A DNA stretch of 64,000 nucleotides from Acidobacteriota bacterium. Lineage in GTDB: Bacteria > Acidobacteriota > Holophagae > Holophagales > Holophagaceae. Under the pieces are notes generated by a model, which made no database searches, had not been told where the DNA came from, and saw nothing but the letters and a program-made list of their open reading frames with translations. Shown here piece by piece: positions 1 through 64,000 of this stretch. The first letter of the stretch is position 1. Each line of letters starts with the position of its first letter. The stretch is taken from NCBI GenBank assembly GCA_016213735.1, contig JACQZU010000021.1, positions 1-64,000 on the forward strand, in the 5' to 3' direction. The translations under genes were made by a program, and so were the position numbers.

Positions 1-449
1 CCGCCACCCCGCCGGGCGGGCCCGTCCGGGGCTGACGGGGCTTGAACCCGCGAGGAGGCTCCGCCGCCGAGAGCGCAGCACCGAAGGTGCAAGCGAGCGG
101 GAGGGCGCTCCAGTGGAGCGCCCGATCGGTGGAGGGATGGGCTCGGCGTGAGCGGAGGGCCTCCGGTGGAGGCCCGGAGCAGCCGAGCCTAGACCTTGGA
201 TCGAGCCTGAAGGGCGAAGACACAGCGTTCGAGCCCCCCGCGGGTGGCGCCGCCACCCCGCCGGGCGGGCCCGTCCGGGGCTGACGGGGCTTGAACCCGC
301 GAGGAGGCTCCGCCGCCGAGAGCGCAGCTCCGAAGGTGCAAGCGAGCGGGAGGGCGCTCCAGTGGAGCGCCCGATCGGTGGTGGGATGGGCTCGGCGTGA
401 GCGGAGGGCCTCCGGTGGAGGCCCGGAGCAGCCGGCCCAAGACCGTGGA
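1..449. repeat. tandem 249-bp structured repeat (two copies)
   Basis: Bases 6-200 recur at 255-449 with few mismatches, a head-to-tail repeat with a period of 249 bp; the first copy is cut by the window edge. Each copy holds short perfect hairpins, for example stems GGGCGCTCC/GGAGCGCCC and GGGCCTCC/GGAGGCCC. The period is a multiple of three, so an open frame persists through both copies, but the predicted peptide is Gly/Ala/Arg-rich, has no family look and follows the hairpins. I read the region as non-coding structured repeat DNA. Confidence 0.85.
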
Positions 450-558
450 TCGAGCCCGACGGGTGATGAGAGGGAGTTCGAGCTCGCGGCGGGCCTGCCG
501 AGGCCCACGAGACAGCGAGATAGAGCGTCCGGCCCTGGCCAAGCCCGGACCCGCGAGA

Positions 559-745
559 GAGGCTCCACCTCCAGGAGCGCAGCCCCGGAGGGGCAAGGGA
601 CTGGGAGCATCCTGCCGCGCAGGATGCGTCAGGTGGAGGCTCCACCTCCAGGAGCGCAGCCCCGGAGGGGCAAGGGACTGGGAGCATCCTGCCGCGCAGG
701 ATGCGTCAGGTGGAGGCTCCACCTCCAGAAGCGCAGCCCCGGAGG
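559..745. repeat. 77-bp tandem repeat, 2.4 copies
   Basis: Units begin at 559, 636 and 713, each starting GAGGCTCCACCTCC. The first two are complete and nearly identical; the third stops after about 30 bases. Each full unit has hairpins GCCCC/GGGGC and GCATCCTGC/GCAGGATGC. The opening motif GAGGCTCC-x-CC-x-CC-GAGCGCAG followed by a short hairpin and CAAG also opens the 249-bp unit upstream, so both belong to one family. Bases 746-877 hold no gene that I can see; a small CTCAGG/CCTGAG inverted repeat lies just before the regulator gene. Confidence 0.85.
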
Positions 746-877
746 AGCAGATCGAAGAAATGCCCGCCCGGGGGGGTGCCGTGGGCGGGAGGGACTGTTC
801 GGGTCCGGGCGGCTAAACTTTGTCCAACCCGCACGCCTCAACCCACGCGGCTCTCAGGATCCCCTGAGGTATTCCAG

Positions 878-2362
878 TTGCCCCTTCGCGACCTCATCCC
901 GAAATTGGACCGTGCCTCCCAGGAACCCCTGGCGGTCCAGCTGGTGCGTCTCCTGGCCGCGGAGGTCGCCTCCGGCCGTTTGGCCAGGGGCGAGCCGCTC
1001 CCCGGGTCCAGGGCCTTGGCGGAGGAGCTGGAACTCTCCCGCCACACGGTCATGGCCGCCCTCCGTGAACTGGAAGCCGAGGGCTGGGTGGAGAGCCGGC
1101 CCGGCAGCGGAACCTTCGTGGTGGATCGCCTTCCCGCCGGACCACCCCGCCACTGGGGGCCGCTCCCGAGCCCGGGCGGAATCCCGGACGAGCCTCCCTT
1201 CGATCTTGCCAGCCAATTCCTCCCCCTTTCGACCATGGGCGGGGTGGTCTTCGACCTCTCGGAGGCGATCTCCGATCCCCGCCTGGCCCCCAAGGACGCA
1301 CTCGCGAAGGCCTACCAGCGAGCCCTTCGCCGGCACGGAGACGAGCTCCTCGGGACCGGCGAGCCCCGGGGCAACCAATCCCTTCGTGAGCACCTGGCCG
1401 CCTACCTGACGGGCGCCCGTGGTTTCAAGGTGGGCCCCGACCAGGTCCTGTTGACCCGGGGAGGCACCGACTCCCTCGCGCTCCTGGCCCAGGCCCTTCT
1501 GGTCCCGGGGGGTCATGTGGCCGTGGAGAATCCCGGGAACCCCGCGGTCTGGGACGCCTTCCGGACCCTGCCGGGGGTCCACCTCCATCCCGTGCCGGTG
1601 GACGAAGAGGGGCTCAGGGTGGATGCCCTCGAAACCCTGCTCTCCTCCCACTCCCTGGCCCTGGTCCACCTCACTCCCTTCCACCAGTTCCCCACGCAGT
1701 GCAGCCTCAGCGCCAGCCGGAGGTCCAGGCTCCTGGCCCTGGCCCGGGAGCACGAATTCGCCATCCTGGAGGACGAACCCACCTTCGAATTCCACGGTCC
1801 TTCCAGGCCCCTCCTTCCCCTGGCCAGCGCGGACACGCGCGGGGCGGTCGTCCACCTCGGAAGCTTCGCCCCCTGGCTGGCGCCGGGACTTCCCCTGGGA
1901 TTCCTGGTGGCGTCCCGCACCCTCGTGGACAGGCTGGCCCGCCTTCGCCGGGACCGACGGATCACGGGGGACCGCGTCCTGGAATGGGCCATGGCGGACC
2001 TCATCCGGGACGGCGACTTCGAGCGCCACCTGGCCCGGGCCCGCAAGACCTACCAGGAACGGAAGGAGGTCTTCCTGGCCCAGGCCATGGCCCATCTCGG
2101 GCCGGAATTCCGGTGCGCCGATCCCCCCGGGGGCCTCGGCTGCTGGCTGAAGGTTCCCGACCATCTCGACACCGATGCCTGGGCCAGCCACTGCCGGGCG
2201 GCCGGAGTCCAGATCCATCCGGGGCGGCGTTTCGACTTCCAGGGCAGACCCCTGCCCGCCGTCTTCCTGGGCTTCGCCCACCTTCAGGACGGGGAGGCGA
2301 GGGACGCCCTCCATCGGATGCGGGGCGCCGTGGACAAGGCCCTCCAGAGCCGCCTTGCCTGA
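878..2362 (+). CDS. MocR-family regulator (GntR wHTH plus aminotransferase-fold domain)
   Basis: A 494-residue protein with a GntR-type winged helix (about residues 5-75, with GEPLPGSRALAEEL and SRHTVMAALREL) followed by a class-I aminotransferase-fold domain (about 110-490), the MocR/PdxR/GabR layout. These proteins bind DNA and use PLP or a PLP-amino acid adduct as effector. The PLP-lysine motif, normally GSFSK, reads GSFAP here, so the Schiff-base lysine is proline (about residue 332), and the usual EDDY motif is EDEPT. The effector site is therefore probably altered. I start it at the TTG at 878 because the frame upstream is repeat DNA and TGAGG lies just ahead of it; this start is uncertain. 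It overlaps the kinase gene, which suggests cotranscription. Confidence 0.85.
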   Translation: MPLRDLIPKLDRASQEPLAVQLVRLLAAEVASGRLARGEPLPGSRALAEELELSRHTVMAALRELEAEGWVESRPGSGTFVVDRLPAGPPRHWGPLPSPGGIPDEPPFDLASQFLPLSTMGGVVFDLSEAISDPRLAPKDALAKAYQRALRRHGDELLGTGEPRGNQSLREHLAAYLTGARGFKVGPDQVLLTRGGTDSLALLAQALLVPGGHVAVENPGNPAVWDAFRTLPGVHLHPVPVDEEGLRVDALETLLSSHSLALVHLTPFHQFPTQCSLSASRRSRLLALAREHEFAILEDEPTFEFHGPSRPLLPLASADTRGAVVHLGSFAPWLAPGLPLGFLVASRTLVDRLARLRRDRRITGDRVLEWAMADLIRDGDFERHLARARKTYQERKEVFLAQAMAHLGPEFRCADPPGGLGCWLKVPDHLDTDAWASHCRAAGVQIHPGRRFDFQGRPLPAVFLGFAHLQDGEARDALHRMRGAVDKALQSRLA

Positions 2363-5300
2363 ACCCGGCCTTTCCCTTCCGCCGGGCCCGCCTGAGCAGC
2401 TGGGGCCCTACCGGGTCCTGGAGCGCCTGGGGGAGGGCGGCATGGGCGTGGTGTACCTCGCCTTTGACGTCGAGCTCGGCCGGCGCGTCGCCCTCAAGTG
2501 GCTCAAGCATGGCAACCCCGCCATGGTTGAACGGCTGCTCCAGGAGGCCCAGCTCCACGCCCGGGTCGAGCATCCCAACGTCTGCCGCCTGTACCACGCG
2601 GGCGAGCACCAGGGCGCACCCTACCTGGTGCTCCAGCTCGTCCGGGGGGAGACCCTCGACCAGGTCGCGCCCCGGCTCTCCCTTGACGCCAAGCTCCGCC
2701 TCATGGTGGCCATCGCCGACGGCGTCCAGGCGGCCCACCGCCAGGGCCTCATCCACCGCGACCTCAAGCCGGGCAACCTGATGGTGGAGCCGGACGAGGC
2801 CGGCGGGTGGCGTCCCTACGTGATGGACTTCGGCCTGGCCCGCGATGACGCCTCCGGCACCCTCACCATGGCGGGCACACTCCTGGGGAGTCCCGCCTAC
2901 ATGGCCCCGGAGCAGATCGCCGGCGGCTGGGTGGACCCCCGCACCGACGTCTACGGACTCGGGGCATCCCTCTTCGAATGCCTCACGGGCCGGCCTCCCT
3001 TTCAGGGCCAGACCCTTCCCGAGGTTCTCCACAAGGTCCAGACCGAACGCCTGCCCGCCCTACGGAGCCTCTGTCCCGGGCTGCCCGGGGATCTGGAAGT
3101 CATCCTCGCCTGCGCCACCGCCAAGGACCCCGGTTCCAGGTATCCCAGCGCCGCCGCCTTCCGCGACGACCTCCAGCGCCTCCTGGATGGCGAACCCATT
3201 CGTGCCCGGCGTGCCTCCCTCCCCCAGCGGATCCGCCTCTGGGTCCGTCGGAACCCCCGCCTGGCCGCGGTGAGCGCCGCCGGGGCCGCCGGGGTCCTCC
3301 TCCTGGGCGGGCTCTGGGCCAGGGCCGAGCGGGGTTCGGCGGAGCGCGCCCGCTTTTCCCGCCAGTTCGGGGAGCAGGTGGCCGCCCTCGAGCAGATCGG
3401 ACGCATCTCGGCGCTGCTCCCCCTCCACGACACCCGGGCGGAACGGCTCGAGATCCGGCAACGCATGGACCGCATTCGCGCCGACCTGGACCGGGCCGGA
3501 TCCGCCGGCGCGGGCCCGGGACACTACGCGCTGGGCCGCGGGTACCTCACCCTGGGCGAGGACGCCCAGGCCCGGCGACACCTCGAACGCTCCTGGAAGG
3601 CAGGCTCCCGCGACCCGGATACGGCCGCATCCCTCGGCCTGGTCCTGGGTCGCCTCTACCAGAAGGAACTCTCGGGCCTGGGCGCCATCGACCGGAAGGA
3701 TCTCCGCGAACTCCGGCTCAAGGAGATCGAACTGGCCTTCCGAGACCCGGCCCTGGCCTTCCTCCGCCAGGCCAGGGGCGCCCGAACCGAATCTCCCCAT
3801 CTCCTCGAGGGCCGAATCGCCGCCTACGAGAAACGCTTCGACGAGGCCCGCGCCCTCGCCCGGCGCACGCTCCAGGAACAGCCATGGTCCTATGAAGCCC
3901 GCCGCCTCGAAGCCGAAACTTTCCTCGCCCAGGCGCGAACAGCCACCGACACCGGGGATTGGGGAGAAGCCCTGAAGGCTTCCGAACAGGCCGGAGCCTC
4001 CCTGGCGGCCGGCCTTGAAATCGCCCGCAGCGACACAGGCCTGCACGACGCCGAAAGCGCCCGGCGCCTCCTGGTCCTCGAATCCGAGATTCCCCAGGGC
4101 CGCTTCCTCGAGGCGCGGGTGGATTGGGTGCTGGAGGGATGCAACGCCGCCCTCCAGGCTGATCCGGGCAGCCTCCGGGCCCTGGAAACCAAGGCCATGC
4201 TTTTCGCCCGCCTGGGGCAGCATCAGGCCAGCCATGGCGTGGACCCGGGGCCCGCCTTCCATCGCTCCCGGGAGGCGGCGGAGACCGCCCTCCAGCTGCA
4301 TCCGGACGCCACAGGCCCGTGCATCACCATCGGATTCGCCTGCTGGCAGGAAGCGGAGCACCAAAAGGGGAAGGGCCAGGATCCCCGCCCCACCGCCCGG
4401 GCTGGGATCGCGGCGCTTTCCCGGGCCGCCGAATTGGATCCGGGGAATTCGGTGCCCCTCAGTTACGCGGGCGTCATCGAACGGGCCGTGGGGGACTTCG
4501 AATACCACCACGGGGAGGATCCGCGCCCCGCCCTGGCCCGGGCCTCGGCCCACCTGGAGAAGGCCGTGGCCCTCAATCCACGCAACACCGCGGCCCTGAA
4601 CAACCTATCCCTGGTGCACTACTCCCGGGGCCGCTACGAGGGACGCCACGGCAGGGACCCCGTGCCCGACTTCCGGACCGCCATCGCGCGCCTGGAGGCC
4701 TCGATCACCATCAACCCCAGGCTTTCCCCGGTGTTCAACAACCTGGGGGCGATCCGCCACGAACTGGCCTCTCACCTTTACAAGGTCGGCCTTTCCTGGG
4801 AAGTGGACCTGGACCTGGCCCTGGAGTCCTTCCGACGCGCCGCCGAACTCAACCCGCAGAACCCGTCCCCCCGCTACAACCTCGCTTTCACGCTCCACAA
4901 CAAGGCGGAGTGGCTCCTCGATGGAAAGGGCGCTGATCCCACCGCTCTGCTGGAGGACGCCCGCCGGGCCATCCGGGCGGCCCTGGACCTAAAGCCGGAC
5001 GATGCCGAAAACCACCTCGAGGCGGCCCAGATCTCCCGGATCCTGGGCCGGTGGGCCCTTCGCCAGGGGCGTTCCCCCCAAGCCCTGTTTGATGCCGCCG
5101 ACCAGGACCTGGAACGGGGCGTCCGGTTGAATCCCCAGGACGCCAGCCTTCGAACCGGGCAGGCGGAGGTCGCGATGGCCCGGCTGGAAGGACCTGTTGC
5201 CCCCGCGACCCGCAAGCGAATCCTGGGGCAGGCCCTTGCCGCGGCGGAAAAGGCCCTGGCCATCAGCCCCGAAAGCCTCCAGGCCCAGGGCCTCCGGGGT

Positions 5301-5480
5301 CGGGCCCTGCTGGGGCTCGCCGAGATCGATCCCACCCCCCCATCCCGCCGTGCACGCGCAACCCAGGCCCTCGCCGCTTTCGAGACCTCCATCCGCCAGG
5401 ATTCCAAGTCCCTGGGAAGCTTCCGGGATGACCTGGAACGGGCTCGGCGCCTCGTGAAGGGGGAGGGCACCTTCCGATAG
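2355..5480 (+). CDS. membrane Ser/Thr protein kinase with TPR-type C-terminal region
   Basis: A PknB-type kinase of about 1041 residues from a TTG start that overlaps the regulator's stop by 8 bp. The kinase domain (about 18-290) is complete: glycine loop GEGGMGVVY, ATP lysine K48, HRDLKPGN with D136, DFG with D158, and SPAYMAPEQ. One transmembrane segment follows at about 303-323. The remaining 700 residues are helical repeats of TPR type (ALNPRNTAALNNLSLVHYSR, LNPQNPSPRYNLAF). This is a common acidobacterial design, probably sensing or scaffolding through the repeats. The start is inferred: no ATG or GTG fits between the regulator's stop and the kinase fold. Its substrate is unknown. Confidence 0.88.
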   Translation: MPEPGLSLPPGPPEQLGPYRVLERLGEGGMGVVYLAFDVELGRRVALKWLKHGNPAMVERLLQEAQLHARVEHPNVCRLYHAGEHQGAPYLVLQLVRGETLDQVAPRLSLDAKLRLMVAIADGVQAAHRQGLIHRDLKPGNLMVEPDEAGGWRPYVMDFGLARDDASGTLTMAGTLLGSPAYMAPEQIAGGWVDPRTDVYGLGASLFECLTGRPPFQGQTLPEVLHKVQTERLPALRSLCPGLPGDLEVILACATAKDPGSRYPSAAAFRDDLQRLLDGEPIRARRASLPQRIRLWVRRNPRLAAVSAAGAAGVLLLGGLWARAERGSAERARFSRQFGEQVAALEQIGRISALLPLHDTRAERLEIRQRMDRIRADLDRAGSAGAGPGHYALGRGYLTLGEDAQARRHLERSWKAGSRDPDTAASLGLVLGRLYQKELSGLGAIDRKDLRELRLKEIELAFRDPALAFLRQARGARTESPHLLEGRIAAYEKRFDEARALARRTLQEQPWSYEARRLEAETFLAQARTATDTGDWGEALKASEQAGASLAAGLEIARSDTGLHDAESARRLLVLESEIPQGRFLEARVDWVLEGCNAALQADPGSLRALETKAMLFARLGQHQASHGVDPGPAFHRSREAAETALQLHPDATGPCITIGFACWQEAEHQKGKGQDPRPTARAGIAALSRAAELDPGNSVPLSYAGVIERAVGDFEYHHGEDPRPALARASAHLEKAVALNPRNTAALNNLSLVHYSRGRYEGRHGRDPVPDFRTAIARLEASITINPRLSPVFNNLGAIRHELASHLYKVGLSWEVDLDLALESFRRAAELNPQNPSPRYNLAFTLHNKAEWLLDGKGADPTALLEDARRAIRAALDLKPDDAENHLEAAQISRILGRWALRQGRSPQALFDAADQDLERGVRLNPQDASLRTGQAEVAMARLEGPVAPATRKRILGQALAAAEKALAISPESLQAQGLRGRALLGLAEIDPTPPSRRARATQALAAFETSIRQDSKSLGSFRDDLERARRLVKGEGTFR

Positions 5481-5634
5481 GGGGGCCCGACTCCGGCGAG
5501 GGACCGGTGCTTGGCAGGTCCGGGCGGCCCCCCTGAATCCATGTCCCGGCCTGCGGGGCCTCGGTTTTCCGGACTTGAGCTTCCGGGACCGAGGCCCCAT
5601 TCTGGTGGATTGGCATGCTCCAGGCCCTCGCACC

Positions 5635-7092
5635 ATGAAGCTCCCCGTCGTCGCCCTCTGCGGACGCCCCAACGTGGGCAAGTCCACCCTCTTCAATCGG
5701 CTCACGCGCAGCCGGGCGGCCCTGGTGCACGACCTGCCAGGGATGACGCGGGACCGCAGCTACGGCCTGGTCACCTGCCTGGGGGAGGGCGGAGCTCCGG
5801 AGGAGGTGCTCCAGCTCGTGGACACCGGCGGCCTCGATTTTGAGGGGGAGGATGTCATCACCTCGGGAATCACCCGGATGGCGCAAGGTGCCCTGGAGGA
5901 GGCGCACGTCGTCGTGCTCCTCGTGGATGGCCATGACGGGTGCACCACCGGGGACGAAGAAATCGCCGCCCGGTTGAGGACCCTTGGGAAACCGGTCCTG
6001 CTCGCCGTCAACAAGCTCGACGGCATGAAGGGCGGGGCGCCGGACGGGGCCTTCTACGCCCTGGGGTTCGACCAGGTGCACCAGGTGTCGGCGGCCCACG
6101 GAGCGGGAGTGCCCGAACTCCTGGCGGCTCTCCGTGCCCGGCTGCCCTTCCACCGGAGCCCGGAGGAAGCCGACCTTCCGGCCCCGGACGAGGAACTGCG
6201 CCTGGCCATCATCGGCCGCCCCAATGTGGGCAAGAGTTCCCTCACGAACCGGATTCTCGGCTACGAACGCAGCCTGGTGAGCGAGGTGGCGGGCACCACG
6301 CGGGACACGGTGGACACGGTCTTCCGGAGGGGAGAGCGGGTCTACCGCCTCATCGACACCGCGGGGATCCGGCGCAAAGGGAAGACCACCCTCGGGGCGG
6401 AGAAGCTGTCCATCCTCAAGGCCCGGCAGGCCATGGCCCGGGCCGATGTCTCCCTTCTGCTCCTCGACGCCGTGGAGGGGGTCACCCACCAGGACGCCGT
6501 GGTGGCGGGCTACGCCCAGGAGGCCGGCGCGGCCGTGATCCTGGTGGTGAACAAGTGGGACCTCATCGAGAAGGACGGATACACCTCCCTGGCCTTCGAG
6601 GAACGGATCCGGCGGGAGCTGGGCTTCCTGAACCACGCCCCCATGATCTTCATCAGCGCCCTGACCGGGCAGCGGGTGACCCGGCTCTTCGAGACGATCC
6701 ACGAGGTGGCGGCAGCCCACGCGCGCCGCGTCTCCACCGGAGAGCTGAACCGCTTCCTCCGGGAGGCGGTGGCCGCCAACAGCCCCCCCGCCGTGGACGG
6801 CAAGCTCCCCAAGCTCTTCTTCATGGCCCAGGTCGGCGTGCGCCCCCCCACCTTCGTCATCAAGGCCAACACCGAACGCGGCCTGCACTTCAGCTACATG
6901 CGCTACCTCGAGAACCGCCTGCGGGAGGCCTTCGACCTCGCGGGCACCCCCCTTCGCGTCAGCGTGCAGCGGCGAGGCAAGAAAGACCATGAGGACGAGG
7001 AACGCGCTCCCGTGCGCCGGGTCCTGGATGTCGGCGAAGGGCTCCTGCCGTCCAGGCGCAAAGCACACGCCGCCCCCCGCCGGAAAAACTGA
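5635..7092 (+). CDS. der: ribosome biogenesis GTPase Der (EngA)
   Basis: Der has two tandem GTPase domains and a C-terminal KH-like domain and assists 50S subunit assembly. Both G1 motifs are present (GRPNVGKST near residue 9, GRPNVGKSS near 193), as are both G3 (DTGG and DTAG) and both NKxD motifs (NKLD, NKWD). At 485 residues it matches the family length (E. coli 490). The ATG at 5635 opens directly into the first GTPase domain (MKLPVVALCGRPN); the frame is open further upstream, but that extension has no Der similarity. The gene stands alone between the kinase and the protease. Confidence 0.97.
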   Translation: MKLPVVALCGRPNVGKSTLFNRLTRSRAALVHDLPGMTRDRSYGLVTCLGEGGAPEEVLQLVDTGGLDFEGEDVITSGITRMAQGALEEAHVVVLLVDGHDGCTTGDEEIAARLRTLGKPVLLAVNKLDGMKGGAPDGAFYALGFDQVHQVSAAHGAGVPELLAALRARLPFHRSPEEADLPAPDEELRLAIIGRPNVGKSSLTNRILGYERSLVSEVAGTTRDTVDTVFRRGERVYRLIDTAGIRRKGKTTLGAEKLSILKARQAMARADVSLLLLDAVEGVTHQDAVVAGYAQEAGAAVILVVNKWDLIEKDGYTSLAFEERIRRELGFLNHAPMIFISALTGQRVTRLFETIHEVAAAHARRVSTGELNRFLREAVAANSPPAVDGKLPKLFFMAQVGVRPPTFVIKANTERGLHFSYMRYLENRLREAFDLAGTPLRVSVQRRGKKDHEDEERAPVRRVLDVGEGLLPSRRKAHAAPRRKN

Positions 7093-7207
7093 AGCCCCCA
7101 GGAACCGACAGGGCCATGACGAAGGTGTGGCGAATCCTTCTTCCAGTGGGCCCGGGGATGGGGAAAAAGGACCTCACGGGTCATTGGATTTGATTCTATT
7201 TATTGTT

Positions 7208-7235
7208 TTGACAATGTTTAAAATGAAAATATTTA
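7208..7235 (+). promoter_or_regulatory. candidate sigma-70 promoter in an A+T-rich gap
   Basis: The gap between der and the M4 protease gene (7093-7424) has a sharply A+T-rich core at about 7185-7275, rare in this window. Within it TTGACA at 7208-7213 is followed after 16 bases by TATTTA at 7230-7235. This would leave a 5' leader of about 180 bases before the protease start. No other gene is visible in the gap. Confidence 0.5.
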
Positions 7236-7424
7236 TTTAGAAATGATTTCTATTAAAATTAACAAAGCTTAACTTTCCTGTGACGCTTTCCGGCTTGATG
7301 GTGGGATCCAGTCTCCGTTCCTTCCCATCCCATCCACCCGGTCCACCCGACCGAACGCCCGCCCCCCAGGCCCTTGACTGGGCTGGGGCGCCGGGCATCC
7401 ACCCTCATCTCCTGGGAGTCGTCC

Positions 7425-9836
7425 ATGGCCACAAGCCGCCTTGCTCTTTCCCTCCTGACCGCCGCCCTGGTGGCGGGACCGGTCCTCGCCGAGGCACGCC
7501 CCCGCGTCCTCGCGGCCGTGGATCGCCTCCAGGCCCAGCGCTTCGACCTCGGCCTCGACAGCCAGCATGGGTTCGCGGTGAAGAACCTCCACGAGGACGA
7601 GCTCGGCCAGAGCCATGTCCGCTTCCATCAGACCTACCAGGGCGTCCGGGTCTTCGGGGGCGAGGTCATCGCCCACCTCGACCGGGAGGGCGGCAACCTT
7701 CCCTACACCAACGACCTGAAGCGCGGCATCAACATCAACACCATTCCCTCCCTCGGCGCCGCCGAGGCCCTGGCCACCGCGACCATGGACCTGCAGGCCC
7801 GGGGCGCCTTCACCAGCGAGCCCACGGCCGAGCTGGTGATCCTTCCCATCGAACAGGAGCGGGTCCGGTCCAACCGCGCCCTGCAGCGTGACGGGGAGGT
7901 CAATGCGGTCGATATGGTCCGAGAGCTCCAGGGTTACCGCCTCGCCTACCACGTGCACACCGAGCTGGAGAACGGCGCCGACGAGACGGCCCACACCGAC
8001 TACATGATCGACGCCCACACCGGCGCCATCCTCCGGAAGTGGAGCACCCTGCGCACCACCGACGCCGTGGGCACCGCCAACACCCAGTTCAGCGGGGCGG
8101 TGAGCATCCACACGAATTTCACCGGCACCACCTACGAGCTGCGGGACATCTTCCGCTCCATGAACATTGCCACCTACGACCTCAACCACGGCACGGGCAG
8201 CGGCACCGGGACCCTCTACACCGACGCCGACAACGTGTGGGGCAACGGCCTGAACTACACCGGCAGCACCACCTCCACCACCAGCGCCACCGGCCAGACC
8301 GCCGCGGTGGACGCCCACTACGGCATCGAGATCACCTTCGACTTCTTCAAGAACCTCTTCAACCGCAATGGCATCGACGGCGCCGGCCGCGCGACCTACA
8401 GCCGGGTGCACTACAGCACCAGCTACGACAACGCCTTCTGGTCCGACACCTGCTTCTGCATGACCTACGGCGACGGCAGCGCCTTCAAGAGCCTCGAGTC
8501 CCCCGACGTCGCGGGCCACGAGATGAGCCACGGGGTGTGCGCCAACAGCGCCAACCTCACCTACTCCGGCGAGTCGGGCGGCCTGAACGAGTCCAACTCC
8601 GACATCTTCGGGAACATGGTCGAGCTCTACGCCAAGAGCGGGTTCGTGATGCCCGCCACCGTCGCCAACACCGACGGGGCCTGGCTGGTGGGCGAGCAGC
8701 TCCGCACCACCCCGCTGCGCTACATGACCAAGCCCAGCAAGGACGGCGCCTCCAAGGACGCCTGGAGCAGCACCCTGGGCAGCCTTGACGTGCACTACAG
8801 CAGCGGCCCCAACAACCGCATGTTCTTCTTCCTGAGCCAGGGCGCCAGCGCCACCAGCACCAGCGACTACTACAGCTCCTACGTGCCGGCCGGATTCACC
8901 GGAATCGGGCCCGAGAAGGCCTCCCGCATCTGGTACCGCGCCCTCACGGTGTACCTCACCGCCTCTTCCAACTACGCCGCGGCCCGCACGGCCTGCATCA
9001 ACTCCGCCAAGGACCTCTACGGCGCGGGCGGAGCCGAGGAGGCCGCCGTGTGGAACGCCTACGCCGCCATCAACGTGGGCGCCAAGTGGACCCCCACCAC
9101 CCCCACCGCCCCCTCCATCACCACCCAGCCGGCCAGCCAGAGCGTGGTGGTGGGCAGCACCGCCACCTTCACCGTCGCCGCCAGCGGCACGGCCCCCTTC
9201 ACCTACCAGTGGTACAAGGGCGCCGCCGCCATCGCCGGCGCCACCGCCGCCACCTACACCACCCCGGCCACGACCCTGGCCGACAGCGGCAGCACCTTCT
9301 ACGTGACCGTCACCAACAGCCTGGGCAGCGCCACCAGCAACACCGCCACCCTGACCGTCACCACCGCCCCCACCACCACCGAACTGGTCACCAACGGCGG
9401 CTTCGAGAGCGGCGCCACGGGCTGGGCCGGCACCACCGGCGCCATCAACACCTGGACCAACCAGCCCGCCCGCACCGGCACCAAGAACGCCTGGCTGCAG
9501 GGGAACGGCACCACCACCACCGAGAACCTGACCCAGTCCATCACGATCCCGGCGGCGGCCACCAAGGCCACCCTCACCTTCTGGATCCACATCGACACGG
9601 CGGAGACCACCACCTCCATCGCCTACGACACCCTCAAGGTCCAGGTCATCAACGGGACCACCACCACCACCCTGGCCACCTACAGCAACCTGAACAAGGC
9701 CACGGGTTATGTCCAGAAGACCTTCGACCTCACCAGCTTCAAGGGCAAGACCGTCACCCTGAAGTTCCTGGGCAAGGAGGACAGTTCCCTCCAGACCTCC
9801 TTCGTCCTCGACGACGTGAGCGTCAAGGTCCAGTAG
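7425..9836 (+). CDS. secreted thermolysin-family (M4) metalloprotease with Ig-like domain
   Basis: An 803-residue exported zinc endopeptidase. A signal peptide (about 1-22, MATSRLALSLLTAALVAG) is followed by an FTP/PepSY-type propeptide (about 25-200) and the M4 catalytic domain. Zinc ligands are visible as HEMSH (H365, E366, H369) and the downstream glutamate of GGLNESNSD (E389). An Ig-like domain spans about 560-650 (QPASQSVVVGSTATFTV), then a jelly-roll-like domain (TNGGFESGATGW to the end) that may bind cell-wall or extracellular material. The ATG at 7425 is preceded by CTGGGAG and opens the signal peptide. An A+T-rich promoter region lies upstream and a strong terminator follows, so it is probably monocistronic. 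Confidence 0.95.
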   Translation: MATSRLALSLLTAALVAGPVLAEARPRVLAAVDRLQAQRFDLGLDSQHGFAVKNLHEDELGQSHVRFHQTYQGVRVFGGEVIAHLDREGGNLPYTNDLKRGININTIPSLGAAEALATATMDLQARGAFTSEPTAELVILPIEQERVRSNRALQRDGEVNAVDMVRELQGYRLAYHVHTELENGADETAHTDYMIDAHTGAILRKWSTLRTTDAVGTANTQFSGAVSIHTNFTGTTYELRDIFRSMNIATYDLNHGTGSGTGTLYTDADNVWGNGLNYTGSTTSTTSATGQTAAVDAHYGIEITFDFFKNLFNRNGIDGAGRATYSRVHYSTSYDNAFWSDTCFCMTYGDGSAFKSLESPDVAGHEMSHGVCANSANLTYSGESGGLNESNSDIFGNMVELYAKSGFVMPATVANTDGAWLVGEQLRTTPLRYMTKPSKDGASKDAWSSTLGSLDVHYSSGPNNRMFFFLSQGASATSTSDYYSSYVPAGFTGIGPEKASRIWYRALTVYLTASSNYAAARTACINSAKDLYGAGGAEEAAVWNAYAAINVGAKWTPTTPTAPSITTQPASQSVVVGSTATFTVAASGTAPFTYQWYKGAAAIAGATAATYTTPATTLADSGSTFYVTVTNSLGSATSNTATLTVTTAPTTTELVTNGGFESGATGWAGTTGAINTWTNQPARTGTKNAWLQGNGTTTTENLTQSITIPAAATKATLTFWIHIDTAETTTSIAYDTLKVQVINGTTTTTLATYSNLNKATGYVQKTFDLTSFKGKTVTLKFLGKEDSSLQTSFVLDDVSVKVQ

Positions 9837-9855
9837 ACCTGCCGTCCCCGGACCG

Positions 9856-9890
9856 GAGAGCCGCCCCCACGGGCGGCTCTCTTGTATTAT
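9856..9890 (+). terminator. intrinsic terminator of the M4 protease gene
   Basis: An 11-bp perfect stem, GAGAGCCGCCC pairing with GGGCGGCTCTC around a CCAC loop, lies 20 bases after the stop codon and is followed by TTGTATTATTT. Confidence 0.85.
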
Positions 9891-9936
9891 TTGGGAAAGC
9901 TTCAATTCAGGTCGGTGACAGGTTTACACTTCTGCC

Positions 9937-10623
9937 ATGCGAATCCTGATCGTGGAGGACGAACCCAAGACCGCCCACCACCTCCGTGAGGGCCTCAGCG
10001 CCGGCGGATTCCAGGTCGTCCACAAGGGAGACGGCCAGTCGGCCCTGGACCTGGCCCTCACGGAATCCTTCGACGCCCTGGTGGTGGACGTCATGCTGCC
10101 CCGCCTTTCGGGCCTGGACCTGGTCTCCCGCCTCCGGAAGCGGGGACTGCGCGCGCCGGTTCTCTTCCTTTCCGCCAAGGGAGCCATCGAGGACCGGGTG
10201 CGGGGGCTTGAAGAGGGGGGCGACGACTACCTGGTCAAGCCCTACGCCCTGCCGGAGGTGCTGGCCCGCCTGCGGGCCCTCCTGCGCAGAGGCGGGGGGG
10301 GGCCTTCCACCCTGGAACGGGCCGAAGTGGGGGACCTGGTCTGGGAGCCGGGGCACAGGCGGATCACCCGGCTGGGGAAAAGGGTGGACCTCACCCCAAA
10401 GGAGTACGCCCTGGCGGCCCTCCTGCTTCAGCACCGCGGGGAAGTGGTCACCCGGGACCAGATGGTCAAGGCCGTCTGGGGCCTGACCTCCGTGGTGGAC
10501 CCCAACGCCCTTGACGTGCAGGTCCGGCGGCTCCGCAAGAAGCTGGACGACCCCTACGACCTCAAGTTGATCCACACGCTCCGGGGCGTCGGCCTGGTGC
10601 TCGAGGCCCGTGAGAACGCATAG
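9937..10623 (+). CDS. OmpR/PhoB-family response regulator
   Basis: A 228-residue regulator with an N-terminal receiver domain (MRILIVEDEPKTA, phospho-acceptor D51 in VVDVMLPRLSG, lysine in LVKPYAL) and a C-terminal OmpR winged helix (LTPKEYALAALLL, VDPNALDVQVRRLRKKL). The sequence is closest in style to the CusR/heavy-metal-response group, but no metal gene lies nearby, so the signal is unknown. Its stop lies 14 bases inside the following sensor-kinase gene, so the two form a translationally coupled two-component pair. Confidence 0.95.
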   Translation: MRILIVEDEPKTAHHLREGLSAGGFQVVHKGDGQSALDLALTESFDALVVDVMLPRLSGLDLVSRLRKRGLRAPVLFLSAKGAIEDRVRGLEEGGDDYLVKPYALPEVLARLRALLRRGGGGPSTLERAEVGDLVWEPGHRRITRLGKRVDLTPKEYALAALLLQHRGEVVTRDQMVKAVWGLTSVVDPNALDVQVRRLRKKLDDPYDLKLIHTLRGVGLVLEARENA

Positions 10624-11977
10624 CGGCAGCCTGCTCCGGAACCTGGAATTCAGCTTCGGAGCCGTGACCTTCCTGCTCTTCGGGCTCATGGCCCTCTTCA
10701 TGGACCACGCCCTGCACCTCGCCCTTGAGCAGGAGGACGCCTTCGTCATGCAGGCGGAGGCCGCGGGTCTCGCGAAGCTCCTGGAACGGGGGGAGCTCCC
10801 CCTCGAGGAGGCCCCCAGGCCGGAGAAGTCCGAATGGCGGGTGGTGGACCGGAACGGACGCCCCCTCCACGAGAGCCTGGCCTTCCGCGTGCCCCCTGGG
10901 GTGCTCTGGCCGGAACCGGACGCGGATCCGGAGGAGCGTTGGATGCCCGACGGCCGGCCCATGACCCTCAAGGTGGCCGCCATCTCCAGGGGGCGGAAGC
11001 TCCAGCTGGCCATGGACCGCTCCCACGAGGAGGTCCTCTTCGTCCGCTTCCGCAAGCGCGTGGTGCTGGGCCTGGCCTCGGCGGTGCTGATCTCGGCCCT
11101 CCTGGGGCGCTGGATCACCCGGCGAGGGCTCGCGCCCCTGGGGCGCATCGTGGCGGAGGCCGGAGACATCCACCCCCTGCGCCTGGAAAGGCGCCTGGAC
11201 CGTTCCCAGTTCCCCGAGGAGCTGGGTGAACTGGTGGGAACCCTCAACGTGGCCCTGGACCGGATCCAGCTTTCCTTCGAACGCCTCCAGCGTTTCTCCG
11301 GGGAGCTGGCCCACGAACTGCGCACCCCCCTCCAGAACGTGCGGGCCGAAGTAGAAGGTCTGCTCCTGCGTCCCCGGGATGGCCGGGCCCAGCAAGAGGC
11401 CCTGGGTTCCATCCTCGAGGAGTGCGACCGCCTCGCCAGCCTCATCGAACAGACGCTCTTCCTGTCGCGCACCGAAGATCCCGCCGCCGCCATCAAGCGG
11501 ACCCCCATCCTGGTCCGGGAGGTCTGCCAGCGGGTGGCGGCCTACTTCGACGCCACCGCCGAGGAGTCCGGGATCCACTTCGAAGTGGAAACGGAGCCGG
11601 GTCTCAAGGTCTTCGCCGACGAGGGCCTGCTCCAGCGAGCCCTGACCAACCTGGTTTCCAACGCCCTCCGGCACACCCCCGAAGGAGGCCGGGTATGCCT
11701 GGGAGGCTTCGCCCGGCAGCCCGGAGTCCGGCTCTTCGTCAAGGACACCGGCCCGGGGGTGGATCCCGAGCTGCTGGGACGGCTGGGGGAACCCTGGGTC
11801 AAGGGGCATCCCTCCAGCTGCCACGGCCTGGGCCTGGCCATCGTCCGGGGGATCCTGCGCCTCCACGGCGGAAGCGTGCAGTTCCTGTCCAGCCCGGGGG
11901 AGGGGCTGGAGGTGCGCCTGGACTTCCCCGGTGCCCCCCACCAGGCCTTGCCGGCCGAGGCCGGGGCCTCAGTGTGA
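10610..11977 (+). CDS. sensor histidine kinase (CusS/QseC-like)
   Basis: A 455-residue membrane kinase starting at GTG 10610 inside the regulator gene. It has transmembrane segments at about 14-34 and 148-165 with a short periplasmic domain between, a HAMP-like linker, then the phospho-acceptor helix LAHELRTPL with H235. The ATPase domain shows the N box (NLVSNALRHTPEGG), G1 (DTGPGVDPELL) and G2 (GLGLAIVRGIL). It phosphorylates the partner regulator encoded just upstream. Its last 9 bases overlap the convergent DUF1684 gene. Confidence 0.94.
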   Translation: MRTHSGSLLRNLEFSFGAVTFLLFGLMALFMDHALHLALEQEDAFVMQAEAAGLAKLLERGELPLEEAPRPEKSEWRVVDRNGRPLHESLAFRVPPGVLWPEPDADPEERWMPDGRPMTLKVAAISRGRKLQLAMDRSHEEVLFVRFRKRVVLGLASAVLISALLGRWITRRGLAPLGRIVAEAGDIHPLRLERRLDRSQFPEELGELVGTLNVALDRIQLSFERLQRFSGELAHELRTPLQNVRAEVEGLLLRPRDGRAQQEALGSILEECDRLASLIEQTLFLSRTEDPAAAIKRTPILVREVCQRVAAYFDATAEESGIHFEVETEPGLKVFADEGLLQRALTNLVSNALRHTPEGGRVCLGGFARQPGVRLFVKDTGPGVDPELLGRLGEPWVKGHPSSCHGLGLAIVRGILRLHGGSVQFLSSPGEGLEVRLDFPGAPHQALPAEAGASV

Positions 11978-12844
11978 TCCGACCTTTTTCTCTCCGGCCT
12001 CGATGCGCACCTTGAGCCCGTTCTGGGGCGGGGGGAGGGGACAGGTGGCGAACTCCGTGAAGGCGCAGGGTGGGTTGATGGCGCGGTTGAAGTCCAGCAC
12101 CACCTTCCCATCCTTGGGGGGGGCCGCATACAGGAACCGGCCCGCAGGGTAGCTGTCCCCGCCGCTGGTCCGGTCCTTGAAGATGAAGAAGAAATCCCCC
12201 CCGGGACGATCCTGGACCGGCATCAAGGAATGATCCCGACCCTTGAGGCGGAAATGCACCACCCCAGGAGCCTGCATGGGTTCCGTGGTGCCCAGCACGG
12301 TGGGGATGTCCACCCTCCGCGGCTTGGGGTAGGGGACAAAGGAGCCGCTGACCCGCCAGGCGGGATCTGGCGTCCATTGGGGGACCCCCTTGAAGGACTT
12401 CCGGGCAGGGGTCTCGGAATCCTTCACCCTGACGGCGAAACGCTCCCCGCGTTGGATGACGTGGAAGGTCACGCTGCCCGATTCGAAAAGGTCGGCCTTT
12501 CCGTCCCGGTCGGTCCGGAGCACCCCCTCCCGGGCCGGGGCCCCCCCCTGGGCCAGGGCCACCCCCGGGAGGAGAGACAGGCGGACCTTCCCCCCCTCCA
12601 GGACAAGGGAACCCCCCCGGGCGGGAAGGCCCGATCCCGGCAGCGGAATCGCCGCCCCGGGGTCCGACCCGAAGGGATTCTCCCCCGGGGCGAGCCAGTG
12701 GAGGCCCACCACGGCCAGCCAGCCGTCCGGGGCAGAGAGCCGGGACTCGCGGGCCTGCTTCCACCGGGCGTGGTCGGCCAGGAAGTCTTCCTTCGGGCCG
12801 GGCCATCCGGCCAGCAGGACCGCCAGGGTCGCGTGGCATGGCAT
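11969..12844 (-). CDS. DUF1684 family protein
   Basis: A 291-residue protein of the DUF1684 family, recognised from the C-terminal signature DFNRAINPPCAFTEFATCPL and the ending LKVRIEAGEK. The N-terminal part (DGWLAVVGLHWLAPGENPFG) also fits. Function is unknown; members often look exported, and a short hydrophobic N-terminus is seen here. The ATG at 12844 has an AGGAGG site about 8 bases upstream; a GTG three bases earlier is equally possible. The gene starts 16 bases after the recN stop on the same strand, so it is probably cotranscribed with recN. Confidence 0.88.
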   Translation of the reverse strand: MPCHATLAVLLAGWPGPKEDFLADHARWKQARESRLSAPDGWLAVVGLHWLAPGENPFGSDPGAAIPLPGSGLPARGGSLVLEGGKVRLSLLPGVALAQGGAPAREGVLRTDRDGKADLFESGSVTFHVIQRGERFAVRVKDSETPARKSFKGVPQWTPDPAWRVSGSFVPYPKPRRVDIPTVLGTTEPMQAPGVVHFRLKGRDHSLMPVQDRPGGDFFFIFKDRTSGGDSYPAGRFLYAAPPKDGKVVLDFNRAINPPCAFTEFATCPLPPPQNGLKVRIEAGEKKVGSH

Positions 12845-12860
12845 CACAGGACTCCTCCTT

Positions 12861-14543
12861 TCACCGAAGCAGGGCGCGGGCGTGTTCCAGGGCCTCGGGG
12901 CCCGAGGGCTGGCCCGAGAGCAGGCGGGCCAGCTCCCGGGTGCGGTCCTCGCCCTCCACCCACCTGAATTCGCTGCGCGTGCGTCCCCCGGCGGCCGCCT
13001 TCGCGAGGCAGCCGTGATGGTCGGCCCGGGCCGCCACCTGGGGGAGATGGGTCACGGTGAGGATCTGGTGCCTTCCGGCCAGCTCCCGGATGGCCTCGCC
13101 CACGGCCAGGGCCGCCTGGCCCCCGAGCCCGGCGTCCACCTCGTCCAGGATGAGCGTGCGACCCTCTCCATGGCTTTCCCCCAGGTGGACTCCGGCGCCC
13201 AGGAGGGCCAGCATCACGCGGCTCAGTTCCCCCCCCGAGGCGATCCGGGCCAGGGGGCGGAATCCCTCTCCGGGGTTGGATTCCAGCCAGAAGGAGAGGG
13301 TGGAGAAACCCTTCGGAGTGGCGCGCAGGCCCAGGCCCTGGCGAACCACGGGACCCTTGGGGTCCTCGGCCTCGGACAGCCGGGCCTGAAGCCGGGCTCC
13401 CTCCATGCCGAGGTGGCGGAGGCGGGTCATGACCTGCCGCTCCAGTTCCTTCAAGGCCCCGTCCCGCCTCGCGTGGAGCGCTTCCGCCTGGGCCAGGTAG
13501 GCGAGACAGGCCGCTTCCAGATGCTTCTCCAGGGCCGCCAGCCCGGCCTCCCCGGCCCGCAGGGCCTCCGCCTCGGTCCGCAGCGTTTGCAGGAAGTCCG
13601 GCAGCTCCCCCGGCTCGCAGTGGTGGCGCCGGGCCAGCCGCTCGTACTGCGCCAGGCGCCCCTCCAGGGCTTCCAGCGCCTCGGCGCCCTTGCCGGACCA
13701 GCGCAGCGCCTGCTCCTCCGCCAGACCCTTGAGATCCTCCAGCTCCAGGGCCAGGGAACGCAGCCGGTCGCTCTCCCCGCGCCGACCGGCCAGGAGCTCC
13801 GCGGCCGCGGCCGCGCTCCGGGCCGCGCGCTCGGCGAGCGGGAGGGCCTCGGCCAGGGACTCGGCGGCGTGCCCGAAATGCTCGGCCAGCTTCGCCGCGT
13901 GACGCAGGGGCTCCCGCTCCTCCCGGAGCTGGGCCCACTCGCCTGGAAGGGGACCCAGGCGCCCCAGGTCCTCGATCTGCTCCCCCAGCTGCCGAAGCCT
14001 TTGTTCCCTTTCCTCCTCGCTGTGCCGCCGGGCCCGCAGGGCCCCCTCGGCGGCTCGGATGGCCTCCACCAGGGACCCCAGGTCCGCCTGGATGCCCAGG
14101 ACCTCGTCCAGCAGGGCCAGGTGCCGTTCCTCGCTGAGCAGGGCCTGGTGATCGTGCTGGCTGGCGAGGCGGATCCAGATCCGGCTGGCCTCCCGGAGGT
14201 CCTGCATGGAACAGGGCGCGCCATTGATCCAGGCCCGGCTCCGCCCGGTGGCCGCCACTTCCCGGCGGAGCACCACCGGCGCCTCTTCGGGAAGGCCCCG
14301 CCCGGCGAGGAACTCCCCCCAGGCCCCGGCGTGTCCCTCCACCACCGCCTCCACCGTGGCGCGGTCGCAGCCGGCCCGCACGGTATCCGAATCCCCCCGG
14401 GCCCCGATCAGTAGGGCCAGGGCCTCCACCAGGAGCGAGTTCCCGGCGCCGGTCTCCCCGGTCAGCACCGTGAAGCCCGGGCGCAGTTCAAGCGACAGAT
14501 CCTCGACGATGGCCAGGTGCGAGATGCGGAGGGACGCGAGCAT
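12861..14543 (-). CDS. recN: DNA repair protein RecN with altered Walker A motif
   Basis: RecN is an SMC-like ATPase acting in double-strand-break repair. The 560-residue length, the start MLASLRISHLAIVEDL, the long central coiled coil, the signature ASGGELSRVMLALL and Walker B (TLILDEVDAGLGG) identify it. The Walker A motif reads GETGAGNS, not GETGAGKS: codon 35 (14439-14441 on the plus strand) is AAC, so the ATP-binding lysine is asparagine. This is a single-base difference from AAG. Either it is a sequence error, or the protein is defective or unusual. The ATG at 14543 follows GGAAAG with good spacing. Confidence 0.95.
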   Translation of the reverse strand: MLASLRISHLAIVEDLSLELRPGFTVLTGETGAGNSLLVEALALLIGARGDSDTVRAGCDRATVEAVVEGHAGAWGEFLAGRGLPEEAPVVLRREVAATGRSRAWINGAPCSMQDLREASRIWIRLASQHDHQALLSEERHLALLDEVLGIQADLGSLVEAIRAAEGALRARRHSEEEREQRLRQLGEQIEDLGRLGPLPGEWAQLREEREPLRHAAKLAEHFGHAAESLAEALPLAERAARSAAAAAELLAGRRGESDRLRSLALELEDLKGLAEEQALRWSGKGAEALEALEGRLAQYERLARRHHCEPGELPDFLQTLRTEAEALRAGEAGLAALEKHLEAACLAYLAQAEALHARRDGALKELERQVMTRLRHLGMEGARLQARLSEAEDPKGPVVRQGLGLRATPKGFSTLSFWLESNPGEGFRPLARIASGGELSRVMLALLGAGVHLGESHGEGRTLILDEVDAGLGGQAALAVGEAIRELAGRHQILTVTHLPQVAARADHHGCLAKAAAGGRTRSEFRWVEGEDRTRELARLLSGQPSGPEALEHARALLR

Positions 14544-14662
14544 GGGGCTTTCCAGCATACCCGGAGGGGGGCCGTGCGGCCCGGGCCGGCGGGCCTCAGG
14601 ATCCTTGGCCCACCGCGGGATCCGCCACCCCGGCCACAATGACGGAAGGTTTCCGGAACCCC

Positions 14663-17497
14663 ATGGAAGCAGACCCCTCCCTCCGCGCAGCCCTGGCCGG
14701 GATCGTCGGCCGGGACCGGGTATTGGACCGGCCCGTGGACCGGGTGGCCTTCGCCGCGGACGCAAGCTTCTACCGCCTGATCCCCAGGGCCGTGGTCTTC
14801 GCGGGGAGCGTGGAGGAGGTCCGGGCCCTCTTCCGGCTCAGCCGCGAGCTGCGCATCCCCATGACCTTCCGGGCCGCGGGCACCAGCTTGTCGGGGCAGG
14901 CCGTCTCGGACGGAATCCTGGTGGAGGTGGCCCGCAACTGGCGCGGCATCCAGGTGCTCGAGGGCGGCGCCAAGGTGAAGGTCCAGCCCGGCGTCATCGG
15001 CGCCCACGTGAACCACGCCCTGCGCCCCTTCCGGGCCAAGATGGGCCCCGATCCCGCCTCCATCAACACCTGCACCGTGGGCGGCATCCTCTCCAACAAC
15101 TCCAGCGGCATGTGCTGCGGCGTCGCCCAGAACGCCTACCACACCCTGGAGAGCCTCACCTTCGTCCTCCCCTCGGGCACGGTGGTGGACACGGGCGCCC
15201 CCGACGCAGACGACCGTTTCCGCGCGGCCGAGCCCGCCCTCGCCGAGGGGCTCCTGGCCCTGAAGGCGGAACTGGAGGCCAACGCCCCCCTGGCGGTCCG
15301 CATCCGGGCCAAGTACCTCACCAAGAACACCACGGGATACTCCCTCAACGCCTTCCTGGACTTCCACCGGCCCGTGGACATCTTCCGGAACCTCCTGGTG
15401 GGCTCGGAAGGCACCCTGGCCTTCATCGCCGAGGCGGTGCTCAACTCCGTGCCGGACCTGCCCGTGAAGGTGACGGGCTTCCTGATCTTCCCGGACCTCC
15501 ACGCGGCCTGCGCGGCCATCGTGCCCCTGAAGGAGGCGGGCGCCGCGGCGCTGGAGCTGCTGGACCGGGCCTCCCTGCGGTCCGTGGAGAACCAGCCGGG
15601 CACGCCGCCCAGCTTCAGGACCCTGCCCGGCGGCGCCGCGGCCCTGCTGGTGGAGTTCCAGGGTCCCGACGAGTCCGTCCGCGCGGAGCTGGAGCGCCTC
15701 GCCCTGGCTTCCGCGGCGGACCTGACCCTCCTGGAGCCCGCCCGCTTCACCCATGATCCGGCGGAGCAGGCCCTGATGTGGAAGATCCGCTCGGGGACCT
15801 TTCCCTCCGTGGGTGCCGTCCGCAAGCGGGGCACCACCGTTCTCATCGAGGATGTGGCCTTCCCCATCGCCTCGCTCGCGGACGCCGCCGTGGACCTCAC
15901 CCGGCTCTTCGCCAAGCACGGCTATCCCGAGGCCATCCTCTTCGGCCACGCCAAGGACGGCAACCTGCACTTTGTCGTCACCCAGTCCTTCAACGACCCG
16001 GCCGCCATCGACCAGTACGAGCGCTTCATGGACGAGGTGGTGGAGCTGGTGGTGAAGAAGTACGACGGCGCCCTCAAGGCCGAGCACGGGACCGGCCGCA
16101 ACATGGCCCCCTTCGTCGAGGCTGAGTGGGGCCCCGAGGCCAAAGCGGTGATGGAGAAGCTCAAGGCCCTGGTGGACCCCGGGCGCCTGCTGAACCCCGG
16201 CGTCATCCTCAACGCCGATCCCAGGTGCCACATCTCCAACCTCAAGCCCATGCCCGGGGTGGAGGAGGAGGTCGACACGTGCATCGAGTGCGGCTACTGC
16301 GAGCCCAAGTGCCCCAGCCGGGAACTCACCCTCACCCCCCGGCAACGCATCGTCGTGCGCCGGGAGATCGCCCGCCTCGAAGCCGCGGGGGAGGATCCGG
16401 AGCGGCTCGCATCCCTGCGCGGGGACTTTCCCTACATGGCCCTCCAGACCTGCGCGGTGGACGGGCTTTGCGCCACCGCCTGCCCCGTGGGCATCGACAC
16501 CGGCCAGCTCACCAAGCTCTTCCGGAAGGCCAGCCACTCCAGGGCCTCCAAGTGGGTGGCCCTGCAGCTGGCCCGCCACTTCGCGGCCCTCGAGCCCCTC
16601 GTCCGGACCGCCTTGCGGGGCGGCCACCTGGTGCAGCGTGGCCTGGGGAGGAAGGCCATGCCGGGGCTCACCCGGCTGCTGAAGGGGGTGGGATGGTCCC
16701 ACCAGTGGAGCCCGGAGATTCCGCATCCGGCCACGGCCCTTCCCCGGACGAGTCCCGAGGGCGCCCAGGCCCTGTACTTCCCCGCCTGCATCTCCCGCAC
16801 CATGGGTCACCTGCCCGGGGAATCCTCGGAGCTGAGCCTGGCCGGGGCCCTCGTCGCCCTGTCCGCCCGGGCGGGCGTGCCGGTCCATATCCCCGAAGGC
16901 GTGGAGGGCACCTGCTGCGGCGTTCCCTTCTCGTCCAAGGGCTTCGAAGAGGCCCACCGCCACGCCGTGAACCAGGCCATCGAGCGCTTCTGGCGCTGGT
17001 CCGGTGAGGGGCGGCTCCCCATCGTGGTGGACACCAGCCCCTGCACCCATGGCCTGCGCACCTGCCGGGCCCAGCTAAGCGCGGAGAACCAGGCCCGCTT
17101 CGACCGGCTCCGGATCCTCGACAGCGTGACCTTCGCCCACGACGAGCTGCTCCCCCGCCTCCTGGTGAGTCGCAAGGCCGGCCCGGTGGTGCTGCACCCC
17201 GTCTGCTCCGTCACGAAGATGGACCTGGCGGGCAAGCTGGAGGGCCTCGCCAAGGCCTGCTCGGAGAAGGTCGTCATCCCCAGGGACGCGGGCTGCTGCG
17301 GCTTCGCGGGGGACCGGGGCTTCACGCATCCGGAGCTCACGGCCGCCGCCACGCGCCAGGAAGCGAAGGAGGTCGCCGCCGGCGCCTTCGAGGGGCACTA
17401 CGCCAGCAGCCGGACCTGCGAGATCGGCCTCACGCGAGCCACCGGCAGGGTCTACCGGAGCATCCTCCACCTCCTCGAGGAGAGCACCCGGGCCTGA
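14663..17497 (+). CDS. FAD-linked oxidase with Fe-S and CCG domains (D-lactate dehydrogenase Dld-II/YdiJ-like)
   Basis: A 944-residue flavoprotein: FAD_binding_4 domain at the N-terminus (RAAGTSLSGQAVSDGI, TVGGILSNNSSG), FAD-oxidase C domain (GHAKDGNLHFVV, GTGRNMAPF), two 4Fe-4S motifs (CIECGYCEPKCP from about C540, and CAVDGLCATACP), then two CCG cysteine-rich motifs (CCGVPF near 750, CCGFAGDRG near 877). This layout matches quinone-linked D-lactate or 2-hydroxyacid dehydrogenases of the Dld-II/YdiJ type, working at the inner membrane. I prefer the ATG at 14663, which has GGAA ahead of it; an in-frame ATG at 14639 lacks a ribosome site. It is divergent from recN. Confidence 0.92.
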   Translation: MEADPSLRAALAGIVGRDRVLDRPVDRVAFAADASFYRLIPRAVVFAGSVEEVRALFRLSRELRIPMTFRAAGTSLSGQAVSDGILVEVARNWRGIQVLEGGAKVKVQPGVIGAHVNHALRPFRAKMGPDPASINTCTVGGILSNNSSGMCCGVAQNAYHTLESLTFVLPSGTVVDTGAPDADDRFRAAEPALAEGLLALKAELEANAPLAVRIRAKYLTKNTTGYSLNAFLDFHRPVDIFRNLLVGSEGTLAFIAEAVLNSVPDLPVKVTGFLIFPDLHAACAAIVPLKEAGAAALELLDRASLRSVENQPGTPPSFRTLPGGAAALLVEFQGPDESVRAELERLALASAADLTLLEPARFTHDPAEQALMWKIRSGTFPSVGAVRKRGTTVLIEDVAFPIASLADAAVDLTRLFAKHGYPEAILFGHAKDGNLHFVVTQSFNDPAAIDQYERFMDEVVELVVKKYDGALKAEHGTGRNMAPFVEAEWGPEAKAVMEKLKALVDPGRLLNPGVILNADPRCHISNLKPMPGVEEEVDTCIECGYCEPKCPSRELTLTPRQRIVVRREIARLEAAGEDPERLASLRGDFPYMALQTCAVDGLCATACPVGIDTGQLTKLFRKASHSRASKWVALQLARHFAALEPLVRTALRGGHLVQRGLGRKAMPGLTRLLKGVGWSHQWSPEIPHPATALPRTSPEGAQALYFPACISRTMGHLPGESSELSLAGALVALSARAGVPVHIPEGVEGTCCGVPFSSKGFEEAHRHAVNQAIERFWRWSGEGRLPIVVDTSPCTHGLRTCRAQLSAENQARFDRLRILDSVTFAHDELLPRLLVSRKAGPVVLHPVCSVTKMDLAGKLEGLAKACSEKVVIPRDAGCCGFAGDRGFTHPELTAAATRQEAKEVAAGAFEGHYASSRTCEIGLTRATGRVYRSILHLLEESTRA

Positions 17498-17606
17498 GGG
17501 GTGCCCTGAGCGCCCGGGCCCGAGTGCGGCGCCGGTCCACCTTTCGGACGGGGAAGGTCGATCCCGCCTCCGGGGGTCGGCGTATCCTGGACGCAGGAGG
17601 CTTCCC

Positions 17607-17810
17607 ATGGAGGAATCCGCCGCAGGCAACCCGGGCCCGACGCCCCTGGGCACCCCGCTCCACCGCATCGAGCACTACGCCCTGGCCATCCTCTCCGGCA
17701 TGGCCTCCGGCGGAAGCGGCGGCCTGAGCGATGGCGACATCGACTACGCCATCGACCTGGCCGAGCGGCTGGCCCACAAACTCGGGGAGCGTGGACACCT
17801 TCATCCGTGA
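17607..17810 (+). CDS. small hypothetical protein upstream of the E1-beta gene
   Basis: A 67-residue protein that I do not recognise. It has an AGGAGG site 6 bases before the ATG, and its stop overlaps the next start (GTGA), so it is very likely translated and coupled to the E1-beta gene. The sequence has a Gly/Pro N-terminus and a helical acidic middle (SDGDIDYAIDLAERLAHKLG). No signal peptide, metal motif or membrane segment is visible. It may be an accessory of the E1-beta protein, but that rests on position alone. Confidence 0.75.
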   Translation: MEESAAGNPGPTPLGTPLHRIEHYALAILSGMASGGSGGLSDGDIDYAIDLAERLAHKLGERGHLHP

Positions 17811-18766
17811 GTTTCTCCGGCACCTACCTGGACGCCATCCGGCAGGCCCTCCACGACGCCATGGAGGCGGACGACCGCGTCTGCCTGCTGGGAGAGGACA
17901 TCGGGCACTACGGAGGCGCCTTCAAAGCCACCGAAGGCCTCCAGGAGCGATTCGGAGAGCTCCGGGTGCTCGACACGCCCATCGCGGAGCAGGCCATCGC
18001 CGGCAGCGCGGCGGGCCTGGCCCTCATGGGCCAGCGGCCCGTGGCGGAATTCCAGTTCATGGATTTCGCCCTGCTGGCCTCGGACCTCATCGTGAACTTC
18101 GCGGCCAAGACGAAATGGCGCTGGGGCGCCCCCTGCCCCGCCGTCTTCCGCGGCCCCGTGGGCGCCGGCTCCGGCGGGGGGCCCTTCCACAGCCAGAATC
18201 CCGAGGCCCACTTCCTGCCCGCCCCGGGCCTCAAGGTGGTCGCCCCGGGCACCGTGGCGGACGCCTATGCCCTGCTGCGGGCCGCCATCGAGGACGAGGA
18301 CCCCGTGCTCTTCCTCGAACACAAGCGGCTCTACCGGCGCCTGAAGGACGCCTGGGAAGAAACCCCCGAGGCCCGCCTGGGGGAGGCGGCCCTCCGGCAG
18401 GCCGGCCAGTCCGCGGTGGTGCTGACCTACGGCGCGATCCAGCATGCGGCCCTCGAGGCCCTGGAGGACCTGGATGTGGCGGTGCTGGACCTGCGCACGA
18501 TCAAGCCCCTGGACTGGGAGGCCATCGAGGGGCTGGTCCGGCGCACCCACCGCGTCCTGGTCCTCACCGAGGCTGGACTTCCCTTCGGCCCCTCGGCGGA
18601 GGTGGCGGCCGGGGTCCAGGAGCGCTGCTTCGCCTGGCTGGACGCCCCGGTGATGCGCCTGGGCAGCGCCGATACCCCCACCCCCGCCAGCCCCGTCCTG
18701 GAGGCGGCCTGGATGCCCGACGCCACGCGCATCCGGGCCAAGGTCGAGGAACTCCTGGCCTGGTGA
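17807..18766 (+). CDS. 2-oxoacid dehydrogenase E1 component, beta subunit
   Basis: A 319-residue transketolase-like protein of the E1-beta family (pyruvate or branched-chain 2-oxoacid dehydrogenase). It shows the thiamine-pyrophosphate Pyr fold (GEDIGHYGGAFKATEGL, DTPIAEQAIAGSAAGLALMG) and the C-terminal half (VLDLRTIKPLDWEAI, LVLTEAG). Length matches PdhB (about 325). It needs an E1-alpha partner, E2 and E3, none of which is in this window, so the complex and substrate stay open. The GTG start overlaps the stop of the small gene upstream. Confidence 0.92.
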   Translation: MSFSGTYLDAIRQALHDAMEADDRVCLLGEDIGHYGGAFKATEGLQERFGELRVLDTPIAEQAIAGSAAGLALMGQRPVAEFQFMDFALLASDLIVNFAAKTKWRWGAPCPAVFRGPVGAGSGGGPFHSQNPEAHFLPAPGLKVVAPGTVADAYALLRAAIEDEDPVLFLEHKRLYRRLKDAWEETPEARLGEAALRQAGQSAVVLTYGAIQHAALEALEDLDVAVLDLRTIKPLDWEAIEGLVRRTHRVLVLTEAGLPFGPSAEVAAGVQERCFAWLDAPVMRLGSADTPTPASPVLEAAWMPDATRIRAKVEELLAW

Positions 18767-18770
18767 GACT

Positions 18771-19196
18771 CTAGATCGCGTAACCCGCGCTGCCAGCCTC
18801 CAGGGCCTGCTGCTGGTCGGCGAGGTCCGCCAGGCTGCACTTCGCGAGCAGGGCCCGGGAGGCGGCCTGGGAACGGGCCAGGAGCGCCGCCACCACCTGG
18901 GACCCGGCGCCGTCCCCGGAGTCCGGTTCCCCGTCCAGGCGGCCTTCCAGGATTTCCAGGATCTCCAGCACCTGGATCCGGGAGGGCGCCCGGGAAAGCT
19001 CGCAGCCGCCGCTCGGCCCCCGCTGCACCTTGAGGAGACCCGCGGCCTTGAGGCTGCCCAGCAGCACGTGGAGGTACTTCGGGGGAAGGCCCTGGCGCTG
19101 GGCGATGGTGGCCACGAGGACCGGTCCCCGTCCCCATTGAAGGGCGAGTTCGAGCATGAGCTGGAGGCCGTAGCGGCCCTTGGTGGAGACCTTCAT
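18771..19196 (-). CDS. Rrf2-family transcriptional regulator
   Basis: A 141-residue Rrf2 protein starting MKVSTKGRYGLQLM, with a winged helix at about 25-60 (IAQRQGLPPKYLHVLLGSL) and the Rrf2 wing GPSGGCELSRAP. Only two cysteines occur, so the three-cysteine Fe-S cluster site of IscR/NsrR is absent. It is divergent from cysK across a short A+T-rich gap, which suggests a CymR-like role in cysteine or sulfur control; that is inference from position. The ATG at 19196 is chosen over one 15 bases upstream because it gives the family N-terminus. Confidence 0.92.
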   Translation of the reverse strand: MKVSTKGRYGLQLMLELALQWGRGPVLVATIAQRQGLPPKYLHVLLGSLKAAGLLKVQRGPSGGCELSRAPSRIQVLEILEILEGRLDGEPDSGDGAGSQVVAALLARSQAASRALLAKCSLADLADQQQALEAGSAGYAI

Positions 19197-19213
19197 GGGT
19201 CCATGGTACACGG

Positions 19214-19241
19214 TTGAAAATTAATTCAGAATTTTTTTAAT
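19214..19241 (+). promoter_or_regulatory. candidate cysK promoter and Rrf2 target region
   Basis: The Rrf2-cysK divergent gap has an A+T-rich stretch (19212-19262). TTGAAA at 19214-19219 is followed after 16 bases by TTTAAT at 19236-19241, a plausible promoter for cysK about 75 bases before its start. TTGACA at 19250-19255 lacks a matching -10. An autoregulating Rrf2 protein would be expected to bind here. Confidence 0.4.
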
Positions 19242-19318
19242 CGAATAACTTGACAATATCTGAAACCAGACCCAGGCTTGCTTCCAGGCGGCCCCCGCCG
19301 CCCTGCCAGGAGCCTCCC

Positions 19319-20266
19319 GTGTCCAGACCCGACCGCGTCAACCACGCCTACGAACTCATCGGCGCCACCCCCGTGGTGCGCCTCAACCGCATCGTCCCCA
19401 AGGGCAGCGCGACCATCTTCCTGAAACTGGAGAGCGCCAATCCCGGCGGCTCCGTCAAGGACCGCATCGCGTTGGCCATGATCGAGGACGCCGAGCGCCG
19501 GGGGGCCCTCAAGCCCGGCCAGACCGTGCTGGAGGCCACCAGCGGCAACACGGGCATCGGCCTGGCCTTCGTGGCCGCCGCCAAGGGCTACGCCTTCACC
19601 CTGGTGATGCCCGACACCATGACCCTGGAGCGCCGGGCGCTGCTCAAGGCCTACGGCGCCGAGCTGGTGCTCACCCCGGGGTCCCTGGGGATGAAGGGGG
19701 CGGTGGACAAGGCGGAGGAGCTGGCCGGGGCCGACCCGAAGTACTGGCTCGTGCGCCAGTTCGACAATCCCGCCAACCCCGAGGTGCACCGCCGCACCAC
19801 CGCCCTGGAGGTGCTGGAGCAGGTGCCGGAGCTCGACGCCTTCGTGGCGGGCATCGGCACCGGCGGCACCATCACCGGGGTCGGGGAGGTCCTGGCCCAG
19901 AGAAAGCCGGGCACCCTGGTGATCGCGGTGGAGCCCGTGGACAGCCCCCTGCTCACCCAGGGCAAGGCGGGGCCCCACAAGATCCAGGGCATCGGCGCCA
20001 ACTTCGTGCCCTCCATCCTCAACCGCCAGGCCTACACCCGGGTGGAGGACGTGGGCTACGACGACGCCCTCCGCGTGGCCCGGCGCCTGGCCCGGGAGGA
20101 GGGTCTCCTCACCGGGATCTCCACCGGCGCCATCGTCCACGCCGCCCTGAAGGCCGCCGCGGAGCTGGGCCCGGGCAGGACCGTAGTGGCCGTGCTCTGC
20201 GACACCGGGGAGCGCTACCTCAGCCACGCCCTGTTCGCCGAGATCGACGCGCCCGTGGGGCCTTGA
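19319..20266 (+). CDS. cysK: cysteine synthase (O-acetylserine sulfhydrylase)
   Basis: A 315-residue PLP enzyme that makes cysteine from O-acetylserine and sulfide. The PLP lysine lies in NPGGSVKDRIA, the substrate loop in EATSGNTGIGLA, the phosphate loop in GIGTGGTITGVGE, and the C-terminal serine motif in GISTGAIVHAA. The GTG at 19319 has AGGAG 7 bases upstream and gives the usual N-terminus (DRVNHAYELIGATP); the frame upstream is leader. It opens the sulfur amino-acid block and is divergent from the Rrf2 regulator. Confidence 0.95.
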   Translation: MSRPDRVNHAYELIGATPVVRLNRIVPKGSATIFLKLESANPGGSVKDRIALAMIEDAERRGALKPGQTVLEATSGNTGIGLAFVAAAKGYAFTLVMPDTMTLERRALLKAYGAELVLTPGSLGMKGAVDKAEELAGADPKYWLVRQFDNPANPEVHRRTTALEVLEQVPELDAFVAGIGTGGTITGVGEVLAQRKPGTLVIAVEPVDSPLLTQGKAGPHKIQGIGANFVPSILNRQAYTRVEDVGYDDALRVARRLAREEGLLTGISTGAIVHAALKAAAELGPGRTVVAVLCDTGERYLSHALFAEIDAPVGP

Positions 20267-20310
20267 CAGGGGCGCCTCCTGGGCTGAAGCTGTTGCTTCA
20301 CGAGATCTTT

Positions 20311-20462
20311 GTCAGTCGAAGAGCGAGGTATCCAGAAAGGTGGAGGGACGGGCCCTGTGAAACCTTGGCAACCTGCGATGAGGAAACTCCCCGCAAGGTG
20401 CCAAATCCTGCCGCATCGAGGTTCGACAGCCGATGCGGAGAGATAGTGAGCGAATGACTGAC
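20311..20462 (+). promoter_or_regulatory. SAM riboswitch (S-box/SAM-I clan)
   Basis: The leader of metA carries the SAM-I core: GGTATCCAGAAAGGTGGAGG, GGGCCCTGTGAAACC, TTGGCAACC, then GGTGCCAAATCC and GAGAGATA. The closing helix pairs TATC with GATA, and a longer outer helix pairs GTCAGTC (20311-20317) with GACTGAC (20456-20462). Bound S-adenosylmethionine is expected to favour the terminator that follows directly, shutting off metA and the downstream methionine genes. The core motif is certain enough; the exact subclass (SAM-I or SAM-IV) is not. Confidence 0.93.
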
Positions 20463-20468
20463 GCTTGA

Positions 20469-20499
20469 GGGGCCCGGAGCATCGGGCCCCTTCGTTTTT
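20469..20499 (+). terminator. riboswitch expression-platform terminator
   Basis: GGGGCCCG at 20469-20476 pairs with CGGGCCCC at 20483-20490 around a 6-base loop, followed by TTCGTTTTT. It sits 7 bases after the aptamer and before metA, as expected of transcriptional SAM control. Confidence 0.85.
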
Positions 20500-20549
20500 C
20501 TGGTCCTGGCCTGCGACCGACGAGGGCTCACTCGAGAAGGCCTTCCGCC

Positions 20550-21485
20550 ATGCCCGTGACCATCCCCGAGACCCTGCCCGCCCGTGGCGTCCTGGAGCGG
20601 GAGAACGTCTTCCTCATGGGGGAGAACCGCGCCCTGCACCAGGACATCCGTCCCATGCGCATCGCGATCCTCAACCTGATGCCCACCAAGATCGCCACCG
20701 AGACCCAGCTCCTGCGCTTGCTGGGCAACACGCCCCTGCAGGTGGAGGCCACCCTCCTGCACATGGAATCCCACCTGAGCCGGAACACTGCCGCGGAGCA
20801 CCTCCTGGAGCACTACAGTCCCTTCGCGACGATCCAGGACCAGTTCTTCGACGGGCTCATCATCACCGGGGCCCCGGTGGAGCAGCTGCCCTTCGAGCAG
20901 GTGGACTATTGGCCCGAGCTGGTGCAGGTGATGGACTGGGCCCGCACCCACGTCTTCTCCACCTTCAACATCTGCTGGGGGGCCCAGGCCGCCCTCTACC
21001 ACCACCACGGCGTGCCCAAGTACCCGCTGGCGGAGAAGATGTTCGGCGTCTTCCCCCACCGGATCCTCGCCCCGGGAGAACGCCTCGTCCAGGGTTTCGA
21101 CGACCGCTTCTTCGCCCCCCACAGCCGGCACACGGAGATCCGCCGGGAGGACGTGCTGGCCGTGCCCGAACTGGTGCTGGTTTCGGAATCCGAGGAGGCG
21201 GGCGTGTACCTTGTCCAGTCGAAGGACCGGCGGCACGTGTTCGTGACGGGCCACTCCGAATACGACCCCCTCACGCTGAAGGCCGAGTACGTGCGGGACG
21301 TGGAGAAGGGCCTGCCCATCGCGGTGCCGAAGAACTATTTCCCCGGCGAAGATCCAGCCCGGGAACCCCTGGTGCGCTGGCGGGGTCACGCCAACCTCCT
21401 GTACTCGAACTGGCTGAACTACTGCGTCTACCAGGAGACCCCCTACGACCTCCGGACCCTGCCCCCGAAGCCGGAGGGTTCATGA
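20550..21485 (+). CDS. metA: homoserine O-acyltransferase, MetA type
   Basis: A 311-residue MetA-family enzyme that acylates homoserine, the first step committed to methionine. The family start ([20 protein letters not shown]), the catalytic cysteine C142 in [11 protein letters not shown] and the histidine/glutamate motif GHSEYDP are present. Acyl-donor preference (acetyl- or succinyl-CoA) varies in this family and I cannot set it from sequence. It lies behind the SAM riboswitch and overlaps lysC by 4 bp (ATGA). Confidence 0.96.
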
Positions 21486-22843
21486 GCCTCAAAGTCCTGA
21501 AATTCGGCGGGGAGGCCCTGGAGAGTCCCGAGGCCCTGGGGCGTGTGCGGGAAATCGTCCAGGCGGAGCTGCCGGGCGGGGGCGTGGTGGTGTCCTCGGC
21601 CCGGAACGGCTCCCGGGGCCGGCTCCTCCAGGCCCTGGAATCCGCCCGGCGGGGAGACCTCCACGAGGCCAACGCCCGGCTGGCGGAACTGCAGGAGGGA
21701 CACGAACGCCTGGCGGCCTGCCTCGGGCTGGGGGAGGAACATGGCCGTCGCTGCGGAACCCTGTTCCAGCGGCTCGGGGCCCTGGTGGAAGGGTCGGCCC
21801 TGGTGCGGGAGGCCAGCGCCCGGACCCAGGACGCGGCCCTGGCCGCGGGCGAAATCCTGAGCGCTCACCTCCTGGCCGACTGGCTGAAGCAGGACGGAAC
21901 CCAGGCCCGCTTCCTGGAGGCAGGGGAGCTCCTTCGCACCGATGGGGTCCACGGGCACGCCCGGCCCGACCTCCAGGCCACCCGCCTCGCGGCGGGGAGT
22001 CAGGCTCCGGGCCTGCGGCGCGGCGCGCGGGTGGTGGTGCCCGGCGGCATCGGGCAGGGCCCCGACGGCGCCCCCACCACGCTGGGCCGGGGCTTCTCCG
22101 ACACCAGCGCCACCCTCCTGGGGGAGGCCCTGGACGCCGACGAGGTCCAGATCTGGACCCAGGTGGACGGCATTCTCACCGCCGATCCCAGCCTGGTGCC
22201 GGAGGCCCGGCCCATCCCCCGCATGAGCTTCGCCGAGGCCTCGGCCCTCTGCGCCTTCGGGGCCAAGGTGCTGCACGCGGACTCCCTGGCGCCCGCGGCG
22301 CGGGCGGGCTTTCCCCTGCTGGTGGCCAACGCCCTTCGGCCCCGCGCGAGCCGGACCAGTGTCCTCCCGGGCAGCCTCGTGCGCCGGCCCGGGGAAGTCA
22401 CCTCGGTGGCCTACAAGGAGGGCGTCCTGGCGGTGCGCTTTCCGGGCGCCTTCCCCCTCGAGGAATTGCTGGCCACCGCGCTTCGCCTGGAGGAGGGCGG
22501 TTTCCAGCGCTTCGGCCTGCTGTCCGACCCCGAGGGTTCCCTGCTGGTGGTCCACCCGGGCTCCCAGGCACCGGAACGGACGGTCCGGGAGCTGGAATCC
22601 GCTGGGGCGCGCGTGGAACGCGGGTGGGCCGTGGTGGCCCTGGTGGGCGAGGGCCTTCGTCTGGATCCCGGCGCGCCGGCGCGGCTCCTGGCCCCCCTGG
22701 CCGCCGAGCGGCTCGGGGCGGTGCTGGGGGGCGGCCCGGGCTCCGTGGCCTTCCTGCTGCCCGAGGACCGCCTGGCCGAATGGATCCCGAGGCTGCACCG
22801 GACCTTCATCCTGGACGCGGAATGCGCCACCCTGGGCACCTGA
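21482..22843 (+). CDS. lysC: aspartate kinase
   Basis: A 453-residue aspartokinase: N-terminal kinase fold ([62 protein letters not shown]) and about 150 C-terminal residues of ACT type ([27 protein letters not shown]), the usual feedback site. The kinase motif FSDTSA differs slightly from the common GSDTTA. Translation is coupled to metA, so the aspartate-family entry enzyme is under the methionine riboswitch. No homoserine dehydrogenase is fused or adjacent. Confidence 0.93.
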
Positions 22844-22850
22844 GGCGGCC

Positions 22851-23603
22851 ATGGACATGAATCTCGCGGGAAGGCGGATCCTGGTCACCGGCGGCAGCCG
22901 GGGCATCGGCGCCGCCGCGGTGCGCCTCCTGGCGGCCCTGGGCGCACGGGTCGCCTTCACCTACCTCTCGGGCCGGGACGCTGCGGAAGCCCTGGTGCGG
23001 GAGGTGCCGGGCGCCCTGGCCCTGCAGGGCGACCAGCGCCTCCGGGAGGACGCGCGGCGCGTGGTGTCCGAAGTGGAACGCGCCTTCGGCGGCCTGGACG
23101 CCTTCGTGGGGAATGCCGGCCTCTGGCAGCCCACCCCCGCGGTCCTGGAAGGGGAAGAGGTCCTGGAGGCGGTGCTCGAGGTGAACCTCCGGGGGCTCTT
23201 CCGGTGGCACGCCGAGGTGATCCCCGCCCTCCGGCGTGCCGGGGGGGGCTCCATCCTGTTGATCTCCAGCACCGCCGGCCAGCGGGGCGAGGCGGGCTAC
23301 GGCGCCTACGCCGCGGCCAAGGGGGGGGTGATCTCCCTGGTGAAGTCCCTCGCCGTGGAGCTGGGTCCCTGGGGCATCCGGGTGAACGGGGTGGCCCCGG
23401 GATGGGTGGACACGGACATGGCGGCGCCGGCCCTGCGGGCCGATCCCGCGGAGCGCGCCCGCATCGCGGCGGCCTTCCCCCTCGGCCGGATCCCTGGGCC
23501 CGGGGACCTGGCCGGACCCGTCGCCTTCCTCCTCAGCGACTGGGCCCAGGCCGTCACCGGGGAGATCCTGAACGTCAACGGAGGCACGGTCCTGTGCGGA
23601 TGA
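22851..23603 (+). CDS. short-chain dehydrogenase/reductase (SDR)
   Basis: A 250-residue classical SDR: cofactor motif TGGSRGIGAAAV, NAG in VGNAGLW, catalytic serine in LISSTAGQRG, YAAAKGG (Tyr and Lys), and PGWVDTDM. It resembles FabG-like oxidoreductases, but its place between lysC and the MTHFR fusion gives no clear substrate. The ATG at 22851, 8 bases after the lysC stop, and a second ATG at 22857 are both possible starts. It is probably transcribed from the riboswitch-controlled operon. Confidence 0.9.
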   Translation: MDMNLAGRRILVTGGSRGIGAAAVRLLAALGARVAFTYLSGRDAAEALVREVPGALALQGDQRLREDARRVVSEVERAFGGLDAFVGNAGLWQPTPAVLEGEEVLEAVLEVNLRGLFRWHAEVIPALRRAGGGSILLISSTAGQRGEAGYGAYAAAKGGVISLVKSLAVELGPWGIRVNGVAPGWVDTDMAAPALRADPAERARIAAAFPLGRIPGPGDLAGPVAFLLSDWAQAVTGEILNVNGGTVLCG

Positions 23604-23660
23604 ATCCGAACCCAGGCCGGGGGAGCCACCGGCCGATGAGTGCGTGGAACGGAGACACCC

Positions 23661-25487
23661 ATGACTGAATCCTTCCGCACGGCCCTGGAGCAGGGGCAGC
23701 GCTTCCTGTTCGACGGCAGCACCCCCACGGTGCTCTACGAGCGGGGGGTCTTCATCAACCGCTCCTTCGACGAGGCCAACACCGTGGCCCCGGAGCTGGT
23801 GCTCGCCATCCACCAGGAGTTCCGCAAGGGCGGCGCCCAGGTGCTCACCACCAACACCTGGGCCGCGAACCGCCTCAAGCTCAAGGACTACGGCCTCTCC
23901 GACGACCTGGGCCGCATCAACCGCGCGGGCGCCGAGCTGGCCCGTAAGGCCGCCGAGGGGGAAGCCTGGGTGGCGGGCTGCCTGGGCCCCCTGGGGGTCC
24001 GCATCGAGCCCTGGGGACCGACCTCCTTCGACGAGGCCCGGGACTTCTTCAAGGAGCAGGTGGAGGCCCTCCTCTCAGGTGGGGTGGACCTCTTCGTCCT
24101 GGAGAGTTTCGGGGACCTCAATGAGATCCAGCAGGCCATCCGGGCCATCCGGGAGACCTGCCCCCTGCCCGTGGTGGCCATGATGACCCCCAACGACGAG
24201 GGCCAGACCCTCTACGGCACCGAGCCCGAGTGGTACATCCGCAAGCTGGCGGAATGGGGGGCCGACCTGGTGGGCGTCAACGGTGGCAACGGCCCCGCCC
24301 CGCTCCTGGACCTCCTGCGCCGATTCAAGGAGGTGACGGACCGTCCCCTGGTGCTCCAGCCCAGCGCCGGCCTGCCCCGCATGGTGGACGGCCGCCTGCT
24401 CTACATGGCCAGCCCGGAGTACCTCGGCGAGTTCGCCCGGCAGGCCCTCCTCCTGGGGGCCCAGGCCGTGGGGGGCTGCGCGGGCACCACCCCGGCCCAC
24501 ACCCGGGCCATGCGCGCCGCCCTCCGGCAGGACCAGGCTTTCCTGGAGGCGAAGCCGGAGCCGGTCCTCCGGGATTCGGAGACCCCCTCCGTCACCCTGC
24601 CCTTCAGCAAGCGCAGCGCCTTCTCCGGGAAGCTCCACCGGGGCCGCTTTGTCACCACGGTGGAGCTGGTGCCCCCCAAGGGGTCCACGGTGGACCGCCT
24701 CATCGACAAGGCCACCCGCTGCAAGGCCATGGGCGTGGACGCCATCAACGTTCCCGACGGCCCCCGGGCCATGGCCCGCATGTCCGCCCTGGCCACGGCC
24801 CTCCTCATCGAGCAGGAGGTGGGCATCGAGACGATCCTCCACTACGCCTGCCGGGACCGGAACCTCCTGGGGATGCAGAGCGACCTCCTGGGCGCCAGCG
24901 CCCTGGGCCTGCGCAACATCCTGGCGATCACCGGGGACCCCCCCAAGCTGGGGCCCTACCCCCAGGCCACGGCCGTCTTCGACGTGGACAGCATCGGCCT
25001 GGTGAACATCCTCTCCCGCCTCAACAGCGGCCTGGACCTGGGGGGCAGCAGCATCGGCGCCCCCACCTGCTTCAGCGTGGGGGTGGGAGCCAATCCCGTG
25101 GCCCCGGACCTGGAGAAGGAGCAGACCCGCTTCCGCTACAAGGTGGAGGCGGGGGCGGAGTGGGCCATCACCCAGCCGGTCTTCGACACGGAATCCCTCT
25201 TCCGGTTCCTGGAGTTCTCCTCGGCCTTCAAGATCCCTGTCTTGGCAGGGATCTGGCCCCTCAAGAGCCTCCGCAACGCGGAGTTCATGGCCAACGAGGT
25301 TCCCGGCGTCCTCGTGCCCCGCAGCATCCTGGAGCGCATGGCCCGCTGGGAGGCTCCGGAGGACCAGCTCAAGCAGGGCTTCGCCATCGCCCGGGAGTTG
25401 ATCGACGCCATCCGCTCCTCCGTCCAGGGCCTGCAGATCGCCGCCCCCCTGGGGCAGGTGGAGCTGCTGGAGGAACTGGTCCGGTGA
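23661..25487 (+). CDS. homocysteine S-methyltransferase-like / methylenetetrahydrofolate reductase fusion
   Basis: A 608-residue fusion. Residues about 10-290 form a homocysteine-methyltransferase barrel (LFDGSTPTVLYERG, LTTNTWAANRLKL); 310-600 form a MetF-type 5,10-methylenetetrahydrofolate reductase (VELVPPKGSTVDRLIDKA, LAITGDPPKLG, TQPVFD). The architecture matches B. subtilis YitJ. Of the three zinc cysteines expected in the first domain, only one remains: the NC motif is NG (G208), and GGCCG is GGCAG (C273, A274). The methyltransferase half may thus be inactive or changed, while the reductase would feed 5-methyl-THF to MetH downstream. The ATG at 23661 follows CGGAGA. Confidence 0.93.
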   Translation: MTESFRTALEQGQRFLFDGSTPTVLYERGVFINRSFDEANTVAPELVLAIHQEFRKGGAQVLTTNTWAANRLKLKDYGLSDDLGRINRAGAELARKAAEGEAWVAGCLGPLGVRIEPWGPTSFDEARDFFKEQVEALLSGGVDLFVLESFGDLNEIQQAIRAIRETCPLPVVAMMTPNDEGQTLYGTEPEWYIRKLAEWGADLVGVNGGNGPAPLLDLLRRFKEVTDRPLVLQPSAGLPRMVDGRLLYMASPEYLGEFARQALLLGAQAVGGCAGTTPAHTRAMRAALRQDQAFLEAKPEPVLRDSETPSVTLPFSKRSAFSGKLHRGRFVTTVELVPPKGSTVDRLIDKATRCKAMGVDAINVPDGPRAMARMSALATALLIEQEVGIETILHYACRDRNLLGMQSDLLGASALGLRNILAITGDPPKLGPYPQATAVFDVDSIGLVNILSRLNSGLDLGGSSIGAPTCFSVGVGANPVAPDLEKEQTRFRYKVEAGAEWAITQPVFDTESLFRFLEFSSAFKIPVLAGIWPLKSLRNAEFMANEVPGVLVPRSILERMARWEAPEDQLKQGFAIARELIDAIRSSVQGLQIAAPLGQVELLEELVR

Positions 25488-25564
25488 GCCGAGGATTCGC
25501 CCCCGCCCACGGCAGGGCACAGCCAGGCTCCGAGGGAGAGGCTCTGGGGCGAAAAGAAATTTTT

Positions 25565-25676
25565 CACCACCAAGACACCAAGAACACCAAGAACAGCAAG
25601 GAAAACAGGCCCCCCACGCCAGGGTGCTTGCTTTTCTTGGTGAAGGCCCGCAGGGCCGCTTGGTGTCTTGGTGGTG
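25565..25676. repeat. long inverted repeat with 18-bp perfect arms
   Basis: CACCACCAAGACACCAAG at 25565-25582 is the exact reverse complement of 25659-25676; an inner CACCAAGAA also pairs with TTCTTGGTG at 25635-25643. The arms sit in a gap of 229 bases with composition unlike its neighbours, between the MTHFR fusion and the ferredoxin gene. It contains no gene. It may be a small palindromic dispersed element; a transcript hairpin acting as an attenuator is also possible. Confidence 0.85.
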
Positions 25677-25716
25677 ACATTCGTCTTTATTGCAATCTCA
25701 CGATCGCGAGCCCCCG

Positions 25717-26013
25717 TTGAGCGCCCCCGTCCAGGTGCACTTCGAACTGGAGGACCTCCTGGTGGAGGCCCCGGAGGGGACTTCGCTCCAGGCCATCGTC
25801 GAGGCCTCGGGGGCGGACGTGACCTTCGGGTGCCGCAACGGCTCCTGCGGCACCTGCCGGATCCGGGTCCTCCGGGGCCTGGAGCACTGCTCGGAGGCGG
25901 GACCCGAGGAGCGGGACTTCCTCGCCGCCCTGGGGGCTCCTCCCGATCACCGTCTCGCCTGCCAGGTTCGGCTCCTGGGGGACGTGGACATCGCCTACCT
26001 GGGGCCCCCATGA
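25717..26013 (+). CDS. 2Fe-2S plant-type ferredoxin
   Basis: A 98-residue beta-grasp ferredoxin. Cluster cysteines are C-x5-C-x2-C in FGCRNGSCGTCRIRV, with the fourth in RLACQVRLL. It overlaps metH by 4 bp (ATGA), so the two are co-translated. MetH needs a one-electron donor to re-reduce cob(II)alamin during reactivation; the linkage suggests this protein fills that role, which is inference. The start is a TTG at 25717 with only a weak GAG ahead; a TTG at 25690 is the alternative. Confidence 0.85.
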   Translation: MSAPVQVHFELEDLLVEAPEGTSLQAIVEASGADVTFGCRNGSCGTCRIRVLRGLEHCSEAGPEERDFLAALGAPPDHRLACQVRLLGDVDIAYLGPP

Positions 26014-29000
26014 GCACCCTCGAAAGCCTCCTCAAGGAAAAGGTCCTGCTCCTGGACGGGGGCATGGGCACCCAGATCTTCGCCCGCAAGCCCACGGTGG
26101 ACGACTTCGGCGGCCCGGCCCTGGAAGGCTGCATGGAGCTGTTGAACGAGCGGCGCCCCGAGTGGATCCGGGACATCCACGCCTCCTACTTCGCGGCCGG
26201 CTCGGACGCGGTGGAGACCAACACCTTCGGGTGCAACGAGGTGGTGCTAGGGGAATTCGGCCTGGCCCACCGTGTGGAGGAGCTCAACGCCCTGGCCGTG
26301 GCGCTCGCCCGGGAGGCCGCCGCGGATTTCGCGGGACCCCGCTTCGTCATCGGCTCGGTGGGCCCCGGCACCAAGCTGGTGACCCTGGGCCACGTCAGCC
26401 CCGCGGTGCTCTACGCCTCCTACCTGGCCCAGATGCGGGGCCTGGTGCGGGCGGGGGCCGACGCCATCCTCATCGAGACCTGCCAGGACCTGGGCCAGAT
26501 CAAGGCCGCGGTGCGGGCGGCCCGGGCCGCCATGGCCGAGTTGCAGCGCCGGGTCCCGCTCTGGGTCCAGGCCACGGTGGAGGCCACGGGCACCCTGCTC
26601 CTGGGCTCGGACATCGCCGCGGTCCTGACCACCCTGGAACCCCTGGGGGTGGACCTGCTGGGATTGAACTGCGCCACGGGGCCGGACGAAATGCACGCCC
26701 ACCTGGCGCACCTGGCGGCGGCCTCTCCCTTCCCCATTTCCTGCCTCCCCAATGCCGGGCTCCCCCTCAACGAGGGCGGGCGAACCGTCTACCCTCTGGG
26801 GCCCGATGCCTTCGCGGAGAAGGTCCTCGCCTCCGCCAAGGAATTCCACCTCAACGTGGTGGGCGGCTGCTGCGGCACGACCCCCGAGCACATCCGCGCC
26901 CTGAAGCAGCGCCTGGGTTCCCTGGCGCCGGTCCACCGCACCCCCGCCGCGGAACGCTCGGTGGCCAGCCTCTACCAGAGCGTGCCCCTGCGCCAGGAGC
27001 CGCGGCCCCTCATCGTGGGGGAGCGCACCAACGCCAACGGCAGCCGGCTCTTCCGGGACCTTCTGGCCCAGGAGGACTTCGACGCCATGGTGGGGGTGGC
27101 CAAGGAGCAGCAGCGCGAGGGGGCCCACCTGCTCGACGTGTGCGTGGCCTTCGTGGGCCGCGACGAGGTGAGGGACATGGAGGCCTTTCTGAAGAAGGCC
27201 GTCACCCAGGTGACCCTGCCCCTGATGATCGACTCCACCGAACTTCCCGTCATCGAGAAGGCCCTCCAGACGGCCCCGGGGAAATGCCTCGTCAACTCCA
27301 TCAACCTGGAGGACGGGGAGGCCCGGGCCCGGGCCGTGTTGGCCCTCTGCCGGGAGTATGGCGCCGGCGTGGTGGCCCTCACCATCGACGAGGAGGGCAT
27401 GGCCAAGACGGTGGAGCGAAAGCTCGCCGTGGCCCGGCGCCTGGTCGACCTCGCCGTGAACCAGGCGGGCCTGGATCCCGGGGACCTCATCCTGGACCCC
27501 CTCACCTTCACCCTGGGCTCCGGCGAGGAGGGCTTCCGGCGCAGCGCCGTGGCAACCCTGGAGGCCATTCAAGCCATCAAGGAGCGTTGGCCCGGGGTCC
27601 TCACGCTGCTGGGGGTGAGCAACGTCAGCTTCGGGCTCAAGCCCGCCGCCCGGCACCCCCTCAACTCGCTCATGCTCTATCACGCGGTGAAGGCGGGCCT
27701 GGATCTGGCGATCTTCAACGCGTCCAAGGTGATGCCCGTGGCCGGAATCCCGGAGGCAGAGCGCAGGGCATTGGAGGACCTGATCTTCGACCGGCGCGCC
27801 GAGGGCTACGATCCCCTCAAGGTGGTGCTCTCGCTCTACGAGGGCGCCACCCTGGCGGCCCGGAAGGGCTCCCGCGCCGGCCTGGGGATCGGGGAGAGGC
27901 TCCGCCTGGACATCGTGGAGGGCGACAAGCGGACCATCGTGGCGGACGTGGAGGAGGCCCGGGCCACCATCCCTCCGCTGGACATCATCAACCTCCACCT
28001 GCTGGAGGGGATGCGCGTGGTGGGCGAGCGCTTCGGGGCGGGGGAGATGCAGCTCCCCTTCGTGCTGGAGAGCGCCGAGGCCATGAAGGCAGCCATCGCC
28101 CACCTGGAACCCCACATGCCCCGGGAGGGCGGGAAGTCCAAGGGCCGCCTCCTCCTGGCCACGGTGAAGGGTGACGTCCACGACATCGGCAAGAACCTGG
28201 TGGACATCATCCTGAGCAACAACGGCTACGAGGTGCGGAACCTGGGCATCAAGCAGCCGGTGGAGGCGATCCTCAAGGCCCTGGAGGAATGGCCCGCGGA
28301 CGCCATCGGCCTGTCCGGGCTCCTCGTGAAGTCCACGGTGATCATGAAGGAGAACCTGGAGTACATGGCCTCCCTCGGCCTGCAGGTGCCGGTGATCCTG
28401 GGGGGCGCCGCCCTCACCCGGAACTTCGTCGAACAGGACTGCCAGGCGGTCTACAGCGGCCCGGTCCTCTACGCGGCGGACGCCTTCGAAGGCCTTCGCC
28501 ACATGGAGGCCCTGGCCTCCGGAGCCCCGCCGGTCTCCGCGCCCAGGGCCGCAGAGCCCGCCATCCGGGTGCTTCGCCGCGGGGAGGGCCGGGTCGCCCT
28601 GGACGGCCGGGACCGCAGCAGCTGGATCCAGGACTCGGGCCCGCCGCCGGAGCCGCCCTTCTGGGGCGCGGTGGAGCGCGCGGACCCCCTCCAGGACATC
28701 TACGCCTTCCTGGACGAGTTCGTGGTGATCCGGAACCGGTGGTCCTTCACCCAGGGCAAGCTGCCGGACGAGGCCTTCCGGGACCTCCTGGAGCAGAAGG
28801 CCGAGCCCCTGCTGGCGGCCTGGAAGGCGCGCCTGCTGGCCGAACCCCTGCTGCAGCCCCGGGCCCGTTACGGGTACTTCCCCGTCCGGGCCGAGGGGGA
28901 CCGCCTGAAGGTCTTCGATCCCGAGCGGCGGACGCAGCTCTCGGAGTGGCGCTTCCCCCGCCAGGCGGGAGGACGGCGCCTGTGCATCGCGGACTTCTTC

Positions 29001-29429
29001 ACCCCGGAGCCCGGGGCCTTCGACCTCCTGGCCCTCCAGGTGGTGACCATGGGCCAGGGCGCGGCCGAGCACGCCGCGCGCCTCTACGCCGAGAACCGCT
29101 ACGCCGACTACTTCTACTTCCACGGCCTGGCCACGGAACTCACCGAGGCCTACGCGGAGCTGCTCCACGCCCGGATCCGGCAGGAGCTGGGCCTCCAGTC
29201 CCGGGACGCCGCCGACCTGCGCCAGCTCTTCAACCAGGGGTACCAGGGCTCCCGCTACTCCTTCGGCTACCCTGCCTGCCCCGACCTGGAGGGCAACGGC
29301 CCCCTGCTGGAACTCCTGGACGCCCAGAACCTCGGCATCGCCCTCACCGAGGGCTTCCAGATGACCCCCGAATACACCACCTGCGCCCTCGTGGCCTGGC
29401 ATCCCCAGGCGAGGTACTTCTCGGTGTGA
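26010..29429 (+). CDS. metH: cobalamin-dependent methionine synthase
   Basis: A 1139-residue MetH with all four modules: homocysteine domain with intact zinc cysteines (LNCATGPDEM; VGGCCGTTPEH), pterin domain (GERTNANGSRLFRDL, MIDSTELPVIEKAL), cobalamin cap and binding domain with the cobalt-ligand histidine H724 in KGDVHDIGKNLV, and the C-terminal AdoMet reactivation domain (EGFQMTPEYTTCALVAWHP). It makes methionine from homocysteine and 5-methyl-THF. The ATG at 26010 overlaps the ferredoxin stop. About 99 bases of its 3' end plus the post-stop G run recur at 32454-32551. Confidence 0.97.
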   Translation: MSTLESLLKEKVLLLDGGMGTQIFARKPTVDDFGGPALEGCMELLNERRPEWIRDIHASYFAAGSDAVETNTFGCNEVVLGEFGLAHRVEELNALAVALAREAAADFAGPRFVIGSVGPGTKLVTLGHVSPAVLYASYLAQMRGLVRAGADAILIETCQDLGQIKAAVRAARAAMAELQRRVPLWVQATVEATGTLLLGSDIAAVLTTLEPLGVDLLGLNCATGPDEMHAHLAHLAAASPFPISCLPNAGLPLNEGGRTVYPLGPDAFAEKVLASAKEFHLNVVGGCCGTTPEHIRALKQRLGSLAPVHRTPAAERSVASLYQSVPLRQEPRPLIVGERTNANGSRLFRDLLAQEDFDAMVGVAKEQQREGAHLLDVCVAFVGRDEVRDMEAFLKKAVTQVTLPLMIDSTELPVIEKALQTAPGKCLVNSINLEDGEARARAVLALCREYGAGVVALTIDEEGMAKTVERKLAVARRLVDLAVNQAGLDPGDLILDPLTFTLGSGEEGFRRSAVATLEAIQAIKERWPGVLTLLGVSNVSFGLKPAARHPLNSLMLYHAVKAGLDLAIFNASKVMPVAGIPEAERRALEDLIFDRRAEGYDPLKVVLSLYEGATLAARKGSRAGLGIGERLRLDIVEGDKRTIVADVEEARATIPPLDIINLHLLEGMRVVGERFGAGEMQLPFVLESAEAMKAAIAHLEPHMPREGGKSKGRLLLATVKGDVHDIGKNLVDIILSNNGYEVRNLGIKQPVEAILKALEEWPADAIGLSGLLVKSTVIMKENLEYMASLGLQVPVILGGAALTRNFVEQDCQAVYSGPVLYAADAFEGLRHMEALASGAPPVSAPRAAEPAIRVLRRGEGRVALDGRDRSSWIQDSGPPPEPPFWGAVERADPLQDIYAFLDEFVVIRNRWSFTQGKLPDEAFRDLLEQKAEPLLAAWKARLLAEPLLQPRARYGYFPVRAEGDRLKVFDPERRTQLSEWRFPRQAGGRRLCIADFFTPEPGAFDLLALQVVTMGQGAAEHAARLYAENRYADYFYFHGLATELTEAYAELLHARIRQELGLQSRDAADLRQLFNQGYQGSRYSFGYPACPDLEGNGPLLELLDAQNLGIALTEGFQMTPEYTTCALVAWHPQARYFSV

Positions 29430-29685
29430 GGGGGGGCCAGGGCCCGAGCGGGGCTTCAAGCCTGGCTCGCGCCACATGATTCACAGCCCTGAAGGGACCG
29501 GAGCGCCTTTCAAAGAAGGACAGTCATCCTCCGGATCGAATCGATGTTCGACCGTAGGAGGCAGGACTGGGTTCGTTCCCTGTCCCAGCCTCCACCACTG
29601 CCCCCTTCCCATTTCAAACTTTGGAGTCCCAACAGAGTTGCCCGTGCAGGACCATCTGCCCGGAAGGATTCCCACCGGAGGGCCC

Positions 29686-32205
29686 CTATCGATCCAACAC
29701 CTTCACCAAATCCTCGAGGGGTTTCTCAAGGTATGTTGGCAATTCGCCGCGATCCCTTGCCTGGCCGAGGGCCCTTGCCACCATGCCGGCCCCGTCCCGG
29801 GCTCCAGCTAGAACCTTCGCAAATCGGGGATCCCCCCGAAGGATTTGAAATTCGGGTTCCGCCAGCAGCCAGTCATACGCAGGAGGGGCACCAACCTCGA
29901 GGCTCTTCTCAAGAATCCTGAGGGCTTCAGGGCCTTTCCCCGCCCGGACAAACGCGGGGGCTGCGAACATGACTGCATTGTTCACCATGTTTGCGTCTGC
30001 GCGGGGATCGAGTACCGACGCCAGCACCTGCCTGCCCATGGTTTCGGTCGCCGCGGTGTCGCGCTGGCCCACGGCTACCGCGAACCTGATCTGCCTCCAC
30101 AATTCTCCCTGGGTGTGAGTCTTCAAGGCCAGGGGCTCGCTCCGTCGAAGGTCCCGCTCCGCCTCCTCCAGGCGGCCAAGCTTGAGGAGGGCGAAGGCCC
30201 GGGCGCTCAATCCCCAGGGAAATTCCTCGACGTTCTTCAAGGCCCTGTCAATCACCACGAGGGCATCCTCCGGCCGCCCGAGGAGGGAGAGGCCGGAGGA
30301 GGCGTTCGCGGCCGGAGCGGTTCGGATCGGATCGAGCTCGACGGAACGGAGATTTCCGGCCACGAAAAGCGAAATGGTGCCCGGGCCCGAGAGCCACATC
30401 CCCAGGTTGGCGTGTGTCCAAGCCTCCCGAGGGGAAAAGGCCACGGCCTTCACGGCATAGTCAATCCCTCTCCCCGGGTTGGCCTGAGGAGAGAACAGTT
30501 CGACCTGGCTCAGGGCCGCCCAGGCTTCTCCACATCGCGGATCGATGCCGATGGCCCTGCGGGCCCAGGATTCGGCCTCCTTACGTGAGCCGCGCACGTC
30601 CGCCTCAAAGTCGAAACGGTAAATGAACAGGATCGCCATCCGGGCCGGAGCGGACGCAAGCGAGGGGGCGATTTCGCTGGCGCGGCTGAACATCTTCAAG
30701 GCGGCGTCGAAATCATCCGGACGGTGGTGGAGTTGGTAGCGTTCCGAGTAGAACTTCCCCTGGCGGAGCGCCAGTTCGGCTTCGGAAGAGGCCTCCGGCA
30801 TCCGAACCGGCAGGGCCGAGGGTCGGACCGTGAGACGGATTCCTTCCGCAGCCTGGCGGGCGAGATCGTTGTACATCTCCCGTGGCCCCTCGAACTGATT
30901 TCCCCAAAGGACTTTTTTCGTCTTGGCATCTATGAGTTGGACATTCAAGGCGAATCGCCCTGGCGAGGAAGTGATCGAGGTGACGATGAACGAAGAGACC
31001 TGGTACAGCGAGGCCAATTTGGTGAGGTCACCCTTGACCTTCTCCACCTCGAGGCTGTTGGGCGGCACCTTCATGTCCATCCCCTCCACCTGGGCAAGAA
31101 GGGTTGAAAGGGTTCCCGGCACTGCGTCGGCGAGGAAGGCTGCTTCCGGCGCCCCGTAGACGGTGCAGGGGAGGGCGAGCACGCTTGGAACCGCGGTGGA
31201 GGCGGCAGAAACCTTTTGGATGATCGCCACCAAGACTCCGAAGACGGTCAGGGCAGCCAAAGAAATCCCCGCGAGAGCTGGCCTCCCCATCCTTCTCCCG
31301 CCATTCACCGCGGGCATTTTGACCGGCTGCATCCCTGTGGATTCCGTTCCCCCGGAGTGTGCGTGTAGACGGGCGATTTCCAGCCTCCTGGCAAGTTCTC
31401 GGGTCGCCGGGTACCGATCCTGGGGTTCCTTCGCCAAGCACCGCTTCACGATCGCCGCCAGGGAAGGAGAGACCCCAAGGCCAAGGTCCTGCAGATCCAC
31501 CGGCTCGTCGCGCACGATCGCCGCCAAAATTTCCGCTGCACTGTCCCCGCTGAACGGCCGTCGCCCGCTCAGGGCCTCGTACAGCACGACCCCGAGGCTG
31601 AACTGGTCCGAGGGAAAATCCACCGGCCGGTTGGTCGCCTGCTCAGGGCTCATGTAGGACACCGTCCCCATCACGACGCCTGAGGCGGTGGAGGCATCCA
31701 GGGCATGCCTGGATCCAACCTCCTCCACGTGGCTGCGCTTGGCCAGTCCGAAATCGAGGATCTTCACCACGCCGTCCCGGGTCAGAAACAGGTTTTCCGG
31801 CTTTAAGTCGCGGTGGACGATCCCTCGCTCATGGGCCGCTGCCAGGCCCAAGGCGACCTGCTCACCCAATTCCGCTACCTTTTCCGCCCGCAGCGGGCCT
31901 TGGCTCATCACGGAGCGAAGGCTTTCCCCCTCCAGCAGCTCCATCACGAGGTACGGCGAATCCCCATGCCTTCCCAGTTCGTGGACCCCCAGGATGTTCG
32001 GGTGGTTCAGCGCCCCCGCGGCCCGGGCTTCCTGTTCGAACCGCTTGAGCCGTTCCCGGTCTCCGGCCAGGTCCTCCGGCAGCATCTTGATGGCCACGTC
32101 ACGCCCGAGTTTCGGGTCCCTCGCCTTGTAAACCACGCCCATTCCGCCTGCTCCCAGGGGGGCGAGGATCTCGTAGGAGCCTAGGCGGGTGCCGGGGGCG
32201 ATCAT
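29686..32205 (-). CDS. membrane Ser/Thr protein kinase with TolB-like and TPR regions
   Basis: An 839-residue PknB-type kinase: kinase domain about 10-270 (LGAGGMGVVYKARD, VAIKMLPED, HRDLKPENLF, DFGLAKRS, GTVSYMSPEQ), a transmembrane segment near 310-330, a TolB/adenylate-cyclase-associated-like region (about 335-460) and a helical-repeat tail with TPR character. The catalytic residues are intact. Codon and base use are less G+C-biased than in the flanking metH, and the gene lies between metH and a duplicated metH 3' end, so it looks inserted. It is convergent with metH. Start is ATG 32205 (MIAPGTRLGSYEIL). The target is unknown. Confidence 0.92.
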   Translation of the reverse strand: MIAPGTRLGSYEILAPLGAGGMGVVYKARDPKLGRDVAIKMLPEDLAGDRERLKRFEQEARAAGALNHPNILGVHELGRHGDSPYLVMELLEGESLRSVMSQGPLRAEKVAELGEQVALGLAAAHERGIVHRDLKPENLFLTRDGVVKILDFGLAKRSHVEEVGSRHALDASTASGVVMGTVSYMSPEQATNRPVDFPSDQFSLGVVLYEALSGRRPFSGDSAAEILAAIVRDEPVDLQDLGLGVSPSLAAIVKRCLAKEPQDRYPATRELARRLEIARLHAHSGGTESTGMQPVKMPAVNGGRRMGRPALAGISLAALTVFGVLVAIIQKVSAASTAVPSVLALPCTVYGAPEAAFLADAVPGTLSTLLAQVEGMDMKVPPNSLEVEKVKGDLTKLASLYQVSSFIVTSITSSPGRFALNVQLIDAKTKKVLWGNQFEGPREMYNDLARQAAEGIRLTVRPSALPVRMPEASSEAELALRQGKFYSERYQLHHRPDDFDAALKMFSRASEIAPSLASAPARMAILFIYRFDFEADVRGSRKEAESWARRAIGIDPRCGEAWAALSQVELFSPQANPGRGIDYAVKAVAFSPREAWTHANLGMWLSGPGTISLFVAGNLRSVELDPIRTAPAANASSGLSLLGRPEDALVVIDRALKNVEEFPWGLSARAFALLKLGRLEEAERDLRRSEPLALKTHTQGELWRQIRFAVAVGQRDTAATETMGRQVLASVLDPRADANMVNNAVMFAAPAFVRAGKGPEALRILEKSLEVGAPPAYDWLLAEPEFQILRGDPRFAKVLAGARDGAGMVARALGQARDRGELPTYLEKPLEDLVKVLDR

Positions 32206-32423
32206 TATGGACCTTGGGGTCTTGCAGCATTCTACTCACCGCCCGAATTCGATGACCGCTTTTCGGAAGATGCCCGGTTCGAACCCAGGTATGACAGCTG
32301 GGATTTGACACATGTTTTTTCCCTCAGGTCTTGACCATGGTTGGTGAGGCGGCGGAACACGCAACGGGCCCATGGGTCGAACCGCTCCCCGCTTGGATCT
32401 GGGAGGACCTGGGGCTTCAGACC

Positions 32424-32551
32424 CTGGATGATGCCTGCCTCGGCACCGCCCTTACCGAGGGCTTCCAGATGACCCCCGAATACACCACCTGCGCCCTCGT
32501 GGCCTGGCATCCCCGGCGAGGTACTTCTCGGTGTGAGGGGGGGCCAGGGCC
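32424..32551 (+). pseudogene. duplicated, broken metH 3' end
   Basis: Bases 32454-32551 repeat the last codons of metH and 15 bases after its stop (29346-29444), nearly identical, with one base lost in CATCCCC(A)GGCG that shifts the frame before the natural stop. Upstream, 32424-32453 still encodes a diverged metH-like stretch (LDDACLGTALTEG), different from the resident copy, as if from a related metH. There is no start codon of its own. The rest of the gap between kinase and response regulator (32206-32639) shows no gene. Confidence 0.85.
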
Positions 32552-32639
32552 AGGGGTGGACAAAATTCCAGGATCGGCCGGGACCGGCCGAAAAAGAGGC
32601 GATGAGCACCAAGATCCTTCCTAAAGAGGAGATCCGGCG

Positions 32640-33893
32640 ATGATCGGCAAGGTCCTCATTGTGGAAGACGAGAGCCTGACGGCCAGTCTGGTGCAACGCG
32701 GTGTGGAAAAGCTCCTAGGAATTCCCGCGAGGGTGGCCGGTTCCTTCCATGCCACCAAGTTCCTCCTCGCCGACGAGGGGCAGGAATCCTTCTCGGTGGC
32801 CCTGGTGGACCTGCACCTCCCCGACGCTCCGGGGGGAGAGGTGCTCGACCACCTGCTGGACCTGGGCCTTCCCTGCATCGTCTTCACGGGGGAGTTCAGC
32901 GACGAGGTCCGGGAACAGATGATCGCCAAGGAGGTGATCGACTACGTCGTCAAGGAGAACGCCTCCAGCGTCGATCATGTCGTCCGGCTGATCGGGCGCA
33001 TCCACAAGAACCAGGGGATCAAGGTGCTGGTGGTGGACGATTCCCGCACCGCCCGGGCCTACCTCCGCGCACTGCTGCGCCGGCACCAGTTCCAGGTGGT
33101 GGAAGCGGAAAACGGGGAGAAGGCGCTGGAGATCCTGGACAAGCAGAGGGACATTTTCCTGGTGATCACGGATTACCAGATGCCCGGGATGAACGGCTTC
33201 GAGCTGACCAAGCGGATCCGCGAAAAATTCGACATGAACCGCTTGGCGATCATCGGCCTCTCCGCCCTGGGCAACAACCTGCTCTCGGCCCGCTTCCTCA
33301 AGAACGGGGCCAACGACTTCATCAACAAACCTTTTCTCCACGAGGAGTTCTACTGCCGTGTGACCCAGAACGTCGTGCTGATGGAAACCATCCACGAACT
33401 CGAAGAGGCCTCGGTTCGGGACGCCCTCACCGGTCTCCACAACCGGCGCTACTTCGACGAAGCCTCCCGGCAGTTCTTCGCCAGCATGCAGCGCGGCCAG
33501 ATGGACATCGTCGTCGGCATGGCGGACCTGGACTTCTTCAAGCGGATCAACGACACCCACGGCCATGACGCCGGGGACCTCGTCCTGAAGGGGGTTGCCA
33601 AGATCATGTCGGAGTGCGTCCGGGAAACGGACATCCTCGCCCGGACCGGCGGAGAGGAATTCTGCGTCCTTCTGGTGAACACCGCCCCGGGCGGGGCGGC
33701 CGCCTTCTTCGAGCGCGTGCGCGCCGCCATCGAGGCCGCCGAGTTCCTCTTCGAGGGGGAGGTGCTGAAGGTCACCGCCAGTTTCGGCGTCTGCACCCAG
33801 CCGCAGCCAAGCCTGTCGGCCATGGTCAGCGTCGCCGACGGCCTCCTCTACAAGGCCAAGTCCCAGGGCCGGAACACCGTGGTCTGCGACTAG
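32640..33893 (+). CDS. dual-receiver diguanylate cyclase response regulator
   Basis: A 417-residue protein with two receiver domains (1-120: VLIVEDES, ALVDLHLPD; 125-245: VLVVDDSRTARAYL, VITDYQMPGMNG) and a C-terminal GGDEF domain with an active-type GGEEF motif and an RETD inhibitory site just ahead of it. It is expected to make cyclic di-GMP when phosphorylated, with product inhibition. An AGAGGAG site lies about 10 bases before the ATG. No histidine kinase is adjacent. Confidence 0.95.
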   Translation: MIGKVLIVEDESLTASLVQRGVEKLLGIPARVAGSFHATKFLLADEGQESFSVALVDLHLPDAPGGEVLDHLLDLGLPCIVFTGEFSDEVREQMIAKEVIDYVVKENASSVDHVVRLIGRIHKNQGIKVLVVDDSRTARAYLRALLRRHQFQVVEAENGEKALEILDKQRDIFLVITDYQMPGMNGFELTKRIREKFDMNRLAIIGLSALGNNLLSARFLKNGANDFINKPFLHEEFYCRVTQNVVLMETIHELEEASVRDALTGLHNRRYFDEASRQFFASMQRGQMDIVVGMADLDFFKRINDTHGHDAGDLVLKGVAKIMSECVRETDILARTGGEEFCVLLVNTAPGGAAAFFERVRAAIEAAEFLFEGEVLKVTASFGVCTQPQPSLSAMVSVADGLLYKAKSQGRNTVVCD

Positions 33894-33993
33894 GGGCCAA
33901 AGGACGAGCACCCTCGAAGCCCCTTGAGCATCGAGGAACCCCCAGGGTCGGCTTCCTCGTCGGCTTCCGGGATCCTTCAGGCGAAATCCGGAC

Positions 33994-34203
33994 CTACCGC
34001 TGTTCCCGGCACCAGTCGCCGAGGCGCTGGCGGAATTCCTCGGGGTTGGCCAGGTCGGTGGGGCGGAGGCGGGCGGGGTGGTCCTCCTGCATCCAGCAGG
34101 GGCACTCCCCGTCCTTGCCGAAGCTCAGGCCCCCGGCCTCCGCGAGAAGGCGGCGAAGGCTCGTGCGCCCTTCCGGGCGCGTTGCGGTCCCACCCACTGC
34201 CAT
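33994..34203 (-). CDS. small cysteine-containing hypothetical protein
   Basis: A 69-residue protein with no family I know. A perfect AGGAGG lies 5 bases before the ATG, which supports translation. It carries a CPCW motif and one later cysteine near the end (DWCREQR), a possible small metal site. The N-terminus is basic (RPEGRTSLRRLL). It is divergent from the uracil-DNA-glycosylase-like gene, and its ribosome site falls in the shared 50-base gap. Confidence 0.7.
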   Translation of the reverse strand: MAVGGTATRPEGRTSLRRLLAEAGGLSFGKDGECPCWMQEDHPARLRPTDLANPEEFRQRLGDWCREQR

Positions 34204-34254
34204 GGGAACCTCCTGAGGGATAACTCTAAGATAGGCGCCGCCTTCCTCCCTGCC

Positions 34255-34869
34255 ATGCCCCGCATCGATGGTCACACGATCCCCAGTTTTTTTCCCAGCG
34301 AGGGTCCGGTCCTGGCAATGATTTTTGGCGAGGCTCCGGGTCCCAGGGGGGCCGAAAAAAGCGGGATTCCCTTCTGGGGGGACCGGGCGGGGCTGCCCCT
34401 GTACCGGGTCCTCCAGGACCTGGGATTGGCGAGCTTCCCGCCCGCCTGCCTGGATCGGTGGGACGGTCAAACCTTGAAAAATCTTGGGTTGGTCCCAAGC
34501 CTGCGGGGGGTCGCGCTGAGCAACGCCTTCCCACGGTGCCCCACTTCGGACGGGGAGCACTTCCGGGCCCCGACCCATGGTGAATTGATGGAAAAGGAGA
34601 ACCTGGCACGCCTCCGGGCCGAGCTGGGGGAAGCCGCCGGGCGGGGGCTCCGGCAGGTCCTGACCCTGGGCCGCCGGGCCGCCTGGGTTCTGGAACGCCT
34701 CGATCCCGGCCCCCCCTGCCCGGTCCGGGCCCTCCCCCACCCCTCGGCCCAGGGTCTGCTCCAGGCGGCGCCGGGACGGGGGAAGGGACTCCGCCTGGCG
34801 GTTCTCCAAAGGGCCTGGGAACAGGAGTTGGCCCGACTGCTGGGCGACCTTTTCCCACGCATGTCTTAA
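34255..34869 (+). CDS. uracil-DNA glycosylase-like protein
   Basis: A 204-residue protein resembling family-4-type uracil-DNA glycosylases: FGEAPGPRG followed by IPFWGDRAG near the N-terminus (compare GEAPG...PFVGxAG), a central ALSNAFPRCP segment, and an HPSAQG motif near the C-terminus. The four Fe-S cysteines of family 4 are not evident, so it may be a cluster-free relative with a different substrate. The ATG at 34255 has no clear ribosome site, and the start is uncertain. Confidence 0.7.
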   Translation: MPRIDGHTIPSFFPSEGPVLAMIFGEAPGPRGAEKSGIPFWGDRAGLPLYRVLQDLGLASFPPACLDRWDGQTLKNLGLVPSLRGVALSNAFPRCPTSDGEHFRAPTHGELMEKENLARLRAELGEAAGRGLRQVLTLGRRAAWVLERLDPGPPCPVRALPHPSAQGLLQAAPGRGKGLRLAVLQRAWEQELARLLGDLFPRMS

Positions 34870-34950
34870 CAATTCTTCATTTGGTGGTCCGCCGATCCCG
34901 CCTTAGACTGGAAGGTCGGCCCCAGGGCCGTTCGGATTCCCGGAGCCTCC

Positions 34951-37722
<2,772 letters not shown>

Positions 37723-37838
37723 GGGATTCCGCTGTGGCCGCCGGGCCCGACCGGGCCTTTTCCCTTGGGGATCCCGGGTCTTCGTGATTACCTGGGCTTT
37801 CGCCCCGCGTTTCGAGGACGGGGGGCCTGGAGGTGAGG

Positions 37839-39242
37839 ATGCCCCGCTTGGACAGGCGCTGGACCGCCGACACCGAAGGCCGGGCCCTGGCCACGGAGCT
37901 TCACCTGCTCCTGGAGGTGAGCCACCGGCAGGCCAAGGGCCTGCTGGACGCCGGCTGCGTGAAGGTGAACGGGGAGGAGCAGCGCAAGCACGGCCACCGC
38001 CTCCACGCCGGAGACTCGGTGGAAGTGGCCTTCGAGGAAAGCCGAAGCTACCAGCCCATTCCCAGAGGCCCGCGGAAAGGCGACGCGCCCTTCGAGATCC
38101 TCCTGGAGGACCGGGACCTGGTCTTCGTGGACAAGCCCGCGGGCCTGCTGACGGTTCCGGCGGAGAAAGGGAACGAGGCCTCCCTGGCGGACGGCCTGAA
38201 GGACCTGTACCGGAGGCGTGGCATGCGCCACGCGGAACTCTACGTGGTTCACCGCCTGGACCGGTGGACCAGCGGGGTCCTCGTGTTCGCCAAGACCCCC
38301 GAGGCCCTCCACGGCCTCAAATCCCTCTTCGAGGAACACCGCCTGCAGCGGGTGTACAAGGCCATCCTGGCGGGCGAACTGCCGGAGAACAGCGGGACCC
38401 TCACGGGCCGCATCGTGGAGAACCCCAAGAGCCTGCGCATGCGGGTGGTCCAGCCCCGTCCCGGCGACGCCCGGCCGAAGGGCGCCAAGGAGGCCGTGAC
38501 CCACTACCGCGTCATGGAGCGCCTGCCTGGCCACACCGTGGTGGAGGTAAAGCTGGAGACGGGTCGGCGCAACCAGATCCGCGTGCAGTTCGCGGACCGG
38601 GGCTACCCTCTGCTGGGGGACCAGGTCTACGGGCAGGCCAGCGAACTGCTGGACCGGCAGGCCCTGCACGCGGAGTTGCTTGGCTTCCGCCACCCCGTCA
38701 CCGGGGAGCCCGTCAGCGTGAGCGCCCCCTTCCCGCCCGACATGGAATCCGCCCTCAAGGCCCTGCGCCTTCGCCACCGCCTCGTGCGGGCCGAGGCCGG
38801 GCGCACGGGAGAGGCCGACACCTTCCATCCCCTTCCGGACAAGGACCGCCAGGAGGACCGGGTAAGGCGGGCCAAGCGTTTCACGAAGCGGGAAGGACCT
38901 CCCTCCGGCCGGAAGGAGGACCGCGAGGGCGCCCCCCCCCGAGGTCCCAGGCGGCCCTCCCGCGGAGGCGAGGAGCGGCCCCGCCGGCCGCAGGGCCCGG
39001 GCGGCAAGGCGCGGCCCGGTGGCAGGCCCGCCGGCGGTCCCGGCGGCCCTCCGGAAGGAGGGAAAAAATCCCCGAGGAAATTCGGCCCAGGGGGCAAGTC
39101 CTCGGCCCGTCCCGGCGGACCGCCTCGCAAGGAGGGACCCCGGCCCACGTCCGGGAAGGGCACCGGAAAGCCTCCGGCCCGGGGCCCGGCCAAGCCTCGC
39201 GGCGCCAAACCCTTCGGGGCCAAGAAGAAATCCGGACGCTGA
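37839..39242 (+). CDS. RluA-family pseudouridine synthase with basic disordered tail
   Basis: A 467-residue RNA-modification enzyme: S4-like domain (about 20-65, AKGLLDAGCVKVNGE), then the RluA catalytic domain (about 85-310) with the catalytic aspartate in HRLDRWTSGVLVFAK and the ETGRRNQIRVQ motif. Residues from about 325 to the end form a low-complexity tail rich in Gly, Pro, Arg and Lys, unusual for RluA proteins and probably RNA-binding. The ATG at 37839 follows GGAGGTGAGG; a GTG six bases earlier is possible. Confidence 0.92.
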   Translation: MPRLDRRWTADTEGRALATELHLLLEVSHRQAKGLLDAGCVKVNGEEQRKHGHRLHAGDSVEVAFEESRSYQPIPRGPRKGDAPFEILLEDRDLVFVDKPAGLLTVPAEKGNEASLADGLKDLYRRRGMRHAELYVVHRLDRWTSGVLVFAKTPEALHGLKSLFEEHRLQRVYKAILAGELPENSGTLTGRIVENPKSLRMRVVQPRPGDARPKGAKEAVTHYRVMERLPGHTVVEVKLETGRRNQIRVQFADRGYPLLGDQVYGQASELLDRQALHAELLGFRHPVTGEPVSVSAPFPPDMESALKALRLRHRLVRAEAGRTGEADTFHPLPDKDRQEDRVRRAKRFTKREGPPSGRKEDREGAPPRGPRRPSRGGEERPRRPQGPGGKARPGGRPAGGPGGPPEGGKKSPRKFGPGGKSSARPGGPPRKEGPRPTSGKGTGKPPARGPAKPRGAKPFGAKKKSGR

Positions 39243-39251
39243 GGAATCCCC

Positions 39252-40010
39252 ATGCCCTTCCAGAACCAGCCCCTGCTCGGACGCGCCGCCTTCGTCACGG
39301 GCAGCTCCCGCGGCATCGGGCGCGCCATTGCCCTCGAACTCGCGTCCTGGGGGGCCGACGTGGCCGTCCACGCCCTCAAGAACAAGGACATGGCCGAAAC
39401 GGTGGCCGAGGAGATCCGCGCCCTGGGCCGGAAGTCGGTGGCGGTGCTGGGGGACGTGAAGGACAAGGCCGCGGTCCAGGGGTGCGCGGACCTCGCCACG
39501 GCGGAACTGGGCCCGGTGGACATCCTCGTGAACAACGCCGGCACCCGGGCGGACGGTCCCTTCATCCTCATGGGGGACGACAAGTGGGAGGAGGTCATGG
39601 GGGTGAACCTCAAGGGCACGGTCCTCGCCTCCAAGGCCTTCGCCCGGGGGATGATGGCCCGCAAGTGGGGCCGTATCGTGAACATCATCAGCCCCACGGG
39701 CATCATCGGCGTCCCGGGGCAGACGAACTACGCCGCCAGCAAGGGCGCCATCCTGGCCCTCACCCGGGCCCTGGCCCGGGAGCTGGCCCCCTTCGGCGTG
39801 CTGGTCAACGCCGTGAACCCCGGCATCATCGCCACCGAGCTCACCTCCGACCTCAGCGACACCCGGCGCCAGGAACTGCTCCTGCCCACGGCGCTCCGGA
39901 GGGAGGGGAAGCCCGAGGAGGTGGCCCCGGTGGTGGCCTTCCTCTGCAGTCCCTGGTGTTCGTACATGTCCGCCCAGGTGGTCCACGTGGACGGGGGTCT
40001 CTGCTACTGA
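39252..40010 (+). CDS. SDR family oxidoreductase, FabG-like
   Basis: A 252-residue classical SDR: VTGSSRGIGRAIA, VNNAGT, catalytic serine in IISPTGIIG, YAASKGA (Tyr and Lys), and a C-terminal VHVDGG as in 3-oxoacyl-ACP reductases. The GAGGAA site before the ATG lies 9 bases after the pseudouridine-synthase stop, so the two are probably cotranscribed. The substrate is not determined; fabG cannot be asserted because no fatty-acid genes are adjacent. Confidence 0.9.
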   Translation: MPFQNQPLLGRAAFVTGSSRGIGRAIALELASWGADVAVHALKNKDMAETVAEEIRALGRKSVAVLGDVKDKAAVQGCADLATAELGPVDILVNNAGTRADGPFILMGDDKWEEVMGVNLKGTVLASKAFARGMMARKWGRIVNIISPTGIIGVPGQTNYAASKGAILALTRALARELAPFGVLVNAVNPGIIATELTSDLSDTRRQELLLPTALRREGKPEEVAPVVAFLCSPWCSYMSAQVVHVDGGLCY

Positions 40011-40026
40011 TACTGCCTGACCTCCG

Positions 40027-40085
40027 GAGGCGCAGGTGGGCTCCACCCCCGAGGCAGGATGCCTCAGGAGAGGGGCCGGAGGGGG
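40027..40085. repeat. structured repeat related to the 1-745 family
   Basis: GAGGCGCAGGTGGGCTCCACC and the palindromic GAGGCAGGATGCCTC (stem GAGGCA/TGCCTC) recall the units at 559-745 (GGTGGAGGCTCCACC, GCAGGATGC). It lies just after the SDR stop, in the gap before the kelch gene, where I see no gene. Confidence 0.45.
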
Positions 40086-40236
40086 GCCTGCCGGGGGGCT
40101 CTGGCCCCCCTTCCCGCGACTGGGTTATCCTCCGCGAGATCCCCCCTCCACTGGTCTGGTCAAAAAATTCGTAACCGGGCGGGCCCTACCCCGGCGCGGG
40201 ACCGAAAAATGGGGGGACCGCCCCCAAGGAGCCTCC

Positions 40237-41874
40237 ATGCGAACCTTCCTCGCCTCCAGCGTCCTGACCCTCCTGGCCTTCCTCGCCTTCGGCTGCGGCG
40301 GGGGCGGCGGGGGCGGAACCAGTTCTCCTCCGCCGCCCACGATCACCGTGAGCGTCTCCCCCGCCACCTCCCAGGTGGGGACCGGCGGGAACGTCACCTT
40401 CGCGGCGACCGTCACCGGCACCACCAACACCGCCGTGACCTGGAGCGTGGTGCAGAGCGGGGGGGGAACCATCACCGCCCAGGGGCTCTACACCGCCCCC
40501 GCCTCGGCCACGGGCACCTTCCACGTGGAGGCGAAGTCCCAGGCGGACACCACGAAGACGGCGACGGCGGCGGTGACCGTCTACCAGGGAGGAAGCCTCC
40601 GGATCTGGCAGGTCGGGCTCCCGACCGGCGCCGTGGCGGCGATCCAGATCGCGGGCCCCTCGAGCTTTGCGGCCACGACGACCAAGCAGGACCAGACCTT
40701 CGCGGGCCTCCTCCCGGGCAGCTACACCCTCGCCATCCCCAGCGTCAGCGCCGGGGGGACCACCTGGACGCCCATCGAGCCGGGACCCAGCGCCACCCTG
40801 ACGGTCACCGGGGGCCAGACGAACGGTTTCGGCGTCTCCTTCGTTCCCCAGCCCCCAGTGGGCGTAGGCAGCATCGCCGCCACCGGGTCCACCGCTTCCA
40901 ACCACATTGACCTGGCGGCCGTCCTCCTCCCCAACGGCAAGGTCCTGGTGGCCGGCGGCGTGACCACCGCCAGCGAGGAGTACGATCCCGCCACGGGCAC
41001 TTTCTCCAGCACCGCCAATCTCATGCCCTTCAACCACGGGTTCGAGACCCGGGGGGTCCTGCTCGGCAACGGCCAGGTCCTGGTGGCCGGGGGGGGCTAC
41101 CCCAGCCCCGTCTCCAACGCGGAACTCTACAACCCCGCCACCCGCACCTGGACCGCCACCTCCCCCATGGGAACGCCCCGGGCCAACTTCACCCTCACGG
41201 CCCTACAGGACGGGCGGGCCATGGCCATCGGCGGGGAGACCACGGGGGGAGCCATCCTGGCCACCACCGAGATCTTCAACCCCGCCACCGGAACCTGGAC
41301 GCCCTCGGGCAACCTGACCTCGGCCCGCCGCTTTCACGGCGCCGTCCTGCTCGGGGACGGAAGGCTTCTCGTAGTGGGAGGGCAGACGGGCCCCAGCACT
41401 GCCAGCAAGACCGCAGAAATCTTTGATCCTGCCACCGGCCAGTTCACCGCCGTGGCCTCCACCATGGCCACCGAGCACTACAATACCCACCGCTGCCTGC
41501 TCCTGCCTTCCGGGAAGGTGGTCGTGGTCTCGGGTGTCAATTCGGTGCTGTACGCCCTGGCCATCGAGGTCTTCACTCCCGGGTCGAATACCTTCGCATC
41601 CCCCGCCAGCCTGCTCCTGGGCCGCATGTATGCCGGAGCCTCCGTGCTTCCCGACGGCCGGGTGTTCATCAGTGGCGGCAGTTCAGAGGGAGATGCGATC
41701 AGTTCGACCGAGATCTTCAATCCCGCGGACGGGAGTATCCGCCTGGGTCCAAACATGACCCTCTCCCGGCAGGAGCACGAATCGGTCACCCTCCCCAATG
41801 GCAAGGTCCTGCTGGTGGGCGGCCGGGGCGTCAACAACACGGCCCGGAAGATCGCGGATCTCTACACGCCTTGA
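40237..41874 (+). CDS. kelch-repeat lipoprotein
   Basis: A 545-residue exported protein. A lipoprotein signal ends in LAFGC with a glycine-rich linker, then an Ig-like domain (about 35-110, SVSPATSQVGTGGNVTF), a spacer, and about six kelch/galactose-oxidase-type blades from residue 220 on, each with a GKVLVAGG-type strand followed by AELYNPATGTW-type turns. It should sit at the outer or inner membrane facing outwards; its ligand is unknown. AAGGAG precedes the ATG at 40237. A strong terminator follows. Confidence 0.9.
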   Translation: MRTFLASSVLTLLAFLAFGCGGGGGGGTSSPPPPTITVSVSPATSQVGTGGNVTFAATVTGTTNTAVTWSVVQSGGGTITAQGLYTAPASATGTFHVEAKSQADTTKTATAAVTVYQGGSLRIWQVGLPTGAVAAIQIAGPSSFAATTTKQDQTFAGLLPGSYTLAIPSVSAGGTTWTPIEPGPSATLTVTGGQTNGFGVSFVPQPPVGVGSIAATGSTASNHIDLAAVLLPNGKVLVAGGVTTASEEYDPATGTFSSTANLMPFNHGFETRGVLLGNGQVLVAGGGYPSPVSNAELYNPATRTWTATSPMGTPRANFTLTALQDGRAMAIGGETTGGAILATTEIFNPATGTWTPSGNLTSARRFHGAVLLGDGRLLVVGGQTGPSTASKTAEIFDPATGQFTAVASTMATEHYNTHRCLLLPSGKVVVVSGVNSVLYALAIEVFTPGSNTFASPASLLLGRMYAGASVLPDGRVFISGGSSEGDAISSTEIFNPADGSIRLGPNMTLSRQEHESVTLPNGKVLLVGGRGVNNTARKIADLYTP

Positions 41875-41895
41875 GTGCCTTCCCACGGTGAGCAG

Positions 41896-41930
41896 GGCGG
41901 GCCCTCCCCCGGAGGGCCCGCCTGTATTCC
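41896..41930 (+). terminator. strong hairpin terminator after the kelch gene
   Basis: A 12-bp perfect stem, GGCGGGCCCTCC with GGAGGGCCCGCC around a CCC loop (41896-41922), is followed by TGTATTCCT, so the T tract is weak. Confidence 0.75.
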
Positions 41931-42037
41931 TGGCGCCAGTTGCCAGCGGCGGGTTTTGCCTCGCTTGACGATGGTTCTGCAGAGCGTTAGGGTGGCCCCC
42001 GTCCGCAGTCCCCCACCGAAATGCCCCGGAGGCCCCC

Positions 42038-45000
42038 ATGCGCAGCCCCGCCCTGCCCGCGCTCACCCTTCTCGCCCTCCTCTTGGCCGCCTCGCCCGCC
42101 CCGGCGCAAGCGAAGGACAAGCCCTCCGCAGCCTCTGAGAAGCCTGCCGCCCTGTCGATGGTTTCCGCCCTGGCCAACCTCAAGTTCCGGGAGATCGGCC
42201 CCGCGGTGATGGGCGGGCGCGTGGACGACTTCGCGGTGGTGGAGTCCAATCCCTCCATCGTGTACGCGGGAACGGCCTCCGGCGGCCTCTGGAAGACCAT
42301 CAATGCGGGCACCACCTGGACGCCGCTCTTCGACAAGGAGGCGGTGAGCACCATCGGCGACGTGACCGTGGCCCCCTCCGACCCCTCCATCGTCTGGGTG
42401 GGCACCGGCGAGGCCAACAACCGGCAGAGCTCCAGCTGGGGCCACGGGGTGTACAGGAGCACCGACGGGGGCGCCACCTGGCAGAACATGGGCCTCAAGG
42501 ACACCCACCACATCGGCCGGGTGGTGATCCATCCCACGAATCCGGACATCGTCTACGTGGCGGCCCAGGGACGCCTCTGGGGGCCCAGCAAGGAACGGGG
42601 CCTGTACAAGACCATGGATGGAGGAAAGACCTGGAAGCTGGTGCTCTTCGTGAACGAGGACACGGGCGTCACGGACCTCGTCATGGACCCCGCCAGCCCC
42701 GACACGCTGTACGCCGCGGCCTACCAGCGGCGGCGGACGGTCTTCGGATTCTCCGGGAGCGGCCCCGACGGCGGCATCCACAAGAGCACGGACGGCGGCC
42801 AGACCTGGAAGAAACTTCAGAAGGGCCTGCCCTGGGATCCGGAGCCTCCGCGACCCCGGTCCACCGGGGGCCCCTCCGCGGAGATGATGGCCATGTTCGG
42901 GATCACCCCGCCGGAGGAGCCCCCCGCTCCCGAGGCCAAGCCCGAGCCCGGCAAGAGGAGCGAAATCGGCCGCATCGGCCTGGCGGTGTACCGGAAGGAC
43001 CCCCGCATCGTCTACGCGGTGGTGGAGCACGAGAAGGGGGGGGTCTTCCGCAGCGAGGACCGCGGGGAGACCTGGCAGAGGATGTCGGACACCAACCCCC
43101 GGGCCATGTACTACAGCCAGATCGTCGTGGACCCCACCAACGACCTCCGCATCTGGGTCATGGGCGCCAACATGTACAACAGCGAGGACGGCGGCAAGAC
43201 CTTCCGCCAGGACCTGGTGCAGCGCATCCACGGGGACTACCACGCCATGTGGATCAACCCCGCCAACCCCGACCACGTGATCCTCGGCTCCGACGGGGGC
43301 ATCCACTGGAGCTGGGACCGGGGCCGGTCCTGGGACTTCGTGAACAACATCGCCATCGGCCAGTTCTACGAGGTGGGCGTGGACATGCGCCAGCCCTACT
43401 GGATCTACGGCGGCCTCCAGGACAACAACACCTGGGGCGGCCCCTCCCGCTCCATGAACCCCCGGGGCATCACCAACGCAGACTGGCTGACCGTGGGCGG
43501 AGGGGACGGCTTCTTCGCCCAGGTGGATCCGAAGGATCCGAACACCGTCTACGCCGAGTCCCAGGACGGCAACCTCCTGCGCCGGGACATCCGCACCGGC
43601 GAACAGCGCAGCATCCGCCCCCAGCCGGAGGAGGGCGAGAAGCCCTTCCGCTTCCAGTGGAACAGCCCCATCGTGATCAGCGCCACCGACCACCGGACGC
43701 TCTATTACGGCGGGAACTTCCTCTTCAAGAGCACCGACCGGGGCGATTCCTGGACCCGGGTGAGCCCGGACCTCACCTCCGGCGCGGACCGGGACAAACT
43801 GCCCATCCTGGGCGTGGTGCCCGACAAGCAGACCCGCTCCCGCCACGACGGCGTGCAGCAGTGGCCCGCCATCACCACCGTGGCCGAATCCCCCGTGGAC
43901 GCCCAGGTGCTCTGGGCCGGCACCGACGACGGACTGCTCCATGTCACGCGCGACGGAGGGAAGACCTGGAAGAACGTGTTCGACCGGCTTCCCGGGGCGC
44001 CCAAGGGAACCTACGTGAGCCGCGTGGTCGCCAGCCGCGGCGGCCCCGGCGCGGCCTACGCCACCCTGGACGGCCACCGCAGCAACGACTTCGCCATCTA
44101 CGCCTACGCCACCTCGGATTTCGGCGAGACCTGGAAGAAGATCACCCGGGGCATTCCCGAGAACCAGGGCGTGCTGAACGTCATCCGGGAGCACCCCAGG
44201 AACCCGAACCTGCTCTTCGCCGGAGGGGAATTCGGCGCCTACGCGAGCTGGGACAAGGGGCAGACCTGGAATCCCCTGCGCCTCAACCTGCCCACGGTTC
44301 CCGTGGACGACATCCTGGTGCACCCCAGGGAGGGAGACCTGATCTTCGGCACCCACGGGCGGTCCATCTGGGTGCTGGACGACGCCACCCCCCTCGCGGA
44401 ACTCTCCGACCAGGTGCTGGCCTCGCCGCTGCACCTCTTCTCCATCCGGCCCGCCATCCAGTGGCGGCCCTGGGCGAACACCGGTTCCACGGGCCACAAG
44501 GCCTTCCTCGGGGAGAACCCGCCCAACGGCGCCATGATCCACTACTTCCTGAAGGAGAAGCCCGGCGAGAAGGAATCGGTGAGGATCAGCATCCTCGACG
44601 GAGCCGGCAAGGTGCTGCGGACCCTGAACGGCACGGGAACCCCCGGCGTGAACCGGGTGGTGTGGGACACCCGGAGCGAGATCCCGGGCATGCCCCCGCC
44701 CGCCCGCGAGGCCGGGCCGGGCGGCGGAGGCGGATTCGGGCGCTTCGGCGCCCAGGGCCCCCGGGTGGAGCCGGGCACCTACACGGTGAAGGTCAAGGTC
44801 GGCGAGCGGGAAACCAGCGGGACCGTGACGATCCAGGAAGACCCGCGCCTGGCCGTCACCCCCGAGGCCCGCAGCGCCCGAAGGGCCCTGCTCGACCGCC
44901 TGGTGCCCAAGCTCGGGCCCCTGGCGGCGGCCCAGCGCGGCCTGACCCAGCTCCGGCCCCTGCTCAACACCCAGGTGGAGAACGGGAAGAAGCCCAACGC

Positions 45001-45382
45001 CCGCATCCCCGACGCCGTGAAGAAGGCCGGTGAGGACCTGCTGGCCAGGGTGGACGAGGTCTTCCCCCAGTTCGGGACCCTCCCGGCCGAGGAGCGGGCC
45101 ATGGGCGACGCCGGCCCCTCCCTGGTGCAGCGCCCACCCTCCATCCCCAGCCGTTTCCAGCAGCTCTACCGCGGCGTCTCGGAACAGAGCGAGGCCCCCA
45201 CCGCCTGGCAGAACCGGCAGGCGGAGCTCCTCCTGCCCCAGGTGGACGAGCTGCTCGCCAAGGTCCGGGGCCTCATGGAGGGCCTCGCGGGGCTGAACAA
45301 GCTCATGAACGAGTCCGGCGTCCCCCACATCCAGGTGGAAGCCGGCGGACCCGGAGGAGGAAGGCGGCGGCAGGGGGATTGA
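42038..45382 (+). CDS. exported sortilin/BNR beta-propeller protein (glycosyl hydrolase-like)
   Basis: An 1114-residue protein with a signal peptide (about 1-25) and many sortilin-type Asp-box repeats (YRSTDGGATWQNMG, YKTMDGGKTWKLV, KSTDGGQTWKKL, RSEDRGETWQRM), folding as one or two beta-propellers over about 45-750; the rest is a beta domain and a helical C-terminus. Such proteins are frequent in Acidobacteria and are annotated as VPS10/sortilin-domain glycosyl hydrolases. No catalytic residues can be pointed out, so the enzyme label is provisional. Confidence 0.9.
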   Translation: MRSPALPALTLLALLLAASPAPAQAKDKPSAASEKPAALSMVSALANLKFREIGPAVMGGRVDDFAVVESNPSIVYAGTASGGLWKTINAGTTWTPLFDKEAVSTIGDVTVAPSDPSIVWVGTGEANNRQSSSWGHGVYRSTDGGATWQNMGLKDTHHIGRVVIHPTNPDIVYVAAQGRLWGPSKERGLYKTMDGGKTWKLVLFVNEDTGVTDLVMDPASPDTLYAAAYQRRRTVFGFSGSGPDGGIHKSTDGGQTWKKLQKGLPWDPEPPRPRSTGGPSAEMMAMFGITPPEEPPAPEAKPEPGKRSEIGRIGLAVYRKDPRIVYAVVEHEKGGVFRSEDRGETWQRMSDTNPRAMYYSQIVVDPTNDLRIWVMGANMYNSEDGGKTFRQDLVQRIHGDYHAMWINPANPDHVILGSDGGIHWSWDRGRSWDFVNNIAIGQFYEVGVDMRQPYWIYGGLQDNNTWGGPSRSMNPRGITNADWLTVGGGDGFFAQVDPKDPNTVYAESQDGNLLRRDIRTGEQRSIRPQPEEGEKPFRFQWNSPIVISATDHRTLYYGGNFLFKSTDRGDSWTRVSPDLTSGADRDKLPILGVVPDKQTRSRHDGVQQWPAITTVAESPVDAQVLWAGTDDGLLHVTRDGGKTWKNVFDRLPGAPKGTYVSRVVASRGGPGAAYATLDGHRSNDFAIYAYATSDFGETWKKITRGIPENQGVLNVIREHPRNPNLLFAGGEFGAYASWDKGQTWNPLRLNLPTVPVDDILVHPREGDLIFGTHGRSIWVLDDATPLAELSDQVLASPLHLFSIRPAIQWRPWANTGSTGHKAFLGENPPNGAMIHYFLKEKPGEKESVRISILDGAGKVLRTLNGTGTPGVNRVVWDTRSEIPGMPPPAREAGPGGGGGFGRFGAQGPRVEPGTYTVKVKVGERETSGTVTIQEDPRLAVTPEARSARRALLDRLVPKLGPLAAAQRGLTQLRPLLNTQVENGKKPNARIPDAVKKAGEDLLARVDEVFPQFGTLPAEERAMGDAGPSLVQRPPSIPSRFQQLYRGVSEQSEAPTAWQNRQAELLLPQVDELLAKVRGLMEGLAGLNKLMNESGVPHIQVEAGGPGGGRRRQGD

Positions 45383-45529
45383 GGCGGAACCATCCGGCGG
45401 AAAGACAAAGAGGGCCGTTCCCGGTAGGGGCGGTCCTCCCTGCGATTTCGTCCTGGGCTTTTCGTCTCTCTTTTCGTGCCTTCCCGGTGAAACCCATCCC
45501 CCCGGGGAACAGGCAGCGACCCCAGCCCT

Positions 45530-46671
45530 TCAGCGCCTGGAATCCAGCCGATCCAGCAGGTGCTCCGCCACGCGGCGGGCTGCCCCGGGGGCTCCGAGGC
45601 GGGGCCGCAGACCCGCCAGTTCCGCCCGCATCCGCGCGCTGGTCCCGGGTTCCAGCAGCTGGGCCAGGTGGGCGGCGAGCTTCGGCGCCTCCACCTCCCC
45701 CTGGATCAGCTCCGGCACGATCTCCCGGCCCGCCACGATGTTGGGCAGGCCCACGAAGGGCACCTTCACCAGCATCCTGCCGGCCAGGTAGGTGAGGGGA
45801 CTGAGGCGGTAGATGAGGGCGAAGGGCACTCCCAGCAGGGCGGCCTCCAGGGTGGCGGTGCCGCTGGCCACCAGGGCGGCGGCGGCGTGGGCGAGGGCGG
45901 AATAGGTGCGTCCCTCCAGCACGCGCACCGGGGCCGTCCCGAGGCGCCGCTGGACCTCCGCCCGGCCCACCGTGGGGGCCAGGGGCAGCACCCACTGCAC
46001 CCGGGGCCGGGAGGGGTCGGCCTCCCAGAGGCGCACCAGGTCCGCGAGGGGCGGAACCAGGCGTGCGATCTCCCCGGCGCGGCTGCCCGGCAGGAGGGCC
46101 ACCACCGGGATCCCGGGGTCCAGGCCCGCCTCGTGGAAGAAGCTCTCCCGGTCCAGCTCAGGCCTCACGGATTCCGCCAGGGGGTGCCCCACCCAGCGGG
46201 CCTCCACGGGAAAACCCTCGAAGAGGGCCGGCTCGAAATCGAAGAGACAGTAGAGGGCGTCGAAGGTGTTTCCGATCTGCGGAACGCGCCCCTTCTTCCA
46301 GGCCCAGACCTGCGGGCACACGTACTGGAAGAGCCGTGTGCCTGGCTGCTGGGCCCGGAGCGCCCCGGCCAGCCGGAGGTTGAAGCCCGGATAATCGATG
46401 AGCAGGGCCCCGTCCGCCGCCTCCTCCCGCGCCAGGTCCAGGAGGGCCTGGAAGAGCCCTCGCAGCCTTGGAAGGTGGCGAAGCACCTCGACGAGGCCCA
46501 CGACGCCGAGCTCCCCGCGTCCGCAAGCTTGCGGTCCAGGAAGGGACTCATGCCCCCGCCTCCGATGCCGACGATGCGAAGCTCCGGTCGCAGGGTCCGC
46601 AGGTCCCGCAGGAGGGCCGTGCCGTGCAGGTCCCCCGAGGCCTCCCCGGCCACCACCAGCAGGGTGGTCAT
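45530..46671 (-). pseudogene. lpxB: lipid-A-disaccharide synthase, frameshifted
   Basis: LpxB joins UDP-2,3-diacylglucosamine and lipid X in lipid A synthesis. Residues 1-55 (MTTLLVVAGEASGDLHGTA, IGGGGMSPFLDRKLADAG) are in one frame and the rest (ELGVVGLVEVLRHLP, YVCPQVWAWKKGR, LLPGSRAGEI, ASGTATLEAALLGVPF) in another. The switch is at the run of four C on the plus strand, 46514-46517; one more C would restore a single frame of normal length (about 380). Since lpxB is normally essential in lipid A makers, a sequencing error in the G run is as likely as a true lesion. It overlaps the upstream gene by 4 bp. Confidence 0.88.
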
Positions 46672-47366
46672 CCGGGCAGCTCCCCGCGCCAGGGCCGCCC
46701 TAGGCTCACCTCCGGATCCTCCACCACGGGCCGGCCCAGGGCCGTGGCGGGCATCTCGGCGGGGAACAGCACGGCCGGGTGGACCGACCGGAGCGCCTGG
46801 ACCTGGGACAGGAGAAGCTCGGGATCCTTCCCCGGGATGGCCATGTTCCACCGGTAGCCCCAGTGCTGGAGGGGCCGGGCGTCCATCCCCGGGCGGCCCA
46901 CGGCGCAGTGAAGGCGGTCCGCGATGGCCTCCAGGCTCTCCCCCACGGTCTCGTCCCAGCAGAAGCCCACGGCGTCCCCCCGGACCTCCCGGAGGATGTC
47001 CAGAAGGCGGGGAACCCGGCCGGGGGCCGCACGCAGGGCCAGCCGGAGGCCCCGGCCCGCCGTGGCCTCCAGCAGGGTCTCCAGGGTGCCGAGGAATCCG
47101 GAGAGGCCCCAGCGGGTGGCCGGGGGGTCGGCGGGCAGGACGAGGAAGTCGGTTCCCAGGCCGGGCCGCAGGGCTTCCATCACCTCCTCCAGGAGGCCCG
47201 CCTTCCATTCCTGGGGCCGGAAGTGGAGGCCGTGGACCGCCTGGCCTCCACGCACCGCCGTGGCCCACTCCGTCCCTGCCCCACCCTCCCAGAGGAGTTC
47301 AAGGTCCGGGAAGGCCCGCCAACGCGAGGCTTCTTCGCGCGAGGACACCAGGGGCAGGAAGCGCAT
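46668..47366 (-). CDS. TIM-barrel-like protein in operon with lpxB
   Basis: A 232-residue protein that I recognise only loosely. The pattern GFCWDETVGESLEAI and repeated beta-strand/helix spacing resemble sugar phosphate isomerase/AP-endonuclease-2 type TIM barrels, with an xylose-isomerase-like look, but the metal ligands are not clear. The ATG at 47366 is the first start that follows the noncoding gap, and the stop overlaps the lpxB start (ATGA), so it is cotranscribed with lpxB. The function is unknown. Confidence 0.7.
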   Translation of the reverse strand: MRFLPLVSSREEASRWRAFPDLELLWEGGAGTEWATAVRGGQAVHGLHFRPQEWKAGLLEEVMEALRPGLGTDFLVLPADPPATRWGLSGFLGTLETLLEATAGRGLRLALRAAPGRVPRLLDILREVRGDAVGFCWDETVGESLEAIADRLHCAVGRPGMDARPLQHWGYRWNMAIPGKDPELLLSQVQALRSVHPAVLFPAEMPATALGRPVVEDPEVSLGRPWRGELPG

Positions 47367-47445
47367 GGGATTATCATGGGGGTCTCCGCCCCCGCCGGCA
47401 ACGCGCGCCCTGGCCGCTTCCGGCCGCGGAGAGAGGAGTCTGAGA

Positions 47446-47811
47446 ATGTCCCGCGTGTTCACCCTGGAGGAGGCCAAGGCACTCATGCCCCAGGTGAAGG
47501 CCACCACCGGGCCGGTCTTCGAGCTGGCCACCAGCCTGGCCCAGGAACTGGGGGACGCCGAGCGCGAGGGCGACGAGACCCGGGCCGAGGAGCTTCGGGA
47601 GCGCGTCCAGGCCCTGGTGGAGAGCTGGGCGGAGGCCATCCGGGACCTCGGACCCGACGTGAAGGGCCTTTGGCTCGTGGATTTCGATTCCGGGGACGGT
47701 TACTGGTGTTGGGCCTACCCCGAGGAGGAGTTGGAACATTGGCACAGCTACGAGGCCGGCTTCTCGGGCCGGATGCCCATCGAGGCCAAGCCCCCCGCGA
47801 TCCGGAGCTAG
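47446..47811 (+). CDS. DUF2203 family protein
   Basis: A 121-residue protein of the DUF2203 family: an N-terminal helical start (MSRVFTLEEAKALMPQVK), a long helix (about 30-65), and the conserved C-terminal block VDFDSGDGYWCWAYPEEELE followed by WHSYEAGFSGRMPI. Function is unknown. GAGAGGAG lies 8 bases ahead of the ATG. It is divergent from the lpxB operon, and its end overlaps the ATL gene in another frame. Confidence 0.88.
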   Translation: MSRVFTLEEAKALMPQVKATTGPVFELATSLAQELGDAEREGDETRAEELRERVQALVESWAEAIRDLGPDVKGLWLVDFDSGDGYWCWAYPEEELEHWHSYEAGFSGRMPIEAKPPAIRS

Positions 47812-48125
47812 ACCGGGCGGCCTTCCGCCGGGCGGTGCTCTCCGTCGTGGCGCGGATCCCCGAGGGCCGGGTGGCGAGCTACGCCCAGGTGGCGGTGATG
47901 GCCGGCTACCCGAAGCGGCCCCGCCAGGTGGGCATGGTGCTCAAGGGCCTCCCCGAGGGCACCGACCTGCCCTGGCAGCGGGTGGTCAACAGCCGGGGCT
48001 ACATCCCCAGCCGCGGCCGGTGGTGGGGGGCCCTGGAGCAGGCCGCGCGGCTCCGTGAGGAGGGCGTGCCCGTGGACGCCGAGGGGAACCTGGACCTGGA
48101 GGGGTTCCGCTGGGACGGAGCCTGA
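47739..48125 (+). CDS. alkyltransferase-like (ATL) DNA-binding protein
   Basis: Homologous to the DNA-binding domain of O6-alkylguanine alkyltransferases (FRRAVLSVVARIPEGRVASY, GYPKRPRQVGMVLKGL, LPWQRVVNSRGYI). The active-site cysteine of PCHR is tryptophan here (PWQR), the hallmark of ATL proteins, which bind alkylated guanine and flag it for nucleotide excision repair without transferring the alkyl group. The end is firm. The start is not: TTG 47739 has AGGAGG nearby but overlaps the DUF2203 gene by 73 bases, and GTG 47835 would be shorter. Confidence 0.85.
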   Translation: MAQLRGRLLGPDAHRGQAPRDPELDRAAFRRAVLSVVARIPEGRVASYAQVAVMAGYPKRPRQVGMVLKGLPEGTDLPWQRVVNSRGYIPSRGRWWGALEQAARLREEGVPVDAEGNLDLEGFRWDGA

Positions 48126-48314
48126 GGGCCCCCTGATTCGGAACCCGGCCCCGGGGACCCATCGCCTCCGGGACCCCATGCCTTCGGTCGGACTTCCGGC
48201 TCCGCCGGGCCACCTGACCCGCGCCTGAAGATCGGCCCGAGGCCGTGGAAAAAGATGATCTCAAGGGCGACAATATTTCGCATTCCAACGATGGCCGGGA
48301 GTCCAGGAGGACCC

Positions 48315-50150
48315 ATGAAGTACCACGACGATGCGCGCGACGTCCGCTTCAACCTTCTGGAGTGGCTGGACCTGGATGGGCTCCTGGCCTCGGAGGCCTT
48401 CTCGGAGGTGGACCGGGAGCAGCTGGGCATGGTGCTGGACGAGGCCCTGAAGGTGGCCGCGGGCAGCGTGGCCGCCTGCAACGAGCGGGGCGACCGCGAG
48501 GGGGCGAGGTTCGAGGGAGGGAGGGTGGTGCTTCCCGAGGGCTTCCCGGAGGCCTACCGCGATTTGGCTTCGGGAGGATGGATCAGCGCCACCATGAACC
48601 CCGCGTTCGGGGGCATGGGCCTGCCGGAATGCGTGGGCACGGGCATCAGCGAGTTCCTCATGGGGGCCAACACGGCCCTGGGCCTCCAGACCCTGCTGAC
48701 CCGCGGCGCGGCCCACCTCATCGAGACCTTCGGCAGCGACGAGCTGAAGGCCACCTTCGTGGAGAAGATGTACGGCGGCGAGTGGGCCGGGACCATGTGC
48801 CTCACGGAGGCCGGGGCGGGCAGCGACCTGGGGGCCCTCGCGACGAAGGCCACGCGCCAGGCGGACGGCTCCTACCTGATCGCCGGCGAGAAGATCTTCA
48901 TCACCAGCGGGGAGCACGGCCTGACGCCCAACATCATCCACGCGGTGCTGGCCCGCACGCCGGACGCCCCCGCGGGACCCAAGGGCCTCAGCCTCTTCGT
49001 CGTCCCGAAGGTGCGCGTCCACGCCGACGGAAGCCTCGGGGAGTCCAACGACGTCACCTGCGCCGGGATCGAGCACAAGCTGGGCATCCACGGCTCCCCC
49101 ACCTGCAGCCTGGTCTTCGGCGCCGGCGGCGCCTGCCAGGGCTTCCTCCTGGGCCAGGAGCAGCAGGGGCTCTCCCACATGTTCCAGATGATGAACGCCG
49201 CCCGCTACGAGGTGGGGGTCCAGGGGCTGGGCAACGCCTCGGCCGCCCACCAGGCCGCCCTGGCCTACGCCCGGGAGCGCCTCCAGGGCCGGGCCCCGGG
49301 CGCCCCCAAGGGCGTGTCCCAGTCCCCCATCGTGGAGCACCCGGACGTGCGCCGCATGCTCCTGCTGCAGGCCGCCTTCGTGCAGGCCATGCGGGCCCTG
49401 GTCTCCCACACGGCCTGGTGCATGGACATGGCCCATGTCTCCCAGGGCGAGGAGCACGACCGCTGGCAGGGCCAGGTGGAGCTGCTCACCCCGGTCTGCA
49501 AGGCCTGGTGCTCCGACTGGGGCTTCCGCGTGACGGAATGGGCCCTCCAGACCTACGGGGGCTACGGGTACTGCATGGAGTACCCCGCGGAGCAGTACCT
49601 GCGGGACTGCAAGATCGCCTCCATCTATGAAGGCACCAACGGCATCCAGGCCCTGGACCTGGTGGGCCGGAAATTCAGGATGCAGGAGGGGCGGCCCGTG
49701 AAGGCGCTCCTCGCGGCCGTCCAGGACACCGTGGACGCCCTGGCGCCCCACCCGGTCCTGGGCCCCTGCGCCGGACCCCTGGCGGAGGCCCTCCAGGCCC
49801 TCCAGGCGGTCCTGGCCGGGCTCCCCTCCCGGCCGGAGGGACCCCTGCTCACGATGCTCAACGCCGCGCCCCTGCTGGACCTGTTGGCCCACGCGGTGGC
49901 GGGCCACCTCCTGCTTCGGCAGGCCGCGCTGGCCCACGGAACACTGGGGGCCCTGCTGGCGGAGCGGGGCGTGCCCCCGGGGGACGCGGCGGCCACCCGG
50001 GCCCTGCTCGCCGAGAGCCCCGAGGCGGCCTTCCTCCACAACAAGGTGCAGGCCGCCCGCTGCTTCGCCTTCCGGGCCCTCCCGCCCGCCACCGCCCTGG
50101 CCCCGGCCATGCTCTCCGGGGACCTTTCGCCCATGGAGGCGGTGCTGTAG
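48315..50150 (+). CDS. acyl-CoA dehydrogenase
   Basis: A 611-residue flavoprotein oxidising acyl-CoA to enoyl-CoA, larger than the 380-residue core family and similar to the long DmdC/FadE5-type group. It has an N-terminal extension (MKYHDDARDVRFNLLEWLDL), the FAD-binding middle (MCLTEAGAGSDLGAL, KIFITSGEHGL) and the catalytic glutamate region YEGTNGIQALDLVG. The last 120 residues form an extra helical domain. GGAGG precedes the ATG at 48315 closely. It is preceded by a 190-base gap with an A+T-rich patch that may hold its promoter. Confidence 0.94.
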   Translation: MKYHDDARDVRFNLLEWLDLDGLLASEAFSEVDREQLGMVLDEALKVAAGSVAACNERGDREGARFEGGRVVLPEGFPEAYRDLASGGWISATMNPAFGGMGLPECVGTGISEFLMGANTALGLQTLLTRGAAHLIETFGSDELKATFVEKMYGGEWAGTMCLTEAGAGSDLGALATKATRQADGSYLIAGEKIFITSGEHGLTPNIIHAVLARTPDAPAGPKGLSLFVVPKVRVHADGSLGESNDVTCAGIEHKLGIHGSPTCSLVFGAGGACQGFLLGQEQQGLSHMFQMMNAARYEVGVQGLGNASAAHQAALAYARERLQGRAPGAPKGVSQSPIVEHPDVRRMLLLQAAFVQAMRALVSHTAWCMDMAHVSQGEEHDRWQGQVELLTPVCKAWCSDWGFRVTEWALQTYGGYGYCMEYPAEQYLRDCKIASIYEGTNGIQALDLVGRKFRMQEGRPVKALLAAVQDTVDALAPHPVLGPCAGPLAEALQALQAVLAGLPSRPEGPLLTMLNAAPLLDLLAHAVAGHLLLRQAALAHGTLGALLAERGVPPGDAAATRALLAESPEAAFLHNKVQAARCFAFRALPPATALAPAMLSGDLSPMEAVL

Positions 50151-50195
50151 CCGGGGGGGACGGCCCCTCCCGCTACACTGAAGGGGGGGCCCGCC

Positions 50196-50435
50196 ATGAA
50201 AGTCCGCGTCCTGGTTTCGCTCAAGCCGGGGATTCTGGATCCGCAAGGAAAAGCGGTGGAGCACGGCCTGGCCGAGCTCGGCTTCGAGGCCGCCCAGGTG
50301 CGGATCGGCAAGCTCATCGAGCTGGAGGTGTCCGCGGGGGACGCCGCCCAGGCCCGGGCCCAGGTGCAGGCCATGTGCGAGAAGCTCCTGGTGAACCCGG
50401 TCATGGAGAAGGCCCAGGTGGAGGTGCTCGGATGA
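50196..50435 (+). CDS. purS: phosphoribosylformylglycinamidine synthase subunit PurS
   Basis: A 79-residue PurS, the small bridging subunit of three-part FGAM synthase (PurS-PurQ-PurL) in purine synthesis. It is recognised from KVRVLVSLKPGILDPQGKAV, RIGKLIELEV and CEKLLVNPVMEKAQVE. Length is typical (about 80-84). It overlaps purQ by 4 bp. purL is not in this window. Confidence 0.96.
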   Translation: MKVRVLVSLKPGILDPQGKAVEHGLAELGFEAAQVRIGKLIELEVSAGDAAQARAQVQAMCEKLLVNPVMEKAQVEVLG

Positions 50436-51130
50436 GGGTCGCGGTCCCCGTCTTCCCGGGCTCCAACTGCGACCACGACGCCCTCCACGCCTGCGGGACC
50501 GTCATGGGCTGGGACACCCGGGCCGTCTGGCACCAGGAGAGCCGCCTTCCCGAGGGCACGGAGCTGGTCTTCGTGCCGGGGGGCTTCAGCTACGGGGACT
50601 ACCTGCGCTGCGGGGCCATCGCGGCCCTCAGCCCCATCATGGCGGACGTGCGGCGTTTCGCGGAGGCGGGCGGTCTGGTGCTGGGGGTCTGCAATGGCTT
50701 CCAGATCCTCTGCGAGGCAGGCCTCCTGCCGGGGGCCCTGCTCCGCAACGCCTCCCTCCGCTTCATCCACCGGACCGTCCACCTCCGGGTGGAACGGGCG
50801 GACCTTCCCTTCACCTCCGCCCTGAAACCCGGCCAGGTCTTCGCCGTCCCCATCGCCCACGCCGAGGGGAATTTCGAATTGGACGACGCGGAACTGGCGG
50901 ACCTCGAGGCTCGGGGAGGGGTCGCCTTCCGCTACTGCGCCCCCGATGGCCGGACGGGGGAGGCCTTCGTGCCCAACGGCAGCAGCCACGGCATCGCCGG
51001 CATCGTGAACACCCGGGGAAACGTGCTGGGAATGATGCCCCACCCGGAACGGGCGGTGGAGCCCGCGATGGGGGGCGTGGGAGGCCTGGGGATCTTCGAA
51101 AGCCTTGCCCGCACCTTCGCGACAGCCTGA
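50432..51130 (+). CDS. purQ: phosphoribosylformylglycinamidine synthase subunit PurQ
   Basis: A 232-residue glutaminase subunit that supplies ammonia to PurL. It shows the class-I amidotransferase triad: the nucleophile cysteine in VLGVCNGFQIL, and histidine and glutamate in MMPHPERAVEP, plus FVPGGFSYGDYLR. Its ATG lies in the purS stop (ATGA), so the two are translationally coupled. Confidence 0.96.
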   Translation: MRVAVPVFPGSNCDHDALHACGTVMGWDTRAVWHQESRLPEGTELVFVPGGFSYGDYLRCGAIAALSPIMADVRRFAEAGGLVLGVCNGFQILCEAGLLPGALLRNASLRFIHRTVHLRVERADLPFTSALKPGQVFAVPIAHAEGNFELDDAELADLEARGGVAFRYCAPDGRTGEAFVPNGSSHGIAGIVNTRGNVLGMMPHPERAVEPAMGGVGGLGIFESLARTFATA

Positions 51131-51221
51131 AAAACAAGAGAGTTATTTTGGTAAAATTTTTTTGAGTACTAGGAATTTTTCTGGCACGCTGTGGGCATCG
51201 CCTTCCCTGCGGGTGGATGCC

Positions 51222-52082
51222 ATGAGCGAACACGAATCCAAAATTCTCCAAGTCTTTTCCAGTGGCCCCCTCAAGCTCGTGGTCCTCAAGCGGGATCCGG
51301 TGCCCCCGCGGGCCCTACCCTCCCGGGACGCCTGGACCCTGATCCTGCCCGGCTCGGCCGTGCGGGTCCTCACGGGGGGCGACAAGGAGGAGGGGATCAT
51401 CCGGCGCGGAGACCTCGCCCTGCTCCTGCCCGGATTCGGGCACACCCTGGAACGCCACCAGCCCTCCCAGCCCTTCGGCTTCACCGCCCTCCAGCTGGAG
51501 GGACCCTTTCCGGAGCCTCTCCTGGGCACCCTTCAGCACCCGCCCCGCAAGTGGCAGGAGCAGAGCTTCGCCGTGCTGCGCAGCCAGTCCCTCAAGCAGC
51601 TCTTCGGGATCTTCACCGCGGAGCTGAGCCACCCGGAGGGCGTGCAGCTCATGACCCGGGAACTCTTCCTCATCCTTCTGGGAGCCGAGCTGGGCCGCCT
51701 GTCCGAGAAGGAGGACCGGAGCCGCTTCCCCTACCGCCTCAACCGCTCCACCCTCCAGGTGGTGCTGGACCACATGGAGGCCCAGATCGGGCAGAAGAAC
51801 AGCGTCCCCGAGCTGGCCTCCATGGCCAAGTGCACCCCGGACCACTTCATCCGCCTCTTCCGGGAGGCCACCGGCACCACGCCCCACCAGTACCTCATCG
51901 AGCGCCGCCTCCAGCGCGCCGTGCAGCTCCTGGCCAACGGCGAGCGCCCCTCCGACGTGGCCACCATGCTGGGCTTCTACGACGCCAGCGCCTTCACCCG
52001 CGCCTTCAAGCGCCGCTTCGACGTCCCCCCCAGCCAGTACGCCCAGGAAGCCTACGACCGGCAGTTCCCGAAGAAGGATTGA
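51222..52082 (+). CDS. AraC-family transcriptional regulator
   Basis: A 286-residue regulator: an N-terminal cupin-like sensing domain (about 20-120, IIRRGDLALLLPGFGHTLER) and a C-terminal AraC double helix-turn-helix (about 185-280, SVPELASMAKCTPDHFIRLF, VATMLGFYDASAFTRAFKRR). The inducer is unknown. The ATG at 51222 starts after an A+T-rich promoter-like stretch (51140-51185). Its last 64 codons are duplicated 1740 bases downstream. A short CCCGG/CCGGG hairpin with TTTTCG follows the stop. Confidence 0.92.
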   Translation: MSEHESKILQVFSSGPLKLVVLKRDPVPPRALPSRDAWTLILPGSAVRVLTGGDKEEGIIRRGDLALLLPGFGHTLERHQPSQPFGFTALQLEGPFPEPLLGTLQHPPRKWQEQSFAVLRSQSLKQLFGIFTAELSHPEGVQLMTRELFLILLGAELGRLSEKEDRSRFPYRLNRSTLQVVLDHMEAQIGQKNSVPELASMAKCTPDHFIRLFREATGTTPHQYLIERRLQRAVQLLANGERPSDVATMLGFYDASAFTRAFKRRFDVPPSQYAQEAYDRQFPKKD

Positions 52083-52089
52083 GATCGGA

Positions 52090-52109
52090 CCCGGCGGCCG
52101 GGCCTTTTC
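52090..52109 (+). terminator. weak terminator after the AraC gene
   Basis: CCCGG-CGG-CCGGG hairpin followed by CCTTTTCG, just after the stop codon. Confidence 0.45.
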
Positions 52110-52166
52110 GATTTTCGAATTTCGAGGCGGGGTGGCGGGGGCGACGTTCGGCCGCCCCTGCGGGTC

Positions 52167-53570
52167 TCACTGGGCTTGGGCGAACCAGGGCCAGTCGCCT
52201 GTCGCCGGATCGAGTGTGCGTGGATCCTCCTTGGACCGGCCCAGCACCCCGCCCTGATCCTTCCCGTCCCAGCCGGTGCTGTAGAGAACGAAGGCGCCCT
52301 CCGGCGTGCGCCGGTAGACCAAGGGGCCGCCGGTCACCAAATCCCTGGGGAGTTCCCGAATGAATTCCGGCACCAGGACCTCCAGGCGCTCGGGAAAATC
52401 CCCCCTCGCGAGCCGGTGCCGCTCCAACGCGCAGGCCACACCGGCCAGGTCCACCGAGGCCTGCAGGTGGGCGATGCGCTGGACCTGGGCCAGGAGGGCT
52501 GGCATGGCAAGCCTGGCGAGGGCGAGGTCCCGATGGCGGCGCTCGAAGGCCGCCATCCTGCTTTGGGGGGTTCCCCCCTTGGTCAACACCCGTCTCCCAC
52601 CCTTTGGAAAAACGTCTATTGTCAGTTCGGTTTCGAATCGGGCGAGTTCGAGGAGATTCCTATAGATCCAGCCCCGGTACAAGCGCCCGACGATGCCTGT
52701 CGAGGCTGCCAGCCGATCCCGGGTGCTGATCGCCTCCTTAGATAGCTGGAAGGGGCCGACCCCGGCTTCAACCACGGAACGGAGGACATCAATTCCGTGC
52801 AATCGCTCTCCTTCCCAAGCCAGCCTCGCACTCGAGAGCAGATCAACCCCGGTGAGAAGAGCTTGGATTTCTGAAAGCTGGGCCTCTCCCCAGCGGTGGT
52901 CCGCCAGCCCCTCCCAGACGGGTTGGAGGACCAATCCCACCAGCGAGGTTCTGAGCAGCAATGGGATCAGTTCGGGTTCGCCCTTCAGGTGTTCCGCGAT
53001 CCGCAGGCAGGTCCCGACATCCCCCGCCGCCCCTTCTGGGGTGCCCTGAGTCAAGCGCAGGAGGGCCCGAAGCCGAAGGGTCTTTGCGGCATCCCGGAAC
53101 CCCAGCAGGCCTCCAGGTTCCCAGGCAGCGTGGTCCACAGGAAGCCTACATCCACTTCTGCGGCTGGCACGGTCCAGTTCGGCCAAGGTAGGTTCCAAGG
53201 GCCCCAGCAGACCTTCGAGATCTTGGATCCCAATCGATTGCGCATACCCCGCTAAATCCGCCCGGCGGCCCTCACGCCAATCCCCCCGGACGGCATCCAA
53301 ATTCGGGAGCTTCAGGGCCTTGAAACGGGGATCAAGGTCTTTCCCGCGGATGCCTCCTGCCACGAGAGGGTCAAGGGCGAAGTTCTCTTCGTCTGGGACG
53401 GGTGGCGGGTCCAGCACAGCCCACTCGAAGCGATCGCCCATCGCTTCCCGCTGAGCCTTCCAAGACAACCAAGCACTTTTCCCGGTCCCAAGGTAGATCC
53501 CGTAACCCACTGCGACCACGGCGACGACGGTGAACAGGATCATGCCAAAGATCAAAATAAGGCGACGCAT
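52167..53570 (-). CDS. membrane-anchored hypothetical protein in a duplicated-flank insertion
   Basis: A 467-residue protein of a kind seen in Acidobacteria and Planctomycetes but of no known function. An N-terminal transmembrane segment (about 5-27, LILIFGMILFTVVAVVAVGY) anchors a large helical extracytoplasmic domain. The C-terminus reads like a type-II-secretion pseudopilin tail (VTGGPLVYRRTPEGAFVLYS, GWDGKDQGG). Base composition is less G+C-rich than in its neighbours. It lies reverse to the AraC gene and exactly between that gene and a copy of its 3' end, so it appears to have been inserted. Confidence 0.82.
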   Translation of the reverse strand: MRRLILIFGMILFTVVAVVAVGYGIYLGTGKSAWLSWKAQREAMGDRFEWAVLDPPPVPDEENFALDPLVAGGIRGKDLDPRFKALKLPNLDAVRGDWREGRRADLAGYAQSIGIQDLEGLLGPLEPTLAELDRASRRSGCRLPVDHAAWEPGGLLGFRDAAKTLRLRALLRLTQGTPEGAAGDVGTCLRIAEHLKGEPELIPLLLRTSLVGLVLQPVWEGLADHRWGEAQLSEIQALLTGVDLLSSARLAWEGERLHGIDVLRSVVEAGVGPFQLSKEAISTRDRLAASTGIVGRLYRGWIYRNLLELARFETELTIDVFPKGGRRVLTKGGTPQSRMAAFERRHRDLALARLAMPALLAQVQRIAHLQASVDLAGVACALERHRLARGDFPERLEVLVPEFIRELPRDLVTGGPLVYRRTPEGAFVLYSTGWDGKDQGGVLGRSKEDPRTLDPATGDWPWFAQAQ

Positions 53571-53630
53571 GATGTGATAATACTAATTCCTTTTACTCCC
53601 TCGCAACCAAGGCCCGGGGCAAGGTTCCAA

Positions 53631-53822
53631 TACCTCATCGAGCGCCGCCTCCAGCGCGCCGTGCAGCTCCTGGCCAACGGCGAACGCCCCTCCGACGTGG
53701 CCACCATGCTGGGCTTCTACGACGCCAGCGCCTTCACCCGCGCCTTCAAGCGCCGCTTCGATGTCCCCCCCAGCCAGTACGCCCAGGAAGCCTACGACCG
53801 GCAGTTCCCGAAGAAGGATTGA
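53631..53822 (+). pseudogene. duplicated AraC-gene 3' end (64 codons)
   Basis: Bases 53631-53823 match 51891-52083 with two mismatches in 193, at an offset of exactly 1740. The copy covers the second helix-turn-helix through the stop codon, with no sequence of the first part. The frame is open back to a GTG at 53574, which would give an 82-residue HTH-only peptide, but that upstream part is unrelated to the AraC protein. The two mismatches indicate recent duplication. Confidence 0.92.
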
Positions 53823-54083
53823 GGGGAACCCGCCCGTCGGACCCCTGCCGGGTTTCGAATTTCGGTTTTTGGGCTGCGCCAGGCCGAACCCGGCCCGGCC
53901 CTGGCCATCCCACCCCGAAGGGGCGGGCTCGCATCCGCGTTTTCGAGTCGATTCCGGGGACATGGCCCGCGGAGAGACGTGAGGGGATGAAGGTCCGCTT
54001 CGCCACGCCCCCCGATTGAGGAACACTGTCCCCGAGGTCTCCGATGAATTCAACGGGAGGGGATCTCGCGGAGGAGGCGTGCG

Positions 54084-55376
54084 ATGAACGTCCCGGCGGT
54101 GGTCATCCTCGTGGGCCTTCTCGTGTTCCTGGCCCATGCCCTGGATGACCTGTTCGTCCGCACCAAAGTGCCCGACGTGCTGCTCCTGCTGGTGCTTGGA
54201 ATCCTTCTCGGACCGGTGTCCCACCTGGTGAGCCCGGGCTCCTTCGGCCAGGTGGGCCCTGTCTTCACGGCCATCACCCTGGTCGTGATCCTGTTCGAAG
54301 GCGGCCTGGGGCTGGACCTGCGGCAGCTGCTCCTCAGCCTTCGGGCCAGCACGCTGCTGTGCCTGCTCAATTTCCTGGCCTCGGTGGCGGTGGTTGCGCC
54401 CCTGGGGCATTGGGGCCTGGGCCTGTCCTGGATCTCCTCGGCCACCCTGGGCGCGATCCTGGGCGGCACCTCCTCGGCGGTCGTGATTCCGCTGGTCCGG
54501 CGCATCGATCTGGGCGAGAACACCCGCACCGCGCTCACGGTCGAATCGGCCCTCAGCGACGTGCTGGTCATCGTCGTGGCCCTGGGCCTCCTGGAGGCAC
54601 AACGCGGGGGCGGCCTGGCGGTGGGCCGGCTCCTGGGCAGCATGGGCGCATCCTTCGCCCTGGCGGGGCTTCTCGGGGTCTGCGGCGGGGTCCTCTGGTC
54701 CCTGGCCCTCAACCGGGTCCACGGGCTCCAGAATTCGATCCTGACCACCCCCGCCTTCGTGCTCGTGCTGTACGGCCTGACGGAACTGGCCGGCTTCAGC
54801 GGAGCGATCGCGGCCCTGGCCACGGGGATCACCCTGGGAAATGTGGATCGGATCCCCGCCGCGGTGAACCGCCGCTGGTTCGTGTCCCTGGAAGTCCTGA
54901 ACGCCACGGAACGGGGCGTGTTCTCCGAACTGGTCTTCCTGCTCAAGACCTTCTTCTTCGTCTACATCGGGCTGTCGCTCTCCGTCTCCGGCTGGTGGAC
55001 CCCCCTGGTGGGGCTCGGGATCACCGTGGCGTTGTATGCCGCCCGGGTTCCCGTGGTGAGGCTGGCCGTCCAGGATTCGGTCCCCCGCAAGGAGGCCCTG
55101 GTCCTCGCCATGATGAACCCGAAAGGACTCGCCGCCGCCGTGGTGGCCACCCTTCCGGCCCAGATGGGGCTGCCCGGCGGAGAGGTCATCCGCGATGCCG
55201 CCTACACCGTGGTCTTCTGCAGCGTGGTCCTGACCAGCGGCCTGGTGTTCCTGCAGGGCCGGGGGTGGCTGGACGGCCTGGGGGCCTGGCTGTTCAAGAG
55301 GTTCCAGGATCCGGGCCCCGGCACCCCCCCCGAAGCTCCCACCCCTGACTCGGCTCCGGAAACCCGGAGCCGTTGA
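54084..55376 (+). CDS. cation:proton antiporter (CPA family)
   Basis: A 430-residue membrane antiporter with about 12 transmembrane segments, of the monovalent cation/H+ exchanger family. Motifs include FVRTKVPDVLLLLVLGILLG, ILFEGGLGLDL, GGTSSAVVIPLV and the transport-site region VESALSDVLVIV. It exchanges Na+ or K+ for protons at the inner membrane. The tail (from about 405) is Pro-rich and disordered. GGAGGAGG lies 9 bases before the ATG. The gap after the duplicated AraC end (53823-54083) has no other gene. Confidence 0.92.
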   Translation: MNVPAVVILVGLLVFLAHALDDLFVRTKVPDVLLLLVLGILLGPVSHLVSPGSFGQVGPVFTAITLVVILFEGGLGLDLRQLLLSLRASTLLCLLNFLASVAVVAPLGHWGLGLSWISSATLGAILGGTSSAVVIPLVRRIDLGENTRTALTVESALSDVLVIVVALGLLEAQRGGGLAVGRLLGSMGASFALAGLLGVCGGVLWSLALNRVHGLQNSILTTPAFVLVLYGLTELAGFSGAIAALATGITLGNVDRIPAAVNRRWFVSLEVLNATERGVFSELVFLLKTFFFVYIGLSLSVSGWWTPLVGLGITVALYAARVPVVRLAVQDSVPRKEALVLAMMNPKGLAAAVVATLPAQMGLPGGEVIRDAAYTVVFCSVVLTSGLVFLQGRGWLDGLGAWLFKRFQDPGPGTPPEAPTPDSAPETRSR

Positions 55377-55414
55377 GCGCTCCCGCGGGCGGCCCAGCGG
55401 ACGCGGGAACGACC

Positions 55415-55524
55415 GAAGCCCGGCTCGGCCGGGCTTCTTCGAAGGCTTCGGGGGGCCCAGGCGCGCTTCGCGCGCCGTTTACCCCCAGGTGGAAAGCAGA
55501 AGCCCGGCTCCGCCGGGCTTCTGC
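55415..55524. terminator. two tandem bidirectional terminators
   Basis: GAAGCCCGGC/GCCGGGCTTC at 55415-55437 and GCAGAAGCCCGGC/GCCGGGCTTCTGC at 55496-55524 are near copies of one hairpin, and the flanks (GGGGCCCAGGCG...CGCCGTTT) are also repeated, so the unit was duplicated. They lie between convergent genes (antiporter and Ada-like) and could stop transcription from both sides; T tracts are short. Confidence 0.7.
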
Positions 55525-55575
55525 GCGGGGTGTGGGGGCCCAGGCGGGCGGAGCCCGCCGTTTGCCCCCACGGAG

Positions 55576-55884
55576 CTACGGCTTGCAGGTCTTGCAGGCC
55601 TTGAAGCCGGCCTTCTCGGCCTCGGCCTTGGAGGCGAAGGAGGTCTTGTTGGCGTCCTTGATCTTGGCGGCGGCCTTGCAGTCGGCCTTGTGGTAGGTCT
55701 TGGAGTCCTTGTTGGCCACGATGCCGCCGGCCACGGGCTTGGGATCGCCGGGCTTCACCGCCGTCTTGGCGGGTTCGGGCTTGGCCGCCTCGGCCTTCAC
55801 GGGGGCGGCGGGCTTCTTGGGGTCCTTGGCGGTCTGGGCGAAGGCCAGGGATGCGGCGAGGGCGAGGACGAGGGCGGACTTCAT
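55576..55884 (-). CDS. exported small protein with Ada-like metal-binding domain
   Basis: A 102-residue secreted or periplasmic protein. A signal peptide (about 1-17, MKSALVLALAASLAFAQ) is followed by an Ala/Lys/Pro linker and a C-terminal Ada-type zinc domain: YHKADCKAA and FKACKTCKP supply three cysteines, with the DCK and CKTC spacing typical of such domains. It is probably a metal-binding or surface-interaction module; the repair role of Ada is not implied. It lies 47 bases after the amidase stop on the same strand. Confidence 0.8.
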   Translation of the reverse strand: MKSALVLALAASLAFAQTAKDPKKPAAPVKAEAAKPEPAKTAVKPGDPKPVAGGIVANKDSKTYHKADCKAAAKIKDANKTSFASKAEAEKAGFKACKTCKP

Positions 55885-55931
55885 GGCTTCTCCTTGGGAA
55901 TGCGCCAGGGTGGGCCGATCCCGGCCGTCCG

Positions 55932-57515
55932 TCAAGACAGGCCAAGGCTTCGAAGATAGCGGGGGGCCCGCCGGTGCTCCGTGGCCTGTTCGAAGGCGAA
56001 ACCCAGTTTCAGCAGCACCGGTTCGCTCCAGGCCCTCCCGAAGAAGCTGAGGCCCACGGGCAGGCCGTGGACGAAGCCCATGGGGACGGTGAGGTGGGGG
56101 TAGCCCGCCACCGCGGCGGGGGTGGAACAGGAACCCACCCCGCGGCTGCCGTAGAGGGGGTCGATCAGCGCCGCGGGGCCCCCGGTGGGGGCCACCAGGG
56201 CGTCCAGGAGGTGCTTGTCCATGACGGCGTCGATGCCCTCGGGCCCCGCCATCCGCCGGGCCTTCTCCAGCGCCTTCAGGTAGGCCTCCTCGGTGAGGGG
56301 ACCCTTGGCCTGGGCGGCGACGAGAATGTCCTGGCCGAAGAGGGGCAGTTCCTCCTTGGCGTGGGCTTCATTCCAGGCGATGAGCTGGGCCAGGGTGCGC
56401 ACCGCCCCGCCCCGCCGGGCCAGGTAGGCTTCCAGGTCCGCCTTGAACTCGTAGAGCATGACCTGGTACGACGCCTCCGAGTAGGCGGAGGCGGGCCCCA
56501 GCTCCGCGGGATCCACGAGTTCAGCCCCCCGGGCCTTCAACGCCTCGAGCGCCGCCTTCATCAGGGCGTCCACCCGCGGATTGTCCCCGAAAAAACTCCG
56601 GGCCAGGCCGATGCGCGCGCCCCGCAGGCCCTCGGGGTCGAGGAATTTCGTGTAGTCCGGATGCAGGTGCTCCCCGGCCCTGGCCGTGGCGGCATCGTCG
56701 GGATCCGCGCCCGCCATGGCCCCCAGGAGGATGGCCGCATCCCGGACCGTGCGCGCCATGGGGCCGGCGGTGTCCATGCTGTGGGCGATGGGGATGATGC
56801 CCGCGCGGCTCACCAGGCCCACGGTGGGCTTCAGGCCCACGACGCCGCAGGCCCGGGAGGGGCTCACGATGGAGCCGTTGGTCTCGGTGCCCACCGCCAC
56901 CGCGCAGAGGCTGGCGGCGACCGCGGCAGCGCTGCCCGAGCTGGAGCCGGAGGGATCCCGGTCCAGGGCGTGGGGATTCCGCGTCTGCCCGCCCCGCCCG
57001 CTCCAGCCGCTGCTGCTCTGGCGCGACCGGAAGTTGGCCCACTCGCTGAGGTTGGTCTTGCCCAGGAGCAGGGCGCCGGCTTCGCGCAGGCGCTTCACCA
57101 CGAAGCTGTCCTTCGCCGGGGGCGGCGCGTCCGCCAGGGCCAGGGAGCCCGCGGTGGTCTTCATGCGATCGGCGGTGTCGAGGTTGTCCTTCACCAGGAC
57201 GGGAATGCCGTGAAGGGGACCCCGGGGACCCTTCTCCTTCCTTTCCCGGTCCAGGTCCACGGCGATGCGCAGCGCGTCCGGATTCACCTCCAGCACGGAG
57301 CGCAGGGCGGGCCCCGCCTGGTCCAGGGAGCGGATCCGGGCGAGGTAGGCCGCCGCGAGCCGGGCGGCGCTGAGGGTGCCCGCGGCCATGGCGGCCTGGA
57401 GCTGGGGGACCGTGGCGTCCTCGAGGGACGCGGAGGGCCCTGAGGCCTTCCGCCCCTTCCCGGCCGCCCCCAGGGTCCCGGCCACGCCCAGGGCCACGAA
57501 GCTGCGTCGGTCCAT
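55932..57515 (-). CDS. amidase (amidase-signature family), Tat-exported
   Basis: A 527-residue amidase-signature hydrolase. The Ser-cisSer-Lys triad is visible: lysine in IPVLVKDNLDT and the serine region in DPSGSSSGSAAAVAAS. The N-terminus MDRRSFVALGVAGTLG is a twin-arginine signal. It hydrolyses amides or acylates a substrate in the periplasm; which one is unknown. The Ada-like gene follows it and probably shares its transcript. Confidence 0.93.
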   Translation of the reverse strand: MDRRSFVALGVAGTLGAAGKGRKASGPSASLEDATVPQLQAAMAAGTLSAARLAAAYLARIRSLDQAGPALRSVLEVNPDALRIAVDLDRERKEKGPRGPLHGIPVLVKDNLDTADRMKTTAGSLALADAPPPAKDSFVVKRLREAGALLLGKTNLSEWANFRSRQSSSGWSGRGGQTRNPHALDRDPSGSSSGSAAAVAASLCAVAVGTETNGSIVSPSRACGVVGLKPTVGLVSRAGIIPIAHSMDTAGPMARTVRDAAILLGAMAGADPDDAATARAGEHLHPDYTKFLDPEGLRGARIGLARSFFGDNPRVDALMKAALEALKARGAELVDPAELGPASAYSEASYQVMLYEFKADLEAYLARRGGAVRTLAQLIAWNEAHAKEELPLFGQDILVAAQAKGPLTEEAYLKALEKARRMAGPEGIDAVMDKHLLDALVAPTGGPAALIDPLYGSRGVGSCSTPAAVAGYPHLTVPMGFVHGLPVGLSFFGRAWSEPVLLKLGFAFEQATEHRRAPRYLRSLGLS

Positions 57516-57630
57516 CGCCCCCTCCCGGTCTGCCCCGCAAGTCTACCGTCCGCCGGCGGCCCGGGGACGCTCGCCGATCATCCCTGGCCCCGCGGGGATT
57601 CCGGGGCCAGCCTGAGGCCTGGAGGTCTCC

Positions 57631-57834
57631 ATGGCCGCCTTCTTCCTCTGGTGCATCCTGCTGTTCCTCTGCTGGCCCCTGGCCCTCCTGGCCCTGGTCC
57701 TGGCCCCCCTCGTGTGGCTGATCCTCCTCCCGTTCCGTCTGCTCGGATTCGCCGTCGGAGGCGCCCTGCAACTCGTGAAGGCGATCTTCTTCCTCCCCGC
57801 GCGAATCCTCGGCGGGCCGAGGCTGGGGTGGTGA
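57631..57834 (+). CDS. small two-helix membrane protein
   Basis: A 67-residue very hydrophobic protein with two membrane helices (about 5-36 and 38-55) and a short basic tail (PARILGGPRLGW). GGAGG lies 6 bases before the ATG, so it is probably translated. I do not know its family. It is divergent from the amidase gene. Confidence 0.75.
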   Translation: MAAFFLWCILLFLCWPLALLALVLAPLVWLILLPFRLLGFAVGGALQLVKAIFFLPARILGGPRLGW

Positions 57835-57922
57835 GCGAGACGGATTCGGCTTCCGCCTCGCCCACCGTTGACGGTCACGGCCACGGTCACGAGCGCGATC
57901 ACGAACACGGCTCCGGCAACCG

Positions 57923-58264
57923 TCACGGCCCCGCCCTCGGATGCGTCAGCCGCCACAGCATCGCCAGCACCCGGTCCAGCACCCCATCCACCACCTCCGA
58001 GCAGGCGCCCACCAAGCCCCACGCCCGCGCCACGGCCAGCGCCGCCCCCACCTCCCGCGCGCTCCCCGGCGCGATCCGGTAGCAGTGCAGCCGGTCCCGC
58101 CCGGCCCGGCCCGCCCCCTCCGCCAGATTGAGCAGAACCGAAACCCCCGCCGGCCGCAGCTGATCCGCCAGGTCCCGGTCCGCCAATCGCACTGCGTCGT
58201 GGATTGGCTGGAGGGCTCCCACCAGCTGAAGCGCGGCCTCGTAGGCGTGGAATCCCCTTTCCAT
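57923..58264 (-). CDS. four-helix-bundle protein (23S intervening-sequence type)
   Basis: A 113-residue protein of the four-helix-bundle family that includes proteins encoded in 23S rRNA intervening sequences and the Avd-like proteins of diversity-generating retroelements. It is recognised from the start FHAYEAALQLVGAL, the middle LADQLRPAGVSVLLNLAEGA and REVGAALAVARAWGL. Role unknown; no rRNA or reverse transcriptase is near. AGGAAGG precedes the ATG at 58264. Low-complexity DNA flanks it on both sides. Confidence 0.82.
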   Translation of the reverse strand: MERGFHAYEAALQLVGALQPIHDAVRLADRDLADQLRPAGVSVLLNLAEGAGRAGRDRLHCYRIAPGSAREVGAALAVARAWGLVGACSEVVDGVLDRVLAMLWRLTHPRAGP

Positions 58265-58296
58265 TGCATCCTTCCTTTCCGGCCGATCCACCGAGG

Positions 58297-58560
58297 GAGG
58301 CTCCATCTCCGCGAGCCGGAGGCGAGTGGGAGGCACGCACCGCGTGCCGTGAGATGGATGTCCTCACCCCCCGGACGGGCGGCCGCAGGTGGAGCGGCCG
58401 GAAAGGAGACTGGAAATCCGAAACCCCACGCCTGCGGGGCCGCGCGGCGAGGGGGCTCGGACCCCGACTCGGCCTCGGAATCGGTCTCGGATTCGGATTC
58501 GGAGTCGGAGTCCGACACCGATACCGATGCCGTCACCGAAACCGAGTCCGATGCCGAGGC
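58297..58560. repeat. structured repeat plus low-complexity GA(T/G)TCG stretch
   Basis: 58297-58375 (GAGGCTCCATCTCCGCGAGC, then GGCACGCACCGCGTGCC) is a distant copy of the 559-745 repeat family. It is followed at about 58465-58560 by imperfect six-base repeats of GATTCG/GAGTCG/GACACCGA type. These give open frames in several frames (Ser/Asp/Glu-rich), all probably artefacts. The region 58561-58911, up to the defence island, has no gene that I can support. Confidence 0.6.
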
Positions 58561-58911
58561 CGAGGGGGGTGCCTCGTCCCGACCCGTCCTCCAGGCACTT
58601 GCTGCCCGCAGCCGAAACGCCTACACTTCCCGCATCCCAGACCCCCCGATGACGACCCCCTTCCCCGCGCCCGGCGCCGCACCCTCCTGGGCCGCAGCTC
58701 GCCCCGACCCCTCCGGTCCAGGCCGCCCTTCCAGGCCGGCCTTTTTCGCCCCCTGCGAGCGAATTCTTGCCACTGCTGGAATTAGCCCAGCACCCACCCG
58801 AATGAGGCGGACTGGGGTCCCCCTGCCGTTCGCCTAACTCAAAGCTAGGCGCCACAACCCCTCACCTGCACCGCAGTGACAGAGTCATTAAAAGTGGAGA
58901 CATTACAACAA

Positions 58912-59892
58912 ATGAAACCGACGATATTCATTGGATCCTCCACCGAGGGGAAGCCGTATGCAGAGGCAGTGTTGCGCGGGCTCTCAGCTATTGGCGACTG
59001 CCACCTATGGTCCCAAGGTGTGTTCGAACCTGGGGGGACGATTCAGAGTTCGCTTCTCTCCACTATTGCAAAGTCAGACTTTGTGGTCATTGTGCTGACA
59101 CCAGACGATTCAACAATTGTGCGTGGTGAGTTACACCTCACCCCGAGAGACAACCTAATTTTTGAGGCGGGCCTAGGATTCGGACTTGTTCATCCCACCA
59201 GAACTCTTCTCATCCCCGCGCACAACAGCGCGCTGAAGAACCCGAGTGACCTAGGGGGATTCAATTTCGTAGACGCTTTCGAGATGAATGCCACCGATCC
59301 GGACATTGCCCTTGCCGGCGCCGTGTCCCAGGTCCGGAAGAGGGTTCAGTCGATGGGCAGGCGGCAGACGCTACAGATGAGCGGCGGAAAGGAGGAACTC
59401 GCCAAATCTGCAATCGACCTCATCTCAAGCGCAACGCGCAATGTCGTGATGTTCGGGCGCGACTTGTCGTGGGCCGAATTTTATGTCCCCGCAATCGCAG
59501 ATCGAAAGAAGAATGGCGTCTCGATCGAAGTTTTCAGCGATCTTGCCAGCAAGGACGCCGCAAAGCTCAATGCCGCTAAGCTGACAGGGGCAGGTGCAAA
59601 AGTCTATTACTGCAAGATCGATCCTGGTATCAAGCTAACTTTAATTGATCACCACGAAGACAAGGTCTCTCGATTCATGATCTCTTATAAGGAGAGGCTT
59701 AACATGTCAGCTCGCCCTTACGGTAATAACGGTGACAACTTCGCCTATATCTATGAAATACATGATGCGACAGCATCTCCACTGTTGTGGAAGTCGCTCC
59801 TCCGACTGCATATCTCTCTTAAGAACGAGGCCAGCCCAAGCAAGGATCGAAGGATACAAAAGCGCATCAGCCGCCAAATTAGTCGTCGCTAA
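58912..59892 (+). CDS. Cap12/Pycsar-type TIR NADase with C-terminal PLD-like domain
   Basis: A 326-residue protein. The N-terminal TIR-like domain (about 1-145) has the family features TIFIGSSTEGKPYAEAVLRG, LWSQGVFEPGGTIQSSLL, VVIVLTPDDSTIVRGE and PRDNLIFEAGLGFGLV, whose glutamate matches the NADase catalytic residue. The C-terminal half (about 160-320) resembles a phospholipase-D-fold domain (NVVMFGRDLSWAEFYVPAI, VSIEVFSDLASKD) but has no HKD motif, so it is more likely a sensor. First gene of the island; a GTG at 58876 is an alternative start. Composition is much less G+C-rich than the chromosome. It is probably an abortive-infection component. Confidence 0.82.
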   Translation: MKPTIFIGSSTEGKPYAEAVLRGLSAIGDCHLWSQGVFEPGGTIQSSLLSTIAKSDFVVIVLTPDDSTIVRGELHLTPRDNLIFEAGLGFGLVHPTRTLLIPAHNSALKNPSDLGGFNFVDAFEMNATDPDIALAGAVSQVRKRVQSMGRRQTLQMSGGKEELAKSAIDLISSATRNVVMFGRDLSWAEFYVPAIADRKKNGVSIEVFSDLASKDAAKLNAAKLTGAGAKVYYCKIDPGIKLTLIDHHEDKVSRFMISYKERLNMSARPYGNNGDNFAYIYEIHDATASPLLWKSLLRLHISLKNEASPSKDRRIQKRISRQISRR

Positions 59893-59929
59893 AGAGATGG
59901 ACCTCTTGGACTCACGATTGGAGATAAAA

Positions 59930-60526
59930 ATGCAAAGCCAGTGCGTGATTGTAGAATTCATAGGGATTCCATACTCCAAGAAGACATCGACGATCATTGA
60001 TCTTGAGGGGGCACTTGCCAAGAAAAAAATCCAATGCAAGGTTGCCAGAGAGTACCGAGGTTCGGATGAGTTCTATACCAGGAATAAGTATTCCCCAATG
60101 GTGAACTTGCTTCGGGCAGTGCATGCCGTTGAGGAAATCATTGAGCTCACCAACAACACTCGCGTTGAGGTTGTATTGATCGATAGAGGGCTAGTTGATG
60201 CACAGGTTTGGTTTCATTGGTTTTCAGAATCTCAAGAAATTCCTGCGCAATTCCACGATACTATCGGATCATTAAAAAAGCTATCCCTTTTATTTTGCCA
60301 AAAGTACAGGGTTGTCTGGATGGATCGAAATCCGGACCTTGCAAACAATGCTCACGGCCACCAAGGACGAATTATTAATCTCAGGACCCTGAGTCAACTC
60401 AAATTGGCCTATGAATTAGTATTGCCGAACGTGGAAAGGGAATTCGTTCAGTATCACGTCGACTCAAACGAAGATTCTTCAAGCGACATTGCAGCAAGAC
60501 TAATTTCGCAACTTAAATTAGCGTAG
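59930..60526 (+). CDS. P-loop nucleoside-kinase-like protein
   Basis: A 198-residue protein that I do not place in a named family. An N-terminal P-loop variant (EFIGIPYSKKTSTIIDLE, a KKT in place of GKT) and the strand/aspartate segment VVLIDRGLVDAQVWFHWF resemble thymidylate- and deoxynucleoside-kinase folds. A kinase acting on a nucleotide or signal molecule is one possibility. GGAGA precedes the ATG at 59930. It lies 37 bases after the TIR gene on the same strand in A+T-rich DNA, and is likely part of the operon. Confidence 0.7.
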   Translation: MQSQCVIVEFIGIPYSKKTSTIIDLEGALAKKKIQCKVAREYRGSDEFYTRNKYSPMVNLLRAVHAVEEIIELTNNTRVEVVLIDRGLVDAQVWFHWFSESQEIPAQFHDTIGSLKKLSLLFCQKYRVVWMDRNPDLANNAHGHQGRIINLRTLSQLKLAYELVLPNVEREFVQYHVDSNEDSSSDIAARLISQLKLA

Positions 60527-60714
60527 CCGCTCAAGATGTTTGAGGACCAAATTTGTTAGCACCGTGTGGGCTCTAACCATTCATTCAGCCCGGGCCCAGG
60601 CCCAACTACCTCCCAGGCTCCAATCATCGCTTCAGATTTCTCGTTCCCACTCATCGTCCGGCCTTCGGCTGGGCGGTTACCTTCAATCGTTGGTCAACTA
60701 TAAGGAAATGAACG

Positions 60715-61236
60715 ATGCCAATTGATCAATCTGTTCTAGCGGGAAAAGCTGCGGCCTATCAGGACGTGCTTCAAGAAGGCATGAAGAAATCAGCCTCATT
60801 GGGCACTACCAGATCAGCCTTTCTCTGCCATAGCCACAAGGATGAGACTCTAGTCAAGGGCCTACTTACACTCTTCAACGAGGCGGGCATCGACCTCTAC
60901 ATTGACTGGAAAGACCATTCAATGCCCGAAACACCGAATGCGGCCACCGCAAAAACGATTCAGGACGCGATCAAAGATCGCACCGTGTTCATGTTTCTCG
61001 CAACGGCGAATGCAAAGGCATCGAGATGGTGCCCATGGGAGATAGGCTACGCCGACTCGAACTCACGCAAAATCTTTATCGTTCCAACAGAGGATGGCGC
61101 TGGGACATATGGGAATGAGTATTTGCAACTCTATTCCCGCATTGACCTCGGATCGCATGAGAAACGCACCGGCCTTGCTGTGTTTAGGGCTGGGATGGCG
61201 AAGGGCGAATGGCTTTCGGCAGCATTATTGCGATAG
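60715..61236 (+). CDS. TIR domain protein
   Basis: A 173-residue protein that is mostly a TIR domain: AFLCHSHKDETLVKGLLTLF, LYIDWKDHSMPETPN and SRWCPWEIGYADSN, where the glutamate is the expected NADase residue. A helical N-terminus of about 32 residues precedes it. It probably cleaves NAD+ or makes a cyclic ADP-ribose signal when infection is sensed. AAGGAAAT lies before the ATG. It lies 188 bases after the kinase-like gene, in a gap with no other gene. Confidence 0.85.
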   Translation: MPIDQSVLAGKAAAYQDVLQEGMKKSASLGTTRSAFLCHSHKDETLVKGLLTLFNEAGIDLYIDWKDHSMPETPNAATAKTIQDAIKDRTVFMFLATANAKASRWCPWEIGYADSNSRKIFIVPTEDGAGTYGNEYLQLYSRIDLGSHEKRTGLAVFRAGMAKGEWLSAALLR

Positions 61237-61290
61237 GAAATCAGAAACTATCCCCGATCAGGATAGAGTGAATGAAATTAGGGGGAGAAA

Positions 61291-61794
61291 ATGATTATAA
61301 GAAGACCTCAGGTGTTTTATAGTTTCCACTTTGATAACGATGTCTTTCGCGTTCAGCAGATCCGAAACATTGGTGTCATTGAAGGTAACGAGCCAGTCTC
61401 AAAGAACGACTGGGAACAGGCACGACGAACACCCGGCGGAATCGAGCGTTGGATCGAAAACGCGATGAAAAATAGGACCTGTGTTGTGGTTCTAATCGGC
61501 TCAGAAACACATCTTCGCCCCTGGGTGCGATATGAAATTGCCAAGGGGTGGGATGAGCACAGGGGAATCGTAGGGATTTATATCCACAATCTGAAGGACC
61601 CTCGAACGGTCAGCAACCCGCCATACTTTGGCAAATGTGCGCAGGGCATAAACCCCTTCACGCAGGTAAAGCTCCAGGATGGCTCAACACTCGATCAGTA
61701 CGTGCCTTGCTTCAACCCCAACCCACTTGATGCCTACAATGACATAGCAAGAAATCTGACCGGGTGGATCGGGCAGGCCGCTAGGCGTGCATAA
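61291..61794 (+). CDS. ThsB-like TIR protein (DUF1863)
   Basis: A 167-residue member of the Thoeris ThsB group: QVFYSFHFDNDVFRVQQIRN, IGVIEGNEPVSKNDWEQA, TCVVVLIGSETHLRPWVRYE and IVGIYIHNLKDPRTVSN closely follow the family. The glutamate of RYEI is the predicted catalytic residue. In Thoeris, ThsB senses phage and makes a cyclic ADP-ribose-type messenger that activates ThsA. Its stop is 3 bases before the SLOG-patatin start, so that gene is the natural effector partner. Confidence 0.9.
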   Translation: MIIRRPQVFYSFHFDNDVFRVQQIRNIGVIEGNEPVSKNDWEQARRTPGGIERWIENAMKNRTCVVVLIGSETHLRPWVRYEIAKGWDEHRGIVGIYIHNLKDPRTVSNPPYFGKCAQGINPFTQVKLQDGSTLDQYVPCFNPNPLDAYNDIARNLTGWIGQAARRA

Positions 61795-61797
61795 TCT

Positions 61798-63501
61798 ATG
61801 GCAATGAATCGGGAAGGTGCTCATTCCAGTCTGCCGCCGACCCCCCTCGGTGGAGCACGTATTTGGCTTTCTGGCGCCGTACCGGAAACCGAAGGCATTA
61901 CTGAGGCACAAGGGGCTGCGATACGTGACTTCGTTCGCCGGTTCGCTCGCCGCGTTTTTGAACGCGGCGGATACATTGTCCACGGCAGCCATCCTAGCTT
62001 CACGCCAATTCTTCTGGAGGAGGCTGCGCTTCATCAACAGCAGGGCGGTCACAAGGATCGGCTAATTCTTGCGGTTTCGCGGTTATGGTCAAATGACCAA
62101 ACAAAAGTCCCTATCGATGAATGGAGAAGGACCGCGTTGGTTTATGAAACACCCAAGGCCGAAGGCGAGCGCGCGCGAGATGAAAGCTTGGCAATTCTTC
62201 GTAAATGGATGGTTTCTCGTTCCGATGCCATTGTTGTTATTGGCGGAAAATGGTGGCAGGCAGTGAGTGGGCGTTCTGGCGTTCCCTTGGAGCTAGGGCA
62301 CGCCATAGAACGAGGACTTCCATGTTTCCTGCTGGGCGGACTCGTTGGGGCTGCTCAGGACTTCGTCAAACAGCATCCCGAAGTACTCGGCCATCTGAAG
62401 AACGGACTAAATGAAGAGGCGAACAGAGAGTTTGCTACGCGAGATGATGTCGGAAGTCTCGCTGAGGAAATTTGCACGCAGTTGGAGCGATTACCGCTTG
62501 TTCGCGGAAACGCTTCCGAAGGTGTCTCTTTCCGAATTCTCGCCTTGGATGGCGGGGGCCTAAAGGGCGCTTTCACTGCCGCAGCTATCGCCACATGGGA
62601 AAAGCACACCGGGCTAAAGGCAGTCGACCACTTCGATCTGATCGCCGGAACTTCAACCGGAGGCATTCTCGCGATAGGTCTGGGATTGGGACTGTCAGGC
62701 CAGCAAATGCTAAACTTCTATCGAAATCGGGGTCCGGTGATTTTTCCGATTACCCGCCTCCGAAGCCGATTGCGCCGCAACGTGCAACATATTTTCAGGC
62801 CGAAATACGCTCAAGAGGTGTTGCTTCGTGAACTGGAATCTGCTTTCTACGCTGGCAACAAAACCGTCCATTTGAAGCAGTCGCGGTGCCGATTGGTGAT
62901 TCCTACCTATCACTCGGTCGCAGGCGCATCCCACCAATTTCGTACCCCTCATCACCCAGATCTCACGGCCGATGCCCAAACGGAAGCCGCCCACGCGGCA
63001 CTTGCTACAGCTGCCGCCCCTACATTCTTCAGTGCCGCTAAGATTGCGAACATGGTCGCCGAAAGCAGCTACTTCGACGGCGGCGTGTGGGCCAACTCTC
63101 CCGGGATGGCAGCAATAATTGAGGCAGTATGCTTTTTGCGAATTCCATTGGAACGCATTGACGTGTTGAGTGTCGGCACCACGGAAGAACCCTTTACGAC
63201 GCGCTGGCAAACACGTTCAGGAATTCTTGGATGGCTCTGGAAGAAGAGGATTATCGAACTCTTGATGAATGTTCAGCAGGAATCTTCGCTTCGTCTTGCC
63301 CGTCATCTGGTGGGCGATCCTAAGTTTCTCCGAGTCAACGCCATGACTGCCCCAGGAAGCTATTCCCTTGATAGTCCGAAGGAGATTGGCGAGCTAGCCG
63401 ATCTCGGTAACCGAGCAGCGCTCGTGCCCGACGTGCTCGGACAGGTCAAATCACGCTTCTTGAACGGAGTTTCAGTTGCGCCATGGGAACGCTTCGGCTG
63501 A
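61798..63501 (+). CDS. SLOG-patatin phospholipase (predicted Thoeris-type effector)
   Basis: A 567-residue two-domain protein. The N-terminal part (about 20-235) has SLOG features: IWLSGAVPETEGITEAQG, FERGGYIVHGSHPSFTPILL, AIVVIGGKWW and PLELGHAIERGLPCFLLGG. The C-terminal part (about 245-510) is a patatin: ALDGGGLKGAFTAA, the nucleophile in GTSTGG, and the aspartate in YFDGGVWANSP, so Ser and Asp are intact. SLOG domains in ThsA bind ADP-ribose isomers; here one is expected to gate a membrane lipase. It replaces the SIR2-SLOG ThsA usual for this position and ends the operon. The ATG at 61798 has a weak ribosome site. Confidence 0.88.
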   Translation: MAMNREGAHSSLPPTPLGGARIWLSGAVPETEGITEAQGAAIRDFVRRFARRVFERGGYIVHGSHPSFTPILLEEAALHQQQGGHKDRLILAVSRLWSNDQTKVPIDEWRRTALVYETPKAEGERARDESLAILRKWMVSRSDAIVVIGGKWWQAVSGRSGVPLELGHAIERGLPCFLLGGLVGAAQDFVKQHPEVLGHLKNGLNEEANREFATRDDVGSLAEEICTQLERLPLVRGNASEGVSFRILALDGGGLKGAFTAAAIATWEKHTGLKAVDHFDLIAGTSTGGILAIGLGLGLSGQQMLNFYRNRGPVIFPITRLRSRLRRNVQHIFRPKYAQEVLLRELESAFYAGNKTVHLKQSRCRLVIPTYHSVAGASHQFRTPHHPDLTADAQTEAAHAALATAAAPTFFSAAKIANMVAESSYFDGGVWANSPGMAAIIEAVCFLRIPLERIDVLSVGTTEEPFTTRWQTRSGILGWLWKKRIIELLMNVQQESSLRLARHLVGDPKFLRVNAMTAPGSYSLDSPKEIGELADLGNRAALVPDVLGQVKSRFLNGVSVAPWERFG

Positions 63502-63624
63502 CTTGACTAGATGACCGAGGATGGAGCAGTTAATTAACAAAGCCCGCGCCGAGGCATCCCAGCAAGAAGCGGCTGAAAATTGCAGAATGTTCATTTTTGG
63601 ATTGCAGAATTGTCCGAAACACAG

Positions 63625-63675
63625 ACCGGCCAACAAGGCGCTCAACCGGGCGCCTTGTTGGCCGGTTAGCTTTTT
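63625..63675 (+). terminator. terminator of the defence operon
   Basis: A 17-bp perfect stem (ACCGGCCAACAAGGCGC with GCGCCTTGTTGGCCGGT, 8-base loop) is followed by TAGCTTTTT. It lies about 125 bases after the SLOG-patatin stop, near the right edge of the A+T-rich segment. Confidence 0.9.
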
Positions 63676-63752
63676 CGGTAGGCACCATCCTAACCATTAA
63701 CAACACCCCATTAATCAGCCCCCCACCCCATGCCCCCCGTCTCCCCCACCCC

Positions 63753-64000
63753 ATGCCCCCCGTCTTCCCCACCCCCGCCAACCACTACGCCTGGGGCCTG
63801 GGCTGCGAGGGGTGGCACCTGCTGCAGGATCCGGCGCTGCACGTGATCCAGGAGCGGGTTCCGCCGGGGCAGTCGGAGCGGCGGCACCGCCACGGGGCGG
63901 CCCAGCAGTTCTTCTTCATCCTCCGGGGCGAGGCGGTGCTGGAGCTGGACGGCGCGGCGCACCGCCTCCAGGCGGGCGAGGGTCTGCACGTGCCCCCCGG
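63753..64000 (+). CDS. cupin-domain protein (partial, runs off the window)
   Basis: The start of a cupin protein: MPPVFPTPANHYAWGLGCEG, then ERRHRHGAAQQFFFILRGEA with the metal-histidine motif, and LQAGEGLHVPPG. The base composition returns to the host level. At least 83 residues are present; the rest lies beyond the window. The ATG stands inside the second copy of a 23-bp tandem duplication (CCCCACCCCATGCCCCCCGT, units starting near 63721 and 63744). An ATG in the first copy reads in another frame. Confidence 0.75.
   Translation, partial: MPPVFPTPANHYAWGLGCEGWHLLQDPALHVIQERVPPGQSERRHRHGAAQQFFFILRGEAVLELDGAAHRLQAGEGLHVPP

Follow-up and report, generated by a model that had tools for sequence, protein, structure and literature searches.

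In icd, e14 and phage 21 replace the gene end with the element's own version, and the old end is displaced as a long direct repeat. Other gene-end duplications have been attributed to homologous recombination. In E. coli, 56 of 60 clones had the end of lacZ duplicated (109 to 950 bp in the 14 that were sequenced), and these duplications were inferred to arise by a single crossover of circles from which part of the homologous segment was missing (PMC3240628). Circles and homologous recombination have also been proposed for Rhs tips (Jackson et al. 2009, PMC2935791), and a like logic for T6SS effector modules (PMC5361080). In merodiploids obtained by transformation, a donor fragment pairs at two places and a duplication results (PMC3784515).

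We analyzed a stretch of 64,000 nucleotides (hereafter the window) from an Acidobacteriota bacterium of the family Holophagaceae (contig JACQZU010000021.1). It contains an intact gene for an AraC-family regulator, the 3' part of which is repeated beyond a foreign-looking cargo gene, X; this is the structure expected of gene-end displacement by homology-facilitated illegitimate recombination (HFIR) or by a single crossover. The features of the locus are listed below, with R and R' denoting the two copies of the gene end and A and B the flanks downstream of them.

51222 to 52082, forward strand: AraC-family regulator gene, the whole host gene (HTH_18, E = 3.6e-22; HTH_AraC); the ORF is open from a TTG at 51105
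51887 to 52083, forward strand: R, the AraC 3' end including the stop, on the intact gene; direct repeat, 98% over 197 nt
52084 to 52166, no strand: A flank, from the AraC stop to the X stop, a spacer with a terminator-like hairpin and TTTCGAATTTCG
52167 to 53570, reverse strand: X, the inserted gene, 467 aa, with an N-terminal hydrophobic helix (by inspection) and a weakly GspG-like C-terminal part
53571 to 53626, no strand: 56-nt stretch from the X start to R', holding the left junction of R', with CCARTACC common to both copies at the junction
53627 to 53823, forward strand: R', the displaced AraC 3' end; direct repeat of R
53824 to 53973, no strand: B flank, downstream of R', with TTTCGAATTTCG at 53853 and local similarity to the A flank

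Compared with the icd/e14 elements, there is no integrase and there are no phage genes, the unit measures 1.7 kb and the host genes are many. The locus shares one homologous end and a gene-end duplication with the HFIR and single-crossover events (PMC3240628; PMC5361080), but those were laboratory events under selection, whereas the scars described here are natural and lie at several loci of one genome. Merodiploids (PMC3784515) are tandem duplications of 100 to 900 kb between repeats and have no foreign insert. As in Rhs C-terminal displacement, the resident 3' end would be displaced by an incoming one that brings cargo with it, and would be left downstream as a fragment; here, however, the hosts are ordinary genes (AraC, MetH and a heme-protein-like gene), the protein keeps the same tip, and a single unrelated gene makes up the cargo. 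We met no Rhs core gene with a variable toxin tip at the AraC locus, where the host is the AraC regulator.

Alignment and blastn confirmed the original prediction that 193 AraC bases recur at an offset of exactly 1740 with two mismatches (51891-52083 and 53631-53823; E about 1e-97). The mismatches, G/A at 51944 (GAG/GAA) and C/T at 52022 (GAC/GAT), are both synonymous, and the end of the AraC protein is unchanged between the copies. High identity starts at 51887 and 53627 and stops 1 to 4 nt past the stop codon. Between the copies lie 85 nt, one reverse-strand gene and 56 nt, and the host gene is kept whole, both as described before. X is the sole gene of the unit, and the foreign look ascribed to it is borne out by its GC3 of 0.729, at the 5th percentile of 652 called genes (median 0.88). 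R' is part of an 82-aa ORF with a GTG start (53574-53822) that includes part of the HTH; no residual similarity to AraC was found in the 56 nt before R', and no inverted repeat surrounds it. The unit lacks a transposase, terminal inverted repeats and a short target duplication, the duplication being 193 nt long. A domain search gave neither an integrase nor a transposase in the unit, and no att site was found there.

We compared the AraC locus with those of other genera of the same family, in which the AraC orthologues are 75 to 86% identical. Downstream of AraC, where the genes of the relatives could be matched, there is a small secreted-protein-like gene and then an amidase gene. In the window, an antiporter gene with typical GC3 (54084-55376) stands between R' and this pair. 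The B flank probably represents the sequence that originally lay downstream of the resident gene. TTTCGAATTTCG occurs at 52113 and 53853, spaced exactly 1740, with an in-register 12-mer common to the A and B flanks. The flanks resemble each other beyond the shuffled expectation (rank 4 of 801 gene downstreams); other terminators of the genome score similarly, and the resemblance is at most suggestive. TTTCGAATTTCG was considered as an insertion signal and rejected; it is a spacer motif found in several intergenic regions of the genome (window positions 52113 and 53853, contigs C16 and C7).

X was absent from the other family-level AraC neighborhoods that we read, except in one genome, G009 (genus g10). 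There, an X gene of the same clade lies convergent to and 3' of AraC, and AraC has no repeat. Because this X adjoins AraC without a duplication, X may have been at the AraC locus before the repeat arose. In the tree, the window X falls in a clade with the G009 X and with Geothrix-type X genes from another locus (support 98/95); at the inner fork it pairs with the X of another genus and not with that of G009, with support of only 91/87.

The window contains a second case, at MetH, which the original prediction had missed:

25668 to 29429, forward strand: MetH, the whole host gene, start as listed; its C-terminal part matches same-family orthologues at up to 67%
29330 to 29444, forward strand: R, the last 100 nt of MetH plus 15 nt past the stop; 97.4% repeat, offset 3108
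29686 to 32205, reverse strand: inserted gene for an 839-aa Ser/Thr protein kinase with TPR-like repeats (Pkinase, E = 7e-50; GC3 at the 8th percentile)
32331 to 32437, forward strand: decayed remnant of MetH preceding R', in frame with internal deletions (alignment score 31.1 versus 10.8 ± 1.5 for shuffled sequence)
32438 to 32551, forward strand: R', with one base deleted relative to R

The true start of MetH is probably downstream of the listed ORF start. The two copies differ by 2 bases plus an indel, and the remnant fits the MetH of its own genome (31.1) better than that of any relative (at most 19.3). Because a decayed remnant of the genome's own type precedes R', the duplication would once have been longer and its core exchanged since, and the sequence thus suggests an older, longer duplication that was later homogenised at the MetH locus.

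Our survey for further cases covered 2.03 Mb, or 57% of the draft genome (28 contigs), and considered direct, non-tandem repeats with at least 90% identity and a spacing of 0.7 to 15 kb. Only AraC, MetH and a locus on contig C7 were of this kind; repeats of lower identity were mostly paralogous or tandem genes and were discarded. At the C7 locus, positions 143557-143825 of a 92-aa CxxCH heme-protein-like host gene recur at 147122-147390, and a 937-aa kelch/Ig gene lies reversed between them. The C7 copy has lost the ATG, and the histidine of CxxCH has become arginine (L165 3554-7400, corresponding to C7 143554-147400). The cargo is reversed in all three of these long cases. A first scan of the genome contigs with X alone found nothing.

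We also searched gene by gene for copied ends among 1426 called genes, setting aside paralogues and repeat arrays by inspection. About seven non-paralogous 3'-end copies were found downstream of their genes, and there were no comparable copies of 5' ends among the same genes. Short spacers separate the copies at C16:131076 (48 nt), C16:167773 and C13:208747, and C16:51411 is an 80-bp tandem array at a gene end; at these four sites, the copies of the 3' ends lie 48 to 274 nt downstream of the originals and in some cases enclose palindromic REP-like repeats. Across the cases, R ranges from about 28 to 269 nt, each host gene and each R sequence differs, and in most cases identity between the copies breaks off close to the stop codon (from about -10 to +15 nt). 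No unit contains a recombinase, and no core shared across the R sequences was seen. A tRNA-Asn 3' end with its terminator is also repeated on C16, in tandem units of ~290 bp with a palindromic element (L231 9226-10030).

Independent examples of gene-end copies occur in relatives as well. In G023, a glycosyltransferase (GT) gene and X form a gene-end copy structure that is absent in G029 of the same genus. The GT pair seems to be older than the divergence of G023 and G029, and the changes on its R' side are close to neutral expectation (7 of 13 synonymous). The inverted repeat TGGCCGCAGCAC at the G023 junction is also present downstream of the same gene in G029. In G012, the last 78 nt of MetH and the last 29 nt of AraC are copied downstream after short palindromic spacers (L203 2349-2591; L036).

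The differences between the copies are mainly synonymous. In eight copy pairs, this holds for 39 of the 50 base differences, with a neutral expectation of 0.19 to 0.43 per gene according to the mutation model (P < 1e-5), and in the six pairs of the genome itself for 19 of 23 (P = 1.5e-5, transition- and GC>AT-biased neutral model). The clearest pair is that at C16:131076, where the copies span 18 codons with the stop and have 10 differences, 9 synonymous and 1 changing an amino acid; the stop codon differs. There are 8 differences between the cyt copies and 2 between those of AraC, both of the latter synonymous and by themselves too few for a decision. An end of identity near the stop codon is as expected if two strains share coding but not downstream sequence. 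Because of this and the synonymous excess, the copies have the appearance of two alleles under selection, one incoming and one resident, and not that of a gene end and a decaying duplicate.

We therefore consider it probable that these structures are scars of 3'-end displacement, left by homologous recombination of transferred DNA with a gene end. DNA from a related strain would bring an AraC 3' end and, downstream of it on the opposite strand, the cargo X. The first junction would be homologous and lie within the shared coding sequence of the resident gene; at the second, the far end of the cargo would meet the resident gene at a point inside the coding sequence, because a circle had entered by single crossover or because the second end was joined illegitimately. 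The product would be a host gene with a full 3' end, followed by the cargo and, beyond it, by the old 3' end, now displaced, with the old downstream sequence. Such events may be kept by selection because the host gene remains whole, and RecA should be able to excise X cleanly via the flanking repeats. Transferred DNA as the source is an inference, as are the choice of the copy that came in and the distinction between a circle and a one-sided event. Uptake by transformation is possible judging from the gene content; ComEC is present in this genome and also in the E. coli control, a species not known for natural competence. The proposal that the AraC repeat arose by single-crossover (Campbell) integration, or by integration into a gene 3' end with restoration, is largely right and partly supported: the end product is as predicted and is found again at other genes, and the differences between the copies resemble those between alleles, but X also stands at the AraC gene of G009 without a repeat. 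We extend the proposal to a probable recurrent process of 3'-end displacement.

Several other processes could leave a gene end on both sides of a cargo. An old duplication of the host end might have diverged except for a near-identical core kept uniform by RecA-mediated conversion from the functional gene, for example after formation of a tandem AraC-X unit from which the second X was later lost. Such local duplication would explain why the MetH R' is preceded by decayed MetH of its own type, why the A and B flanks are alike but diverged, and why X is also found at AraC in G009. The synonymous excess fits it poorly, since conversion followed by drift would by our own estimate, which was not computed with a tool, give about half synonymous differences and not the 78% observed. 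Moreover, no remnant of X was noticed after R', the flank of the C7 R' is unlike that of R, and there is no repeat in G009. We regard local duplication as rather unlikely. Copying during repair meets the same difficulty: if replication broke near a terminator and template switching placed about 30 to 270 nt of upstream sequence beyond a captured fragment, the copy should decay neutrally, which the synonymous excess contradicts. The palindromic repeats in several of the short spacers and, at the G023 junction, 12 bp that repeat the R' end in inverted orientation are what would favor template switching, which we nevertheless judge very improbable.

Site-specific integration at gene 3' ends in the manner of e14 in icd, with a tyrosine recombinase such as an integron integrase acting in trans, would agree with the preference for 3' ends, seen also at tRNA-Asn, and the genome does have a match to the integron integrase model TIGR02249 (454 bits, cut-off 265; contig C3 31205-32146, near the contig end). 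A site-specific enzyme is hard to reconcile with hosts and R sequences that all differ, with R lengths of about 28 to 269 nt, with units that carry no recombinase and with a spacer of just 48 nt. In addition, no shared core was seen, and on inspection no attC-like site was noticed beside X and none was obvious in any unit. This explanation is very improbable in our view. An assembly artefact might be suspected in a draft genome of 28 contigs with repeats close to short-read length. It is made unlikely by the several base differences between the copies and by the occurrence of similar structures at other loci and in genomes that were assembled independently; every junction is also unique, and we give an artefact next to no credence. 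Displacement of a resident gene end by recombination with transferred DNA remains the reading that we prefer.

A broader proposal, which we offer tentatively and which may well reach too far, is that members of the Holophagaceae acquire single genes and palindromic repeats time and again through 3'-end displacement, at ordinary protein genes and perhaps at tRNA genes too, with no need of mobile-element machinery of their own; the scars would be readable genome-wide and the cargo could leave again via RecA. The entry of single genes without a mobile-element signature is usually invisible afterwards, and displaced ends provide a readable scar. The scar marks the insertion, shows one homologous end and gives a minimum length of homology (about 28 to 270 nt here), and scars can be counted and be dated by synonymous change. 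If the process is general, gene gain by a single crossover or a one-sided event could be looked for in any genome, and we predict that the cargo can be lost again.

X has no Pfam match, and its similarity to TIGR01710, in a GspG-pseudopilin-like stretch, is weak (E = 4.5e-4, far below the cut-off). Homologues with about 34 to 51% identity have a patchy distribution among the Holophagaceae genomes (16 of 77) and are also present in Verrucomicrobiota. Among the X loci examined (about 57), a flanking repeat of a gene end was found only in the window and in G023, and X was rejected as a self-mobile element. Several Holophagaceae X genes directly follow sigma/anti-sigma-like genes (L050, L053, L054 and L105), which hints at an envelope-related role. 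Repeats at X loci of Verrucomicrobiota differ in build from the AraC/X case and were set aside. Three X homologues are arranged in tandem on a Limisphaerales contig (L095, 5292-12715).
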